DNA from: Nitrospinota bacterium
GTDB lineage: Bacteria > Nitrospinota > Nitrospinia > Nitrospinales > VA-1
Assembly: GCA_009873635.1 (NCBI GenBank)
Contig: WAHY01000002.1
Span: 1 to 51,483 of the forward strand
Reading direction: 5' to 3'
Length of the DNA stretch: 51,483 bases
In this document: piece after piece, positions 1-51,483 of the stretch
How the letters are laid out: each line of letters opens with the position of its first letter
How positions within the stretch are numbered: the first letter of the stretch is position 1
Position numbers and translations under genes: made by a program
Notes under the pieces: model-generated
Databases searched by the model: none
Seen by the model: the letters and a program-made list of their open reading frames with translations, nothing else
Told to the model about the DNA's origin: nothing

Positions 1-87
1 GACATTGCAAACCAAGCAGCTGCTGCTCAAGCTGCCGCACAAAGTAAGTCAGGAAACGGTAACCAACCACCAAATGGAAGAAGTTAG
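1..87 (+). CDS. C-terminal tail of an unidentified Ala/Gln-rich protein (partial)
   Basis: The first frame is open from the window edge to a TAG at 85-87 and encodes 28 residues rich in Ala and Gln, followed by a Ser/Gly/Asn/Pro tail. The start lies outside the window. The composition suggests the end of a small helical, low-complexity protein, but no family can be named from so short a piece. No terminator follows directly; the nearest is at 352-395. Confidence 0.4.
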   Translation, partial: DIANQAAAAQAAAQSKSGNGNQPPNGRS

Positions 88-217
88 TTCCTGACGTATT
101 GCCCGATGCGTCTAACTGTTGCACCTTTATAACTATAGGATTGCTAATATCTATTTGGAGGGTGATTGCAAAATAGCCTTTTTGAATCAATTCTTTTAGT
201 AACTATGGAGAATAGTT

Positions 218-298
218 AGTAAAAAATCAGGCAGCAGCCAACAAGTTGGCCAATATGGCGACTGAACTGCAAAAGCTTGTTGAACGATTTAAATATTG
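218..298 (+). pseudogene. Orphan C-terminus resembling a methyl-accepting chemotaxis protein
   Basis: After an in-frame TAG, one frame reads about 26 residues ending MATELQKLVERFKY and a TGA. This closely resembles the extreme C-terminus of many chemoreceptors, where a helix ends in a pattern like MAxELQxLVxxFKx. No start codon with a ribosome site and no upstream chemoreceptor sequence is visible in any frame of the preceding 130 bases. It is therefore best read as a remnant left by a deletion, or a chance match. It sits directly before a terminator, as the end of a real transcription unit would. Confidence 0.35.
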
Positions 299-351
299 AT
301 CGATCCTTCCCAAAATAATCGGGATGAGAATTACAGGTTTCATAATATACC

Positions 352-395
352 CCCTGTGAGATGGGTGTTTCATCCATCTCACAGGGTTTTTTTTT
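352..395 (+). terminator. Rho-independent terminator
   Basis: A perfect 13-bp stem (352-364 with 374-386, starting CCCTGTGAGATGG) closes a 9-base loop and is followed by nine T residues. It ends the transcription unit upstream of tmk. Confidence 0.93.
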
Positions 396-489
396 ATTCA
401 GTTTTTGCGCCCTTCACCCAGTTAAGTGTATCTTTAACCTTCCAAATTTTATAGACTGTATGTTATTGATTTTGTAGGAAAGGGACGCC

Positions 490-1101
490 TTGAATCGGGG
501 ATCTTTAATAGTTTTTGAGGGGATAGACGGGACAGGCAAAAGCACTCAGTGCGGTTTACTGGCAAAGTTTTTCGAGGATAAACAGGTTCCACATATTGTT
601 TTAGCTGAGCCGACACGTGGCAAGTGGGGCATGAAGATTCGCAAACTTCTTAGCGAAGGAAGAAAAGGCATCAGTCCGCAAGAAGAATTGAGCTGGTTTA
701 TAAATGACCGGAAGGAAGATATACAAGTTAATATAATGCCAGCGCTGCAGGAAAATAAGGTGGTGCTTTTAGACCGTTATTATTTCTCGACGGCGGCGTA
801 TCAAGGTGCCTTAGGTCTGGATCCTGAACAGATTGTTCAGGATAATGAGAGTTTTGCTCCAATTCCTGACAGGGTTTTGATTTTCATCAATTCTCCCGAA
901 AAATGTCTGGAGAGGATTGAATCATCACGAGACCAGAAAAGCGCGTTTGAAAAACTGGATTATTTGCAGAATGTTCAAAACATTTTTAAAAGCTTTCAAG
1001 GACCGAATATAAGCTTTATTAATTGTGAAGATTCAGTTGCTCAAGTTCATGAAAGAGTTCTAGCTGAGATAGAAGACTTGTTTGATTTTAACTGTAGATA
1101 A
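490..1101 (+). CDS. tmk: Thymidylate kinase
   Basis: Phosphorylates dTMP to dTDP with ATP in the cytoplasm, an essential step of dTTP synthesis. The 203-residue length is typical. The P-loop GIDGTGKST is at residues 11-19, the AEPTRG substrate motif at 39-44, and the DRY motif at 95-97 followed by a Ser/Thr-Ala-Tyr-Gln-Gly segment typical of the family. The only sensible start is a TTG at 490, preceded by a GGAAAGGG ribosome site. The stop codon abuts the ubiX ATG without a gap, so the two are probably translationally coupled. First gene of a plus-strand operon tmk-ubiX-cysteine desulfurase-thiI. Confidence 0.95.
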   Translation: MNRGSLIVFEGIDGTGKSTQCGLLAKFFEDKQVPHIVLAEPTRGKWGMKIRKLLSEGRKGISPQEELSWFINDRKEDIQVNIMPALQENKVVLLDRYYFSTAAYQGALGLDPEQIVQDNESFAPIPDRVLIFINSPEKCLERIESSRDQKSAFEKLDYLQNVQNIFKSFQGPNISFINCEDSVAQVHERVLAEIEDLFDFNCR

Positions 1102-1656
1102 ATGAAACGAATTGTACTGGCAATAACAGGGGCGAGTGGGGTTTGTTACAGCAAACGGCTTTTTGATTGTCTTAAAACCCAGGCCGAGACTCATGTGATC
1201 ATTTCAGACCGTGGTGCTGAGTTGTTGAATCTTGAGTTGGGCCTTGCTACCTCCTATTTTTCAGGGGAACGGGTGACTCTTCACAAAACTTCGCGCATGA
1301 ACAGTTCCATTGCCAGTGGTTCTTTTTTTGTTGATGCCATGGTGGTGGTTCCTGCCAGTATGGGAACGGTGGGAAGAATAGCGGCCGGTGTGTCTGGCAC
1401 CCTGATCGAACGCGTTGCGGATGTCATGTTAAAGGAAAAACGCAAATTGATAATAGTTCCGCGTGAAACACCTTTCAGCACGATTCACCTGAAAAACATG
1501 TTGGCTCTGGATCAGGCAGGGGCTTTGATAATGCCTGCATCACCAGGGTTTTATCAGGGAGAAAACAGTGTTGAAGGCCTGGTTGATTTTATTGTGGCCC
1601 GAATTCTGGATCAGCTGGGATTAAATCAAGACCTTATTAAACCCTATGAACCTTGA
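1102..1656 (+). CDS. ubiX: Flavin prenyltransferase UbiX
   Basis: Joins dimethylallyl phosphate to FMN to make prenylated FMN, the cofactor of UbiD-type decarboxylases, for example in ubiquinone or menaquinone synthesis. The 184 residues match family length. GASG near the N-terminus (10-13) binds flavin phosphate, PASMGTVGRIAAGVS is at 84-98, and the RETP motif with following Ser/Thr-His-Leu-Lys-Asn-Met lies at 121-133. It starts immediately after the tmk stop. No UbiD partner is in the window. Confidence 0.93.
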   Translation: MKRIVLAITGASGVCYSKRLFDCLKTQAETHVIISDRGAELLNLELGLATSYFSGERVTLHKTSRMNSSIASGSFFVDAMVVVPASMGTVGRIAAGVSGTLIERVADVMLKEKRKLIIVPRETPFSTIHLKNMLALDQAGALIMPASPGFYQGENSVEGLVDFIVARILDQLGLNQDLIKPYEP

Positions 1657-1662
1657 TGATAG

Positions 1663-2853
1663 ATGATTTATCTTGATAATGCCGCCACCACTCCAATGAA
1701 TGAGGAAGTTTTAGAGCGGGTCCAGGAAGCAATGCGAATACATTTCGCAAATAGTGGGACTCCCTACAAAACAGGTCTCGATGCAAAGGGTCTAATAGAA
1801 AAGTCAACAGAATCTATTGCCGGATATCTTAAACTTCCTTCAACCCATCGTATTTTATTTACCAGTGGAGGAACAGAGTCAAATAACCTTTTTATTAAAG
1901 GATTGTGTTTTCCTGAAAGAAAGACAGCTTTTCTTGGTCTTGAACATCCAAGTGTTACTGAAACCTTGAAATATTTTAGCCGGTATGGAAATGAACCTGT
2001 TTCTTTACTTTCTTTGCAACTTGAAGGCAGGCTGGATCTGTCTCGCTTGTCTACTTTGAAAGAAAACCGGGTCCGTCTTCTTTGCATGTCACATGTGAAT
2101 AATGAGTTGGGCACGGTGAACGATCCTCTAAAAACTATTTTGGCTATTGATAAGCAATCCCCACAAACAAAACTATTTTTGGATGGAGTGCAGGCTGTTG
2201 GCAAGCTTAGGCTGGAGCCGGAAATGTGGAAAGGCCTTGCTGGTTATTCGATTTCCGGGCATAAAATTCACGGTCCAAAGGGAATAGGAATGTTGGTCTA
2301 TGATTCACGTCTGGTTCTTAATCCACAAATGCATGGTGGCAAACAACAATATGGAATTCGATCTGGGACACTCCCACTGCCATTAATAGTAGGGTTGGAG
2401 ACTGCCATTAAGAATGCTGTCGAAAAAATTGACCAAACTCATGAACACCTTCGAAGTCTAAGTTGTCATTTAGTACAAGGCTTGCAAAATATGCAGGAAC
2501 GGTTGCCTGAATTGAATATTAAGTTTAATTCACTGGTTGATGACAATGCAATATGTCAATCACCGGGAATTGTTAACTTTTCTTTTCCTCCTGTTGAGGG
2601 TGAAGTTATTCTCCACCATCTGGAAGCTAAAGATATTTATGTCGGACTGGGTAGTGCCTGTAGTGCTCAATCTAAAGAGCCATCAAAGATTCTTTTGGGA
2701 ATTGGTTTGAATGAAGAACAGGCACGATGCAGTTTGCGCATTTCTTTTTCAGTAATCAATACGATTGAAGATGTTGACCGATTTCTTGAAGTATTTGAAG
2801 CTGCCTACCAGACCCTTTACCCCACCTTTATTCAAAAAGCCGGGCATCGATGA
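1663..2853 (+). CDS. Cysteine desulfurase (NifS/IscS class), probable sulfur donor for ThiI
   Basis: PLP enzyme that takes sulfur from cysteine as an enzyme-bound persulfide. It has the N-terminal YLDNAATT motif, the PLP lysine K201 in SGHKIHGPKG, and the persulfide cysteine C333 in GLGSACSAQS. The loop around this cysteine has the longer form of the NifS/IscS (group I) class rather than SufS. The 396 residues are normal. Its stop overlaps the thiI start by four bases (ATGA). A cysteine desulfurase paired with thiI is known from Bacillus (NifZ-ThiI) and suggests tRNA thiolation as its main job; whether it also feeds Fe-S assembly cannot be seen here. Confidence 0.88.
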   Translation: MIYLDNAATTPMNEEVLERVQEAMRIHFANSGTPYKTGLDAKGLIEKSTESIAGYLKLPSTHRILFTSGGTESNNLFIKGLCFPERKTAFLGLEHPSVTETLKYFSRYGNEPVSLLSLQLEGRLDLSRLSTLKENRVRLLCMSHVNNELGTVNDPLKTILAIDKQSPQTKLFLDGVQAVGKLRLEPEMWKGLAGYSISGHKIHGPKGIGMLVYDSRLVLNPQMHGGKQQYGIRSGTLPLPLIVGLETAIKNAVEKIDQTHEHLRSLSCHLVQGLQNMQERLPELNIKFNSLVDDNAICQSPGIVNFSFPPVEGEVILHHLEAKDIYVGLGSACSAQSKEPSKILLGIGLNEEQARCSLRISFSVINTIEDVDRFLEVFEAAYQTLYPTFIQKAGHR

Positions 2854-4046
2854 CGGGAAGAAAAACAGTCTTGATCCGTTATGATGAAATCGGACTCAAA
2901 GGACGCAACAGAAAATATTTTGAAAAATGTCTTTTGAAGAACATTAAACGTGTTCTATCGGGTTCAGGTGATATTCATTACAGCTCTCCTCGCGGCAGAA
3001 TTGTTTTAGATATTCCGGATAGTTTTGTGGAGGAGTGTTCTGACTGTTTAAAAACTGTTCCTGGAATTGCCTCATTCAGTTTTGGTGTTTCTATGTCGCC
3101 TGATTATGATGCAATGGCCGACCTGGGAATTCAATGGATTGAACCAAAACTGGAGTCTGTCGAGAATATGAAGTTTTGCGTAAAGACTCGTCGGTCTGAA
3201 AAGTCTTTTCCTGAAACCTCACCAGAAGTCAACTTTGAAGTTGGGTCGCGTATCATGAAAAAACTGGGCCCAAATGGGTTGACGGTCAATATTAATGAGG
3301 CGGAATATGTTCTTGAAATAGAAATTGGGCGCTCAGAAACGGTGGTTTTTGACAATCGTGAACCGGGGTTGCGGGGTCTCCCTGTTGGGAGTTCGGGTAA
3401 TGTTCTTTGTCTGCTTTCAGGTGGAATTGATAGTCCCGTGTCTGCCTTTATGATGCTATGTCGTGGATGCCGGGTAAATTTTGTTTTTTTTGACAACCAA
3501 CCTTTTCTAGGCAGGGGAGGGTATGACAAGGTTTTAACTCTGGCAAAAAAAATTAATCATTTTCAGAAGAGAGCTAACTTATTTGTCGTTCCTTTCGAGG
3601 AAATGCAGGGGGCTATTCGTGATAACTGCAATGAAGAAAACCGGGTCGTCCTCTATCGAAGGATGATGTACCGTATCGCTGAGGAAATAGCAATCCGTCA
3701 AGGATATTTGGCGTTGGTGACCGGAGAATCGCTGGGCCAGGTCGCGTCTCAGACACTGGAGAACCTGGCGGCTGTAACAAGTGTTACTTCAATGAATGTA
3801 TTTAGACCTCTTATTGGCATGAATAAAGAAAGTATTATCTCCCATGCAAAAGAGATTGGTACTTATGAGGTTAGTATTGAGCCGCAACCTGATTGTTGTT
3901 CTGTGTTCATGCCTCAAAACCCGGTCACCCGAAGCAAGATTCCTGATTTGGAAAGAGATGAGAAGAAAATCGCATGGAAAGAATTAAGAGATAATGCCAT
4001 CGCTCGAATGGAGACCATTAAAGTTGATGACTTATCCAACAGATAA
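2850..4046 (+). CDS. thiI: tRNA 4-thiouridine synthetase ThiI (no rhodanese domain)
   Basis: Adenylates and thiolates U8 of tRNA; in some organisms it also passes sulfur to thiamine synthesis. An N-terminal ferredoxin-like/THUMP region covers about residues 1-165, then a PP-loop ATPase with SGGIDS at 190-195. A Cys-Cys pair (349-350) precedes the conserved Phe-x-Pro segment, matching the active-site region of Bacillus-type ThiI. The C-terminal rhodanese domain of E. coli ThiI is absent (398 versus about 480 residues), so persulfide must come directly from the cysteine desulfurase encoded just upstream. Its 3' end overlaps the convergent folK end by 15 bases. Confidence 0.92.
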   Translation: MTGRKTVLIRYDEIGLKGRNRKYFEKCLLKNIKRVLSGSGDIHYSSPRGRIVLDIPDSFVEECSDCLKTVPGIASFSFGVSMSPDYDAMADLGIQWIEPKLESVENMKFCVKTRRSEKSFPETSPEVNFEVGSRIMKKLGPNGLTVNINEAEYVLEIEIGRSETVVFDNREPGLRGLPVGSSGNVLCLLSGGIDSPVSAFMMLCRGCRVNFVFFDNQPFLGRGGYDKVLTLAKKINHFQKRANLFVVPFEEMQGAIRDNCNEENRVVLYRRMMYRIAEEIAIRQGYLALVTGESLGQVASQTLENLAAVTSVTSMNVFRPLIGMNKESIISHAKEIGTYEVSIEPQPDCCSVFMPQNPVTRSKIPDLERDEKKIAWKELRDNAIARMETIKVDDLSNR

Positions 4047-4529
4047 GATTTTTTTAACCTGCGGGTTTTCAGGAAGATCTTTTAAGAGATCATGAATTGT
4101 TTTATTTTCTACCGGGTGAATATAATCACCGGCACACTCACTAAGGGGTTGAAGTACAAAACGCCTTTTTGCCATTTCCGGATGTGGGAGCGTTAGGTCT
4201 GGGGTGTTGACCACAAGATTGTCATAGGTCAGTATATCCAGATCAATAATTCTAGGACCCCATTTTTCCCGCCGAACTCTTCCCAATACTTCTTCAATTT
4301 TCAAGAGCTGATTCAGCAAAGATTCTGGTTCCAAAGAGGTCTTGATAACAGCCGCAGCATTAACAAACCAGTTCTGCTCTGTATTGCCAACGGGTTCTGA
4401 TTCGTAGAGGCTGGATCGGGAAGTCACTTCAATTCCTGCCGTGTCATTAAGAAGTCGAATTGCCTTCTCACAGTTTTCTGCGGGAATGCCTAAGTTTGAG
4501 CCGATACCGATGAGGGCTTTATATTTCAT
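4032..4529 (-). CDS. folK: 2-amino-4-hydroxy-6-hydroxymethyldihydropteridine pyrophosphokinase
   Basis: Transfers pyrophosphate from ATP to the pterin precursor of folate. The N-terminal IGIGSNLG, the FVNAAA segment and the signature GPRIIDLDIL (91-100, with two Mg-binding aspartates) are all present. The LPHP-x-M-x-x-R-x-FVL motif follows. The 165 residues are standard. It converges on thiI, with 15 bases of 3' overlap. No other folate gene is nearby. Confidence 0.94.
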   Translation of the reverse strand: MKYKALIGIGSNLGIPAENCEKAIRLLNDTAGIEVTSRSSLYESEPVGNTEQNWFVNAAAVIKTSLEPESLLNQLLKIEEVLGRVRREKWGPRIIDLDILTYDNLVVNTPDLTLPHPEMAKRRFVLQPLSECAGDYIHPVENKTIHDLLKDLPENPQVKKILSVG

Positions 4530-4553
4530 AAAATCGCCAACAAGGTTTTAGGC

Positions 4554-4583
4554 CACCCTGCAAAAAAGTTTTTTTGCAGGGTG
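4554..4583. terminator. Perfect hairpin between dapL and folK
   Basis: CACCCTGC plus six A pairs with T residues plus GCAGGGTG, giving a long perfect stem with a minimal loop. It lies downstream of dapL and upstream of folK on the minus strand. The T-rich part lies within the stem rather than after it, so it is a possible rather than canonical terminator. Confidence 0.5.
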
Positions 4584-4629
4584 TTGACTTTTAATCGATG
4601 CACTTCAAAATTTCGTCATGCAGGAATGG

Positions 4630-5868
4630 TTAGAACTCAAACTCCACGCTGGAAAGACGGGCTTTGATTTCTTGCATGATTCGAGCTTCTTCCTCTTCTC
4701 CTTTGGCTGCAAACGTTGCAGAAAATCTTACGTAATGACCAACATCATCCCAGGGGACAGTAGATATCAACATTTCTGTAATCAGGAACTGAGAAAACTC
4801 TTCACCATTGGCAAACCGACGTCCTCCTTTGATTCCTTTAGGAATTCCTACAAAGAGAAAGAAGGAACCACCAGGCATTTTTGCATTGAAGCCCAGTGAA
4901 TTGAGGGTTTCAACCAAAATGGATAAACGACGCTTGTATTTTGCCACGGTCCGCTCTGTGATTTCAGGGTGTTCCATGGCATAAATCCCGGCTTTTTGAA
5001 TGGCTGCAAACTGGCCAGAATCTACATTGTCTTTAACGTGTGAAAGTCCTTTTACAATGAGTTCATTTCCCACTATAAACGCTATCCTCCAACCGGTCAT
5101 GTTGTAGGCTTTTGAGAGGGAATGAAACTCAACACCGACATCCATTGCGCCAGGTATTGAAAGAAAGCTTTCAGGTTTTCCAGAATATGTTAAAGCCGCA
5201 TAGGCAGCATCCTGAACGATAATAATATTGTTTTGTTTGGCGAACTCAATAGCTTCTTCATAAAATTCACGTGTGGCATTGGCGCCGGTCGGGTTGTTGG
5301 GATAATTCAAGTATAAGATCTTCGCCTTTTCACGTGTTCCCGCATCAATGCTCTTCAAGTCGGGCAGGAAATTATTTTCTTCTGTCAAAGGGAGATTAAC
5401 AACATCTCCGCCCAGGTATTGAGTATGGGTTCCCATTACCGGATAACCCGGAACGGTCATCAGGGTAATATCACCGGGGTTGATGAAGATAGCGGGAGCC
5501 ATTGCCAGACCAGGTTTGGAGCCAATGGTGTGATTGACATGTTTATCCGGTTCCAGTCCCTTAACACCAAAAACGTTTTCCATATATTTGCAGGCAGCGA
5601 CCTTGAACTCTTCTATTCCATTATCGGTGTAGCCTCGGTTTTCTGGCTTTTCCGCTTCTAATTGCAGACTTTTAACAACACCGGGATCAGCCATTTCGTC
5701 AGGTTCGCCAACTCCCATATCGAATAATATTTTTCCCGGGTTAGCATCTAATGCTGCACGTTTTGCCCGTTTTATTTTTTCAAACTTATAAATTTTGGTA
5801 TCTTTTCCAAATTGATTGCCGCCCAAGCGGTCTGCAAACAAGGACTGAATATAGCTTTCATCTGACAT
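4630..5868 (-). CDS. dapL: LL-diaminopimelate aminotransferase (or close class I/II aminotransferase)
   Basis: PLP aminotransferase most like DapL, which makes LL-diaminopimelate directly from tetrahydrodipicolinate for lysine and peptidoglycan. Visible features are GVGEPDE near the N-terminus, YTDNG (substrate arm), NYPNNPTGA, and the PLP lysine in HSLSKAYNMTGWR. The open frame could start at TTG 5892, but ATG 5868 has a GGAG about nine bases upstream, so the 412-residue form is preferred. Close relatives act on other amino acids; the assignment to DapL rather than a general aminotransferase is likely but not certain. Confidence 0.8.
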   Translation of the reverse strand: MSDESYIQSLFADRLGGNQFGKDTKIYKFEKIKRAKRAALDANPGKILFDMGVGEPDEMADPGVVKSLQLEAEKPENRGYTDNGIEEFKVAACKYMENVFGVKGLEPDKHVNHTIGSKPGLAMAPAIFINPGDITLMTVPGYPVMGTHTQYLGGDVVNLPLTEENNFLPDLKSIDAGTREKAKILYLNYPNNPTGANATREFYEEAIEFAKQNNIIIVQDAAYAALTYSGKPESFLSIPGAMDVGVEFHSLSKAYNMTGWRIAFIVGNELIVKGLSHVKDNVDSGQFAAIQKAGIYAMEHPEITERTVAKYKRRLSILVETLNSLGFNAKMPGGSFFLFVGIPKGIKGGRRFANGEEFSQFLITEMLISTVPWDDVGHYVRFSATFAAKGEEEEARIMQEIKARLSSVEFEF

Positions 5869-5960
5869 TCTGGTACTCCAAATTGTATTCAAGAAGATTT
5901 AAAATAGGACCTAAAAGAGGCGGTCAATCGTAGACAAAAAACTGAGTCGTGTCAAGCTGT

Positions 5961-6101
5961 TCAATCATGCACTAATTTGCCCATTTTCCAAAACCGACCT
6001 GAACTGTCCCTATAAATCACTTCTCCGAATCCCAATGAACCAGAAGAACTGATCAGAACTAAAAGGGTGACCCAGAGTATTTTATTTTGAAAGGGAAACA
6101 C
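5961..6101 (-). CDS. Possible small exported peptide (46 aa) after cobT
   Basis: Directly after the cobT stop, a GTG-initiated frame encodes 46 residues. A short polar start (FPFQNK) leads into a hydrophobic stretch ILWVTLLVLISSSGSLGFG, then a polar tail with VIYRDSSGRFWKMGK. This looks like a signal peptide or anchor plus a short extracytoplasmic segment. There is no independent Shine-Dalgarno, so translation would depend on coupling to cobT. No family is recognised; it could be chance. Confidence 0.3.
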   Translation of the reverse strand: MFPFQNKILWVTLLVLISSSGSLGFGEVIYRDSSGRFWKMGKLVHD

Positions 6102-6102
6102 C

Positions 6103-7070
6103 TTAAGCATCAGCAGGGCCTGAAATATTAGTACTTTGAAAAGTTGCCATTTCAGAATAAATATTTAATGCTGATTCTATCAGGTCAAAAACCATAACAG
6201 CCCCGGTTCCTTCTCTCATTCTCATTTTTAGGTCAAAAAGGGGCGGCATGTGAAGCAAGTCAAAAAAAACTTCCTGCCCAGGTTCTACAGAACGGTGTGA
6301 TGGAAAAATATAATCCTTCACGGATGGGTTCAGCTTGATAGCCAGGGTTGCGGCGGCACTTGAAATTAAACCATCGACCACAACAGGTATGTTTTTTGAA
6401 GCGGCACCAATCAATAGGCCCACGATACCCCCAATTTCAAACCCGCCTACTTTAGTGAGAATATCTATGGGATCATCTGGATTAGGGGCATGTGTTTTCA
6501 GAGCTTTCTGGATGACGGAAATCTTGTGGTTGAGAGTTTTGTCGTCAATGCCGGTTCCTCTGCCAGTTAATTTGCTTACAGGAAGTCTACTTAATACTGC
6601 AAATATAGCTAAACTGGATGTGGTATTTCCGATCCCCATTTCACCTGAAGCAAAGAGGGCCACCTCCTTGTCGGCCAGTTGTGTTGCCACCTGAATGCCA
6701 ATAGTGATGGATTCTTCAGCCTCTTGTCTTGTCATAGCAGGCATCTGGGCCATGTTGCGAGTGCCGAAGGCTATTTTTCTATCCAGTAAATCAGGGTGTG
6801 GTTCGAAACGGTGGTTGACCCCAATATCTACCACCAATATATCGGCATTCTGATGTCGGGCCAATACATTGATCGCCGTTCCTCCATGACCGCTTTTCTA
6901 TTGATTAAAGCGTTTCCGCGGATAGCGACGTATCTTTTCGCCAGCTCTTCTAAGAGGCCAAGACTTCCAGGTGGTTTTGTGAGTGAGTTGAGATGTGACT
7001 GTGCAGTTTTTAGCCGGCTTGAAGAGACAGGTTTTATAGCTTGCAAAGATTTGTTAATAATTTCAAGCAT
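6103..7070 (-). pseudogene. cobT: CobT, nicotinate-nucleotide:dimethylbenzimidazole phosphoribosyltransferase, broken
   Basis: Two frames together spell most of CobT. The N-terminal piece (7070 down to about 6885) carries the TKPPGSLGLLEELA signature. The rest (about 6885 down to 6103) carries GGTAINVLARH, MGIGNTT, GRGTGIDD, KVGGFEIGG and MREGTGA, the last holding the catalytic Glu. At about 6875-6900 the frame changes, and roughly 30 codons that normally contain the A-D-H-G motif of the active site are missing. Neither fragment can be a functional enzyme. CobT activates the lower ligand in the last steps of B12 assembly. It is the last clear gene of the B12 salvage block. An assembly deletion is the main alternative. 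Confidence 0.85.
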
Positions 7071-7108
7071 AGATATCGATAAAACCTACAATCGAATTAT
7101 AGAGAACT

Positions 7109-7489
7109 TTATTCCTCGTCATCTTCTTCCGATTCCTCAGGCTCAAGACCTGCGGCATTTTGTGAGTAGCGAAGGTATTTTATGATTTCGCTGATTTCCT
7201 CAGCAGTTACATTCTTTTTTTGCGAGGGCATTTTATCGGTTCCGTTTAGTACTGTCTCTCTAATATCTTCATCGGAAAAATTTCCCGCCAGATATTCCTC
7301 ATCAATGAGCCTTGGGGCTTGAGTGTGTTTTCCCATTGCGTCAGAGCCGTGGCAATTAGAGCACACCCTGTGGAAATACTGCTGTCCTTTTTTATAGGGT
7401 TCTGGTACTTCAAGTGTGGGTTTTGGGGCACATGAATATATAAAAACTGTTAAGAAAAGTGCGAGAATTGAAATTCTAGTTTGTTTCAT
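7109..7489 (-). CDS. Monohaem cytochrome c lipoprotein
   Basis: A 126-residue class I cytochrome c. The hydrophobic leader ends at C20, a plausible lipobox. The haem motif CSNCH is at 43-47 and the likely distal Met ligand at M87 in KMPS. The C-terminus is a very acidic tail of Glu/Asp. It should sit in the periplasm anchored by lipid and carry electrons. It lies nine bases downstream of the repeat-protein gene and upstream of cobT, in the same direction, so it appears to be in the B12 block. Its redox partner is not in the window. Confidence 0.87.
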   Translation of the reverse strand: MKQTRISILALFLTVFIYSCAPKPTLEVPEPYKKGQQYFHRVCSNCHGSDAMGKHTQAPRLIDEEYLAGNFSDEDIRETVLNGTDKMPSQKKNVTAEEISEIIKYLRYSQNAAGLEPEESEEDDEE

Positions 7490-7498
7490 AGCTTGGAA

Positions 7499-8239
7499 CT
7501 ATTGCCTCCTATTGACAATATCGAGTTTTCCATCATGATCAGTATCTACTTCAACACGCTCAAGCGAGCCTGAGTCGTCAAAGTATTCAAAGCGATCAGT
7601 TTTGCCATCAAAATTTGTATCGTGCTCTACTTTTTTCAGTTGCTTAGATCTTTGGAAATATTGCCATTGGTCCGGTTTACCATCATGATTTGTGTCAAAA
7701 ATGACTGAGGCAAGATACTCATTTTTATCAAAAACCTCCCAACGATCGATTTTGCCATCATTTAGACTATCATATTCAACTTTTTCTATTTTGCCGTCGT
7801 CAGAAAAATATTGAAACACATCCATTTTACCGTCACGATTTTCATCTGTTTCTAGGCTGATAATGGTATTGTTTGGTCCATATATTTCACGCCAATCCAT
7901 CAAACCAGAGAACTTTGAATCCTTTTCAATGTATTCAAGGATAAAGTCTTTAGAATAGTTCTGAACTTGATCGAGAGTTCCATCCAGATTGCGATCCAGT
8001 TCAACACGAACAGGTTTTTTATAGCCATCAAAGATATCTATCTGGTCAATCCTGCCATCCTTGTTTTTATCGTATTCGATCTTAATTAATTGTCCATTTT
8101 CAGATTTATACTGCCATTGATCAAATCTTCCATCCTTATTGCTGTCGACCTGAAAAACCAAAGATTCGGCAACAGTAATCAGCATGAAATATATCATGCT
8201 GGTAAGAATTAACTTTTCTGTTAATTTAATCATGAACAT
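7499..8239 (-). CDS. Exported protein of nine 25-residue DxNxDGxxD repeats
   Basis: After a hydrophobic leader (about residues 10-26), nearly the whole 246-residue protein is a strict 25-residue repeat. Loops begin at D32, D57, D82, D107, D132, D157, D182, D207 and D232. Eight loops fit D-x-N/D/L-x-D-G-x-x-D, the pattern of calcium-binding EF-hand-like or thrombospondin-type-3 loops. The fourth (D107) has lost key residues. Between loops is a beta-like segment with an aromatic Q/E-Y/F pair and an I/V-E-Y/V ending. Function is unknown; a calcium-stabilised extracytoplasmic solenoid or adhesin-like rod is plausible. No good ribosome site is visible; Met3 is an alternative start. Confidence 0.8.
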   Translation of the reverse strand: MFMIKLTEKLILTSMIYFMLITVAESLVFQVDSNKDGRFDQWQYKSENGQLIKIEYDKNKDGRIDQIDIFDGYKKPVRVELDRNLDGTLDQVQNYSKDFILEYIEKDSKFSGLMDWREIYGPNNTIISLETDENRDGKMDVFQYFSDDGKIEKVEYDSLNDGKIDRWEVFDKNEYLASVIFDTNHDGKPDQWQYFQRSKQLKKVEHDTNFDGKTDRFEYFDDSGSLERVEVDTDHDGKLDIVNRRQ

Positions 8240-8416
8240 TTCTAAACCGGTATAAATAAAGCCGGAAGATTAAACATTAGTAAACCTGATAGTACATATC
8301 GTCTAAGATAAAACCTATCATAGAAAAATATAGAGCCTATTCGCTGTCAATGTGGATTCGCTCTGGATAGTTCAAAAAGTATAGATAAAAAATTCTATTC
8401 TTACATTTTAAAATAA

Positions 8417-8971
8417 TTAAAACTCTATACCCTTTTGAGCCGGGATTTTTTGATCTTTAAACGGATGTTTGATCATTTTCATTTCAGTAACGAGATCAGC
8501 TATCTCAATCAGTTTATCGGAGGCATTTCTTCCTGTGCATACAACATGAACCTTTTCAGGTTTATTATTTAGTAATTCTAGGAACTCGTCTTCTGGTAAG
8601 AAATTGTAATCAAGAACGTAATTAATTTCCTCAAAAATAACCATTTGATATTTATTACTCAATAACTTCTTTTTTGCCACTTCAAATGCTTTTCGTGCCG
8701 TAATCATATCCTTTTCAATATTATTTGTATCCCATGTAAAGCCATCACCCATTGCTTCAAACTCGATATATGGAGCCAGTTTTTCGAAAGATTTACGCTC
8801 ACCTGCTTTCCACTGACCCTTCATAAATTGCATGATGAAGACATTCATTTTATTTCCAGCAGCACGCACAGCAAGACCAAAAGATGCCGTAGATTTACCC
8901 TTGCCGTCTCCGGTATTAACTATAATTAAACCCTTTCGCTTTCTGGGATCTGCTCCTGAAGGTTTTCGCAT
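8417..8971 (-). CDS. cobO: Cob(I)alamin/corrinoid adenosyltransferase
   Basis: CobA/CobO/BtuR family enzyme that adds the 5'-deoxyadenosyl group of ATP to cob(I)alamin or cobinamide. The P-loop GDGKGKST at 21-28 follows N-T and is the family hallmark. Later come the FMKGQWKAGE segment and the VIFEEINYVLDY segment, which corresponds to the conserved D-E-x-N region. The 184 residues are typical. It lies downstream of btuB in the B12 block and would convert imported corrinoid to the adenosyl form. Confidence 0.94.
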   Translation of the reverse strand: MRKPSGADPRKRKGLIIVNTGDGKGKSTASFGLAVRAAGNKMNVFIMQFMKGQWKAGERKSFEKLAPYIEFEAMGDGFTWDTNNIEKDMITARKAFEVAKKKLLSNKYQMVIFEEINYVLDYNFLPEDEFLELLNNKPEKVHVVCTGRNASDKLIEIADLVTEMKMIKHPFKDQKIPAQKGIEF

Positions 8972-9065
8972 AAAATATTTAAGGGTGGATAATGATCAGT
9001 GAAATATTTATAAAAGGATATTCAAATTTTTTAAAAAATTAAAACTCTTGAATATTTATTATATC

Positions 9066-11096
9066 TTAATACCTGAGTTCAATTCCAAACATAAAGTTGC
9101 GGGTGAAATTGCTTGGATAAATAACATCATTTCTGAGTGTTGTTCCGTGAGCTCTCTCGAAAAGGTTTTCTACTTTTGCTGAAAGATCAATTTGACTTGC
9201 CCCCAATACTCTTTCTCCCAAAATTTTATATGTATAGATATAAGATATATCGGTTTTGATGAATGCTGGGGTTTTAAAGCTAGGGCTGGAAGAATTGCTT
9301 GGGTCTTCGGCATTGTTTAAGTCTTCGTCAGCTAATGCAGAACTTCTATATGATTGCGTTAATATAACTTTCGAGTGTTCATATGGCTTGAAATTGATAC
9401 CGACTGTTAAGTTGTGTCTAGATACTCCTGGAAGGTCATTTCCTGCGCAGTTATTTATACAATTTGCACTTGATGTTTCTCTGTCGATTATTGCCCGTAT
9501 GTAAGCGTAATTAATTGAGGCAGACAACGATTCAGTGAATGAATACTTGTTTTGTAGTTCAAAACCATACTTTGAACTTCTATCAATACTTACACTATTT
9601 CCAAAGAAACTCACATGCCTATTAAAAACCAACTCATCTCTTAACTTAGAACCAAATAATGTTAGCTTTGTTTTGCTTTTGGGTGTTAAATAATTAAGTC
9701 CCATATTTAAAGTGGATGTTATAACTGGTTCTAAAAATCCAGCAAAGTTTCCTTGGAAATCAAAAAAATTATCAAGGTTGTGAGTTTGGAAAGCATAATT
9801 AAAATTAGAAAAAATATTTAATCTATTACTTAATGATTTATTGATACCAATATCAAAAGCTGACAAATTATCTTGATTTTCTGTTAATGCTCCTTGGTTA
9901 AGAAATGTGTAGTCTATCCACTCTTTTCTAGCACCAAACGAAAAAGTCATTGAACTAAAACCATATTGCCCTTGAATATATATACCCACATTTTCTTTGG
10001 TTGTGGTTGTGGGGGTATCTGTGCCATTACAGTTATCGCATCTGCGGCTCCCATCAAAATACTGAGCTCCTGTAATAATTGTTAAAGGGCCATTTAAATA
10101 CTTGATACTACCATCATAAAAGTGATTATTATATTTTCTAGCATGACTAATGACACGAGTTTGATCTACAAATGAATAATTGAAATTTGTCTCAATATTT
10201 TCATTTATATTTAAAGTGCTACCTAACTCAATGACATCTGTGTTTTCGATTTGATGGGTGTAATTAGTTGGAGTTCCTGCTGCCCCCCTATTATTAGAAC
10301 CAGGGTTCTGTTGAAATGTTGATTTTGATAAAAAATTTGGATATCTATACTCTAAATATGTAGCTTTTTTTTCAATGTAAAGTTTGCTGAATTTTGTGGG
10401 TTTATATTGGAACCTTACTTTAGAATTCAGTAGCTCACCCTTGTCGCGATTTCCATCAGGACCCCTATCACTGAATCCATCTTGTTTGTAGGCATCTCCA
10501 AATGCAGAAAATTGAAATTTTTCAGATGCAAATCCACTGTTTATTGTTGTTGTCATCCGGCCATAGTTTCCCGCTGAAACTGCGATGCTTGTATCAGTAG
10601 AATCTCTTGTGTATATTTGAATTGTTCCACCTGTTGCTCCATCACCGTAAACTACGGAACCACTCCCCTTAGTAATTTCAATCCTATCGATGTTTTGAAT
10701 TGGTATGGAGCTTAAATTTTGCGGTACATCATCAATATTATTTATTCGACGGCCATTTACTGTGACTACAATAGACTGAAAACCTTGCGCGATACCAAAA
10801 CCTCTAAGGTCAAGTTTTTGGCTAAATGGATTCCCTGAGCTTGGCATAGAAACTACGGATGTATTCTGATTTAAAAAATCATAGATAGTTTTAGCACCGG
10901 ATTCTATTATTTCTTTTCGACGATATATTTCTGAAGCATAGGTGGCCTCTGTATCCTTCATTTTAATTTTACTTGCATTGATAACAATTGGATCAATGAT
11001 TATTGGATCACTTTTTTTTTCTGAGTTTTGAGTTTGAGCAGTTGAGGTAGTTGCTAAGAAGAGTATAAATAGAATAATGGAAATACGTTGTTTCAT
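9066..11096 (-). CDS. btuB: TonB-dependent outer-membrane cobalamin receptor
   Basis: Energised transport of corrinoids across the outer membrane. A signal peptide (KQRISIILFILFLATTSTAQ) is followed by a TonB-box-like segment (DPIVINASKI), a plug domain with LDLRGFG, VTVNGRRIN and GSGSVVYGDGATGGTI, and a barrel ending in an aromatic C-terminal strand (FGIELRY). An in-frame ATG at 11156 exists but lies inside the cobalamin riboswitch. ATG 11096, with GAGGGAG just upstream, is the credible start (676 residues). Riboswitch control and neighbours support B12 as the substrate. Confidence 0.9.
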   Translation of the reverse strand: MKQRISIILFILFLATTSTAQTQNSEKKSDPIIIDPIVINASKIKMKDTEATYASEIYRRKEIIESGAKTIYDFLNQNTSVVSMPSSGNPFSQKLDLRGFGIAQGFQSIVVTVNGRRINNIDDVPQNLSSIPIQNIDRIEITKGSGSVVYGDGATGGTIQIYTRDSTDTSIAVSAGNYGRMTTTINSGFASEKFQFSAFGDAYKQDGFSDRGPDGNRDKGELLNSKVRFQYKPTKFSKLYIEKKATYLEYRYPNFLSKSTFQQNPGSNNRGAAGTPTNYTHQIENTDVIELGSTLNINENIETNFNYSFVDQTRVISHARKYNNHFYDGSIKYLNGPLTIITGAQYFDGSRRCDNCNGTDTPTTTTKENVGIYIQGQYGFSSMTFSFGARKEWIDYTFLNQGALTENQDNLSAFDIGINKSLSNRLNIFSNFNYAFQTHNLDNFFDFQGNFAGFLEPVITSTLNMGLNYLTPKSKTKLTLFGSKLRDELVFNRHVSFFGNSVSIDRSSKYGFELQNKYSFTESLSASINYAYIRAIIDRETSSANCINNCAGNDLPGVSRHNLTVGINFKPYEHSKVILTQSYRSSALADEDLNNAEDPSNSSSPSFKTPAFIKTDISYIYTYKILGERVLGASQIDLSAKVENLFERAHGTTLRNDVIYPSNFTRNFMFGIELRY

Positions 11097-11120
11097 AAAT
11101 TTCTCCCTCGAGAATAAGTT

Positions 11121-11257
11121 TCCGGTAGGTCTCCTGACTTTTGGCTGCCTACTCATCGCGCCTTCCCATCAATGATTGACAGTGGCTGATTGCGATTTTC
11201 GTTCCTTTACAGTTGCGGGGCAGTGCTGGAATTTCACCAAGCTTCCCTTAACCGGAC
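11121..11257 (-). ncRNA. Cobalamin riboswitch upstream of btuB
   Basis: Reading the minus strand, the region contains a GGTGAAATTCC element, the GCCCCGCAACTGTAAAGG core, the AGCCACTG element, GATGGGAAGGCGCG, and the B12 box AGTCAGGAGACCTACC near the 3' end. These are the conserved blocks of adenosylcobalamin riboswitches in order. It lies between cobQ and btuB, so btuB and genes beyond have their own B12-repressed control. Confidence 0.95.
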
Positions 11258-11276
11258 TTTTTTAATATTATAGTTA

Positions 11277-12779
11277 CTAATGTAGCCTTCTTTCGATGAT
11301 CTCCATATTGATGGAAGTTTTTACCAGATCCGCGAGCCTGTTGAGTTCGCGTTTTCTAAACTCTGAATAATCGAATAGTTTTTGTGGTTCTGGTAACCCT
11401 TTTTCATTCCTTATATAACGTAAAATATTGTTTCGAAACAAATCATTATCCAGAAATCCGTGAAGATAAGTACCAAAAACAGTACCATTCTGATTGGTGA
11501 TTCCAAAATTCATCGCGTTTTCTCCATTCAATTCGGAAAATAGGGCTTGGTAGATGGAGCCGAATGTGGTGCGGCCCATATGAATTTCATAACCTTCGCA
11601 ATGAAGTCTCTCTGGAAATACATTGCTTATGACAGTTTCAAGTTGTACTTGTCGGGTTAATTTCTCTGGAACAAGTGTGGTCTCAAAATCAAAGAGTCCC
11701 AGTCCGTTTATTTCTTTTTCACGGCTTTCCAGATTATCAGGATCTTTAATTTTCCTGCCGAGCATTTGAAATCCACCACAAATTCCAAGGATCATGGAAC
11801 CTGATTTATGATGTTTGATAATCTCTTTGGTCATCCCCTGTTGATTTAGATAATTCATATCACCCACAGTATTTTTACTGCCTGGCAGAATGATCAAATC
11901 GTGAGCTCTTAATTGCGATGGATGCTGGATATATTGCAAAGATATATTTGGATCAAGAGCCAGTGGTGATAAGTCTGTAAAATTTGCAATTCTAGGTATT
12001 TCAATCACTGCTATATTCAAAGGATTCTGCACCTTGTTTTCTGCAAAGTAAGATCGCTGTGGAATGGAGTCTTCTTCATCGACAACCAAATCATGGAAGT
12101 AGGGGATGACACCTAAAACCGGTTTGCCAACCATTTTTTCAAACTGTTCTATTCCCGGTTTCAACATTTCGATATCACCGCGGAACTTATTGATAATGAA
12201 TCCAAGCACTCTGTTCTGTTCATCTTCGGAAAAAAGATCATAGGTACCCTTTAACCATGCAAACACACCTCCCTTGTCGATATCCCCGACGATGAGTACT
12301 GGGGATTCGGCCTTTTCAGCGATGAACATGTTCACAAGGTCCCATTGTTTCAGGTTGATTTCGGCAGGGCTCCCGGCTCCCTCAATAATGACCAGTTCAT
12401 AGTTTTTTTTAATTTCATCAAGGGCTTGAGTGACCACTTTTTTATGCTGAAGATGTCTGGAATAAAAGTCTTTCGCATTTTTTGAACCTACAGGTTTTCC
12501 CATCACGATTACCTGGGAATTGTTGTCTTCTGAAGGTTTTAAGAGAATAGGGTTCATCAACACGTCTGGTTTCAATCCGCTTGCTTCTGCCTGGTAAGCT
12601 TGAGCTCGCCCGATTTCGCCGCCGTTTTCCGTTACAAAAGAATTCAATGCCATATTCTGAGCTTTGAAAGGGGCCACCTTGTATCCGGCCTGATAAAAAT
12701 ACCTACAGAATGCCGCAGTGAGGACACTTTTTCCTACACCGGATCCTGTTCCCTGAATCATTAAAGTTTTAGCTGTCAT
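11277..12779 (-). CDS. cobQ: Cobyric acid synthase CobQ
   Basis: Glutamine-dependent amidase that adds four amides to the corrin ring side chains of adenosylcobyrinic acid a,c-diamide. The P-loop-like GTGSGVGKS is at 10-18, KAQNMALNSFVT at 39-50, and the glutamine amidotransferase nucleophile C334 in GICGGFQMLG with the paired His in TYLHGFLDN near the C-terminus. Length 500 is normal. It begins four bases after btuC ends, so it is in the btuFDC operon. No upstream ring-synthesis genes are in the window. Confidence 0.95.
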   Translation of the reverse strand: MTAKTLMIQGTGSGVGKSVLTAAFCRYFYQAGYKVAPFKAQNMALNSFVTENGGEIGRAQAYQAEASGLKPDVLMNPILLKPSEDNNSQVIVMGKPVGSKNAKDFYSRHLQHKKVVTQALDEIKKNYELVIIEGAGSPAEINLKQWDLVNMFIAEKAESPVLIVGDIDKGGVFAWLKGTYDLFSEDEQNRVLGFIINKFRGDIEMLKPGIEQFEKMVGKPVLGVIPYFHDLVVDEEDSIPQRSYFAENKVQNPLNIAVIEIPRIANFTDLSPLALDPNISLQYIQHPSQLRAHDLIILPGSKNTVGDMNYLNQQGMTKEIIKHHKSGSMILGICGGFQMLGRKIKDPDNLESREKEINGLGLFDFETTLVPEKLTRQVQLETVISNVFPERLHCEGYEIHMGRTTFGSIYQALFSELNGENAMNFGITNQNGTVFGTYLHGFLDNDLFRNNILRYIRNEKGLPEPQKLFDYSEFRKRELNRLADLVKTSINMEIIERRLH

Positions 12780-12783
12780 ATTC

Positions 12784-13800
12784 TTAAACGGGTCTTTTTC
12801 TTTTCAGGAGCCATACAAAGAATGGTCCACCAAGCATTGCTGTAATAATTCCTACTGGAATTTCTGTTGGAGCAATAATAGTGCGAGCCACTGTGTCGCA
12901 GATGATTAGAAAGCTGGCACCGAATAACATTGAAACCGGTATAAGTATTCTCAAATCAGAGCCTACAATCAACCTGGCGATATGTGGAACAATCAGTCCT
13001 ACAAATCCAATGGGGCCCGTGATGGCCACGACAGTGCCAGTGATTAATGATGCGGTGATAAAACCTGCTCTTTGAATGAGTGATACATCGACACCTCTGC
13101 TGATTGCAGAGTGAACTCCGGTACTAATAAGATTCAGGTCGCGACTCACATATACGAGTATTCCAATTCCAAGGAATACCATGGGAAATATCGAAAGGAC
13201 TGTTTGATAACCTATGATATCCAATCCTCCCATCAGCCATCTAATTATCCTGAACGACTGGCTGAAGTCTGATATATAGTGGATGAACATAACCATTGCC
13301 GCGAAAAAGAAATTAGCAGTAACCCCTGCCAGTAATAGAGTGCTCGTGGGGAAATCACCATGCCTTGTTCTGACAAGACTGAAAACAAGGAAAATAGCAC
13401 CAAGTGCTCCCAGAAAAGCAAAAAGTGAGACCATGGGAAACCCAAGTATTGAAATATTAAAATTCAGAACGATTGCCAATACAGCTCCCAGTGCGGCACC
13501 ACTGGAAACACCTAATGTAAAAGGCGCGGCCAGGTCGTTTCTCAAAAGTGCCTGAAAAACAGCACCGGCAACAGAAAGAGCTGCACCAGTTACTGCCCCT
13601 AGAAGAATCCTTGGTAAACGAACCTGAAAAAGTATATTGGCGTCCAGATTATTGTTTGCATAAATTCCACCTGATAGCGCGTTAGCAAGATTAATCTTAG
13701 TCGATCCAATCAGAGGAGTTGCACAAAGAGTGGCCATAAACAGGAGCATAAATATGGCAAGTGTTAACTTATAAGATTGTGGTCCTAATTTTGTGTGCAT
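12784..13800 (-). CDS. btuC: Vitamin B12 ABC transporter permease
   Basis: FecCD/BtuC family inner-membrane permease with about ten hydrophobic segments over 338 residues. Family signatures include RLPRILLGAVTGAALSVAGA near 62-81 and GFVGLIVPHIARL. It would form the channel with BtuD and receive corrinoid from BtuF. It starts five bases after btuD ends and is followed closely by cobQ. Iron-siderophore permeases have the same fold; the B12 role is inferred from the riboswitch and neighbours. Confidence 0.92.
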   Translation of the reverse strand: MHTKLGPQSYKLTLAIFMLLFMATLCATPLIGSTKINLANALSGGIYANNNLDANILFQVRLPRILLGAVTGAALSVAGAVFQALLRNDLAAPFTLGVSSGAALGAVLAIVLNFNISILGFPMVSLFAFLGALGAIFLVFSLVRTRHGDFPTSTLLLAGVTANFFFAAMVMFIHYISDFSQSFRIIRWLMGGLDIIGYQTVLSIFPMVFLGIGILVYVSRDLNLISTGVHSAISRGVDVSLIQRAGFITASLITGTVVAITGPIGFVGLIVPHIARLIVGSDLRILIPVSMLFGASFLIICDTVARTIIAPTEIPVGIITAMLGGPFFVWLLKRKRPV

Positions 13801-13805
13801 GTTTA

Positions 13806-14585
13806 CTATTTGCTGGAAATTGGGTGTACCAGTATTTCTCCATCTAGAAGATGCAAATTGACATTTATGTCATAAACACTTTCTAATACTTCTTTCTTCA
13901 GAACTTCTTCAGGGGTTCCGTCGCGAACAATGGATCCTTCATTTAAAAGAATGAGTCGCCGACAGTACCTGGAAGCCAGGTTGAGATCATGCATGGCCAG
14001 GATCAATGTAATATTCTTATCTTCGTTCAAGTGTTTCAGGATATTTAAAATCTGAACCTGATATTTGAGATCCAATGCAGATGTTGGTTCATCCAACAAC
14101 ATGATTTCAGGTTCCTGTGCGATTGCACTGGCAAGAATGACTCTTTGTTTTTCTCCGCCACTGATTTCGTTGAAATAGCGATCAGAAAACTTTGAAGTAT
14201 TGGTGGTCTCCATAGCCTGACGTGCTATTTGATAATCTTCTTCCCCTTCAAATGAAAGGGGAGAAAGGTAAGGATGTCTGCCCATTAAAACTATTTCCTG
14301 TGTCGTGAAAGGAAAAACCATGGGATGCTCCTGAGGGACCCAGCTTATGATGCGAGCTAATTCTTTCTTATTGATGTGATTGATTGACCGTTGGTTTAGT
14401 TGAATAGAGCTTTCGGTGCATGGCAGTAAGCCTCCCGCCAGTTTTAGTAAAGTAGATTTGCCCGAACCATTGGGCCCTATCAAACCGATAAAATCTCCTT
14501 GCTCAATACTAAATGAAATACTTTTTAAAACGTGCTCCGAATCGTAGGCAAACTCCAGGTTTTTCACTTCCATTTGAGTTTTCAT
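13806..14585 (-). CDS. btuD: Vitamin B12 ABC transporter ATPase
   Basis: Cytoplasmic ATPase subunit of the BtuFCD importer. Walker A GPNGSGKST is at 37-45, the signature SGGEKQRV at 142-149, Walker B IMLLDEPTSALD at 161-172 and the switch His in the MHDLNLA segment. Length 259 fits the FepC/BtuD family. Its start overlaps the end of btuF by four bases, indicating coupled translation. Confidence 0.93.
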   Translation of the reverse strand: MKTQMEVKNLEFAYDSEHVLKSISFSIEQGDFIGLIGPNGSGKSTLLKLAGGLLPCTESSIQLNQRSINHINKKELARIISWVPQEHPMVFPFTTQEIVLMGRHPYLSPLSFEGEEDYQIARQAMETTNTSKFSDRYFNEISGGEKQRVILASAIAQEPEIMLLDEPTSALDLKYQVQILNILKHLNEDKNITLILAMHDLNLASRYCRRLILLNEGSIVRDGTPEEVLKKEVLESVYDINVNLHLLDGEILVHPISSK

Positions 14586-15520
14586 GGCAAACCCTCTTTA
14601 AGGAAAATATCAGGGTGTATCGCTCTTGAAAACTGTTCAATAATATTTAGTAAACGTGGACCAGGGATGAGAATATAATCTGCGCCGATATAATGGATCT
14701 GTCCCTTTTGAACAGCTCTTATAGAAGGAAAACGTTCCCACCCTTTTATTCTTTCCTTAATTTGAGGCGGTGTAAGCCGGGATTTTGGTCCAGCTTCGAT
14801 AATAACCTCTGGCGACTTTTCTATAATATATTCCTTCGTAATCCTCGGATATTTAGCCATTGTTGTAGGGAGTATATTTTTACCGCCAGAAATCTCTAGA
14901 AGCTCATGCAGAAAAGTACCGTGGCCTGTTGCATATAGATCGCGGCCTGGATCACTGCTATCTCCCAACAAAAGTAGAGCCTCTTTTGGAGCAACACCAT
15001 TTAATTTTTCTTTATAAGAGCTTATTCCTTCTGTTAGTTTTTTTATTAATTGCTCAGCGTTTTTTTCAACTCCCAAGGTTTTTCCCAAAATCTTTATTGA
15101 GTTTAAAATGTCGGTCAACGTGTCCATATTAATTCCGAAGGAGGGTATATCTAAACTTTTTGTGTTTCTGGCAAGTTTAGCACTATGAGACAGATGCAGA
15201 ACTAGGTCAGGTTGGAGGGACACTAATACTTCTATATTTGGATTAATTGCTCCTCCAATACTTGGGAGCTTGCAGGCTTCTTGAGGATATTTGCAGAAAT
15301 CGGTAACAGCAATAACGCTGTCCTTTAGACCCAGCTCGAACAGAGTCTCGGTTATAGAAGGGGAGGCGGATACGATCCTGTTGGTAGGTTTATAAATTGA
15401 ATTACTTGCCCAAATTACAGGGGATATTGAAAGAAAGAAAAACAGAAAAACAAAAAGAAAGACGACTAGGTAGGAATCTTTGAATTGACCTTTAGGTCTA
15501 AAAGAAGTGAAAAATTTCAC
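14582..15520 (-). CDS. btuF: Periplasmic vitamin B12-binding protein
   Basis: Substrate-binding protein of the B12 ABC importer. A long hydrophobic leader (about 18-38) is followed by the family start RIVSASPSITETLFELGL, a middle domain, and the ending that resembles HPDIF. The 312 residues fit a helical-backbone-linked two-lobe binding protein. It is the first gene after the 15603-15757 riboswitch and overlaps btuD by four bases. The leader lacks a clear lipobox. Confidence 0.9.
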   Translation of the reverse strand: MKFFTSFRPKGQFKDSYLVVFLFVFLFFFLSISPVIWASNSIYKPTNRIVSASPSITETLFELGLKDSVIAVTDFCKYPQEACKLPSIGGAINPNIEVLVSLQPDLVLHLSHSAKLARNTKSLDIPSFGINMDTLTDILNSIKILGKTLGVEKNAEQLIKKLTEGISSYKEKLNGVAPKEALLLLGDSSDPGRDLYATGHGTFLHELLEISGGKNILPTTMAKYPRITKEYIIEKSPEVIIEAGPKSRLTPPQIKERIKGWERFPSIRAVQKGQIHYIGADYILIPGPRLLNIIEQFSRAIHPDIFLKEGLP

Positions 15521-15602
15521 CGGAATTTCCTCGTTCCAGCGAAAAGAGGTGATAAAGCGCGTAGTCTAGCTTAACTCACCTCAGGCCGCGAAGGTTTAGT
15601 TA

Positions 15603-15757
15603 ACAGGATCAGAGTCAGGTGTTCTGGCTTCCGGATTATTCGAATTCCCGCGCCTTCCCATTTGAAATCAAACAGTGGCAAATTGCGAGGTTCGTCCCCG
15701 GTTACAGCGGCGGGACCGCGACGGATTTACACCGTCTTCTCTGCGATCGACCCTAAT
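15603..15757 (-). ncRNA. Cobalamin riboswitch upstream of btuF
   Basis: On the minus strand the conserved blocks appear in order: GACGGTGTAAATCCGTC, GGTCCCGCCGCTGTAACCGG, TTGCCACTG, AATGGGAAGGCGCGG, and the terminal AGCCAGAACACCTGACTCTG. These define an adenosylcobalamin riboswitch. It controls the btuF-btuD-btuC-cobQ unit. It fills most of the 314-base gap 15521-15834. Confidence 0.95.
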
Positions 15758-15834
15758 GAATTTTTAAGAAGAATAGCAAAATACTTGTGAAAGTCAACTG
15801 ACATTGAGCCAGCATTATTAACTCAATACGTTCT

Positions 15835-16491
15835 TCAAATATTGAAAAAGTCACATAGGTCCTGAAGGTTTTCAGAGTTTAGCTCGTGGGGTTGGGCTGT
15901 TTCCTTGGACTTTACAATATGCCCATGATTTTTCATTTCATCCAGCGCATGATCAGCCAGAAAAGAGGGAACCACTTCATCGTTGCTGCCAAAAATCCCA
16001 AGAATTTGAGGCGGATCTTTTTTCTTGATGACAGGATCCTGAAACTCAGGGAGAAATCCACAAATTGAAGCAACCTTGAATAAAGAGTGCTTGCCAAGCA
16101 GAGAATAAGTCAGGGACGCCGCTCCCCCCTGAGAGAATCCCCATAAACAGGTTCTCAGTTTTTCACCCGTATTAACATTCTTAAAATGTTCGTGGGCAGA
16201 ATCAATAACCTGTGATGCATAAGTTATGAAATCCTTCACCGTTTCACCTTGTCGTGGGCCGTCTTCCCACCAGCTCCACACACCATCCCCTGCATCGATA
16301 TGCCCTTCAGGAAAAACCAGCAAAGTATTTGAAAGCTTTAAACGGTTACCCTGTACAAGCATGTTTTCAGGGGTAGAACTTGCTCCGTGAAAACCGATTA
16401 ACAGATTAATGGGTTTGTCTGGGTCAATTTCTGCTTCACCAAGTATGACTTTTTTATTGTTCCATTCTGTGGTTGTATACTTTGTTGTCAT
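15835..16491 (-). CDS. Alpha/beta-hydrolase, phospholipase/carboxylesterase family
   Basis: Cytoplasmic serine esterase of the AB_hydrolase_2/YpfH-like type. The oxyanion region LIGFHGASS is at 31-39. The nucleophile S120 lies in WGFSQGGAA, the acid D171 in GSNDEVVP and the His H202 in QPHELN. The 218 residues match the family. It overlaps the next gene upstream by four bases (16488-16491), so the two are co-translated. The substrate cannot be read from sequence. Confidence 0.85.
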   Translation of the reverse strand: MTTKYTTTEWNNKKVILGEAEIDPDKPINLLIGFHGASSTPENMLVQGNRLKLSNTLLVFPEGHIDAGDGVWSWWEDGPRQGETVKDFITYASQVIDSAHEHFKNVNTGEKLRTCLWGFSQGGAASLTYSLLGKHSLFKVASICGFLPEFQDPVIKKKDPPQILGIFGSNDEVVPSFLADHALDEMKNHGHIVKSKETAQPHELNSENLQDLCDFFNI

Positions 16492-17762
16492 CCGCTGGAC
16501 TCTTTGGTTTGTGATTGAATAATTTTTTCTGCCAGATCAATTGCATCATCCCGGGTTTTAATTTGACCCAATACATGTGCTTTTTGAACATCCCCTAAAA
16601 TTTTACCAAAAAGTTTAGACGGTGAAAGGCCAAAGTGTTGGATAATATCTTCCCCGTCCAATAATGGATTATTATTCACTACAGACAGGTATTCTCCGCA
16701 GTAAAACTTCAGCAGGTGATTACAAAAAATAACGCCCCGATCAGCATCTGCCGCATCCAGGCTTGAAGTGAAAATAGTGATTGATGGCAGTAGTTCTTCA
16801 TTCGCCTGATTGACTAATTCGTAGGTCTCACTCAGGCTGAAGTTATCTTCTGTATGCATTTCAGCTAAACAGCAGGTTATCTTCGCAACTTTTTCTAAAA
16901 ATTTTAATTCTACATTACTGAAATTAAAAGCATAACTGCCTGGATGTCGATTCATCAAGACCGATAACTTTAATAGGTAATGTTTATCGAGAAATGATTT
17001 GGCGCCAAACTCACCCATATACTCAGGAAAGATTGCTCCTGGGTGGTTTAACAGTGATTCTATTTTTTCATAATGGACCAAAGCATTATCAGATGTTGTG
17101 AGAAGACAATCCAATAGCCCACAGCTATGCATCGACCTTATCAGAGTAAAGGTGTCTGTCTCCTTTAAAAATAAAGTTAGTTCGTGCCAAATTCGTTCCG
17201 GAGCAGACTCTTTCAACTTGTCTTTATAGAGGGTGATAGCGGATAAAGTAGCTTCATCAATTGCAAAATTGAGGGTTGCCGCAAAACGGAAGGCTCTGAG
17301 CATTCTCAGGGGGTCGGATTGAATGACAGGTCCTTTCAATACACGTATTCTTTTATTGGTCAAATCTTCCTGTCCCTTGTGAAGGTCAATTATGTTTTTC
17401 TCTCCTGACAGAAAATCCGACAATTGCTGGCCCATCGCATTAATGGTGAAGTCCCTTTGAGATAAATCTTCTTCTATATTCCCTCCCTGCAGGTCTGTGA
17501 AGTCTAGATGGTGTTCCTGGTTGACTATAACTCGAACTGTTCTCCTGCCCGGAGTTTTGTCCAGAAGTATATATTTGAAGTTCTGGGAGCGGGAAAAACT
17601 AATTCCCGTCCCAGAGGCATCTTTACCCGTCAGGTCAAAATCGGAACAAGGCTTTTGAGATAAAAAATCCCTCAATGTTCCACCAACCACGAACAGTGTT
17701 TGATTCTTACTGATCGAAAGATTTAAAAGACTTTGTAATGTCGATTGAGTTAATGAATCCAT
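16488..17762 (-). CDS. CCA-adding enzyme / poly(A) polymerase family nucleotidyltransferase
   Basis: Class II tRNA nucleotidyltransferase fold. GGTLRD at 27-32 and the metal-binding D41-x-D43 form the catalytic head, D87 is the likely third carboxylate, RDFTINAM is at 103-110, and the DPLRMLRAFRFA signature at 150-161. The C-terminal half (about 200-424) is helical. Length 424 is within the range for CCA-adding or A-adding enzymes. Which nucleotides it adds cannot be told by eye. Organisms with split activity carry two such genes. Confidence 0.87.
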   Translation of the reverse strand: MDSLTQSTLQSLLNLSISKNQTLFVVGGTLRDFLSQKPCSDFDLTGKDASGTGISFSRSQNFKYILLDKTPGRRTVRVIVNQEHHLDFTDLQGGNIEEDLSQRDFTINAMGQQLSDFLSGEKNIIDLHKGQEDLTNKRIRVLKGPVIQSDPLRMLRAFRFAATLNFAIDEATLSAITLYKDKLKESAPERIWHELTLFLKETDTFTLIRSMHSCGLLDCLLTTSDNALVHYEKIESLLNHPGAIFPEYMGEFGAKSFLDKHYLLKLSVLMNRHPGSYAFNFSNVELKFLEKVAKITCCLAEMHTEDNFSLSETYELVNQANEELLPSITIFTSSLDAADADRGVIFCNHLLKFYCGEYLSVVNNNPLLDGEDIIQHFGLSPSKLFGKILGDVQKAHVLGQIKTRDDAIDLAEKIIQSQTKESSG

Positions 17763-17882
17763 ACGAATGAAGACAAAAATTGATTAGCCAGGTTTCATTG
17801 TACAGGATTTTTAAGAGGGATTTATGAATCTGAAACAGGAATTTATTTCAAATTAAGGCTATATGTAATACTTATGCCTCAA

Positions 17883-18860
17883 TCAAGCTTCCCAACCGGA
17901 TGAGAGGCGAACTTGCTTTGAAACGAAAATTCTTCCGTCTCTTTTCATAAATTGCAGGTCAGTATTGGTCAGGGCTCCAATGATTTGTTGGAGATTTTCA
18001 GAAGGTTTGCTTTGAGGGTCTTTGATAAGGAATGGAATCATTTCGTCAATAGAATCACGAACTCTATCACTTTCGATGATATAACCCAGATAAGTGACAT
18101 CAACGTCCAGGAACTTTTTAACCAACTTGAGAAGGTTGTCTCCCGCCATCAAGTCTTTACGGTTTCTCACTCGATTTACTACGAGACCAGGTTTAAAATC
18201 ACTTATTATTGTATTGAGTTGATCAACAAGGTTGGGAAACTGGTCCTGGAATTTTGCGCGCAACAAACCGGTTGTGTAAGTTTCCATGTTGGCTGTGTCC
18301 GGGTTGGAATGATCCACCATCTCCTGGATTTCAGGAGAAGTTTGAAACGCAAGAGATATTCTGCGAAACAAGGCTGCCCTGATGAAGCTGAAGGTCTTCA
18401 TAATAGAAGTCATTTCAGGAGTCGTCAGAACAACACCCTGTGTGCTGATATTAAAGAAATCAATAACGTTATAATTGGTTCCTGGGCCAAGGTCGAGAAG
18501 GATCGTATCAGCCTCAAGATTTTTAATAAAAGAAATAATAGAACCTATATTATTGGAATCAATATTGGCGCTACCTGGATTATCCCCCGCGCCACTTACA
18601 AACTTAAGGTTGCTAATACCAGTATCAAGAAGGAGAGTCCTGGGGTCGGTAACTTTGTCAGTAAAAAAATCCTGGAATCCATGAGCAGGGTTACCAATGC
18701 CCAGCAATGCATGCAGATTTGAAGCTCCAAAATCTGTATCCATTAGAATAACTTTTTGTCCGCTCAAAGCCATTCCGGCAGCCAGGTTCGTGCAGATTAC
18801 ACTTTTCCCAATACCGCCTTTGCCGCCTCCAACGGCTATTATGTTTATCGGGCTTGTCAT
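17883..18860 (-). CDS. MinD/ParA-type ATPase
   Basis: Deviant Walker A motif GGGKGGIGKS at 11-20 with the signature lysine, VILMDTDFGASN as switch I/A' region and ILLDLGPGTNYN as Walker B. The 325 residues are longer than MinD. It resembles the FlhG/MinD-like ATPases common in deltaproteobacterial-type genomes. No amphipathic C-terminal membrane helix is obvious. It is 33 bases after the acidic membrane protein gene, so the two probably form an operon and may act together in positioning something at the membrane. No flagellar genes are nearby. Confidence 0.82.
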   Translation of the reverse strand: MTSPINIIAVGGGKGGIGKSVICTNLAAGMALSGQKVILMDTDFGASNLHALLGIGNPAHGFQDFFTDKVTDPRTLLLDTGISNLKFVSGAGDNPGSANIDSNNIGSIISFIKNLEADTILLDLGPGTNYNVIDFFNISTQGVVLTTPEMTSIMKTFSFIRAALFRRISLAFQTSPEIQEMVDHSNPDTANMETYTTGLLRAKFQDQFPNLVDQLNTIISDFKPGLVVNRVRNRKDLMAGDNLLKLVKKFLDVDVTYLGYIIESDRVRDSIDEMIPFLIKDPQSKPSENLQQIIGALTNTDLQFMKRDGRIFVSKQVRLSSGWEA

Positions 18861-18893
18861 TGTGCTTTGAATGAGCTTTGCTCCAAATTCGGT

Positions 18894-20387
18894 TTATTTA
18901 TGCTTTCTCTGATCTTTCATGAATACAAATGACTCTAACAGATCCATATATTTTTTGCTGTCCGGTGATAATGCCATACTTGATTGACGTCTTGCTTCAG
19001 TAAAGCTGGCATAGTCTTTTTCAGGAATTCTTTTTCCAACAGGTGCCGGAGCGCTTTCAGTAACTGGTTTTTCTGTGGACTGATAACGATTTTCAAAGCG
19101 GGTCTGTAAAAACTTTAGACGATCTATAAGGCTATCAGCATCCCCTGAAGGAACATAGTCATGATCCAAAGTTGATTGCTCAATAGTCACTTCCGGCTCT
19201 GGTGATTCCTCAATCTCAATCGGTTGTTCCTCAAAAGTGAATCCCTTACTATCCTCGTTTTCTTCATCTAAAATGTCAGCTTCAAATGTGAAACCTGATA
19301 TCTCCGGTTCGTAATCACGAGTATCTGGAATCGAATCAGCCTTGAGTTCTGGTTCTGACTCCAGATCAGATATTTCTTCTATTGTATACTCTGGCTCTGA
19401 TTCTAGACTCGATGTCTCTTCTATCTCCGGTTCCAAAGAAGCTAGTATTTCATTATCAGAAAGCTCATGGGGTTGCTCCAGAGATGGTTCTTCGTTTAGG
19501 GAGTGGGCGGGTTCAGTTTCGGGTGATGGTTCCTCTTCCAGAACAGGGTCGTTCTCTTCAGTATAGTCTTCTTCAATGGTAGCATCACCGCTCACATGAA
19601 TTTGGCTCAAATCTTTTATAGAACTTGGAGCCTCTGTGGGTTCCTCAATTTGTTCGGTTAATTGATTGATGGTTCGCTCCATTTCCTCCTGAAGATCCTT
19701 GATGGCCTTATCCTGCTCATCTTCATCCAGATCGGAAACGCTTTCGGATATATCTGTTTCAGAAGACGGCTCATCCAGTTCCATCAATTCGCCATCTTCC
19801 TGGAGTTCTTTAATGGCTTGATCATGGGTCGAATCATCGGCAGGAAGTTCGATGTTATCCTCCATCGCCATGAATTCATTCAAATCTTTTTCAAAGTCGC
19901 TGTCTGCCAGCTCTGAGCTGACAGGCGCAATATTCTCTGCATCTTCAGAGGAAAGTGCGTCAAGCTCAAACTCGGTAATTTCTTCTTCAGAGTCTGCATC
20001 ATTTTCTGTATCCACCACCTTCGAATATGAAGAAGGTTCACTTTCTTCATTAACAAATAATGGTTTGTCACCATCGTCTTCTGGCTCAGGTCGGCGAAGG
20101 CGTCTTGGGTCATCCTCATCATATTCTTCTTCCTCCATTTCTTCCATAAGCTCATCGAGTTTGCGCTCGCGTTCTCTGGAGATACTTCTAACTTTTATCA
20201 AAGCATATGGAATCAGAACAAGAGCCGCCAGTGAAACACCTAAATAAAGAGGGTTTTCCTGTAGCTGAAGGAGGTAAGGTTTGAGAAACTTAAAAGCCTC
20301 GGTGTTTTCCAGGTCAAAACGCGAATTCAGTTGGAACCAGATTTCTTTCAAAAACTCCAGGGCGGTTTGAAGGAATTGTTCGATCAT
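18894..20387 (-). CDS. Very acidic, membrane-anchored protein of unknown function
   Basis: A 497-residue protein with one membrane span (about 50-66), then a charged Arg/Glu-rich coiled segment, then about 320 residues dominated by Glu, Asp, Ser and Pro that should be disordered. The last 45 residues (from about YASFTEARRQ to the end) are ordered and basic, and could be a binding motif. I recognise no family. By position it is the upstream partner of the MinD-type ATPase. A spacer tether between the inner membrane and a cytoplasmic partner is a reasonable but untested reading. Confidence 0.72.
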   Translation of the reverse strand: MIEQFLQTALEFLKEIWFQLNSRFDLENTEAFKFLKPYLLQLQENPLYLGVSLAALVLIPYALIKVRSISRERERKLDELMEEMEEEEYDEDDPRRLRRPEPEDDGDKPLFVNEESEPSSYSKVVDTENDADSEEEITEFELDALSSEDAENIAPVSSELADSDFEKDLNEFMAMEDNIELPADDSTHDQAIKELQEDGELMELDEPSSETDISESVSDLDEDEQDKAIKDLQEEMERTINQLTEQIEEPTEAPSSIKDLSQIHVSGDATIEEDYTEENDPVLEEEPSPETEPAHSLNEEPSLEQPHELSDNEILASLEPEIEETSSLESEPEYTIEEISDLESEPELKADSIPDTRDYEPEISGFTFEADILDEENEDSKGFTFEEQPIEIEESPEPEVTIEQSTLDHDYVPSGDADSLIDRLKFLQTRFENRYQSTEKPVTESAPAPVGKRIPEKDYASFTEARRQSSMALSPDSKKYMDLLESFVFMKDQRKHK

Positions 20388-20709
20388 ATGTTTTAAGTTG
20401 GTTATAGCTTAAAAAAAGAAATTTGAAGACAGGCTCTGTTCTCAACAGAATTAAGAACAAAATGTTGTTTATCTAAAATTAGAATTGGATTTAGATAACT
20501 CGATTCAAAAACTTCCTGTTTTGGCATTTTTCGCCTCGTTCAAATACAAAAAGTTTCAGGGTTGCCCCTTTGTTAAATTCTGGCACTAATAATAGCATAA
20601 AAATCCAAAAATGCAGTAAAATTAATCACTTGGCGGGTGTTTGTAGAGCTCGTTCAGTGATATAATCGTGCCGGATTTGAAAATTATTTAGTGTTTGGAT
20701 ATTAAATTG
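20388..20709. other. Divergent intergenic region
   Basis: About 320 bases between the minus-strand acidic protein gene and the plus-strand glycosyltransferase. It holds a 9-bp perfect inverted repeat (TTATCTAAA at 20469-20477, TTTAGATAA at 20490-20498) and a TATAAT hexamer at 20661-20666 that may serve the glycosyltransferase. No other feature is seen. Confidence 0.5.
20661..20666 (+). promoter_or_regulatory. Possible -10 element for the glycosyltransferase gene
   Basis: Perfect TATAAT hexamer 44 bases before the preferred ATG. No convincing -35 hexamer stands at 16-18 bases upstream, so the call is weak. Confidence 0.3.
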
Positions 20710-21447
20710 ATGGAAAAATTATCGGTCACAATCATTACCAAAAATGAGGAGAAGAATATTGCAAGGTGCCTTGAGAGTGTAAAGTGGGCTGATGAAATTG
20801 TTGTGCTTGATACCAATAGTACGGACCGTACAGTGGAAATTTGCAGGCAATTTACAGATAAGGTGTATTGTGTGGAATGGAATGGTTATGGGAAGCAGAA
20901 AAATTTATGCGCAGGTAGAGCTAGCCATAACTGGATCCTGAATCTTGATTCCGATGAAGAGATTAGCTCTGAAGGTGCTGAGGAGATACAGAAGGTATTG
21001 AGAGAGGGCCCAAGGCATCCGGTTTATCAATTTCCACGTAAAAACTTGTTTGCAGGCCGTTGGGTTCGTTTTGGAGGATGGTATCCGGATCATATCTCAC
21101 GATTGTACGATAAATCTCGTGTGAGCTTCACAGAATCGCTGGTGCACGAAAAACTGGTTCCTGATGAGAATGTGGGTTCTTTCAAGAACCCTATTACCCA
21201 CTATTCTTTTTCTGGGATGGAAGACTATATAGATAGACAAAACCGCTATTCTACGCTTTATTCTCGTGAAAAAGTAGAAAAGGGTTTTCGGGCTGGCTGG
21301 TCTCATCTTTTATTGCGACCTCCGGCTACCTTTATTAAAAATTATCTTATTAGGCAGGGGTTTAGGGATGGTTTTTTAGGATTATTTCTAGCCCTGGCTT
21401 TTTCGTTTTATACCTTTTTAAAATATGCCAAGACCAAAAAAACCTGA
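20710..21447 (+). CDS. Family 2 glycosyltransferase, LPS-core type
   Basis: Inverting GT-A transferase with N-terminal SVTIITKNEEKNIARCLES, the WADEIVVLDTNSTDRT segment and the LNLDSDEEIS metal-binding region. The HPVYQFPRKN and RFGGWYPDHISRLYDK segments resemble the WaaE/KdtX-type lipopolysaccharide core glucosyltransferases. The C-terminus has one or two hydrophobic helices (about 218-235). A TTG at 20695 is in frame, but ATG 20710 gives the normal family start (245 residues). The sugar and acceptor are unknown. Confidence 0.85.
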   Translation: MEKLSVTIITKNEEKNIARCLESVKWADEIVVLDTNSTDRTVEICRQFTDKVYCVEWNGYGKQKNLCAGRASHNWILNLDSDEEISSEGAEEIQKVLREGPRHPVYQFPRKNLFAGRWVRFGGWYPDHISRLYDKSRVSFTESLVHEKLVPDENVGSFKNPITHYSFSGMEDYIDRQNRYSTLYSREKVEKGFRAGWSHLLLRPPATFIKNYLIRQGFRDGFLGLFLALAFSFYTFLKYAKTKKT

Positions 21448-21635
21448 TCGTTTTGTGATTGGTTTTCTTGGAGTTGACAGGACATTAAAATATGACAGAG
21501 TTGATACGATTGAGATAAAATAGTATTACGTTTAGGTTTTGCCGTTTTGCAGGAAGTTTCCCCGAACTCGGTCCCCCCTTACGTTTATCTTTCATTCTGG
21601 CATGAGTTTCACCCAATATTACTGAGGCTTTTTTC

Positions 21636-22289
21636 TTGAATAAAACGCAATTAATGTTATTAATGACACCGGTCATTTTGTTTTCCCTCACGGTTCACGA
21701 ATACTCCCACGGTAAAATGGCCTTTTTGCTCGGTGATGACACAGCCCAACGCCTTGGCAGACTTTCATTTAATCCTATACGGCACCTGGATATACTTGGG
21801 GTGCTTTTTTTCTATTTTGTTGGGTTTGGTTGGGCTAAACCTGTTCCGGTTGATTGGCGGAACTTTGAAAACCCAAGAAAGGACATGATGTATGTGGCCA
21901 TGGCTGGACCTTTGTCCAATATTGCCATGGCAGTAGTATGCAGTTTTTTTATTCGTTTGATGGGTCCTGAGTTTTCTTATTTGTTTGTTATTTTGGCTTA
22001 TGGTATATGGATCAATGTCGCTTTGGCGATCTTCAATATGTTGCCCATGTACCCTTTGGATGGGTCCAGTGTGCTAAAGGGTATAGTTTCTCATGAAATT
22101 GCTGAAAAACTGACCCACCTTGACCGATTCGGAGCATTTCTGATTTTAGGCATATTTCTGCTGGATCATTTTGCGCATACGGGAATTCTCGGTACCATTT
22201 TAATGTTACCCATAAATTACACGGTTTCATTTCTGAGTCAGGAAACCTTTCCCATGATTATAGAGGTGTTAAGGGCTAGCCTTTCCTGA
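21636..22289 (+). CDS. Site-2-protease-like M50 family membrane protein
   Basis: Zinc metalloprotease family of membrane proteins. HEYSH (21-25) gives the HExxH zinc motif in the first span, and NMLPMYPLDG (134-143) supplies the third zinc-ligand region. About six membrane segments are present over 217 residues. No PDZ domain, so it belongs to the short M50/SREBPS2P-like group often found next to trpS. The start is TTG 21636, with a GAGG eight bases upstream. Gene order with trpS, ileS and lspA suggests a housekeeping operon. The physiological substrate is unknown. Confidence 0.85.
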   Translation: MNKTQLMLLMTPVILFSLTVHEYSHGKMAFLLGDDTAQRLGRLSFNPIRHLDILGVLFFYFVGFGWAKPVPVDWRNFENPRKDMMYVAMAGPLSNIAMAVVCSFFIRLMGPEFSYLFVILAYGIWINVALAIFNMLPMYPLDGSSVLKGIVSHEIAEKLTHLDRFGAFLILGIFLLDHFAHTGILGTILMLPINYTVSFLSQETFPMIIEVLRASLS

Positions 22290-22308
22290 TACAGATGGAT
22301 AACTACTG

Positions 22309-23295
22309 ATGAAAAAAAAACGTATTTTAAGTGGAATGCAGCCTTCGGGAAAACTGCATTTGGGGAATTATTTTGGAGCGCTGAAAAACTGGGTGAGCCT
22401 CCAGGATGAGTTTGATTGCTACTTTTTTATTGCCGATTGGCATGCTCTAAGCTCCTTATATGAAGGACCAGGACGTATCAAGGATTTTTCTTTTGAAGTG
22501 GCAATTGACTGGTTGAGTGCAGGGTTGGACCCGGAAAAATGCACGATGTTTCTCCAATCTGAAATACCTGAGCACGCAGAGCTTCATCTTATCTTATCCA
22601 TGATTGTTCCTGTTCCCTGGTTGGAACGGAACCCGACCTATAAGGAAAAACAGGATGAAATAAAGAATGTGGATATGAGTTCATATGGGTTTTTAGGATA
22701 TCCGGTTCTGCAAACCGCAGATATCGTACTTTATAAAGCAGACTTTGTTCCGGTAGGCATTGATCAGGCGCCACATCTGGAGTTGTCTCGTGAAATAGTG
22801 CGAAGGTTTAACAAGCTGTATAAGAAAGTATTTATTGAGCCTGGTGCGAAAATTTCTGATATTCCCAAGCTCAATGGTCTGGATGGCAGGAAAATGAGCA
22901 AAACCTACAACAATACTATTTTCCTTTCAGATGGTGAAAAAGAGATCCGTAAAAAGGTTCAGTCCATGCTTACAGACCCTGCCCGTGCGCGCAGGGATGA
23001 TCCTGGCGATCCTGATGTGTGCAACCTGTATCCATTTCACAAAATCTATTCGCCCAAATCGATGCAGGATGAAATAAACACGGATTGCAGGACTGCAAAA
23101 ATAGGTTGTGGCGACTGTAAAAAAATGCTTTCTCAAACTATGATTGAGGGTATGAAGCCGATGATGGAGAAAAGGCAGGAATTTCTTGCTCGCCCTGATA
23201 CAGTAAAAGAAATTTTGCGCGAGGGCACACTGAAAGCTCAATCCGTAGCAAAATCCACTTTGGAACAAGCGAAACAAGCGATGAAATTGATGTAG
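22309..23295 (+). CDS. trpS: Tryptophanyl-tRNA synthetase
   Basis: Class Ic synthetase that charges tRNA-Trp. The HIGH-equivalent PSGKLHLGNYFGA is at 12-24 and the KMSKT variant of KMSKS at 195-199. DIVLYKADFVPVGIDQ is the family core that lines the tryptophan pocket. Length 328 is standard. It follows the M50 gene by 19 bases. Confidence 0.96.
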   Translation: MKKKRILSGMQPSGKLHLGNYFGALKNWVSLQDEFDCYFFIADWHALSSLYEGPGRIKDFSFEVAIDWLSAGLDPEKCTMFLQSEIPEHAELHLILSMIVPVPWLERNPTYKEKQDEIKNVDMSSYGFLGYPVLQTADIVLYKADFVPVGIDQAPHLELSREIVRRFNKLYKKVFIEPGAKISDIPKLNGLDGRKMSKTYNNTIFLSDGEKEIRKKVQSMLTDPARARRDDPGDPDVCNLYPFHKIYSPKSMQDEINTDCRTAKIGCGDCKKMLSQTMIEGMKPMMEKRQEFLARPDTVKEILREGTLKAQSVAKSTLEQAKQAMKLM

Positions 23296-23314
23296 GAGCT
23301 TTTGTACAATATTT

Positions 23315-26104
23315 ATGGAAATCAAAGACACACTTAACTTACCTGTTACGGATTTTCCGATGAAGGCCAGCCTGACTAAGCGTGAGCCGGAAACCCTTGC
23401 CATTTGGGAAAAGGAGGAGTTATACAAGAAAATCCGACATTCTGCCAAAGGTAAGCCCAAATTCGTATTTCATGATGGTCCACCTTATGCCAATGGGCAT
23501 ATTCATATGGGCCATGCTTTGAATAAAGTTCTCAAAGATTTCATTGTTAAAATCACGAGTATGAAGGGTTTTGATTCCGGATTTATACCGGGCTGGGATT
23601 GTCATGGCCTTCCCATCGAACATCAGGTAGGTAAAAAACTGAAAGAAAAAAAACTGAACCTGGAAAAATCAGAAATTCGCAAGCAGTGCAGGGTTTATGC
23701 AGAAGAGTTTGTCGAAATTCAGAAAGAAGAGTTTAAAAGGTTGGGAGTGCTTGCAGATTGGGAAAATCCTTATTTGACTATGAACTACTCCTACGAAGCA
23801 ACAATAGTTCGCGAGTTTGGTAAGTTTGTAGAAAAAGGGCTTGTGTATAAAGGATTGAAACCTGTTCATTGGTGTACCTCCTGCCAAACTGCTTTGGCAG
23901 AAGCCGAGGTTGAGCATGCAGACCACACCTCGCCATCAATCTATGTCAAGTTTCCGGTTCAATCAGGAGCGCCTCAAAGTATGGCAGGGTTAGAAAACTT
24001 ATCCATGGTTATCTGGACCACGACCCCATGGACACTCCCTGCGAACCTTGCCATTTCCCTGCATCCCGAATTTGTCTATGTCGCAGTCAGCCATGACGAA
24101 GATATTTATATTGTGGCCGAAGACCGTTTATCTTCACTGGTAGAAGAATGGAAGCTGACGGATTATAAAATATTAGCTTCCTGTAAAGGTGGGGAATGGG
24201 AAAATGCTGTTTGCCGCCATCCTTTTATAGATAGAGAATCAAAAGTCATTCTTGGGGATCATGTAACTCTGGAGCAGGGAACGGGTTGTGTACACACCGC
24301 CCCGGGTCATGGGCAGGACGATTATATTGTCGGTCTGAAATATGGATTGGAACCCTATAATCCGGTTAACGGCGCGGGAGTTTTTGTGTCAGAGTTAGAA
24401 CATTTTGGTGGTATGTTCGTCAGGAAAGCTAATCCTGAGATAATTGAAAAACTCAGGCAGGATGGTTATTTAATTTGTTCTGTAGATATTAAACATTCCT
24501 ACCCGCATTGTTGGCGTTGCCGTCAGCCCATTATTTTCAGGGCAACGAATCAGTGGTTCATTGCGATGGATAAACAGGATCTGCGTAAGAGCGCCCTGGC
24601 AGGAATAGACCGTACAGAGTGGATTCCTCAGTGGGGAAGAGATCGGATATACAGCATGATAGAGAACCGTCCTGACTGGTGTGTTTCACGGCAAAGGGCA
24701 TGGGGTGTTCCAATTACCTTGTTCACCTGTAATGATTGTGGGGAGTTTATTAATTCCAGAGAATTATTCGAGCGGATTGCAGATGGGGTGGAAAAACACG
24801 GAGCAGACTTTTGGTTTGATGCTGAAAATCTCTTGCCGGAAGGGACAACTTGTCAATGTGGAGGGAAAGATTTTTCCAAAGAAACAGATATACTGGATGT
24901 CTGGTTTGACTCTGGTGTCAGCCACGCGGCTGTTGTCGAAAATGATCCAGATCTGCACTGGCCGACTGATCTCTATCTTGAGGGAAGTGACCAGCATAGA
25001 GGCTGGTTCCATAGCTCTCTCTTGGAATCAATAGGAACAAGGGGCAAAGAGCCCTATAAATCGGTCTTGACTCATGGTTATGTGGTGGATGGGAAGGGTA
25101 GGAAAATGTCCAAATCCGCCGGCAATGTGATTGCTCCTCAAAAAATCATTGACCAGTATGGTGCGGAGATACTCCGCCTTTGGGTTGCTTCAGAAAACTA
25201 TCGTGAAGACATTCGCATTTCAAATGAGATTCTAAAAAGACTGACAGAATCTTATCGAAAAATTCGAAATACATTCCGGTATTTATTGGGAAACCTTCAC
25301 GACTTCAATCACGATGAAGACCGGGTGCCCGTCGAAGAAATGCTTGAATTGGACCGGTACATTATTTATCGATTTAATATCTTGAGGGATAAAATATTAA
25401 CCGCTTATGACAACTACGAATTCCATGTGTTTTATCATTCGTTTTCAAATTTTTGTATTGTTGAATTGAGCGCGTTTTATCTGGATATTATCAAAGACAG
25501 GTTATATACCTATCCGCCTAAATCTCTTGGAAGACGCTCGGGCCAAACTGCTTTGCACATTCTTTTAATGGGGATGGTCCGTTTAATGGCTCCCATTTTA
25601 AGTTTTACTTCTGAAGAAGTCTGGTCATACCTCCCCGGGAAATGGGTGAATGAAAAAAGTGTTCATCTTTCTCAATTTGATGCTCCTGTTGATGTGAGTT
25701 TTGATGAGGGGCTTGTAGAAAAATGGCAGTTTCTGGTTGATTTGAAAGGGGAGGTTAGCAAGGCATTGGAAAAAAGCAGGAGAGAGAAGGTAATAGGTCA
25801 TTCCCTTGATTCGATAGTCAAGTTGGTGGTTCCCGATAAGTTTAGGAAGATCATTGCAAACTCCTCAAACGAATTAAAATATATTTTTATCGTCTCAGAA
25901 GTGAACTTGGTTGATAGCCTGGACTCTAATGAAAACGTATATGAGAGCGAGTCTCTTCCCGGGCTAAAAGTATTTTCAGAAATGCATCCTGGAAAGAAAT
26001 GCGAGAGGTGCTGGAACTATTTTTTGCCTGATACGCAGGCTGGCAAAACCAATGGTGAGATTTGTTTGCGTTGTGAAAGTCACCTCCATGCGGCAGGAGC
26101 TTGA
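23315..26104 (+). CDS. ileS: Isoleucyl-tRNA synthetase
   Basis: Class Ia synthetase of 929 residues. The HIGH motif appears as HMGH (64-67) in the PPYANGHIHMGHALNK segment. The editing domain (about 190-390) contains WTTTPWTLPAN. The KMSKS loop is GRKMSKSAGN. The C-terminal zinc domain has CERCW and CLRC. Its stop overlaps the region before lspA, and the order ileS-lspA is common in bacteria. Confidence 0.97.
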   Translation: MEIKDTLNLPVTDFPMKASLTKREPETLAIWEKEELYKKIRHSAKGKPKFVFHDGPPYANGHIHMGHALNKVLKDFIVKITSMKGFDSGFIPGWDCHGLPIEHQVGKKLKEKKLNLEKSEIRKQCRVYAEEFVEIQKEEFKRLGVLADWENPYLTMNYSYEATIVREFGKFVEKGLVYKGLKPVHWCTSCQTALAEAEVEHADHTSPSIYVKFPVQSGAPQSMAGLENLSMVIWTTTPWTLPANLAISLHPEFVYVAVSHDEDIYIVAEDRLSSLVEEWKLTDYKILASCKGGEWENAVCRHPFIDRESKVILGDHVTLEQGTGCVHTAPGHGQDDYIVGLKYGLEPYNPVNGAGVFVSELEHFGGMFVRKANPEIIEKLRQDGYLICSVDIKHSYPHCWRCRQPIIFRATNQWFIAMDKQDLRKSALAGIDRTEWIPQWGRDRIYSMIENRPDWCVSRQRAWGVPITLFTCNDCGEFINSRELFERIADGVEKHGADFWFDAENLLPEGTTCQCGGKDFSKETDILDVWFDSGVSHAAVVENDPDLHWPTDLYLEGSDQHRGWFHSSLLESIGTRGKEPYKSVLTHGYVVDGKGRKMSKSAGNVIAPQKIIDQYGAEILRLWVASENYREDIRISNEILKRLTESYRKIRNTFRYLLGNLHDFNHDEDRVPVEEMLELDRYIIYRFNILRDKILTAYDNYEFHVFYHSFSNFCIVELSAFYLDIIKDRLYTYPPKSLGRRSGQTALHILLMGMVRLMAPILSFTSEEVWSYLPGKWVNEKSVHLSQFDAPVDVSFDEGLVEKWQFLVDLKGEVSKALEKSRREKVIGHSLDSIVKLVVPDKFRKIIANSSNELKYIFIVSEVNLVDSLDSNENVYESESLPGLKVFSEMHPGKKCERCWNYFLPDTQAGKTNGEICLRCESHLHAAGA

Positions 26105-26106
26105 CA

Positions 26107-26613
26107 ATGGTGAGGAATAAATATTTGTCGCTATTAATTGTGTCTGGAGTATTGATCGTGATCGATCAATATACCAAGCTCATGGTTTCGCTTCATATTC
26201 CTCTTAATTATTCGGTAGAAGTCATTGAGGGTATTTTCAACCTGACACATATTCGCAATTCCGGAGTTGCATTTGGGCTATTTGCCAGTCAACAGTCTGA
26301 GTATAAGGCGCTGATGTTCATAACAATATCGACCATTGCCATTACTGCTATCCTGGTGATATTTCATCAAACCCCTAAAGAAAAGAAAATGGTTCAGATT
26401 GGTTTGATTCTTATATTCAGTGGGGCGATTGGTAATCTTATTGACAGGAGCCTTCATGGTGAGGTGATAGATTTTGTTGATCTTTTTATCAATGGGCACC
26501 ACTTTCCGGCATTTAATATTGCCGATTCCTGCATAACAATGGGTGTTGCCTTAATGGTGATCGATTTATTCAGTGAAGGTTCAAGGCCAGACCCGTCTAC
26601 AAATACTCTTTAA
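26107..26613 (+). CDS. lspA: Lipoprotein signal peptidase (signal peptidase II)
   Basis: Inner-membrane aspartic protease that removes prolipoprotein signal peptides. Four hydrophobic spans; the conserved VIDQYTK near the N-terminus, NSGVAFGLF, and the catalytic aspartates in NLIDR-x5-VIDFVD and FNIADSCI are present. A TTG at 26101 is also in frame, but ATG 26107 has an AGGAG about seven bases upstream (168 residues). It follows ileS immediately. The cytochrome c lipoprotein encoded at 7109-7489 would be a client. Confidence 0.95.
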   Translation: MVRNKYLSLLIVSGVLIVIDQYTKLMVSLHIPLNYSVEVIEGIFNLTHIRNSGVAFGLFASQQSEYKALMFITISTIAITAILVIFHQTPKEKKMVQIGLILIFSGAIGNLIDRSLHGEVIDFVDLFINGHHFPAFNIADSCITMGVALMVIDLFSEGSRPDPSTNTL

Positions 26614-26628
26614 TTTCTTTATCTCCTA

Positions 26629-26952
26629 ATGACTACGAAACCTTTAAAGGTAGTGATGATTCGTCGGGGAAGCAAACAAGTCTCTAATGTGCCCACTGAG
26701 AACCTGATCACGTTTATCAGGAAAAAAGCTTTACTTGGATCCGATGAACTTTCGGGTGATGGGAAAAGCTGGATAAGGGTCGACAGCCATTATCAGTTGC
26801 GTAAATTCTTTTTAAACAGCAAAAATAGTGAATCTTCAGAATCAATGGCGGATACCCTCAATCCTACTGATTCTGATTTGGCACTTCCCCCGGAAGGTCT
26901 TAAAGATGATCTTGAGCGAATGGCAGGCCTCTTGAAAGAAATTAATGAGTAA
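26629..26952 (+). CDS. Small protein with a GYF_2-like segment, unknown function
   Basis: A 107-residue protein. Residues 20-65 (IRKKALLGSDELSGDGKSW and the following RKFF) resemble the short fold seen in GYF_2/DUF4339-like modules, where a signal strand precedes W-x-x-l and a final FF. The C-terminus is acidic and helical (LKDDLERMAGLLKEI). It lies 15 bases after lspA in the same direction, so it may be in the same operon. The family assignment is weak. Confidence 0.55.
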   Translation: MTTKPLKVVMIRRGSKQVSNVPTENLITFIRKKALLGSDELSGDGKSWIRVDSHYQLRKFFLNSKNSESSESMADTLNPTDSDLALPPEGLKDDLERMAGLLKEINE

Positions 26953-26961
26953 TCGGCTGTA

Positions 26962-27270
26962 TTAAAGATTGAGATTTGTGGCGGTAATATCATATTCCTT
27001 AAACTCCAGCGGGTCGATAGTTTCAGGATATAAAGCTCTGACAAAATTTTCTGCGGCTTGGGATGATCGGTGCAGGGTCAAAGCCACTTCATCTTTGAAT
27101 AGCATGACGTGTAAAAAGGCGTAGGGATTCAATTTTTCCTGTTGTGCTATATAAAAAAGAGTTTCTTTCTCGTTTTCCTTGACATGTTCAACTAAAGCTT
27201 TAATTGCTTTTTTACACCGGTCGATAGCATGGGGTTTGACTTGGTAACGTGCTGTCATCAGGATAGGCAT
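26962..27270 (-). CDS. Antibiotic biosynthesis monooxygenase (ABM) family protein
   Basis: A 102-residue ferredoxin-like dimeric alpha/beta barrel protein. The pattern of a strand (ARYQVKP), a helix with ALVEHVKENEKETLFY, a strand with FLHVMLFKDEVAL and a final strand is that of YgiN/ABM proteins, which act as quinol or haem-related monooxygenases or as structural binders. It converges on the 26629 gene. No substrate can be assigned. Confidence 0.7.
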   Translation of the reverse strand: MPILMTARYQVKPHAIDRCKKAIKALVEHVKENEKETLFYIAQQEKLNPYAFLHVMLFKDEVALTLHRSSQAAENFVRALYPETIDPLEFKEYDITATNLNL

Positions 27271-27399
27271 ATAGACTCCTTAAAAATATTAGATAATACT
27301 CACTTGAGATTATAAAGCATGAATGTAAGAACATTTGCAAATCTAACTCTGTTCTTTAACGATTTTTATGGCGATGAAGGCCCCGAGTGAGAATAGCTT

Positions 27400-27948
27400 A
27401 TGGATGCTGAAAATCTGATTGTCCTGATTGTTATTCCTCAAAGCCGTTTCTGTGATCAGCAATTGTCAGAATTAAATTCTGTATTTGAAGCGGCGTCGGT
27501 TAAAACTGTTACCCTTTCTAAGTCAGGCTCTGAAGCGGTCGGAGAAATGAAAACAAAAGTCACTCCTGATGGAATATTGGTGGACTGGGATAAAAGATTC
27601 TTACCGAATAAAAAATATGATGCGGTGGTGGTGGTTGGAGGGAAGGGCGCAAAAAGCTCTATTTGGAATGACCCGATTCTTCCTCAAATTATAACGGACC
27701 ACTATAGAGCCGGTAAAATTGTGGGGGCTTTGGGAATATCAGTGATTTCATTGGTCCGTGCCGGGTTGCTTGCCGGTCATGAAGTCGCTGATACAAATCA
27801 TGAAAAATGTAATCAAGAACTGAAGGAAGCTGGAGCTTATGTTGTTGAAGAACCCCTGACATGTTCGAATAAAATTGTAACGGCATTTGGAGAGTCCAGT
27901 GGCAAGTTGTTGGCTGCAAAAGTTCTGGAACTCTTAGGTGTTACATGA
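27400..27948 (+). CDS. DJ-1/PfpI family protein lacking the nucleophile Cys
   Basis: A 182-residue flavodoxin-like protein. YDAVVVVGGKGAKSS and the later IVGALGISVISLVRAGLLAG segment match the DJ-1/PfpI core. The family cysteine normally follows A-I/V at the strand-helix elbow; here that position is Gly112 (A-L-G-I-S). This should abolish the classical hydrolase, glyoxalase or chaperone chemistry that depends on that Cys. The region from IVLIVIPQSRFCDQQL is the N-terminal strand-loop. It may be a binding or regulatory relative. Confidence 0.8.
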   Translation: MDAENLIVLIVIPQSRFCDQQLSELNSVFEAASVKTVTLSKSGSEAVGEMKTKVTPDGILVDWDKRFLPNKKYDAVVVVGGKGAKSSIWNDPILPQIITDHYRAGKIVGALGISVISLVRAGLLAGHEVADTNHEKCNQELKEAGAYVVEEPLTCSNKIVTAFGESSGKLLAAKVLELLGVT

Positions 27949-27967
27949 CTGCACTGATTATTGCAGT
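27948..27967 (+). terminator. Possible weak terminator after the DJ-1-like gene
   Basis: ACTGCA at 27948-27953 pairs with TGCAGT at 27962-27967 around an eight-base loop; only a short T run (TTTT) follows several bases later. Weak. Confidence 0.25.
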
Positions 27968-27997
27968 TGAGCAGTTTTGATTTATGAGGAGGTTGGA

Positions 27998-28501
27998 TCA
28001 ACGGTAGTTGGTGAAAGACATGTCAATGCCGAAGTCTTTTGCCTTCAAGCTTGCTATGGCCGATTGCAGGTCGTCTTTATCTTTTGCTGATACTCTCACC
28101 TGATCGTCAGCTATCTGGGCCTGCATTTTTTTAAAACCCAGACCTTTAATATATTTAATAATTTCCTTGCCTTTATCTTGTGGGATTCCCTGCTGGATGG
28201 AAATCGTCTGTCGTACGGTATCTCCTGAGGCAGATTCTACATTTCCATAATCCAATGCTTTAATTGATACTTTTCTTTTTATCAATTTGCTTTGCAGAAT
28301 ATCAACAACGGAATTAAGTTTGTGTGCATCGTCTGCAAGAATTACGACCTGGGATTTTTTGGAATCCAGTTCTACCTCACTTTTGCTCCCCTTGAAATCA
28401 AACCGTTGCCTGATTTCAAGCATTGTTTGGTTGCAGGCATTTTGCACCTCCGCCATATCGGTTGTTGAAACAATATCAAATGATGAACTTTTAGAAGCCA
28501 T
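27998..28501 (-). CDS. yajQ: YajQ family cyclic-di-GMP/nucleotide-binding protein
   Basis: A 167-residue two-domain protein of the YajQ/UPF0234 family. It begins with [20 protein letters not shown], followed by [13 protein letters not shown], and has the second-domain patterns [14 protein letters not shown]-like and [13 protein letters not shown]. Homologues bind nucleic acids or cyclic di-GMP and can act as effectors. Its exact role here is unknown. Single gene, transcribed in the same direction as gdhA upstream of it. Confidence 0.92.
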
Positions 28502-28571
28502 AGTGTCTTATCCTGAATTTGATTTAACTTGGTTGAATATAGATCGAAAACCTTTTTTATTTGCTAATCAA

Positions 28572-29924
28572 TTAGATTACGCCATAAGCCACCATAGCTT
28601 CGGCAACCTTAACAAATCCTGCCAGGTTTGCACCTTTTACATAATCTATATGTTTTTTTTCAGTTCCATAGTTGACGCACTGTTGATGAATGTCACGCAT
28701 AATATTCTTGAGTCGATCATCAAGTTCGTCTCTTTGCCATGAAAGACGAATGCTGTTTTGGGTCATTTCAAGTCCAGAAACAGCAACCCCTCCTGCATTA
28801 GAAGCCTTTCCTGGCGAAAACATAATATTAGCCTGATCTAACGCCTCAATCGCCTCCATTGTTGTTGGCATGTTAGCACCTTCAGCCACACCCTTACATC
28901 CATTCTTAATAAGGTTTTCCGCATCAGACAATTCAATTTCATTTTGAGTTGCACAGGGAAATGCCAAGTCTGCCTTCACAACCCAAGGTCTTTTGCCTTT
29001 ATGGAATTCTACTTTATATTTTTCTGCATATTCTGAAATTCTTCCCCTCCGGTTATTTTTTAAGTCAATGACGAAATTTAGCTTCTCATCATTTAAGCCA
29101 TCAGGATCATAAATAAAACCAGAGGAATCTGATAAAGTTAGAACCTTACCACCTAAATCTATTATTTTTTGAGCACAAAACTGAGCAACGTTTCCTGATC
29201 CTGAGACAATGCAACTTTTCTCACTTATGGAATCCTGAATATGTTTAAGCATTTCTTCCATAAAATAAGCACAACCATATCCAGTAGCTTCTTTTCTTAT
29301 CAAACTTCCACCAAACTCAATTGCTTTACCCGTTAGAGTTCCAGTGAATTCATTTTGTAAGCGCTTATATTGACCAAACATGTAGCTAATTTCTCTTGCG
29401 CCTACACCAATATCTCCGGCAGGGACATCTATATTTTCTCCTATATGTTTTGACAATTCTGTCATAAAAGCCTGACAAAACCGCATAATCTCACGTTCCG
29501 ATTTTCCCTTTGGGTTGAAATCTGAACCACCCTTGCCAGAACCCATTGGAAGGCCAGTTAAGCTATTCTTGAAAGTTTGCTCAAAACCCAGGAATTTGAG
29601 GATGCTTAAATTGACAGAGGGGTGGAAGCGAAGGCCACCTTTGTAAGGTCCAATGGCATTATTGAACTGGACTCTGTAACCACGATTGGTACGTATATTA
29701 CCTTTATCGTCTTGCCAGCATACCCGAAAAATAATAGTCCGGTCCGGCTCGGTCATTCGCTCAAGAATTTGATTTTCGATGTATTTGGGGTTTTCGTTGA
29801 TGAATGGAATCACGCTGGTAGCTACTTCGTCAACAGCCTGATGAAATTCAACTTCGCCAGGATTTCTTTTGATCAATCCCTGCATGAATTCATTGTGATT
29901 TAATGCAGTGCCTCGAGTCATCAT
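28572..29924 (-). CDS. gdhA: Glutamate dehydrogenase (NADP-type)
   Basis: Catalyses the reversible reductive amination of 2-oxoglutarate to glutamate. The family motif GPYKGGLRFHPSVN is at 92-105. The catalytic lysine is K131 in PMGSGKGGSDFNPKG. The dinucleotide fold starts IVSGSGNVA. Length 450 is typical of hexameric type I enzymes, and the sequence resembles the NADP-dependent assimilatory group. Met1 and Met2 are equally possible starts. It sits alone between yajQ and a divergent small gene. Confidence 0.95.
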   Translation of the reverse strand: MMTRGTALNHNEFMQGLIKRNPGEVEFHQAVDEVATSVIPFINENPKYIENQILERMTEPDRTIIFRVCWQDDKGNIRTNRGYRVQFNNAIGPYKGGLRFHPSVNLSILKFLGFEQTFKNSLTGLPMGSGKGGSDFNPKGKSEREIMRFCQAFMTELSKHIGENIDVPAGDIGVGAREISYMFGQYKRLQNEFTGTLTGKAIEFGGSLIRKEATGYGCAYFMEEMLKHIQDSISEKSCIVSGSGNVAQFCAQKIIDLGGKVLTLSDSSGFIYDPDGLNDEKLNFVIDLKNNRRGRISEYAEKYKVEFHKGKRPWVVKADLAFPCATQNEIELSDAENLIKNGCKGVAEGANMPTTMEAIEALDQANIMFSPGKASNAGGVAVSGLEMTQNSIRLSWQRDELDDRLKNIMRDIHQQCVNYGTEKKHIDYVKGANLAGFVKVAEAMVAYGVI

Positions 29925-30045
29925 TTAATTTAGTCCTTTAAGTTAATATGGAAAAGCCTTGGAAATGATATTACCGTATAATACATAAGTTAATTTAATA
30001 TGCCTCCTAAGGCCCATATTTATTTTTTTATACCCTATATATATC

Positions 30046-30339
30046 ATGAATTCTTATACACATCCCATTTTAACTGATTTATCCAAGTCACTTCCAAAAA
30101 ACTCTATTACATATAAATATATTCATGGCCCTGAAAACTTTGAAAAAGTTGCTGCTCAAGCCAGGGAAGAATTTGAATGTTTAAGTGAACTGGATGCTGA
30201 CCCGGCTCGAAAAAAACAATTGATCGAATACGGTTATGAAGACACGCTGAAAGACTTGGAAGATGAAGACCGCTTGCGTCTTATTGGCGTTTTAAAACTT
30301 GTTATTGAATTGGCAGAAGAATTGGCTGAGGAATACTAA
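30046..30339 (+). CDS. Small helical acidic protein of unknown function
   Basis: A 97-residue protein, mostly helical, with an acidic C-terminal helix (LVIELAEELAEEY). It has no membrane segment and no recognisable motif. The start ATG at 30046 is close after an AT-rich run with no obvious ribosome site. Downstream are two transporter genes in the same orientation. Confidence 0.55.
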   Translation: MNSYTHPILTDLSKSLPKNSITYKYIHGPENFEKVAAQAREEFECLSELDADPARKKQLIEYGYEDTLKDLEDEDRLRLIGVLKLVIELAEELAEEY

Positions 30340-30388
30340 AGTCGTAATGAAAGGTTTGAAATAAAAATTATGAAAATGTGAGATTTAT

Positions 30389-30832
30389 ATGAGCTATCTT
30401 TATGCTTCTCTAGTCTTTGTATTAGGATTCATGTTGCCGGTTCAAGTCGGCATAAATGCGGAACTGGCCCGGCATACCAATAACCCGTTGCTTGCGGCGT
30501 TGATTTCTTTTTCTGTGGGTACATTATGTCTCATTGCAAGCGCAGTAATATTGAGAATACCTGTCCCTCCTATTGGTCAGGTAGCTGTTATGCCTGTCTG
30601 GATCTGGGGTGGAGGTTTAATTGGCGCTGCAGTTGTGCTGGGTTCAATTATTGCCGGACCTAAAATTGGCGCGCTCGCTCTGGTAGGTATATTGCTTGTG
30701 GGGCAATTGATTGCTTCTGTTTTGATCGATCATTTCGGTTGGCTGGGTTTTCCTATGCAAAAAATCAATATTGTCCGAATCTTTGGGATCTTGTTACTTC
30801 TGGGCGGATTTTATTTGATTCGAAACAATTAA
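30389..30832 (+). CDS. YdcZ/DUF606-type small membrane transporter
   Basis: A 147-residue protein with about five hydrophobic spans, resembling half-size members of the drug/metabolite transporter superfamily (DUF606). The typical FMLPVQVGINAELARHTNNP and WIWGGGLIGA segments are present. These usually act as dimers; substrates are unknown. It lies 17 bases before the SemiSWEET gene. Confidence 0.83.
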   Translation: MSYLYASLVFVLGFMLPVQVGINAELARHTNNPLLAALISFSVGTLCLIASAVILRIPVPPIGQVAVMPVWIWGGGLIGAAVVLGSIIAGPKIGALALVGILLVGQLIASVLIDHFGWLGFPMQKINIVRIFGILLLLGGFYLIRNN

Positions 30833-30855
30833 ACTAAAATTTTGAAAGGATGGAT

Positions 30856-31113
30856 ATGACCGGAACTGTTATGCTGGGTTATTTTGCAGGATTTTTAACG
30901 ACTGTTTCCTTTATGGCTCAGGTTTTAAAAACCTGGAAAAGCAGATCAGCTTCTGACCTTTCGTTAGGGATGTTTTCAATATTTGGTGTGGGAGTAATGT
31001 GCTGGTTGATTTATGGGTTTCTAATCCATGAACCTCCAATTATATTCTGGAATTTAGTTACTTTAATTTTAATTTCTGCCATTCTTGCCATGAAATTGAA
31101 GTTTGATCCATAA
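30856..31113 (+). CDS. SemiSWEET sugar transporter
   Basis: A three-helix half-transporter that works as a dimer and moves sugars. The first helix ends TTVSFMAQVLKTWKSR, with the proline of the PQ-type motif replaced (MAQ rather than PQ). The second has GMFSIFGVGVMCWLIYGF and the third NLVTLILISAILAMK, as in bacterial SemiSWEETs such as the Leptospira protein. ATG 30850 is in frame, but ATG 30856 is better spaced from the GAAAGGA purine run (86 versus 85 residues is not decisive). Confidence 0.9.
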   Translation: MTGTVMLGYFAGFLTTVSFMAQVLKTWKSRSASDLSLGMFSIFGVGVMCWLIYGFLIHEPPIIFWNLVTLILISAILAMKLKFDP

Positions 31114-31578
31114 TATAGAACTTTTCTAATCATCTTGCCGTGAAAAATGCCTTATGTAATGGATTAATTGCCATATTTCAATTCGAATTTTTAACAGTAA
31201 GCTGTTACGTTATTTCTAATTAAGACTTTAATTTAAAAACCTAAAACTTACCTCATTTATTACTTCATCAAGTAAATTTTGAAATTCAAAAATTGCGTGT
31301 AATTTTAACTTAAATTTACCTGCCAAGGTCAATTATTTTCAATTTTACAAAGGCTTTCTTCAATAACTCTTCTAGCCAAACGGCTAAGGCATTACATTTT
31401 AATTATGACGCGAAGTGGGTAGAATCCCCAATCTCATGTATTTCATTAAAGTGGGCTCTATTTAGTAGGGATTAAAATTACTGGATTCGGCAGGAAAACA
31501 AAGTTCGGATGTGCAATAAAAAGCACTGGTGGAGGATTGGGGAACTAATTTCATTTTATCAAGTATTCATCTCTTTAG
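31114..31578. other. AT-rich intergenic region
   Basis: 465 bases with no supported gene. A spaced 9-bp inverted repeat lies at 31425-31433 (TCCCCAATC) and 31535-31543 (GATTGGGGA), plus two five-base inverted repeats. A short open frame near 31510-31630 runs into the cyclic-nucleotide gene and has no ribosome site. Nothing else was recognised. Confidence 0.5.
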
Positions 31579-32159
31579 TTATTTCGTTGGGTTCTGGAAA
31601 TTTTTCAGCTGTTCATACAATAAGTTAGATGCGATGCGAATCTCTTTTGGCAGGGCGGGTGATTTGTCGAGCTCACTTTTGATTATCCCGTAATTACGGG
31701 CTATATTCCTCACCTCACTTCTTTCTCGTGAAATTCTCACATTCATTTCTGCCACTCGGCGGAATAAAATATTTATGAATTCAAAGTTAAACTTATTGAT
31801 AATGGTTGGGCTCAACGTCTTCAATATTGGTCTGTCGATCCTAAGGACCAGGCTGTTACTTAATGCAATGACGTTCTTATTGCGCGGGGTGACCGGGAGT
31901 GATGGAATCGTGCCAAATATGGAACCAGGTAGGAGAGTCGCAATTTCCACATCCTTTTGCTCATTTTTTTTAATACTACTTGACCATCAAGGATAATATA
32001 TAGGGAAGGGTCGTTGGACTCCTGCTGGAGAATTAAATCACCTTTGCGGCACGAAACAAAGTTTTGGGTGAAGCTTGCAATTTCTGATTTTTCTTGATTA
32101 GTAAAGTTTTTAAATATTTCGAGCTCATCAAAATATTTAATATTTTGCAAAGTATCCAT
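31579..32159 (-). pseudogene. Cyclic nucleotide-binding domain protein, frameshifted in an A8 run
   Basis: The N-terminal fragment (32159 down) has FKNFTNQEKSEIASF, CRKGDLILQQ and SLYIILDGQVVLKK, the start of a cNMP-binding beta roll. The C-terminal fragment in another frame continues with DVEIATLLPGSIFGTIP, NVIALSNSLVLRIDR and helices to the end. The two join if one A is added to the run of eight (31964-31971), giving about 193 residues without an HTH domain. It could be a true mutation, a phase-variable or slippage-tolerant tract, or a base-calling error. It is probably a cNMP effector module, not a Crp-type DNA binder. Confidence 0.78.
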
Positions 32160-32370
32160 AAGTTAAAAACTTCTCTCCAAGTATTAACTTACTAATAATA
32201 TGTGACACTATATAGTTATCTTTAGACTTAGGCAACGACAATAAATGTAATTAAACTCTCAGAAAATACTTTCCTAACCTTATTACCTCCTGATATCCAT
32301 GGAGGTTATAAATGTTCGCCGCTCAAAAACGTAAATTGCCAAATTGCTGACAAATGTTTCATTTTCCAAT

Positions 32371-32404
32371 AAAAAAGGGGCTAGCTTTATCAAGCTAACC
32401 CCTT
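32371..32404 (-). terminator. Rho-independent terminator after initiator tRNA
   Basis: On the minus strand, AAGGGGTTAGCTT pairs with AAGCTAGCCCCTT around a four-base loop, then a run of T. It begins nine bases past the tRNA 3' end. Confidence 0.9.
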
Positions 32405-32412
32405 ATTCTATT

Positions 32413-32489
<77 letters not shown>

Positions 32490-32567
32490 ATAATACTGAT
32501 TGACTGTGACTATCACTGATATGGATTGTGATGTCAAGGACTGGTCTTTACTCTTCTATCCGAGAGC

Positions 32568-32609
32568 AAAAAAACGGGCCCTGGTGGGACTTGCCCAAGA
32601 CCAGAGCCC
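32568..32609 (-). terminator. Rho-independent terminator of the ferredoxin gene
   Basis: On the minus strand, GGGCTCTGGT pairs with ACCAGGGCCC (one G-U pair), enclosing a 14-base loop, followed by G and seven T. It lies just past the ferredoxin stop. Confidence 0.88.
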
Positions 32610-32623
32610 AAATGCTTTTGATA

Positions 32624-33258
<635 letters not shown>

Positions 33259-35370
33259 ATGATTGTCAAAAAAATTCTCATCTATATGCCTGTCCTGTTG
33301 ATCCTGTTTCTGTCGCAGTCTTTTTTCTGGGTGCCCACTTACGATAAGCAGGCGGTTGGTAACCCCGTACGGTTGGTTAAGTATGTACAGGGCTCCAGCG
33401 GCGATGCACATATACTGAACCCCACTTTAAGCGCTGATACCTCATCCAGTTCCATAAATGAGTTGGTTTTTGACGGTCTGATTGATCTTGATCAGAACCT
33501 AAAATATCGCCCAAGACTTGCAAAGTCCTGGGTTCAGTTTGAAGAGGCAATGCTGACACTTAACACATCTTCTTTTTTGCCCGGAGGCAAGTTTGCGGAC
33601 AGCAAATCGGACTGGCCCGATAGCCTTGTTGAAGCAATAGGTAAAAATACTGAATGGGCTAAAAACCTGCGTTCCGTAGAAGTTATTCCTGGAAAAACCA
33701 TACAGGGAGTGATTAAACTTTCTGGTTCTGACAAAGATTTAAAACAGATTCCTTACACAGTCCACCAGCCACCCAGATTGAAATTCACTCTGGAAAAAAT
33801 TGATCAGGATTTCTTTGTTCCCATCAGGCAGTGGTTGGGCGAAGGCTATTTTACAAACTTCCCCTACGATAAATTCATCCATGCCGAAGAACCGCAACAT
33901 CAGAAAAAACTTCAGGAATATTACAGACAAATATTGCCGTTGACAGAACATAACCCGGTGATCGTGTTTGACCTGAGAAAAGATGTGACCTTTCACGATG
34001 GTCATCCGTTTGACTCTGGCGATGTTTTGTTTACTTTTGAATCAATCATCGATCCTAAAGGCACATCACCTAGAAAATCCGATTACGAGCCGGTAAAAAA
34101 CGCAAAAGTTCTGGGGCCGCATAAAATTCGTTTCACTTATAAACGCCTTTTTTCGCCAGCCATAAACTCCTGGTCCATGGGCATTCTGCCAGAACACCTG
34201 CTAACAAGGGAGAAGCTGGTTGAAGAAGCCGGGGAACGAGGTCGGGACCCTGAAGTTTTTGGTTTGCGCGACAGCAATTTCAATCGCCATCCAATTGGTA
34301 CTGGGCCGTTCAAATTCGTAGAGTGGAAGTCCGACGAACATATACGACTGGCCCGAAACGAACATTACTGGGAGGGAGCACCGGAATACGAAGAATATGT
34401 CATGCGCATTATTCCAGACTCTTTGACGCAGGAGATGGAATTTTATGCCGGGGCGGTTGATAATTATTCCGTGCAACCCCACCAGGTGGCCCGGTTTTCA
34501 ACTGACGATAAATATCAAAGCTTTTCCAGTCTGGGCTATTTCTACTCCTACATTGGCTATAACTTGCGTAAGCCTTTATTTAAAGATAAAGATATACGTG
34601 TGGCACTTGGCATGGCCATCGACATCGACCCGATCATTCAATACATTCTTTATGGAGAGGGGGAAAGGGTGACAGGACCCTACCCGAAAATCACAGAATG
34701 GTACGACCCTGATGTCAAATCTCTACCTTACGACCCGGAGGGAGCGCTTAAAATCTTGAACGCCAAAGGGTGGAAGAAAAACGCCGATGGCTGGCTGGAA
34801 AAAGATGGAAAAGTTTTTGAGTTCAATCTGATCACAAACAGTGGAAACCCCGTGCGTAAAAACATTCTCACCATTGCCCAGGAAAGCTGGAGGAAGATTG
34901 GCATCAAATGCAACACGCAGCTTTTCGAGTGGGCGGTATTCCTGAAAGATTTTGTCAATGCTCTTAAATTTGACGCGCTGGTGTTGGGGTGGAGCATGGG
35001 CATCGACCCGGACCTCTACCAGATCTGGCACTCAAGTCAGGCAGGACCCGGACAACTGAACTTTGTCGGCTATAAGAATGACGAGGCGGACAGGCTGATA
35101 ACAAGAATCCGCAGAGAATACGACCGGGAAAAGCAGGTCAAAATGGCGCACGAGCTTCACCGTATGATCGCAAGAGACCAGCCTTATAACTTTTTGTACG
35201 TTGCAAAATCGACCCAATTGCTGGATAAGAAAATCGTGATTGTAGAAAAAGAAGAGGGCGGGGAAGTGAAGTATGAGAAAATTTATCCAACCCGAGACGG
35301 TCGAATCCGCTATTACTTCAACAAATGGAAAAAACTGGCAACCCTTCCCACTTTCAGTTCTGCGGGATAA
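33259..35370 (+). CDS. Oligopeptide-type ABC transporter binding protein (SBP_bac_5)
   Basis: A 703-residue extracytoplasmic solute-binding protein, with an N-terminal hydrophobic leader (about 6-24). The family core is present: LNPTLSADTSSSSINELVFDGL, VTFHDGHPFDSGDVLFTFES, GTGPFKFVEWKSDEHIRLARN and later VALGMAIDID-x-I. It is longer than the usual 500-550 residues because of about 110 extra residues between the first lobe start and VFDLRKD (roughly 95-235). No permease or ATPase gene is adjacent, so it is an orphan; the partner must lie elsewhere, or the protein has another role. Confidence 0.88.
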   Translation: MIVKKILIYMPVLLILFLSQSFFWVPTYDKQAVGNPVRLVKYVQGSSGDAHILNPTLSADTSSSSINELVFDGLIDLDQNLKYRPRLAKSWVQFEEAMLTLNTSSFLPGGKFADSKSDWPDSLVEAIGKNTEWAKNLRSVEVIPGKTIQGVIKLSGSDKDLKQIPYTVHQPPRLKFTLEKIDQDFFVPIRQWLGEGYFTNFPYDKFIHAEEPQHQKKLQEYYRQILPLTEHNPVIVFDLRKDVTFHDGHPFDSGDVLFTFESIIDPKGTSPRKSDYEPVKNAKVLGPHKIRFTYKRLFSPAINSWSMGILPEHLLTREKLVEEAGERGRDPEVFGLRDSNFNRHPIGTGPFKFVEWKSDEHIRLARNEHYWEGAPEYEEYVMRIIPDSLTQEMEFYAGAVDNYSVQPHQVARFSTDDKYQSFSSLGYFYSYIGYNLRKPLFKDKDIRVALGMAIDIDPIIQYILYGEGERVTGPYPKITEWYDPDVKSLPYDPEGALKILNAKGWKKNADGWLEKDGKVFEFNLITNSGNPVRKNILTIAQESWRKIGIKCNTQLFEWAVFLKDFVNALKFDALVLGWSMGIDPDLYQIWHSSQAGPGQLNFVGYKNDEADRLITRIRREYDREKQVKMAHELHRMIARDQPYNFLYVAKSTQLLDKKIVIVEKEEGGEVKYEKIYPTRDGRIRYYFNKWKKLATLPTFSSAG

Positions 35371-35449
35371 TATTACATATTTCTTCTTTATGAGTTGAAG
35401 AGTGGAAGAGATATTTAACAGTGTATTTGAAATTATCGAGGTTAAATTT

Positions 35450-36073
35450 ATGAAGCTACCGGGTTCCAAAGGGGAACATAAACTGCAAAAAAAGCTCGGC
35501 ACTGCGAAGAAGGCTCAGGCTTTCTATAAAAATCAGATGCTGGATCATCTCAACCCTGAGATGTGCGAGTTTATTTCCAATCAGGAAATCGTTTGCATTG
35601 CCACTTCTGACGCGAACGGTGAATGCGACTGCTCTTTTAGAAACGGTCCACCGGGATGGGTTCGGGTTATCAATGACAAAACCCTGGCGTTCCCCGAGTA
35701 CAGGGGCAATGGAGTCTTCGCCAGTATGGGGAACATCATGGAAAACCCTCATGTTGGAATGATATTCGTTGACTTTTTTGACAGCACGGTTGGTCTGCAT
35801 GTAAATGGCAAAGTTCGGATATTTATGGACCAGGCAATTAGTGGTTTGGTACCGGATGACCTTAAGAAAAATATTCCCAAAGGAGGGGGGCTTAAAGCGG
35901 AGTGCTGGGTGGTCGTTGAAATAGAAGAAGCCTATATTCATTGTTCAAAGCACATCCCCCGGCTCAAAAAAATGAAGAAGGAAATTCACTGGGGAACGAA
36001 CTTGGAAACGCATAAGAAAAGTAATACGTTTGTGACCAGAAAAACAACCCGCAGAAAGTCCAGGAGTAAATAA
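35450..36073 (+). CDS. Pyridoxamine 5'-phosphate oxidase-related FMN-binding protein
   Basis: A 207-residue split-barrel flavin-binding protein. The core QEIVCIATSDANGECDCS, FRNGPPGWVRVI, LAFPEYRGNGVFASMGNI and VGMIFVDFF match the PNPOx-like family of unknown specificity. A GTG at 35402 is in frame, but ATG 35450 has GAGG eight bases upstream and gives the usual family start. The C-terminus is very basic (KTTRRKSRSK). It precedes the TPR gene by only a few bases. Confidence 0.82.
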   Translation: MKLPGSKGEHKLQKKLGTAKKAQAFYKNQMLDHLNPEMCEFISNQEIVCIATSDANGECDCSFRNGPPGWVRVINDKTLAFPEYRGNGVFASMGNIMENPHVGMIFVDFFDSTVGLHVNGKVRIFMDQAISGLVPDDLKKNIPKGGGLKAECWVVVEIEEAYIHCSKHIPRLKKMKKEIHWGTNLETHKKSNTFVTRKTTRRKSRSK

Positions 36074-36076
36074 ACT

Positions 36077-36541
36077 TTGGATAATACCGAGCAGTTACTG
36101 GAAGATTTGAAGAGTGAAGACCCGACCACACGGGAGAATGCGACCCGTGAACTATGGATCATCTGGCATCGACAGGAGGGCGCTGAACTGGAACGTGACT
36201 TGAATGAGGCAACGGAGTTGATGGATCGGCAAAAGCACGATGAGGCGTTGATCGCGTTGCAAACCCTTGTTGAGAAATGCCCCGAATTCGCCGAAGCTCA
36301 CAACAAACTCGCTACTCTCCTGTTTCTCATGGGACAATACGATGAGTCCATAAAAGAATGCGAAGAAGTTTTGAAACGAATCCCTCACCATTTTGGCGCT
36401 CTCAATGGGCTGGGGCTGTGTCTGTTTGAACTGAAACGATTCGAGGAGGCAATTCGCAGCTTCCAGAAGGCTCTTGAAATCCAGCCTTATGCCCAAATCA
36501 ACCGGACCTATATTGCAAACTGCCGTGCCAACCTCAACTAA
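36077..36541 (+). CDS. TPR-repeat protein
   Basis: A 154-residue protein; a helical N-terminus (about 1-36) is followed by roughly three tetratricopeptide repeats with the patterns DEALIALQTLVEKCPEFAEA, YDESIKECEEVLKRIPHHF and FEEAIRSFQKALEIQPYA. The start is TTG 36077 with an AGGAG upstream; no ATG gives a complete protein. It is probably a cytoplasmic protein-protein scaffold, co-transcribed with the flavin-binding protein before it. Confidence 0.8.
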   Translation: MDNTEQLLEDLKSEDPTTRENATRELWIIWHRQEGAELERDLNEATELMDRQKHDEALIALQTLVEKCPEFAEAHNKLATLLFLMGQYDESIKECEEVLKRIPHHFGALNGLGLCLFELKRFEEAIRSFQKALEIQPYAQINRTYIANCRANLN

Positions 36542-36588
36542 CCACTAGCCTAACGCCTGGTGGCTCGCCATGACGAAAATCACCCCAG

Positions 36589-36609
36589 CCCCTCTTCGGG
36601 GAAGAGGGG
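36589..36609. repeat. CCCCTCTTC hairpin in the gap 36542-36762
   Basis: CCCCTCTTC pairs with GAAGAGGGG around GGG, within a C/G-rich tract that differs from the surrounding AT-rich sequence. No long T run follows. It may be a dispersed REP-like element, or a weak transcription end for the TPR gene. Confidence 0.4.
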
Positions 36610-36762
36610 TTCATAAAAGATCCCCCCTCACCCACGAAATTTTCGGAAGGGGATATCGCAAAGTCCACTATTGGAGGTGTCGGGTTACAAAATTGTAAAA
36701 ACTTGCTAAAATAAACAAGCTCAGCCGGTAAGAATATTTCCAATTATTGAAAGGCAACCCTG

Positions 36763-37038
36763 TTGATCATCAAAAAAGACAATCAATTTTCGGTGGAGTG
36801 CCATTCTAAAGTCGCTTCAGATTGTCTTCAGAATGGCGACTATTGCGAAACAGAAGAAGAAGCGCAGGAGTGGGTGGAAGATGAGTGCTGGATTAATTCT
36901 GGAGAAGGCTGGATTTGTCCCCAGTCCAACATCCATTTCATGGGCAATCTTTCTACCTACCGCAGAGACAAAAAGCTGGATCGGATAGATACTGATATTG
37001 CAGGTGGTGTTGAGACTATACAGCGAACAAAAATTTGA
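36763..37038 (+). CDS. Small cysteine-rich protein of unknown function
   Basis: A 91-residue protein. Five Cys residues spread over the first 52 positions (SVECHSKV, SDCLQNGDYC, EDECW, GWICPQ) suggest metal binding or disulfides. Acidic, no signal peptide seen. The start is TTG 36763, with a GAAAGG ribosome site about seven bases upstream. No family recognised. It converges on the aminotransferase pseudogene. Confidence 0.5.
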   Translation: MIIKKDNQFSVECHSKVASDCLQNGDYCETEEEAQEWVEDECWINSGEGWICPQSNIHFMGNLSTYRRDKKLDRIDTDIAGGVETIQRTKI

Positions 37039-37059
37039 CCCAGGTAGAATATGGAGCGA

Positions 37060-38276
37060 TCACTTTAAAACAGTTTCAATCCGTTCAAGAGCCCAATCGA
37101 GTTCTTCTCTCGTAATAACGAGTGGCGGAGCAAAACGGATCACGTGTTTATGGGTTTCTTTGCAGAGGATGCCTTTTTCCATCAATGCTTCGCAGAACTT
37201 CCTCGCTTCTCCGGCAGACTTCTTCAACTCTACACCGATAAGCAATCCTTTACCCCGAACTTCTTTCACGTAGGGGGAGATAATATTCTTCATTAATTAC
37301 TTAAGGTAATGAAAAATAAATATATATTTTTAAATAAGATTTTTGTCTTCAATGGCCTTAAGGGCTTCGCGCGCAACAGCGCAGGCAAGTGGATTGCCCC
37401 CATAGGTGCTGCCGTGGTCACCCGGTTCAAAAACAGAGAGGGCTTCTTTGTTGGAGAGCACGGCGGACACGGGATTGACTCCGCCTGAAAGAGCTTTACC
37501 TACTAAAGTGAGGTCAGATTCGATACCCTCATGTTCTTCGGCAAAAAGTTTTCCGGTCCTGCCCAGTCCTGTTTGAATTTCATTGAGAATGAGCAGGACA
37601 TTATGCCTGTCACAAATTTCGCTAGCTTTTTTCAGATAACCGGCAGGTGGCACTATGATTCCCCCTTCGCCCTGAATGGGTTCCACCAGAAAGGCAACGG
37701 TGTTTGGAGTGATGGCCCATTCAAGAGCTTCCGCATCCCCGAAGGGGATGGTGATGATCCGGGTGCGAAAGGACCGAACCCGTCTTTATATTGTGATTCA
37801 GAGCTAAACCCGACGATGGTGGTGGTCCGGCCATGGAAGTTATTGGCGCAGACAATGATTTCGGCCAAGTCATCAGGGATTTCTTTAATTTTGTAACCCC
37901 ATTTACGGGCGGCTTTGAGGGCGGTCTCAACAGCCTCGACACCCGTATTCATGGGCAATACACAGTGTGAATGGGTCATTTCACAAATTTCTTTGTAGAA
38001 AAGCCCCAATTGGTCAGTCCGGAAAGCCCGGGAAACCAGGGTAAGCTTTTGGGCTTGTTCGATCAGGGCATTCATGATGCGGGGATGGCAGTGCCCCTGG
38101 TTGAGGGCAGAATACGATGCCAGCATATCCAGATATTTATTACCTTCCACATCCCAGACCCAGACGCCCTGGCCCCGGGCCAGAACTACATCAAGAGGCT
38201 TATAATTGTTCGCCCCAAACTCATTTTCGAGATCTATAAAGCTTTGAGCATTTGAATAAGTGACGGTTGAGTCCAT
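37060..38276 (-). pseudogene. rocD: Ornithine aminotransferase-like protein, broken in three pieces
   Basis: Three pieces together spell a class III aminotransferase. The N-terminal part has NYKPLDVVLARGQGVWVWDV, SYSALNQGHCHPRI, and the PLP-pocket NTGVEAVETALK and NFHGRTTT. The middle has [21 protein letters not shown], the Lys-bearing [15 protein letters not shown] and GSTYGGNPL. The last has VKEVRGKGLLIGVELK and RFAPPLVIT. Disruption one is a one-base shift at about 37770-37785. Disruption two is an AT-rich patch at 37294-37335 with two in-frame stops, about as long as the 14-15 normal codons. It would have converted ornithine to glutamate semialdehyde. ATG 38276, with GAGG upstream, is the likely start. 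Confidence 0.83.
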
Positions 38277-38626
38277 TTCGAGTACCTCTAAATCGTTCAG
38301 CATTTTCCTCAATAGTAATTTAGGTCTCAATTTATGTACCCGCTAGGTGAAAAGGCATAATATGCTCTCTAGACAAGCTGAATATGGAAAAAACCTGAGT
38401 ATTACAGAGATGACCCCATGATAATTGCCTGAGATATGATGATTGGAACTCTGGTTAGGACAATAATTTGGTAAACATTCAAAAACCTGTATCCGGGTGA
38501 GAGATATTGACCAGATTATGGTAAATGACTATAACTACCAGCAAGCCGGTTTAAGCTTTGATTTCCAATCAGTTTTAGATATAATAAGACTTTCCAAAAA
38601 CCATTTTATTAATTGAGAATAAACAT
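38277..38626. other. Divergent intergenic region
   Basis: 350 bases between the minus-strand aminotransferase pseudogene and the plus-strand fusion protein. A promoter candidate lies at 38558-38585. No other gene or strong repeat was recognised. Confidence 0.5.
38558..38585 (+). promoter_or_regulatory. Sigma-70-type promoter candidate for the PCP_red-Cld gene
   Basis: TTGATT (38558-38563), 16 bases, then a perfect TATAAT (38580-38585). It lies 41 bases before the ATG at 38627. Confidence 0.45.
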
Positions 38627-39586
38627 ATGAGTATTGACGACAAAGAGTTGGAAGATTTTATGCCTGCGCTTGAGTTGGAATGGACCGATGAAGCCCAGAG
38701 CCGTATGACTAACGTGCCATTTTTCGTCCGCAAAAGTGTGGTGCGTGGCATTGAACAATATGCCAAAGATAAAGGCATCACAATAGTTGATGACATTGTT
38801 GTCTCCAAGGCTCGCCAGGAACGTGAAGGCGAAGCTATGGAGCAGGCTCGTAAAAAGAAAGCAGAAGAGCAGAAAGCTTCCAGTGATGAAAACCCCGTCC
38901 AACGTCAATACATAAGTTTCACTTTCTATAAACTCGATCCGGCATTTCGCCGACTGCCCAAAGATGAACGCGATCAGGGTATGAAAGAGTTTATTGATGT
39001 GCTTGAAGAATACGATAACAGTTCCGATATGATTTTACTGTGTTACTCAATGGTCGGCCTGCGTGGTGATGTTGATATAATGACCTGGCGCATCTCTTAC
39101 TCTCTTGAAGAGTTCCAGACAATGACCACCAAGCTTATGCAGACCGGGTTGGGAAGATATCTGCATACACCGTATTCTTATCTTTCCATGACCAAGCGGT
39201 CGATGTATATGGACTTCATAAATCCCGAGCACGAAGAAGACCGTACTCACATTATTCCGGGCAAGGCGAAATATCTTTTCATTTACCCTTTCGTCAAGAC
39301 ACGAGAATGGTATCTGCTGACACAGTTCACCCGACAGGGAATCATGGACGAGCATATTTATGTCGGCAACAAATATCCTTCCGTTAAATTGAATACGACC
39401 TATTGTTTTGGTATTGACGATTACGAATTTGTTGTTGCTTTCGAGTCCAATTCTCCTGATGATTTTCTAGATCTGGTTCAGGAACTGAGGGAAACAGAAG
39501 GAAGCCGGTATGTGAAAGAAGATACTCCTATCTTCACCTGTATTGCCATGTCGATTGAAGACGCTGTCCATAGCCTGGGCTGTTAA
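38627..39586 (+). CDS. PCP_red domain fused to a chlorite dismutase/HemQ-like domain
   Basis: A 319-residue two-domain protein. Residues about 18-62 (WTDEAQSRM, VPFFVRKSVVRGIEQYAKDK, GITIV) match the short PCP_red domain found at the C-terminus of light-independent protochlorophyllide reductase. After a charged linker, residues about 92-319 form a chlorite-dismutase/HemQ-type haem domain: YLFIYPFVKTREWYLL, IMDEHIYVGNKYPSV (proximal His), TTYCFGIDDYEFVVAFE and FLDLVQELRETEGSRYVKED. It may be a coproheme decarboxylase, or a relative with a sensor domain. A promoter candidate precedes it. Confidence 0.85.
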   Translation: MSIDDKELEDFMPALELEWTDEAQSRMTNVPFFVRKSVVRGIEQYAKDKGITIVDDIVVSKARQEREGEAMEQARKKKAEEQKASSDENPVQRQYISFTFYKLDPAFRRLPKDERDQGMKEFIDVLEEYDNSSDMILLCYSMVGLRGDVDIMTWRISYSLEEFQTMTTKLMQTGLGRYLHTPYSYLSMTKRSMYMDFINPEHEEDRTHIIPGKAKYLFIYPFVKTREWYLLTQFTRQGIMDEHIYVGNKYPSVKLNTTYCFGIDDYEFVVAFESNSPDDFLDLVQELRETEGSRYVKEDTPIFTCIAMSIEDAVHSLGC

Positions 39587-39823
39587 AAGGCGTTAATATT
39601 TGCTGCGGAATTCAGGATTCATTGTTTACCAGTGTCCCTTTGAGATCACCGGTTATGCTTAGTACATCGGTATTAACAACGATGCTTCCAAGCCCTGCCT
39701 GACTTCAAAAAGAAATCGATAAGCTTCTTCTAAAAAATAACCTCAAGGGGTTAAGGATTTATCAAGTCTAGAAGATTATTTACAGTCTGCTAATGCTATT
39801 GTTTCTGGCCCTACGCCTGGTGA

Positions 39824-40732
39824 TTAGGCTCCCAGTAGTTCCGGAGGTTTTGTGAGGACAGGGTTTTCTGATTCGGGCTTAGTCTCTTCTTCAGGTTTGT
39901 TTTGTAATAACCTGAGCAAATGGGCGAGGGTGGATTTCAATTCTTTACGGTGTACTACGTTGTCGATGAGACCGTGATCCAGCAAAAATTCAGCTCTTTG
40001 GAATCCTGCGGGTAGCTTCTGTTTAATAGTCTGTTCGATCACACGGGGGCCCGCGAATCCAACCAGAGCTCCTGGTTCTGCAAGAATTATGTCTCCAAGC
40101 ATGGAGAAACTTGCAGAGACACCGCCCATGGTCGGGTCAGTCAAGATAGAGATATAGGGAATTTTTTTGTTGCTCAACTTGCTGAGAGCGGCAGAGGTTT
40201 TTGCCATTTGCATTAGAGAAAAGATTCCCTCCTGCATTCTGGCACCACCAGAACAGCTTACTATAATTAGAGCTGAATTGCTTTCAATAGCGCGTTCTAT
40301 AGTTCGGGTAATTTTTTCACCCACCACCGAACCCATGCTTCCCCCCATGAAACTGAAGTCAAAAGCGCAGAGTTCAACGGGTAGTCCTTCTATTGATCCG
40401 GAGCCGGTAATGATCGCGTCATTGGAGAGTCCTTTTTTTGCCGATGACTTGATTCTTTCTTTATATTTTTTTGTGTCTTTGAACTTTAAAGGATCAGAGG
40501 AGGCAAGGGTCTGGTCATATTCTGTAAACGTATCCTGATCCAGGAGCTGATGTATTCTTTGTCGAGTCTCTAACCGGAAATGGTAATCACAGTGAGGGCA
40601 GACCTTGAGGTTGTCTTCCAGCTCGGCGATAAAAATCTGTTCTTTACATTTTTTACAATTGACCCAGAGATCTTCATCTTTGGTGGTTTTTTTTCCGCCG
40701 ATTCCGGCCTTGATTTTATCAATCCATGACAT
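39824..40732 (-). CDS. accD: Acetyl-CoA carboxylase carboxyltransferase subunit beta
   Basis: Beta half of the carboxyltransferase that makes malonyl-CoA for fatty acids. The N-terminal zinc ribbon has C26, C29, C45 and C48. The crotonase-like core includes AFDFSFMGGSMGSVVGEK, SGGARMQEG and LTDPTMGGVSASF. The 302 residues are normal. It is last in the block ilvN-ilvC-psd-pssA-accD. The alpha subunit accA is not in the window. Confidence 0.96.
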   Translation of the reverse strand: MSWIDKIKAGIGGKKTTKDEDLWVNCKKCKEQIFIAELEDNLKVCPHCDYHFRLETRQRIHQLLDQDTFTEYDQTLASSDPLKFKDTKKYKERIKSSAKKGLSNDAIITGSGSIEGLPVELCAFDFSFMGGSMGSVVGEKITRTIERAIESNSALIIVSCSGGARMQEGIFSLMQMAKTSAALSKLSNKKIPYISILTDPTMGGVSASFSMLGDIILAEPGALVGFAGPRVIEQTIKQKLPAGFQRAEFLLDHGLIDNVVHRKELKSTLAHLLRLLQNKPEEETKPESENPVLTKPPELLGA

Positions 40733-40744
40733 ATCTATTCTCGC

Positions 40745-41491
40745 TTAGTGGTTGTTTATTGGAGGAGGGGATGTCTCGTTGGATTCAGACTCCACTTTTT
40801 TATTAGCCAACAATAAACTAATTGGACCTATAACAGCATAACTGATGCCAAGAATGAACAATGCAACTCTGGGTATGGTCGCAAGAACATAAATGAATAA
40901 TATCACGAATAGAAAGCGGGAAAAAACCACCCGTTTTTTAAATTCTAACTGCTTGAAGGCAGGGTATTTTATATTGCTGACCATGAGAAACGCCAGAGTA
41001 TAAACCACCATTACCATGATAAAAGGATTCATGCGCGTGGCAAAAAGATCTTCAAACGCAATAACAATAGATGCTACCACCACTGCCGCGGCGGGGCTTG
41101 GCAGGCCTATGAAGTGTTGGCTGCGGACTTCAGATTTGGTGACATTGAACCTGGCCAGCCTCAAAGCGGCACATAATAAGAACAGGAAAGCCGCCATCCA
41201 ACCCAGTCGGCCAAAGGGCTTTAATACCCAGGAGTATGCCAGGAAGGCTGGAGCCATGCCAAAGGTAATGATATCTGCCAGAGAATCGTATTGTTCTCCA
41301 AATGCGCTGGTGGTTTTTGTCAGTCGGGCGATGCGACCATCTAACCCGTCAAATATCATACCTATTACAATAGCCCAGGCGGCCAAATAAAACTGTTCGT
41401 TCAATACCGCTACAAATGCGTAGAATCCGCAAAACACATTTCCTGTGGTGAACAAACTTGGCAGGATGTGAATGCCTTTTTTGGGTTTCAT
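40745..41491 (-). CDS. pssA: Phosphatidylserine synthase
   Basis: CDP-alcohol phosphatidyltransferase that joins serine to CDP-diacylglycerol. The family motif is complete: D51-G52, A55-R56, G65, D69 and D73. The N-terminal and later hydrophobic segments give about seven membrane spans over 248 residues. Immediately upstream is psd, which decarboxylates its product, so together they make phosphatidylethanolamine. Confidence 0.93.
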   Translation of the reverse strand: MKPKKGIHILPSLFTTGNVFCGFYAFVAVLNEQFYLAAWAIVIGMIFDGLDGRIARLTKTTSAFGEQYDSLADIITFGMAPAFLAYSWVLKPFGRLGWMAAFLFLLCAALRLARFNVTKSEVRSQHFIGLPSPAAAVVVASIVIAFEDLFATRMNPFIMVMVVYTLAFLMVSNIKYPAFKQLEFKKRVVFSRFLFVILFIYVLATIPRVALFILGISYAVIGPISLLLANKKVESESNETSPPPINNH

Positions 41492-41492
41492 A

Positions 41493-42125
41493 TTATTTTA
41501 AATATCCAATGATGGAGCTTCCTCCATTGACAATATCGCCAACAGCAACTTTGATATCTGTACCCTGAGGTACAAACACATCCATACGTGAGCCGAAACG
41601 GATTAAGCCGTAGCGTTGTCCACGTTGAAATTCATCACCTTCTTTTGCCCAGCATACAATTCTGCGAGCAATCAAACCGGCAATTTGCTTCACTAAAATT
41701 GTAACATGACCATTATTCAATAGGATAGCGCTTTGTTCGTTATCCAATGAGGCCTTGTGGCTGGCGGCGTTTAAAAATTTCCCTTTATTATAGCGATATG
41801 CCTGAATCTTACCGGCAATAGGCACACGGTTGACATGAACGTTAAACACATTCAGAAATACGCTTATCCGTGTATACCCTTCATTTTCAAGCAGAGGATC
41901 TTGTTCTGGGACTATTTCAACTATCCTGCCATCCCCGGGTGAAACGATGGCATTAGGGTCATCGGGTATAACTCTTTCAGGGTCACGAAAAAACCACGTG
42001 ACAAACAGGAGAAGTCCGCCAAATAACCCTGTGGCCCAGAACCAGGATAGAGCACAGAATCCCCAGGTTAAAACAAGGAGGGGAATGATGAATACATACC
42101 CCTCTTTAGCTATAGGAATTCGCAT
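41493..42125 (-). CDS. psd: Phosphatidylserine decarboxylase
   Basis: Pyruvoyl-dependent membrane enzyme making phosphatidylethanolamine. The 210-residue short (archaeal-type/class II) form has a membrane segment at about 12-45, FFRDPERVIPDD, SPGDGRIVEI and FLNVFNVHVNRVP. The self-cleavage site is G178-S179 in IRFGSRMDVF, S179 becoming the pyruvoyl group. It is only a base or two from pssA. Confidence 0.93.
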   Translation of the reverse strand: MRIPIAKEGYVFIIPLLVLTWGFCALSWFWATGLFGGLLLFVTWFFRDPERVIPDDPNAIVSPGDGRIVEIVPEQDPLLENEGYTRISVFLNVFNVHVNRVPIAGKIQAYRYNKGKFLNAASHKASLDNEQSAILLNNGHVTILVKQIAGLIARRIVCWAKEGDEFQRGQRYGLIRFGSRMDVFVPQGTDIKVAVGDIVNGGSSIIGYLK

Positions 42126-42131
42126 AGGTGT

Positions 42132-43133
42132 TTACTGTACCTTCTTGCCAACAAAAGGCATCATTTTTCTGAGCTTTTCTCCGACCTGTTCGATACGGTG
42201 AGCTTTATCCTGTGCCAATCTGGCATTAAACAGGGGACGATTGGCCATATTTTCCAGAATAAATTCCTTAGCGAAGGCACCGCTTTGAATCTCGCCCAGA
42301 ATCCGCTTCATTTCTTCACGGGTCTCCTGAGTGATAATACGTGGCCCCCGCGTTACATCTCCATATGCGGCAGTTGTGCTAATGGAATATCGCATATTGC
42401 CAATTCCACCTTCGTAAATCAGGTCAACAATCAACTTGAGTTCATGGAGACACTCGAAGTAGGCAAGGTCCGGGTTATATCCAGCATCCACAAGAGTATC
42501 GTATCCAGCGCGAATCAGCTCAGAAACACCTCCGCATAATACGGCCTGTTCACCAAATAGATCGGTTTCGGTCTCTTCTTTAAAATTGGTTTCGAGCACG
42601 CCGGCACGGGTTCCTCCTATGCCTTTGGCATAGGCCAGGGCAATCTTCCTGGCATTTTTGGTGACATTCTGATGAATAGCCATTAAACAGGGGACACCAG
42701 CTCCCTGCTCGTAGGTTCTTCGTACTAAATGACCCGGGCCTTTCGGGGCAACCATAAATACATCGACATCTTTTGGCGGAACGATCTGGCCAAAATGAAT
42801 GTTAAACCCATGGCCAAATGCTAAAGCCATACCTTTTTTCAAATTCGGTTCGATATCATTTTCATACATGGCCTTTTGTTTGTCATCAGGAATCAAGATC
42901 ATCATGATATCTGCTTTTTTGGCAGCTTCCGGAACGGTCATAACGTTCAACCCATCCTTTTGGGCTCTCTTCCAGAAAGCACTGCCTTTTCTCAAGCCAA
43001 CGATTACTTTAACTCCACTGTCATGCAGGTTTCTGGCGTGAGCATGACCCTGGCTGCCATAACCAATTATGGCAACAGTTTTTTTCTTTATGATTTTAAT
43101 ATCCGCATCTTTGTTATAAAGAATCTTCGACAA
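42132..43133 (-). CDS. ilvC: Ketol-acid reductoisomerase
   Basis: Second step of valine and isoleucine synthesis, NADPH dependent. The class I enzyme shows [26 protein letters not shown], and [16 protein letters not shown], with the Mg-binding Asp and Glu. The open frame extends to TTG 43157, but an AGAAGGAGAT ribosome site sits just before an in-frame TTG at 43133, giving the normal 333-residue start. A start at 43157 would place that site inside the gene. It lies 26 bases after ilvN. Confidence 0.93.
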
Positions 43134-43159
43134 AATGGATCTCCTTCTACTAAACAAGT

Positions 43160-43648
43160 TTAATTGATCGATTTATTTCCTCGACTAATAGCAATTCTTC
43201 CAGACCGGACAATTTCCTTAATTCCCAAGGGAGTTAACATATCCAGAAAGCCCGTTATTTTTCCTTCATCGCCGGTTATCTCAATGGTATAAGTACTGGG
43301 GCTGACATCTACAACTTTGGCTCTAAACAGATCCACAATTCTAAGAATCTCTTCCCTGACTCGGACTTCAGCATTCATTTTTATCAATAACAACTCCCTG
43401 TCAACAAAGCTTTCCTCAGTCAGGTCAATGACCTTGATAACATCAACCAGTTTGTTTAGTTGTTTTGTGACTTGCTCTATTTTGGCATCATCTCCGCGGG
43501 TGACAATAGTCATGCGGGAAACGGTTGGGTCGGAAGTTTCAGCAACATTCAGACTCTCTATATTGAATCCACGACTGCTAAAGAGTCCTGATACGCGGGA
43601 CAAAACACCGAAACGGTTGTTCATTAATACAGAAATGGTATGCTGCAT
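43160..43648 (-). CDS. ilvN: Acetolactate synthase small (regulatory) subunit
   Basis: ACT-domain regulator of acetolactate synthase, the feedback site for valine. The N-terminal ACT domain ([19 protein letters not shown], then [11 protein letters not shown]) and the C-terminal half with [19 protein letters not shown] are intact over 162 residues. The catalytic subunit ilvB normally precedes it, but the neighbour upstream here is nth on the other strand, so ilvB must be elsewhere. Confidence 0.94.
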
Positions 43649-43791
43649 TTTCTTGAAATCCGGGTTTGAGGTTCACCCTAACCTTTATGGGGAGGGGTTT
43701 TTTAAAAACCCTTATAGTAGCAAAATCAACGCTTTTTTCCTAATAAAAGAATAGATTAGGGACCAAAAATAGCTGATCAAAGAGAAAATTC

Positions 43792-44457
43792 ATGGCGTTT
43801 CCTATTGATAGAGTTTTGACCCAGGTAAAAAAGGTTGTCCGTAATTTTCGAACACCGAGTGTGACCGTGATCAGTCAAAAGAATGATCCTTTTGCTGTAT
43901 TAGTGAGTTGCATAATCAGTTTGCGTACACGAGATGAAGTCACTGAACCTGCTTCACTCCGTTTGTTCAGCCTGGCAAAAACCCCGGATCAATTGATGAA
44001 GCTTTCCATCAAAGAAATAGAGAAAGCAATTTATCCTGCTGCGTTTTTTCGAAATAAGGCACGATCCCTTAAAGAACTATGTAAAGACCTGGTGCAAAAT
44101 TATGAAGGAAAGGTTCCTGACACTTTGGAGGATTTGTTAAAGCTAAAGGGAGTAGGGCGTAAAACAGCCAACCTGACAATGATTCTGGGGCACAATAAAC
44201 CAGGGATCTGTGTAGACATTCATGTACACCGTATTTCCAATCGCTGGGGATATGTGAAAACAGGAACCCCTGATGAAACTGAGTCTGAATTGCGTAAGAT
44301 ATTGCCCCGGAAGTATTGGAAGGGATATAACGATTTATTGGTGAGTTTCGGGCAGAACATTTGTAAGCCGGTCTCACCATTTTGCGGGGTTTGTGAAATA
44401 GAAGATAGTTGCCCGAAAATTGGCGTGACCACTAGCCGTGGGGGCAGTGTGCAATAA
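43792..44457 (+). CDS. nth: Endonuclease III
   Basis: Base-excision DNA glycosylase/AP lyase for oxidised pyrimidines. The helix-hairpin-helix LKGVGRKTAN carries catalytic K124, and D142 is in VDIHVHR. The C-terminal 4Fe-4S cluster ligands are C191, C198, C201 and C207 (C-x6-C-x2-C-x5-C). The usual SAQTTD loop is altered to SLRTRDE. Length 221 is typical. The 3' end runs into a terminator shared with rph. Confidence 0.94.
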   Translation: MAFPIDRVLTQVKKVVRNFRTPSVTVISQKNDPFAVLVSCIISLRTRDEVTEPASLRLFSLAKTPDQLMKLSIKEIEKAIYPAAFFRNKARSLKELCKDLVQNYEGKVPDTLEDLLKLKGVGRKTANLTMILGHNKPGICVDIHVHRISNRWGYVKTGTPDETESELRKILPRKYWKGYNDLLVSFGQNICKPVSPFCGVCEIEDSCPKIGVTTSRGGSVQ

Positions 44458-44462
44458 GTTAA

Positions 44463-44499
44463 GTTGGCTGCACGCCGAGTGTTAGCCGACGGTTTTTTT
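44463..44499 (+). terminator. Terminator of nth overlapping the rph 3' end
   Basis: GTTGGCT (44463-44469) pairs with AGCCGAC (44484-44490) with one G-U pair, an inner GCAC/GTGT extension, and then GG and seven T. On the minus strand the same bases encode the last residues of rph (lysines, Thr, Val, Gly) and its stop. Confidence 0.65.
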
Positions 44500-45198
44500 C
44501 TGTAGTTCTATTAATTCCTTGATGCCTTTATCGGCCAGTTTAAGGAGCCCATCCAGTTGTTTGTCATTAAATGGTTCCTGTTCGGCGGTTCCCTGTATTT
44601 CGACATATCCTCCTGATCCGGTCTTAACTATATTTAAATCAACTTCAGCGTTTGAGTCTTCCGAGTAGTCCAGATCAAGCACTTTTTTATTATTGACAAT
44701 GCCTACACTGATTGCGGCTACATAATCTAAGATGGGAAGCTCATTAATCAACTTTTCCTTTTTCAATTTTTTAAGGGCCATTACCATTGCCATGAAAGCG
44801 CCGGTTATGGAAGCACAACGAGTTCCACCATCAGCCTGAATCACATCACAGTCGAGCCAGATGGTACGCTCACCTAGTTTTTCAAGGTCTATGACTGTGC
44901 GGAGTGAACGTCCGATGAGACGTTGGATTTCCTGTGTTCTTCCCGACAACTTTCCACGCGATGCTTCCCTTGGACTTCTTACATTGGTTGAAGAAGGGAG
45001 CATTGAGTATTCTGCAGTAACCCAGCCACTGTTTTTTCCCCTGAGGAAGGAAGGGACTTTTTCTTCTACCGTGGCTGCGCAAATGACTTTTGTATTACCC
45101 ATCTGGATGAGAACTGAACCTGCCGGGTGCATGGTGTAATTTTTAACGACTTTAACTTTTCGGCACATATTGTGGGCGCGGCCTTGGTTTCTGGACAT
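44482..45198 (-). CDS. rph: Ribonuclease PH
   Basis: Phosphorolytic 3'-exoribonuclease that trims tRNA precursors. The family start [19 protein letters not shown]-like segment, [28 protein letters not shown] with phosphate-binding arginines, and the [14 protein letters not shown] motif are present. Length 238 is normal. It converges on nth and shares terminator bases with it. Confidence 0.96.
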
Positions 45199-45421
45199 GG
45201 TATTCCTTGGAAAAGTGAGTGAATAGTTTGAAAATTATTGCATCGGGAAATATAAAAAGTGATTAAACTAGCAGTTATGAATCAATTTTTCAACTGCAGC
45301 TAATCTCGAATTTCATTATGAAGAAAACCCTGAAAGAATTATTCCCTGCTAAAAGTTACGGAAAGTACCCTGGTTAAAGACCCGAAAGCATTTGTTAGTT
45401 GCTTGTAACATATTCAATTAT

Positions 45422-45450
45422 TTGATAGTATTTGGACCATTCTTGATAAT
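45422..45450 (+). promoter_or_regulatory. Sigma-70-type promoter candidate for the bactofilin-TPR gene
   Basis: TTGATA (45422-45427), 17 bases, then GATAAT (45445-45450), 27 bases before the ATG at 45478. Confidence 0.5.
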
Positions 45451-45477
45451 AAACCTTTTGTTTTTCTTTGCTGGCTT

Positions 45478-47481
45478 ATGGACTCCTATTTTGAAAAAGG
45501 AATCAGGCTTAAGGGCACTCTCTGGGTAAAAGGAGCGGTTCGCTTTGATGGTGACTATGAAGGGGAGATTTACTCATCCGATCATTTTGTGGTTGGTAAG
45601 TCGGGCAAGATCCTTGGCAATATAAAAACCTGTAATGTAACCAATATGGGTTTTATTCAGGGCAACCTTTTTGCCGAAAATAAAGTAGTCCTGATGAATG
45701 ACAGCCGTTTGACCGGTGACATTTCAACGTATCATTTGATCATTGATGAGGGGTCCAATTTTGAGGGTCGTTGTAAGATGATCGACGAGCCCCCAAAAAC
45801 CGTAAAGGAGGAAATTGAAACACTGGAAAGGCCCGTTCCTAAATCGGTGAAGGTTGCCAAATCCCCTCCAGAGAAAACATCTAAACCCGATTCAAAACCT
45901 ATTTTTCCAGTAAAAAAGGCCGCCGGTATTGCAATTGCTGTTCTAGTAATAGCCGGGCTGACTTGGTTTTATCCGAGCAAAGAGGATAGACTGGGACCTT
46001 TGGTTAAAAAAGGTTATAGGCTTCTTTCTGAAAAAAAATATGAAGATGCTGAAGCAGTTTTGAAAAAGGCGCTGACCGTTTCTCGAGTTGAACCAAAAGT
46101 TTATGCGGGGCTGGGTGATATTTACTTTGAAGACAAGCTTTATAACGATGCATTGGCCCAGTTTCAAAGGGCCATTGATTTGAGTCCTGCGAATGCTGAA
46201 TATCGCATAAAACAGGCAAATGTATATTCCTCAAAGGGTCAAATAAAGGATGCGGTAAAGTCCTATAAACAGGCACTGGAGATTGACCCTAAGAGTGGAA
46301 CAGCTTTTTATAAAATGGGTCTTTTGTATCTTGGGCAGGAAGAACTTGAAAAAGCTCGTGAATCGCTTGAAATGAGTGTTGAGTTAAATGCAAGTGCATA
46401 TGAGCCTCATGAGTCGCTTAGTAAACTCTACTCATTACAAAAGAATTATGACAAGGCTCTTGTAGAAATTAAAGAAGCAATAAACCTTAAAAATGACAAG
46501 CCTGACTTACATCTGGCTTTGGGAAAACTACTTCTGGAAACAGGTAAGGAAGATGAATCTGTGGAGGCATTTAAAAAAGCGGCCAACTTGTTTCCGCAAA
46601 ACTTTCAAGCCCAAATTCGTATTGCTGACTGGTATTACACTAAAGGATTGCTGGATGAGTCGCTTGAAACTTATAAAGTCGCGGAGACTCTTGACTCAGA
46701 AAATCCTGTCGTGCAAGCGCGTTTAGGAAAAATTTATTCTGACAAGAATGAAAAGCAAAAAGCCAAACTTGCATTAGAAAAAGCTATAAAGCTAAACCCC
46801 AAGGACTCTCTCAGCCATTATCAACTGGGTAAACTGGTTTCCAGTGAAGGAAAATGGGGTCGTGCCCAATCTCTGCTGTCCAATGCTATTGCTCTGAACC
46901 CTGCTCATGGGCCTTCTCATTATGAATTGGGGATTGTGTTGTTGGCCAGGGAAAAACTGGATCCAGCCAGAGATTCATTTCAAAAAGCCCTGGACAAGGA
47001 ACCTGAAAACTCGGATTTTATTATGGGGTTGGTATTGGCAATGGTGGAAAAAAAAGAATTGGATGAATCTCTGGAACTCCTTCTTCCGGTTTCTCAAAAA
47101 GAACCAAATAACCCTAAAGTCTTTTTATCAATTTGTAATGTTTATACAAAAAAAGGATACTTTACAGTTGCCACCAAGCATTGCGAGAAATCTAATGAAC
47201 TTGATAAAGGCAACTATGAAGTTATGAACCGTCTGGCCTGGCTGTATGCAAAGAAAAAAAATAACCTTAAAAAAGCTTTTGATCTGTCAAGTCAGACATT
47301 GAAAGCTTTCCCTAAACGGCCTGAGTATATAGATACGCTTTCAGAAATTCATTATGTTCGGGGCGAGACTGATAAAGCTTTGGAAAAAATTCAGGAGGCC
47401 ATTAAGCTGGAGCCTAATAACCCCTATTACAAGCAGCAATTATGGAAGTTTAAGAATATAAAGCCTAATCCGCCTGCCTGA
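45478..47481 (+). CDS. Bactofilin-transmembrane-TPR fusion protein
   Basis: A 667-residue protein. Residues 1-103 are a short bactofilin-type right-handed beta-helix: SYFEKGIRLKGTLWVKGAVR, FDGDYEGEIYSSDHFVVGKSG and TCNVTNMGFIQGNLFAENKV resemble bactofilins, which polymerise at the membrane. A Pro/Lys linker leads to one transmembrane helix at 148-165, then about a dozen tetratricopeptide repeats to residue 655, each near 34 residues. The topology suggests a cytoplasmic bactofilin anchoring a periplasmic TPR scaffold, perhaps for cell-envelope assembly. No partner is known. Confidence 0.85.
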   Translation: MDSYFEKGIRLKGTLWVKGAVRFDGDYEGEIYSSDHFVVGKSGKILGNIKTCNVTNMGFIQGNLFAENKVVLMNDSRLTGDISTYHLIIDEGSNFEGRCKMIDEPPKTVKEEIETLERPVPKSVKVAKSPPEKTSKPDSKPIFPVKKAAGIAIAVLVIAGLTWFYPSKEDRLGPLVKKGYRLLSEKKYEDAEAVLKKALTVSRVEPKVYAGLGDIYFEDKLYNDALAQFQRAIDLSPANAEYRIKQANVYSSKGQIKDAVKSYKQALEIDPKSGTAFYKMGLLYLGQEELEKARESLEMSVELNASAYEPHESLSKLYSLQKNYDKALVEIKEAINLKNDKPDLHLALGKLLLETGKEDESVEAFKKAANLFPQNFQAQIRIADWYYTKGLLDESLETYKVAETLDSENPVVQARLGKIYSDKNEKQKAKLALEKAIKLNPKDSLSHYQLGKLVSSEGKWGRAQSLLSNAIALNPAHGPSHYELGIVLLAREKLDPARDSFQKALDKEPENSDFIMGLVLAMVEKKELDESLELLLPVSQKEPNNPKVFLSICNVYTKKGYFTVATKHCEKSNELDKGNYEVMNRLAWLYAKKKNNLKKAFDLSSQTLKAFPKRPEYIDTLSEIHYVRGETDKALEKIQEAIKLEPNNPYYKQQLWKFKNIKPNPPA

Positions 47482-47487
47482 TAGTTT

Positions 47488-48429
47488 TTATAAAACCCCT
47501 GCGCCTTTTAGTCCAATATAAGCAAAATAAAACATTAGCAAAACTAACCCTTTTGCTTTCCCCAATGAATGTTTTCCGAAAGCAATCATAGCCACCAGAA
47601 CAATAGTGATAACGGTAGCGATAACCAGGTCAGGCTGAATAGGCTCCTTGATCTGCAACGGATGAATCGTTGCTGTCAGGCCTAGAACCATCAGGATGTT
47701 GAAGATATTACTTCCAAAAATATTTCCAATCGCCATTTCACTATGTCCTCGTTTTGCTGCGATAACAGATGAAACAATTTCAGGGAGACTGGTTCCTATA
47801 GCAACGATGGTGATGCCTATAAACCATTCACTGATTCCCAGGCTTCTGGCTACCCCTACACCCCCTTCGACTAATAACTTTGCACCACCGACCAAAAGTG
47901 TCAGTCCCAGTACAATAAGCGCGAACTGGAATGCAGGCCCTTTTCCTGAAAACAAATTTGATTCTTCTTCCGGTTCACCAGAAAAATCTTCTTTATGGCT
48001 GAGTGATCTCCATATATAGAGTCCCAAAAGGCAAACCATAAAAAAACCTTCGTAACGATTAATCTCCAGATTCCACGCAATCAAAACAATTAATAGAGAT
48101 GCCAGTAAAAGTGGAGGTGACTCCCGATTTAGCCGATCAGGTGCGATCGTCATAGTAGAAATAAGAGCTGTAAGTCCAAGGACGAGGCCAATGTTAGCTA
48201 CATTACTTCCAATAACATTGCCCATAGCAAGCTCCGAGGTGCCGTCTAATGCAGCAAGAACGGCAACCGCCAGTTCTGGAGCGGAGGTTCCAAAAGCGAC
48301 AACGGTGGCACCAATTATAAAAGGGCTTATCTGCAACACTCGAGCAAGGCGAACACTGCCTGTTACTAAAAAATTTCCGCCATAATATAAAAGTGCCAGT
48401 CCGGCAGCTATTTTTATTAGATCAAGCAA
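47488..48429 (-). CDS. Na+/Ca2+ exchanger family protein (YrbG-like)
   Basis: CaCA superfamily cation antiporter with about ten spans over 313 residues. Both alpha repeats are present: GTSAPELAV (47-55) with GNVIGSNVANIGLVLG (70-85), and later GTSLPEIVSSV with GNIFGSNIFNILMVLG. The acidic loop between halves is short. It converges on the bactofilin-TPR gene. Ion specificity is not shown by sequence alone. Confidence 0.92.
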   Translation of the reverse strand: MLDLIKIAAGLALLYYGGNFLVTGSVRLARVLQISPFIIGATVVAFGTSAPELAVAVLAALDGTSELAMGNVIGSNVANIGLVLGLTALISTMTIAPDRLNRESPPLLLASLLIVLIAWNLEINRYEGFFMVCLLGLYIWRSLSHKEDFSGEPEEESNLFSGKGPAFQFALIVLGLTLLVGGAKLLVEGGVGVARSLGISEWFIGITIVAIGTSLPEIVSSVIAAKRGHSEMAIGNIFGSNIFNILMVLGLTATIHPLQIKEPIQPDLVIATVITIVLVAMIAFGKHSLGKAKGLVLLMFYFAYIGLKGAGVL

Positions 48430-48696
48430 TAAATACCTCGGATAAATGCGGATAATTGCCCACCAGGGTGGGAAGGAAATAGCAACCCATCAGCTGTGGG
48501 CAGCAACCAGCAGAAGTGTGTTTAGTCCGGGCAACTCTTTGTTCACCTGATAATCAGTATTTCACCAATTAAAAAGGTGAAGTGAAGAGATACCATACGT
48601 GGAAGGTAATTATCAACCCACTTGACTTGAAACAAATAGCAGGTCAGCGTTAAGGCAATAGATTTAAAAGAAGAATTGGCTATACTTTGTCAGTAT

Positions 48697-49671
48697 TTAA
48701 CGTATAAATGATTTAGAAAATCCTGCTCTGGACAACTTTTCCTGGGTTATACGTGCTTTTTCTTTGTTGGGAAATACGCCCAGTTGAACCATGTAGGTTT
48801 TTACAGGAACTTCAGCCTTGTGCGATTCTGACAGAAAGCCCTTTATGCTCAGGTTGTCCTGCGCTTTCTGAGTATCCTTTAGAGATTTAAATTGACCAAC
48901 TTTCAAGCTGAATGATTTTTTGGAATTCTGGAAATAAGAAGCATCGTATCCTTTTCTGGTAAGTTCTTTTAACTTATTAGCACCGGCTTTTTTATTGGCA
49001 AAATTTCCAACTGTAACAACATAGCGGCTTAATTTCTTTGATTGTGTTTGAATAGAAGGAGAAAAGCCTTTGCTTTTAAGTTTTTTGACAAGCGTATCCG
49101 CATTTTGTTTAACTCCGAATGCACCAACTTGAATATAAAACTTGGAGCTTTCACTTTTTAAAGCGGGCGCTGTTTTTTTAGGAGTGGATTTTGGCTTGGG
49201 GGCTGACGCTATTTTTTCTTTTAAAGGAGTTTTCTTTACCTTTTTAACAGGAGGAGGGGAACTCTTGGTCTTCGGCTCTTTGATAAAAGGGTTTTCAAGC
49301 GGCTTTACAGGACTTGTGGACTGTGGAATGGGCAGACTGGATGCGCTGGACCCATCTTCGACTACAGGTACTTGTTTTGCCAGTTTTTCTTCTGCCGTCT
49401 CAGTGACTTCCGTTACCGTTTCATTTTTAGGTTCATTAGGAACCTGGTTATTAACCTGAAAATAAACCAGGCCTAACAGGCCGATACCGATCATCGAAAT
49501 AGAAAGCATACGCGAATTCTTTGACCTGATCTTTTTTTCCGCTTCCATTTCTGCTTCAATTTCGGCATCTTCAATGAGATCATCAATTCGCTTTTGGTAT
49601 TTTGTGGTTTCCTCAAGAGGCTGGCTGCTTTCCTCGAAAGGTAATGTTTTCTGTTCTTTTGTTTCCAGCAT
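48697..49671 (-). CDS. Double SPOR-domain membrane protein
   Basis: A 324-residue bitopic protein: an acidic cytoplasmic N-terminus, a span at about 55-71, a Pro/Lys/Ser-rich periplasmic linker, and two SPOR domains (about 176-250 and 251-324). Each holds two half-motifs of the form Y-x-V-x-V/L-G-x-F (FYIQVGAF at 178, YVVTVGNF at 217, SLKVGQF at 255, YMVQLGVF at 293). SPOR domains bind denuded glycan strands at the division septum, so a cell-wall or division role is likely. Two such domains in tandem are uncommon. Confidence 0.87.
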   Translation of the reverse strand: MLETKEQKTLPFEESSQPLEETTKYQKRIDDLIEDAEIEAEMEAEKKIRSKNSRMLSISMIGIGLLGLVYFQVNNQVPNEPKNETVTEVTETAEEKLAKQVPVVEDGSSASSLPIPQSTSPVKPLENPFIKEPKTKSSPPPVKKVKKTPLKEKIASAPKPKSTPKKTAPALKSESSKFYIQVGAFGVKQNADTLVKKLKSKGFSPSIQTQSKKLSRYVVTVGNFANKKAGANKLKELTRKGYDASYFQNSKKSFSLKVGQFKSLKDTQKAQDNLSIKGFLSESHKAEVPVKTYMVQLGVFPNKEKARITQEKLSRAGFSKSFIR

Positions 49672-49852
49672 AATCGGTGGCCTTTTTAGTTAATATTTTG
49701 AGTTAAAATATAATCTGGTTTTATTTTGGGACAACTTAAGTTGTGAATGTTAGGATGTATCAGGAACAGGGCTTTTTACCCTTTTTGATTCCACTCAGTA
49801 GAAAATATATCTTATAACTCCTTAATTGTCAATAAGATAAGGAATCGTTGTC

Positions 49853-50758
49853 ATGGATCTGTCGGTTAACCTGGGCAGTTTACATTTGAAAAACCCGGTC
49901 ATAGCGGCATCGGGAACTTTTGGTTATGGACTGGAATATGGTTCGATTGTAGACCTGAATGCATTGGGTGGATTTTCGACAAAAGGGCTCTCATTAAAAC
50001 CTAAAACAGGAAATCCCGTTCCAAGGGTGATCGAAACTTCTTCAGGTATGCTCAATGCGATAGGTTTGGAGAATATAGGACTGGAGTCTTTCATAACCGA
50101 TAAACTGCCTCAGTTGGAGAAACTGAGCACCCGGATTATCGTAAACTTTTTTGGTGATACCACTGATGAGTATGTAGAGATGGCACGGGCTTTGTCTGAT
50201 GTGGAGCGATTGGATGCATTAGAGATGAATGTTTCCTGTCCAAATGTAGAAAAGGGAGGGTTGCAATTCAGTTCTGATCCGGAGGTTTTGACAGAGGTGG
50301 TTTCATTAGTGAAAAAAACGACGCGAAAGTTTTTGATCGTTAAGTTATCTCCCAACGTGACTGACATAACCTTACTGGCAAAGGCGGCAGAAGACGGAGG
50401 AGCCGATGCCTTGTCAGTGTGCAATACCTTTGTGGGGATGTCGATTGACTTGAAAACCAGAAAACCCCATCTTTCAAACAAGACCGGGGGACTTTCGGGG
50501 CCGGCGATTAAACCCCTTGCGTTAAATCTCGTATATAAAACTGCGCAGGCAGTCAACATCCCTGTTATTGGACTTGGAGGAATAGCAAGTGGTGATGATG
50601 CGGTTGAGTTTTTATTGGCTGGTGCTAAAGCGGTTCAGGTAGGAACGGCAAACTTTATCGACCCTGAAGCAACTATAAATGTGATAGACGGTATTCGTAA
50701 ATACTGTACATCGAATGGAATGAAGAGTGTTTCTGAAATAAAAATGAGTGAAGTCTAA
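49853..50758 (+). CDS. pyrD: Dihydroorotate dehydrogenase, class 1B
   Basis: Flavoenzyme of pyrimidine synthesis. Catalytic Cys C129 in EMNVSCPNVEKGG is characteristic of class 1, the 1B form working with a PyrK partner. IAASGTFGYG, the STKGLSLKPKTGNP loop and the FMN-binding GLGGIASGDDAVEFLLAGA are present. Length 301 is typical. No pyrK was seen in the window. Its stop is immediately followed by the convergent alr stop. Confidence 0.93.
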   Translation: MDLSVNLGSLHLKNPVIAASGTFGYGLEYGSIVDLNALGGFSTKGLSLKPKTGNPVPRVIETSSGMLNAIGLENIGLESFITDKLPQLEKLSTRIIVNFFGDTTDEYVEMARALSDVERLDALEMNVSCPNVEKGGLQFSSDPEVLTEVVSLVKKTTRKFLIVKLSPNVTDITLLAKAAEDGGADALSVCNTFVGMSIDLKTRKPHLSNKTGGLSGPAIKPLALNLVYKTAQAVNIPVIGLGGIASGDDAVEFLLAGAKAVQVGTANFIDPEATINVIDGIRKYCTSNGMKSVSEIKMSEV

Positions 50759-51483
50759 TCATTCTCCCAGGTAGAACCGGGGCACCCGTTTTCCTACATT
50801 GCAGAGAATTTCGTAAGGTATGGTTTTTCCTTTTTCTGCCATCTCCTCGACTGATATTACATTTCCCTCTTGTTCCCCAAACAAGACAACTTCATCCCCA
50901 GCCCGCACATCTTGAATTTCTGTAACATCAATGAGAGTCATATCCATACAGATATTCCCAATTTGTGGCGCACGTTTGCCCCGGATAAGGACTTCCATGT
51001 TGTTGGACAGGGTGCGGTGGAGTCCATCTGCATATCCGATTGGCAAAGTAGCTACAAGGCTTTCCCTTTGAGTTGTATAGCTGCCTGAATAACTGATGGG
51101 TTGCCCTTTTGCTATTGCTTTGACGAGAATGACCTGGCTTTTCCATTGCATGACAGGTTGGAAGGGCTTTTCTTCACAGTTTACAAATGATCGCAAGGAG
51201 GGAGAGGGTAGAGCACCGTAAAGAATGAGCCCTGGTCTTACCATGTTGAAATGGCTTTCAGGGAATTTAAACAAGGCAGAAGTATTAGCGCAATGGAGAA
51301 TTGGGATATTTTCTTTTTCCAGCATGGGTAATACGGAACGAAACTTTTCAAGTTGAACTAGAGTGAAGGAAGGATCTTCATCATCGGCAGAGGAAAAATG
51401 GGTGGAGACACCTTCAATTTTCAGATTTGGCAAACTGCGAATACTATCTAGAAGTGCTGCCAAATTTTCAGGGGTGACTCCCA
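50759..51483 (-). CDS. alr: Alanine racemase, C-terminal part (cut by window end)
   Basis: PLP enzyme giving D-alanine for peptidoglycan. The visible 241 residues (frame open to the window edge, beginning GVTPENL) include VSTHFSSADDED, MVRPGLILYG, the catalytic-base Tyr in PISYSGSYTTQ, YADGLHRTL, and GNICMDMTLIDVT. The N-terminal PLP-lysine part lies beyond 51483. The C-terminus ends beside pyrD with no gap between the two stops. Confidence 0.93.
   Translation of the reverse strand, partial: GVTPENLAALLDSIRSLPNLKIEGVSTHFSSADDEDPSFTLVQLEKFRSVLPMLEKENIPILHCANTSALFKFPESHFNMVRPGLILYGALPSPSLRSFVNCEEKPFQPVMQWKSQVILVKAIAKGQPISYSGSYTTQRESLVATLPIGYADGLHRTLSNNMEVLIRGKRAPQIGNICMDMTLIDVTEIQDVRAGDEVVLFGEQEGNVISVEEMAEKGKTIPYEILCNVGKRVPRFYLGE

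Follow-up and report, generated by a model that had tools for sequence, protein, structure and literature searches.

Nitrospinae are the main nitrite oxidisers of the sea. They have been reported as B12 auxotrophs equipped with btuBCDF, and three Nitrospinae strains keep yvqK, bluB and cobS for a possible salvage of cobinamide (PMC8026999). In Nitrospina gracilis, the genes leading from cobyrinate to AdoCbl are kept, and DMB is released (PMC11428151). The genome described here (G000) shares with N. gracilis and the other Nitrospinae auxotrophs the import via BtuB/BtuCDF and the dependence on external B12. Whereas the cultured Nitrospinae keep bluB and cobS (and N. gracilis the steps from cobyrinate to AdoCbl), the lineage of G000 has lost these functions.

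G000 is a MAG of the genus Nitrospina with a size of 2.62 Mb in 54 contigs and a completeness of 95%. The window analysed here consists of the first 51,483 bases of its contig C2 (219 kb). It contains a cobT gene split into two pieces, which is very probably a real and recent pseudogene, left over as the final piece of a nucleotide-loop pathway that has been lost in a cell importing complete cobamide.

Organization of the cobamide locus

The reference for the comparison was the late cobamide (nucleotide-loop) cluster of Nitrospinaceae, whose proteins were named by Pfam and NCBIfam, including a CobU+BluB fusion, CobD (TIGR01140), a CobB-like protein and TonB. The genus member G002 shows the gene order btuF-btuD-btuC-cobQ-btuB-cobB-cobO-cobS-cobU::bluB-cobD-cbiB-tonB-EFhand-cytc-cobT-dapL-folK, which is matched by the remaining genus members where the contigs allow, apart from small differences (e.g., G004 is without the EF-hand gene). 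The window shares the locus, the gene order and the flanks of this cluster (cobO, EF-hand, cytochrome c, dapL, folK, thiI), but it is devoid of cobB, cobS, cobU::bluB, cobD, cbiB and tonB, its cobT is a pseudogene, and only cobO and cobQ are left. Next to cobT, the following features are present:

7109–7489, minus strand: cytochrome c gene (PF13442), preceding cobT in relatives; synteny anchor
7499–8239, minus strand: gene for an EF-hand-like repeat protein; synteny anchor in relatives
8240–8416, minus strand: 177-bp AT-rich scar, by synteny at the place of cobS, cobU::bluB, cobD, cbiB and tonB of relatives (~5 kb)
8417–8971, minus strand: cobO/btuR corrinoid adenosyltransferase, intact (PF02572, E = 2.4e-65; TIGR00708 over cut-off)
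8972–9065, minus strand: 94-bp gap, at the place of cobB between btuB and cobO in G002
9066–11156, minus strand: btuB-type TonB-dependent receptor, intact (PF07715), directly behind a cobalamin riboswitch
11107–11271, minus strand: cobalamin riboswitch upstream of btuB (RF00174, 96.9 bits)
11277–12779, minus strand: cobQ cobyric acid synthase, intact, orphan in G000 (NF001989, 618 bits; cut-off 273)
12784–13800, minus strand: btuC permease (PF01032, E = 7.9e-88)
13806–14585, minus strand: btuD ATPase (PF00005, E = 7.5e-32)
14586–15565, minus strand: btuF-like periplasmic binding protein (PF01497, E = 3.5e-29)
15597–15769, minus strand: cobalamin riboswitch upstream of btuFDC-cobQ (RF00174, 91.6 bits)

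A cobalamin uptake set of BtuB, BtuC, BtuD and BtuF with cobalamin riboswitches is therefore present in the window. Because the binding protein reaches only 83 bits with the BtuF model itself (cut-off 234), its identity as BtuF rests on its position and the PF01497 match. The initial annotation had described the B12 block around cobT as otherwise intact, which holds for btuFCD, cobQ, btuB and cobO, all of them complete, but not for cobB, cobS, cobU::bluB, cobD, cbiB and tonB. On one continuous contig, a stretch of 177 bp separates cobO from the EF-hand gene, with the ~5 kb from cobS to tonB missing, and 94 bp separate btuB from cobO, with cobB missing. A search of 8240–8416 and 8972–9065 for remnants of the deleted genes gave only short matches at chance level. 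One match of ~24 bases, which lies immediately 5' of the EF-hand gene and involves the 3' end of tonB, was repeated with three relatives, albeit with E values of 1.6–5.

Genome-wide family searches of G000 yielded no match for CobS, CobU or CbiB, all of which are present in 11 genus members. This was also the outcome of the search for cobS and cobU proposed in the initial annotation. Likewise, BluB (TIGR02476) gave no match genome-wide, CbiC/CobH (PF02570), a corrin-ring marker for de novo synthesis, was absent from G000, and CobQ was its sole full GATase_3 protein. These absences refer to the whole assembly, and a relocated cobS/cobU set could in principle sit in the ~5% missing from the MAG.

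The CobU-BluB fusion forms one protein of ~420–460 aa in most Nitrospinaceae and in several families of the order (L032:2122–3378 and genus relatives). BluB/CobT fusions have already been published (PMC4657239), and no description of a CobU-BluB fusion was found in our literature search. In the 1.7-Mb genome of G004, cobU is present without the BluB half (L135:10081–10695), and no BluB was found above the cut-off elsewhere. G004 keeps cobS, cobT and cbiB intact, indicating a different stage of loss.

The interrupted cobT gene

CobT is the nicotinate-nucleotide:DMB phosphoribosyltransferase (PF02277, TIGR03160; PDB 1d0s, 1wx1, 6b5f), and both pieces found in the window are clear homologues of it:

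6103–6888, minus strand: cobT pseudogene, C-terminal piece, stop-free, corresponding to residues 94–353 of CobT of a relative; contains a 253-aa ORF starting from TTG (6103–6864)
6885–7070, minus strand: cobT pseudogene, N-terminal piece in the other frame, corresponding to residues 1–64 of CobT of a relative (tblastn); the 80-aa ORF spans 6828–7070
6887–6889, minus strand: junction of a 91-bp deletion in the DNA alignment with genus relatives; the segment with base pocket and ADHG motif is missing

The ORF at 6828–7070 matches positions 1–44 of PF02277 (E = 1.6e-7, 31.4 bits), and the one at 6103–6864 matches positions 91–329 in a different frame (E = 6e-93). In the whole-genome search, the match of the C-terminal piece extended over positions 83–329 (E = 2.9e-97). 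As both matches are significant, the pieces represent a CobT homologue by descent, and the C-terminal one still shares 78% identity with CobT of the relative G013. Instead of the single frame of ~335–355 aa of a functional CobT, the gene thus consists of two ORFs in different frames, as the initial annotation had claimed. The search for a second or intact cobT suggested there was negative as well: the two pieces were the sole matches in the G000 assembly up to E ≤ 10.

Aligning the DNA with that of 11 genus members revealed a single 91-bp gap at about position 6888, between GCGGTC and ATGGAGG. A few codons before it, there is an extra gap of 6 bp that keeps the frame. Because 91 is not divisible by three, the reading frame of cobT shifts at this point. 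The missing segment, which reads VVFAADHGVTEEG...QNF in relatives, comprises ~30 codons (residues 65–93 of a relative) and corresponds to about residues 65–93 of S. enterica CobT, as deduced by aligning an intact relative, used as a bridge, to 4kqj. This agrees with the earlier statement that ~30 codons including the ADHG region are lacking. The ADHG motif and the base-pocket positions 80 and 88 (S80/Q88 region) are therefore absent from the window copy. At these two positions, 4kqj contains Tyr and Met, a known base-pocket variant of Ser80/Gln88.

The C-terminal piece has kept the catalytic Glu317 of the (L)GEG(S/T)GA motif, but the preceding Gly, which is invariant in the 11 genus relatives, is replaced by Arg (G316R in Salmonella numbering). 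Its score of 312.0 bits falls below the TIGR03160 cut-off of 319.3, while an intact relative reaches 461.8 bits. In comparison with functional CobT, the window copy is therefore broken in frame, devoid of residues ~65–93, altered next to the catalytic residue and placed under the equivalog cut-off.

Decay of cobT in related genomes

Remnants of cobT are also present in G001, where residues 8–61 in two frames and residues 312–353 remain directly before dapL, and in G021, a member of another genus (L131 7796–8040, 12843–12950), where cobT has shrunk to its last 36 codons and cobQ to its first 83, the latter in two frames. The locus of G021 retains btuFDC, btuB, cobO and the 3' part of tonB. In G024 and G016, the EF-hand and cytochrome c genes are present and cobT is absent. 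A tree of eight neighbouring proteins groups G001 with G013 and G003, which contain intact cobT genes, with 100% support, and places G000 alone on a basal branch among the genus members sampled, where the adjoining node has a support of only 67%. A shared ancestral loss of cobT in G000 and G001 is not supported by this tree, which indicates that both lost the gene separately. The loss in G021 was most likely separate from either of them.

Some other genomes of the genus showed further deviations. In G011 (L029/L034), cobT is split by a one-base insertion in an A-run (A8 vs. A7) at about codon 50, representing either a frameshift or a homopolymer error. G006, G010 and G014 gave no matches for cobS, cobU, cobT, cbiB or dapL, due either to a gap in the assembly or to a loss of another kind; CbiC is nevertheless present in G010 and G014.

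We also considered an error of assembly or sequencing, by which 91 bases would have been dropped from a gene still intact in the cell. G000 is a MAG of many contigs, both cobT pieces are well conserved, and the one-base homopolymer frameshift in cobT of G011 indicates that single errors may arise in such MAGs. We nevertheless regard this explanation as unlikely. Comparison with the flanks of relatives revealed no direct repeat of more than ~2 bases at the junction, and because at most ~2 bases are shared, there is nothing to suggest that a k-mer assembler collapsed a repeat. Moreover, partner genes are missing from the same locus, and CobU and CobS would be lacking even if CobT were intact. 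Finally, cobT has also decayed in G001 and G021, and because the lesions differ between the assemblies, a biological origin is favoured over an artefact. The decay of cobT is an ordinary case of pseudogene formation in the course of reductive loss, repeated and well staged across the relatives.

Age of the loss and selection on the remnants

Selection on ten genes was assessed from pairwise NG86 counts together with the lengths of the terminal branches. The C-terminal piece of cobT shows no stops over ~255 codons and a pN/pS value of 0.18, similar to the values of intact genes; this type of test has little power here because synonymous sites are near saturation (pS 0.5–0.85). The increase in dN of G000 over the genus was highest for this piece (1.73), by a small margin over the other genes (1.07–1.59). 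The number of singletons in the piece was 14 in G000 and 9 in the long-branch control G004, which is not clearly raised given the long branch that G000 has in most genes. A stop-free remnant with low pN/pS indicates either that the inactivation is recent or that the piece is still under constraint, and we consider a recent loss far more likely.

The intact state of cobQ fits poorly to a fully abandoned pathway. The gene is constrained, with a relative dN of 1.39 like that of housekeeping genes, although no cobB, cbiB, cobU or cobS is left in G000. Because CobQ lacks both a source of cobyrinic acid a,c-diamide and a CbiB to use its product, cobQ is probably an undecayed relic, as illustrated by the degraded copy of G021, and it is probably next to decay. 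A repurposing of these pathway relics, in which the C-terminal remnant of CobT and the orphan cobQ would still be expressed and under selection for a role other than cobamide assembly, appears very unlikely to us.

We also consider it very unlikely that the 253-aa C-terminal piece is still made from its TTG and functional as such, possibly together with the N-terminal piece. Its stop-free frame, its low pN/pS and the retention of the catalytic Glu and most of the fold would agree with such a role, but the central motif and the base-pocket segment are missing, the otherwise invariant Gly beside the catalytic Glu is exchanged, the relative dN is the highest of the ten genes, the equivalog cut-off is not reached, and most of the same part is deleted in G001 and G021. 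A recently inactivated cobT therefore remains the preferred reading.

Proposed use of cobamides and biological meaning

A demand for B12 is indicated by a MetH-type ORF at G000:C13, which was read in part and matches TIGR02082 (metH, E = 5.9e-128) together with PF02310, PF02607 and Pterin_bind. B12-binding_2 domains occur in nearly all relatives. The 1.6-Mb family member G023 (91% complete) gave no B12-binding_2 (MetH) match and possibly does not use MetH any longer.

In the course of events that we propose, the partner enzymes would have been lost first, leaving CobT without use and ending the selection on it. Complete cobamide would be taken up via BtuB/BtuFCD and adenosylated by CobO, and the product would then serve MetH and other B12 enzymes, while the cell would be unable to attach or exchange a lower ligand. 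The reliance on imported complete cobalamin, one of two possibilities raised in the initial annotation, is most likely correct, as transport genes are kept and late-step genes are absent. The other, a different lower-ligand route replacing CobT in a cell that still attaches its own lower ligand, found no support and has a next to negligible probability. Other base-activating routes are known in bacteria, but CobU and CobS, on which the attachment of every lower ligand to the ring depends, are undetected in G000 together with CbiB and BluB, and no known route could thus join the nucleotide loop.

While the B12 auxotrophy of Nitrospinae is already known, the additional loss of the late steps appears to extend this picture by a further detail, for which no earlier report was found in a literature search of partial coverage. 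Cultured Nitrospinae, which possess the late steps, could make use of corrinoids that are incomplete, or could release DMB, whereas lineages of the G000 type have lost this ability. Such a loss apparently occurred at least three times (G000, G001 and G021), with lesions at different stages. These lineages are predicted to depend on complete cobamides from their neighbours and to be unable to rebuild cobamides with a wrong lower ligand or to use cobinamide.
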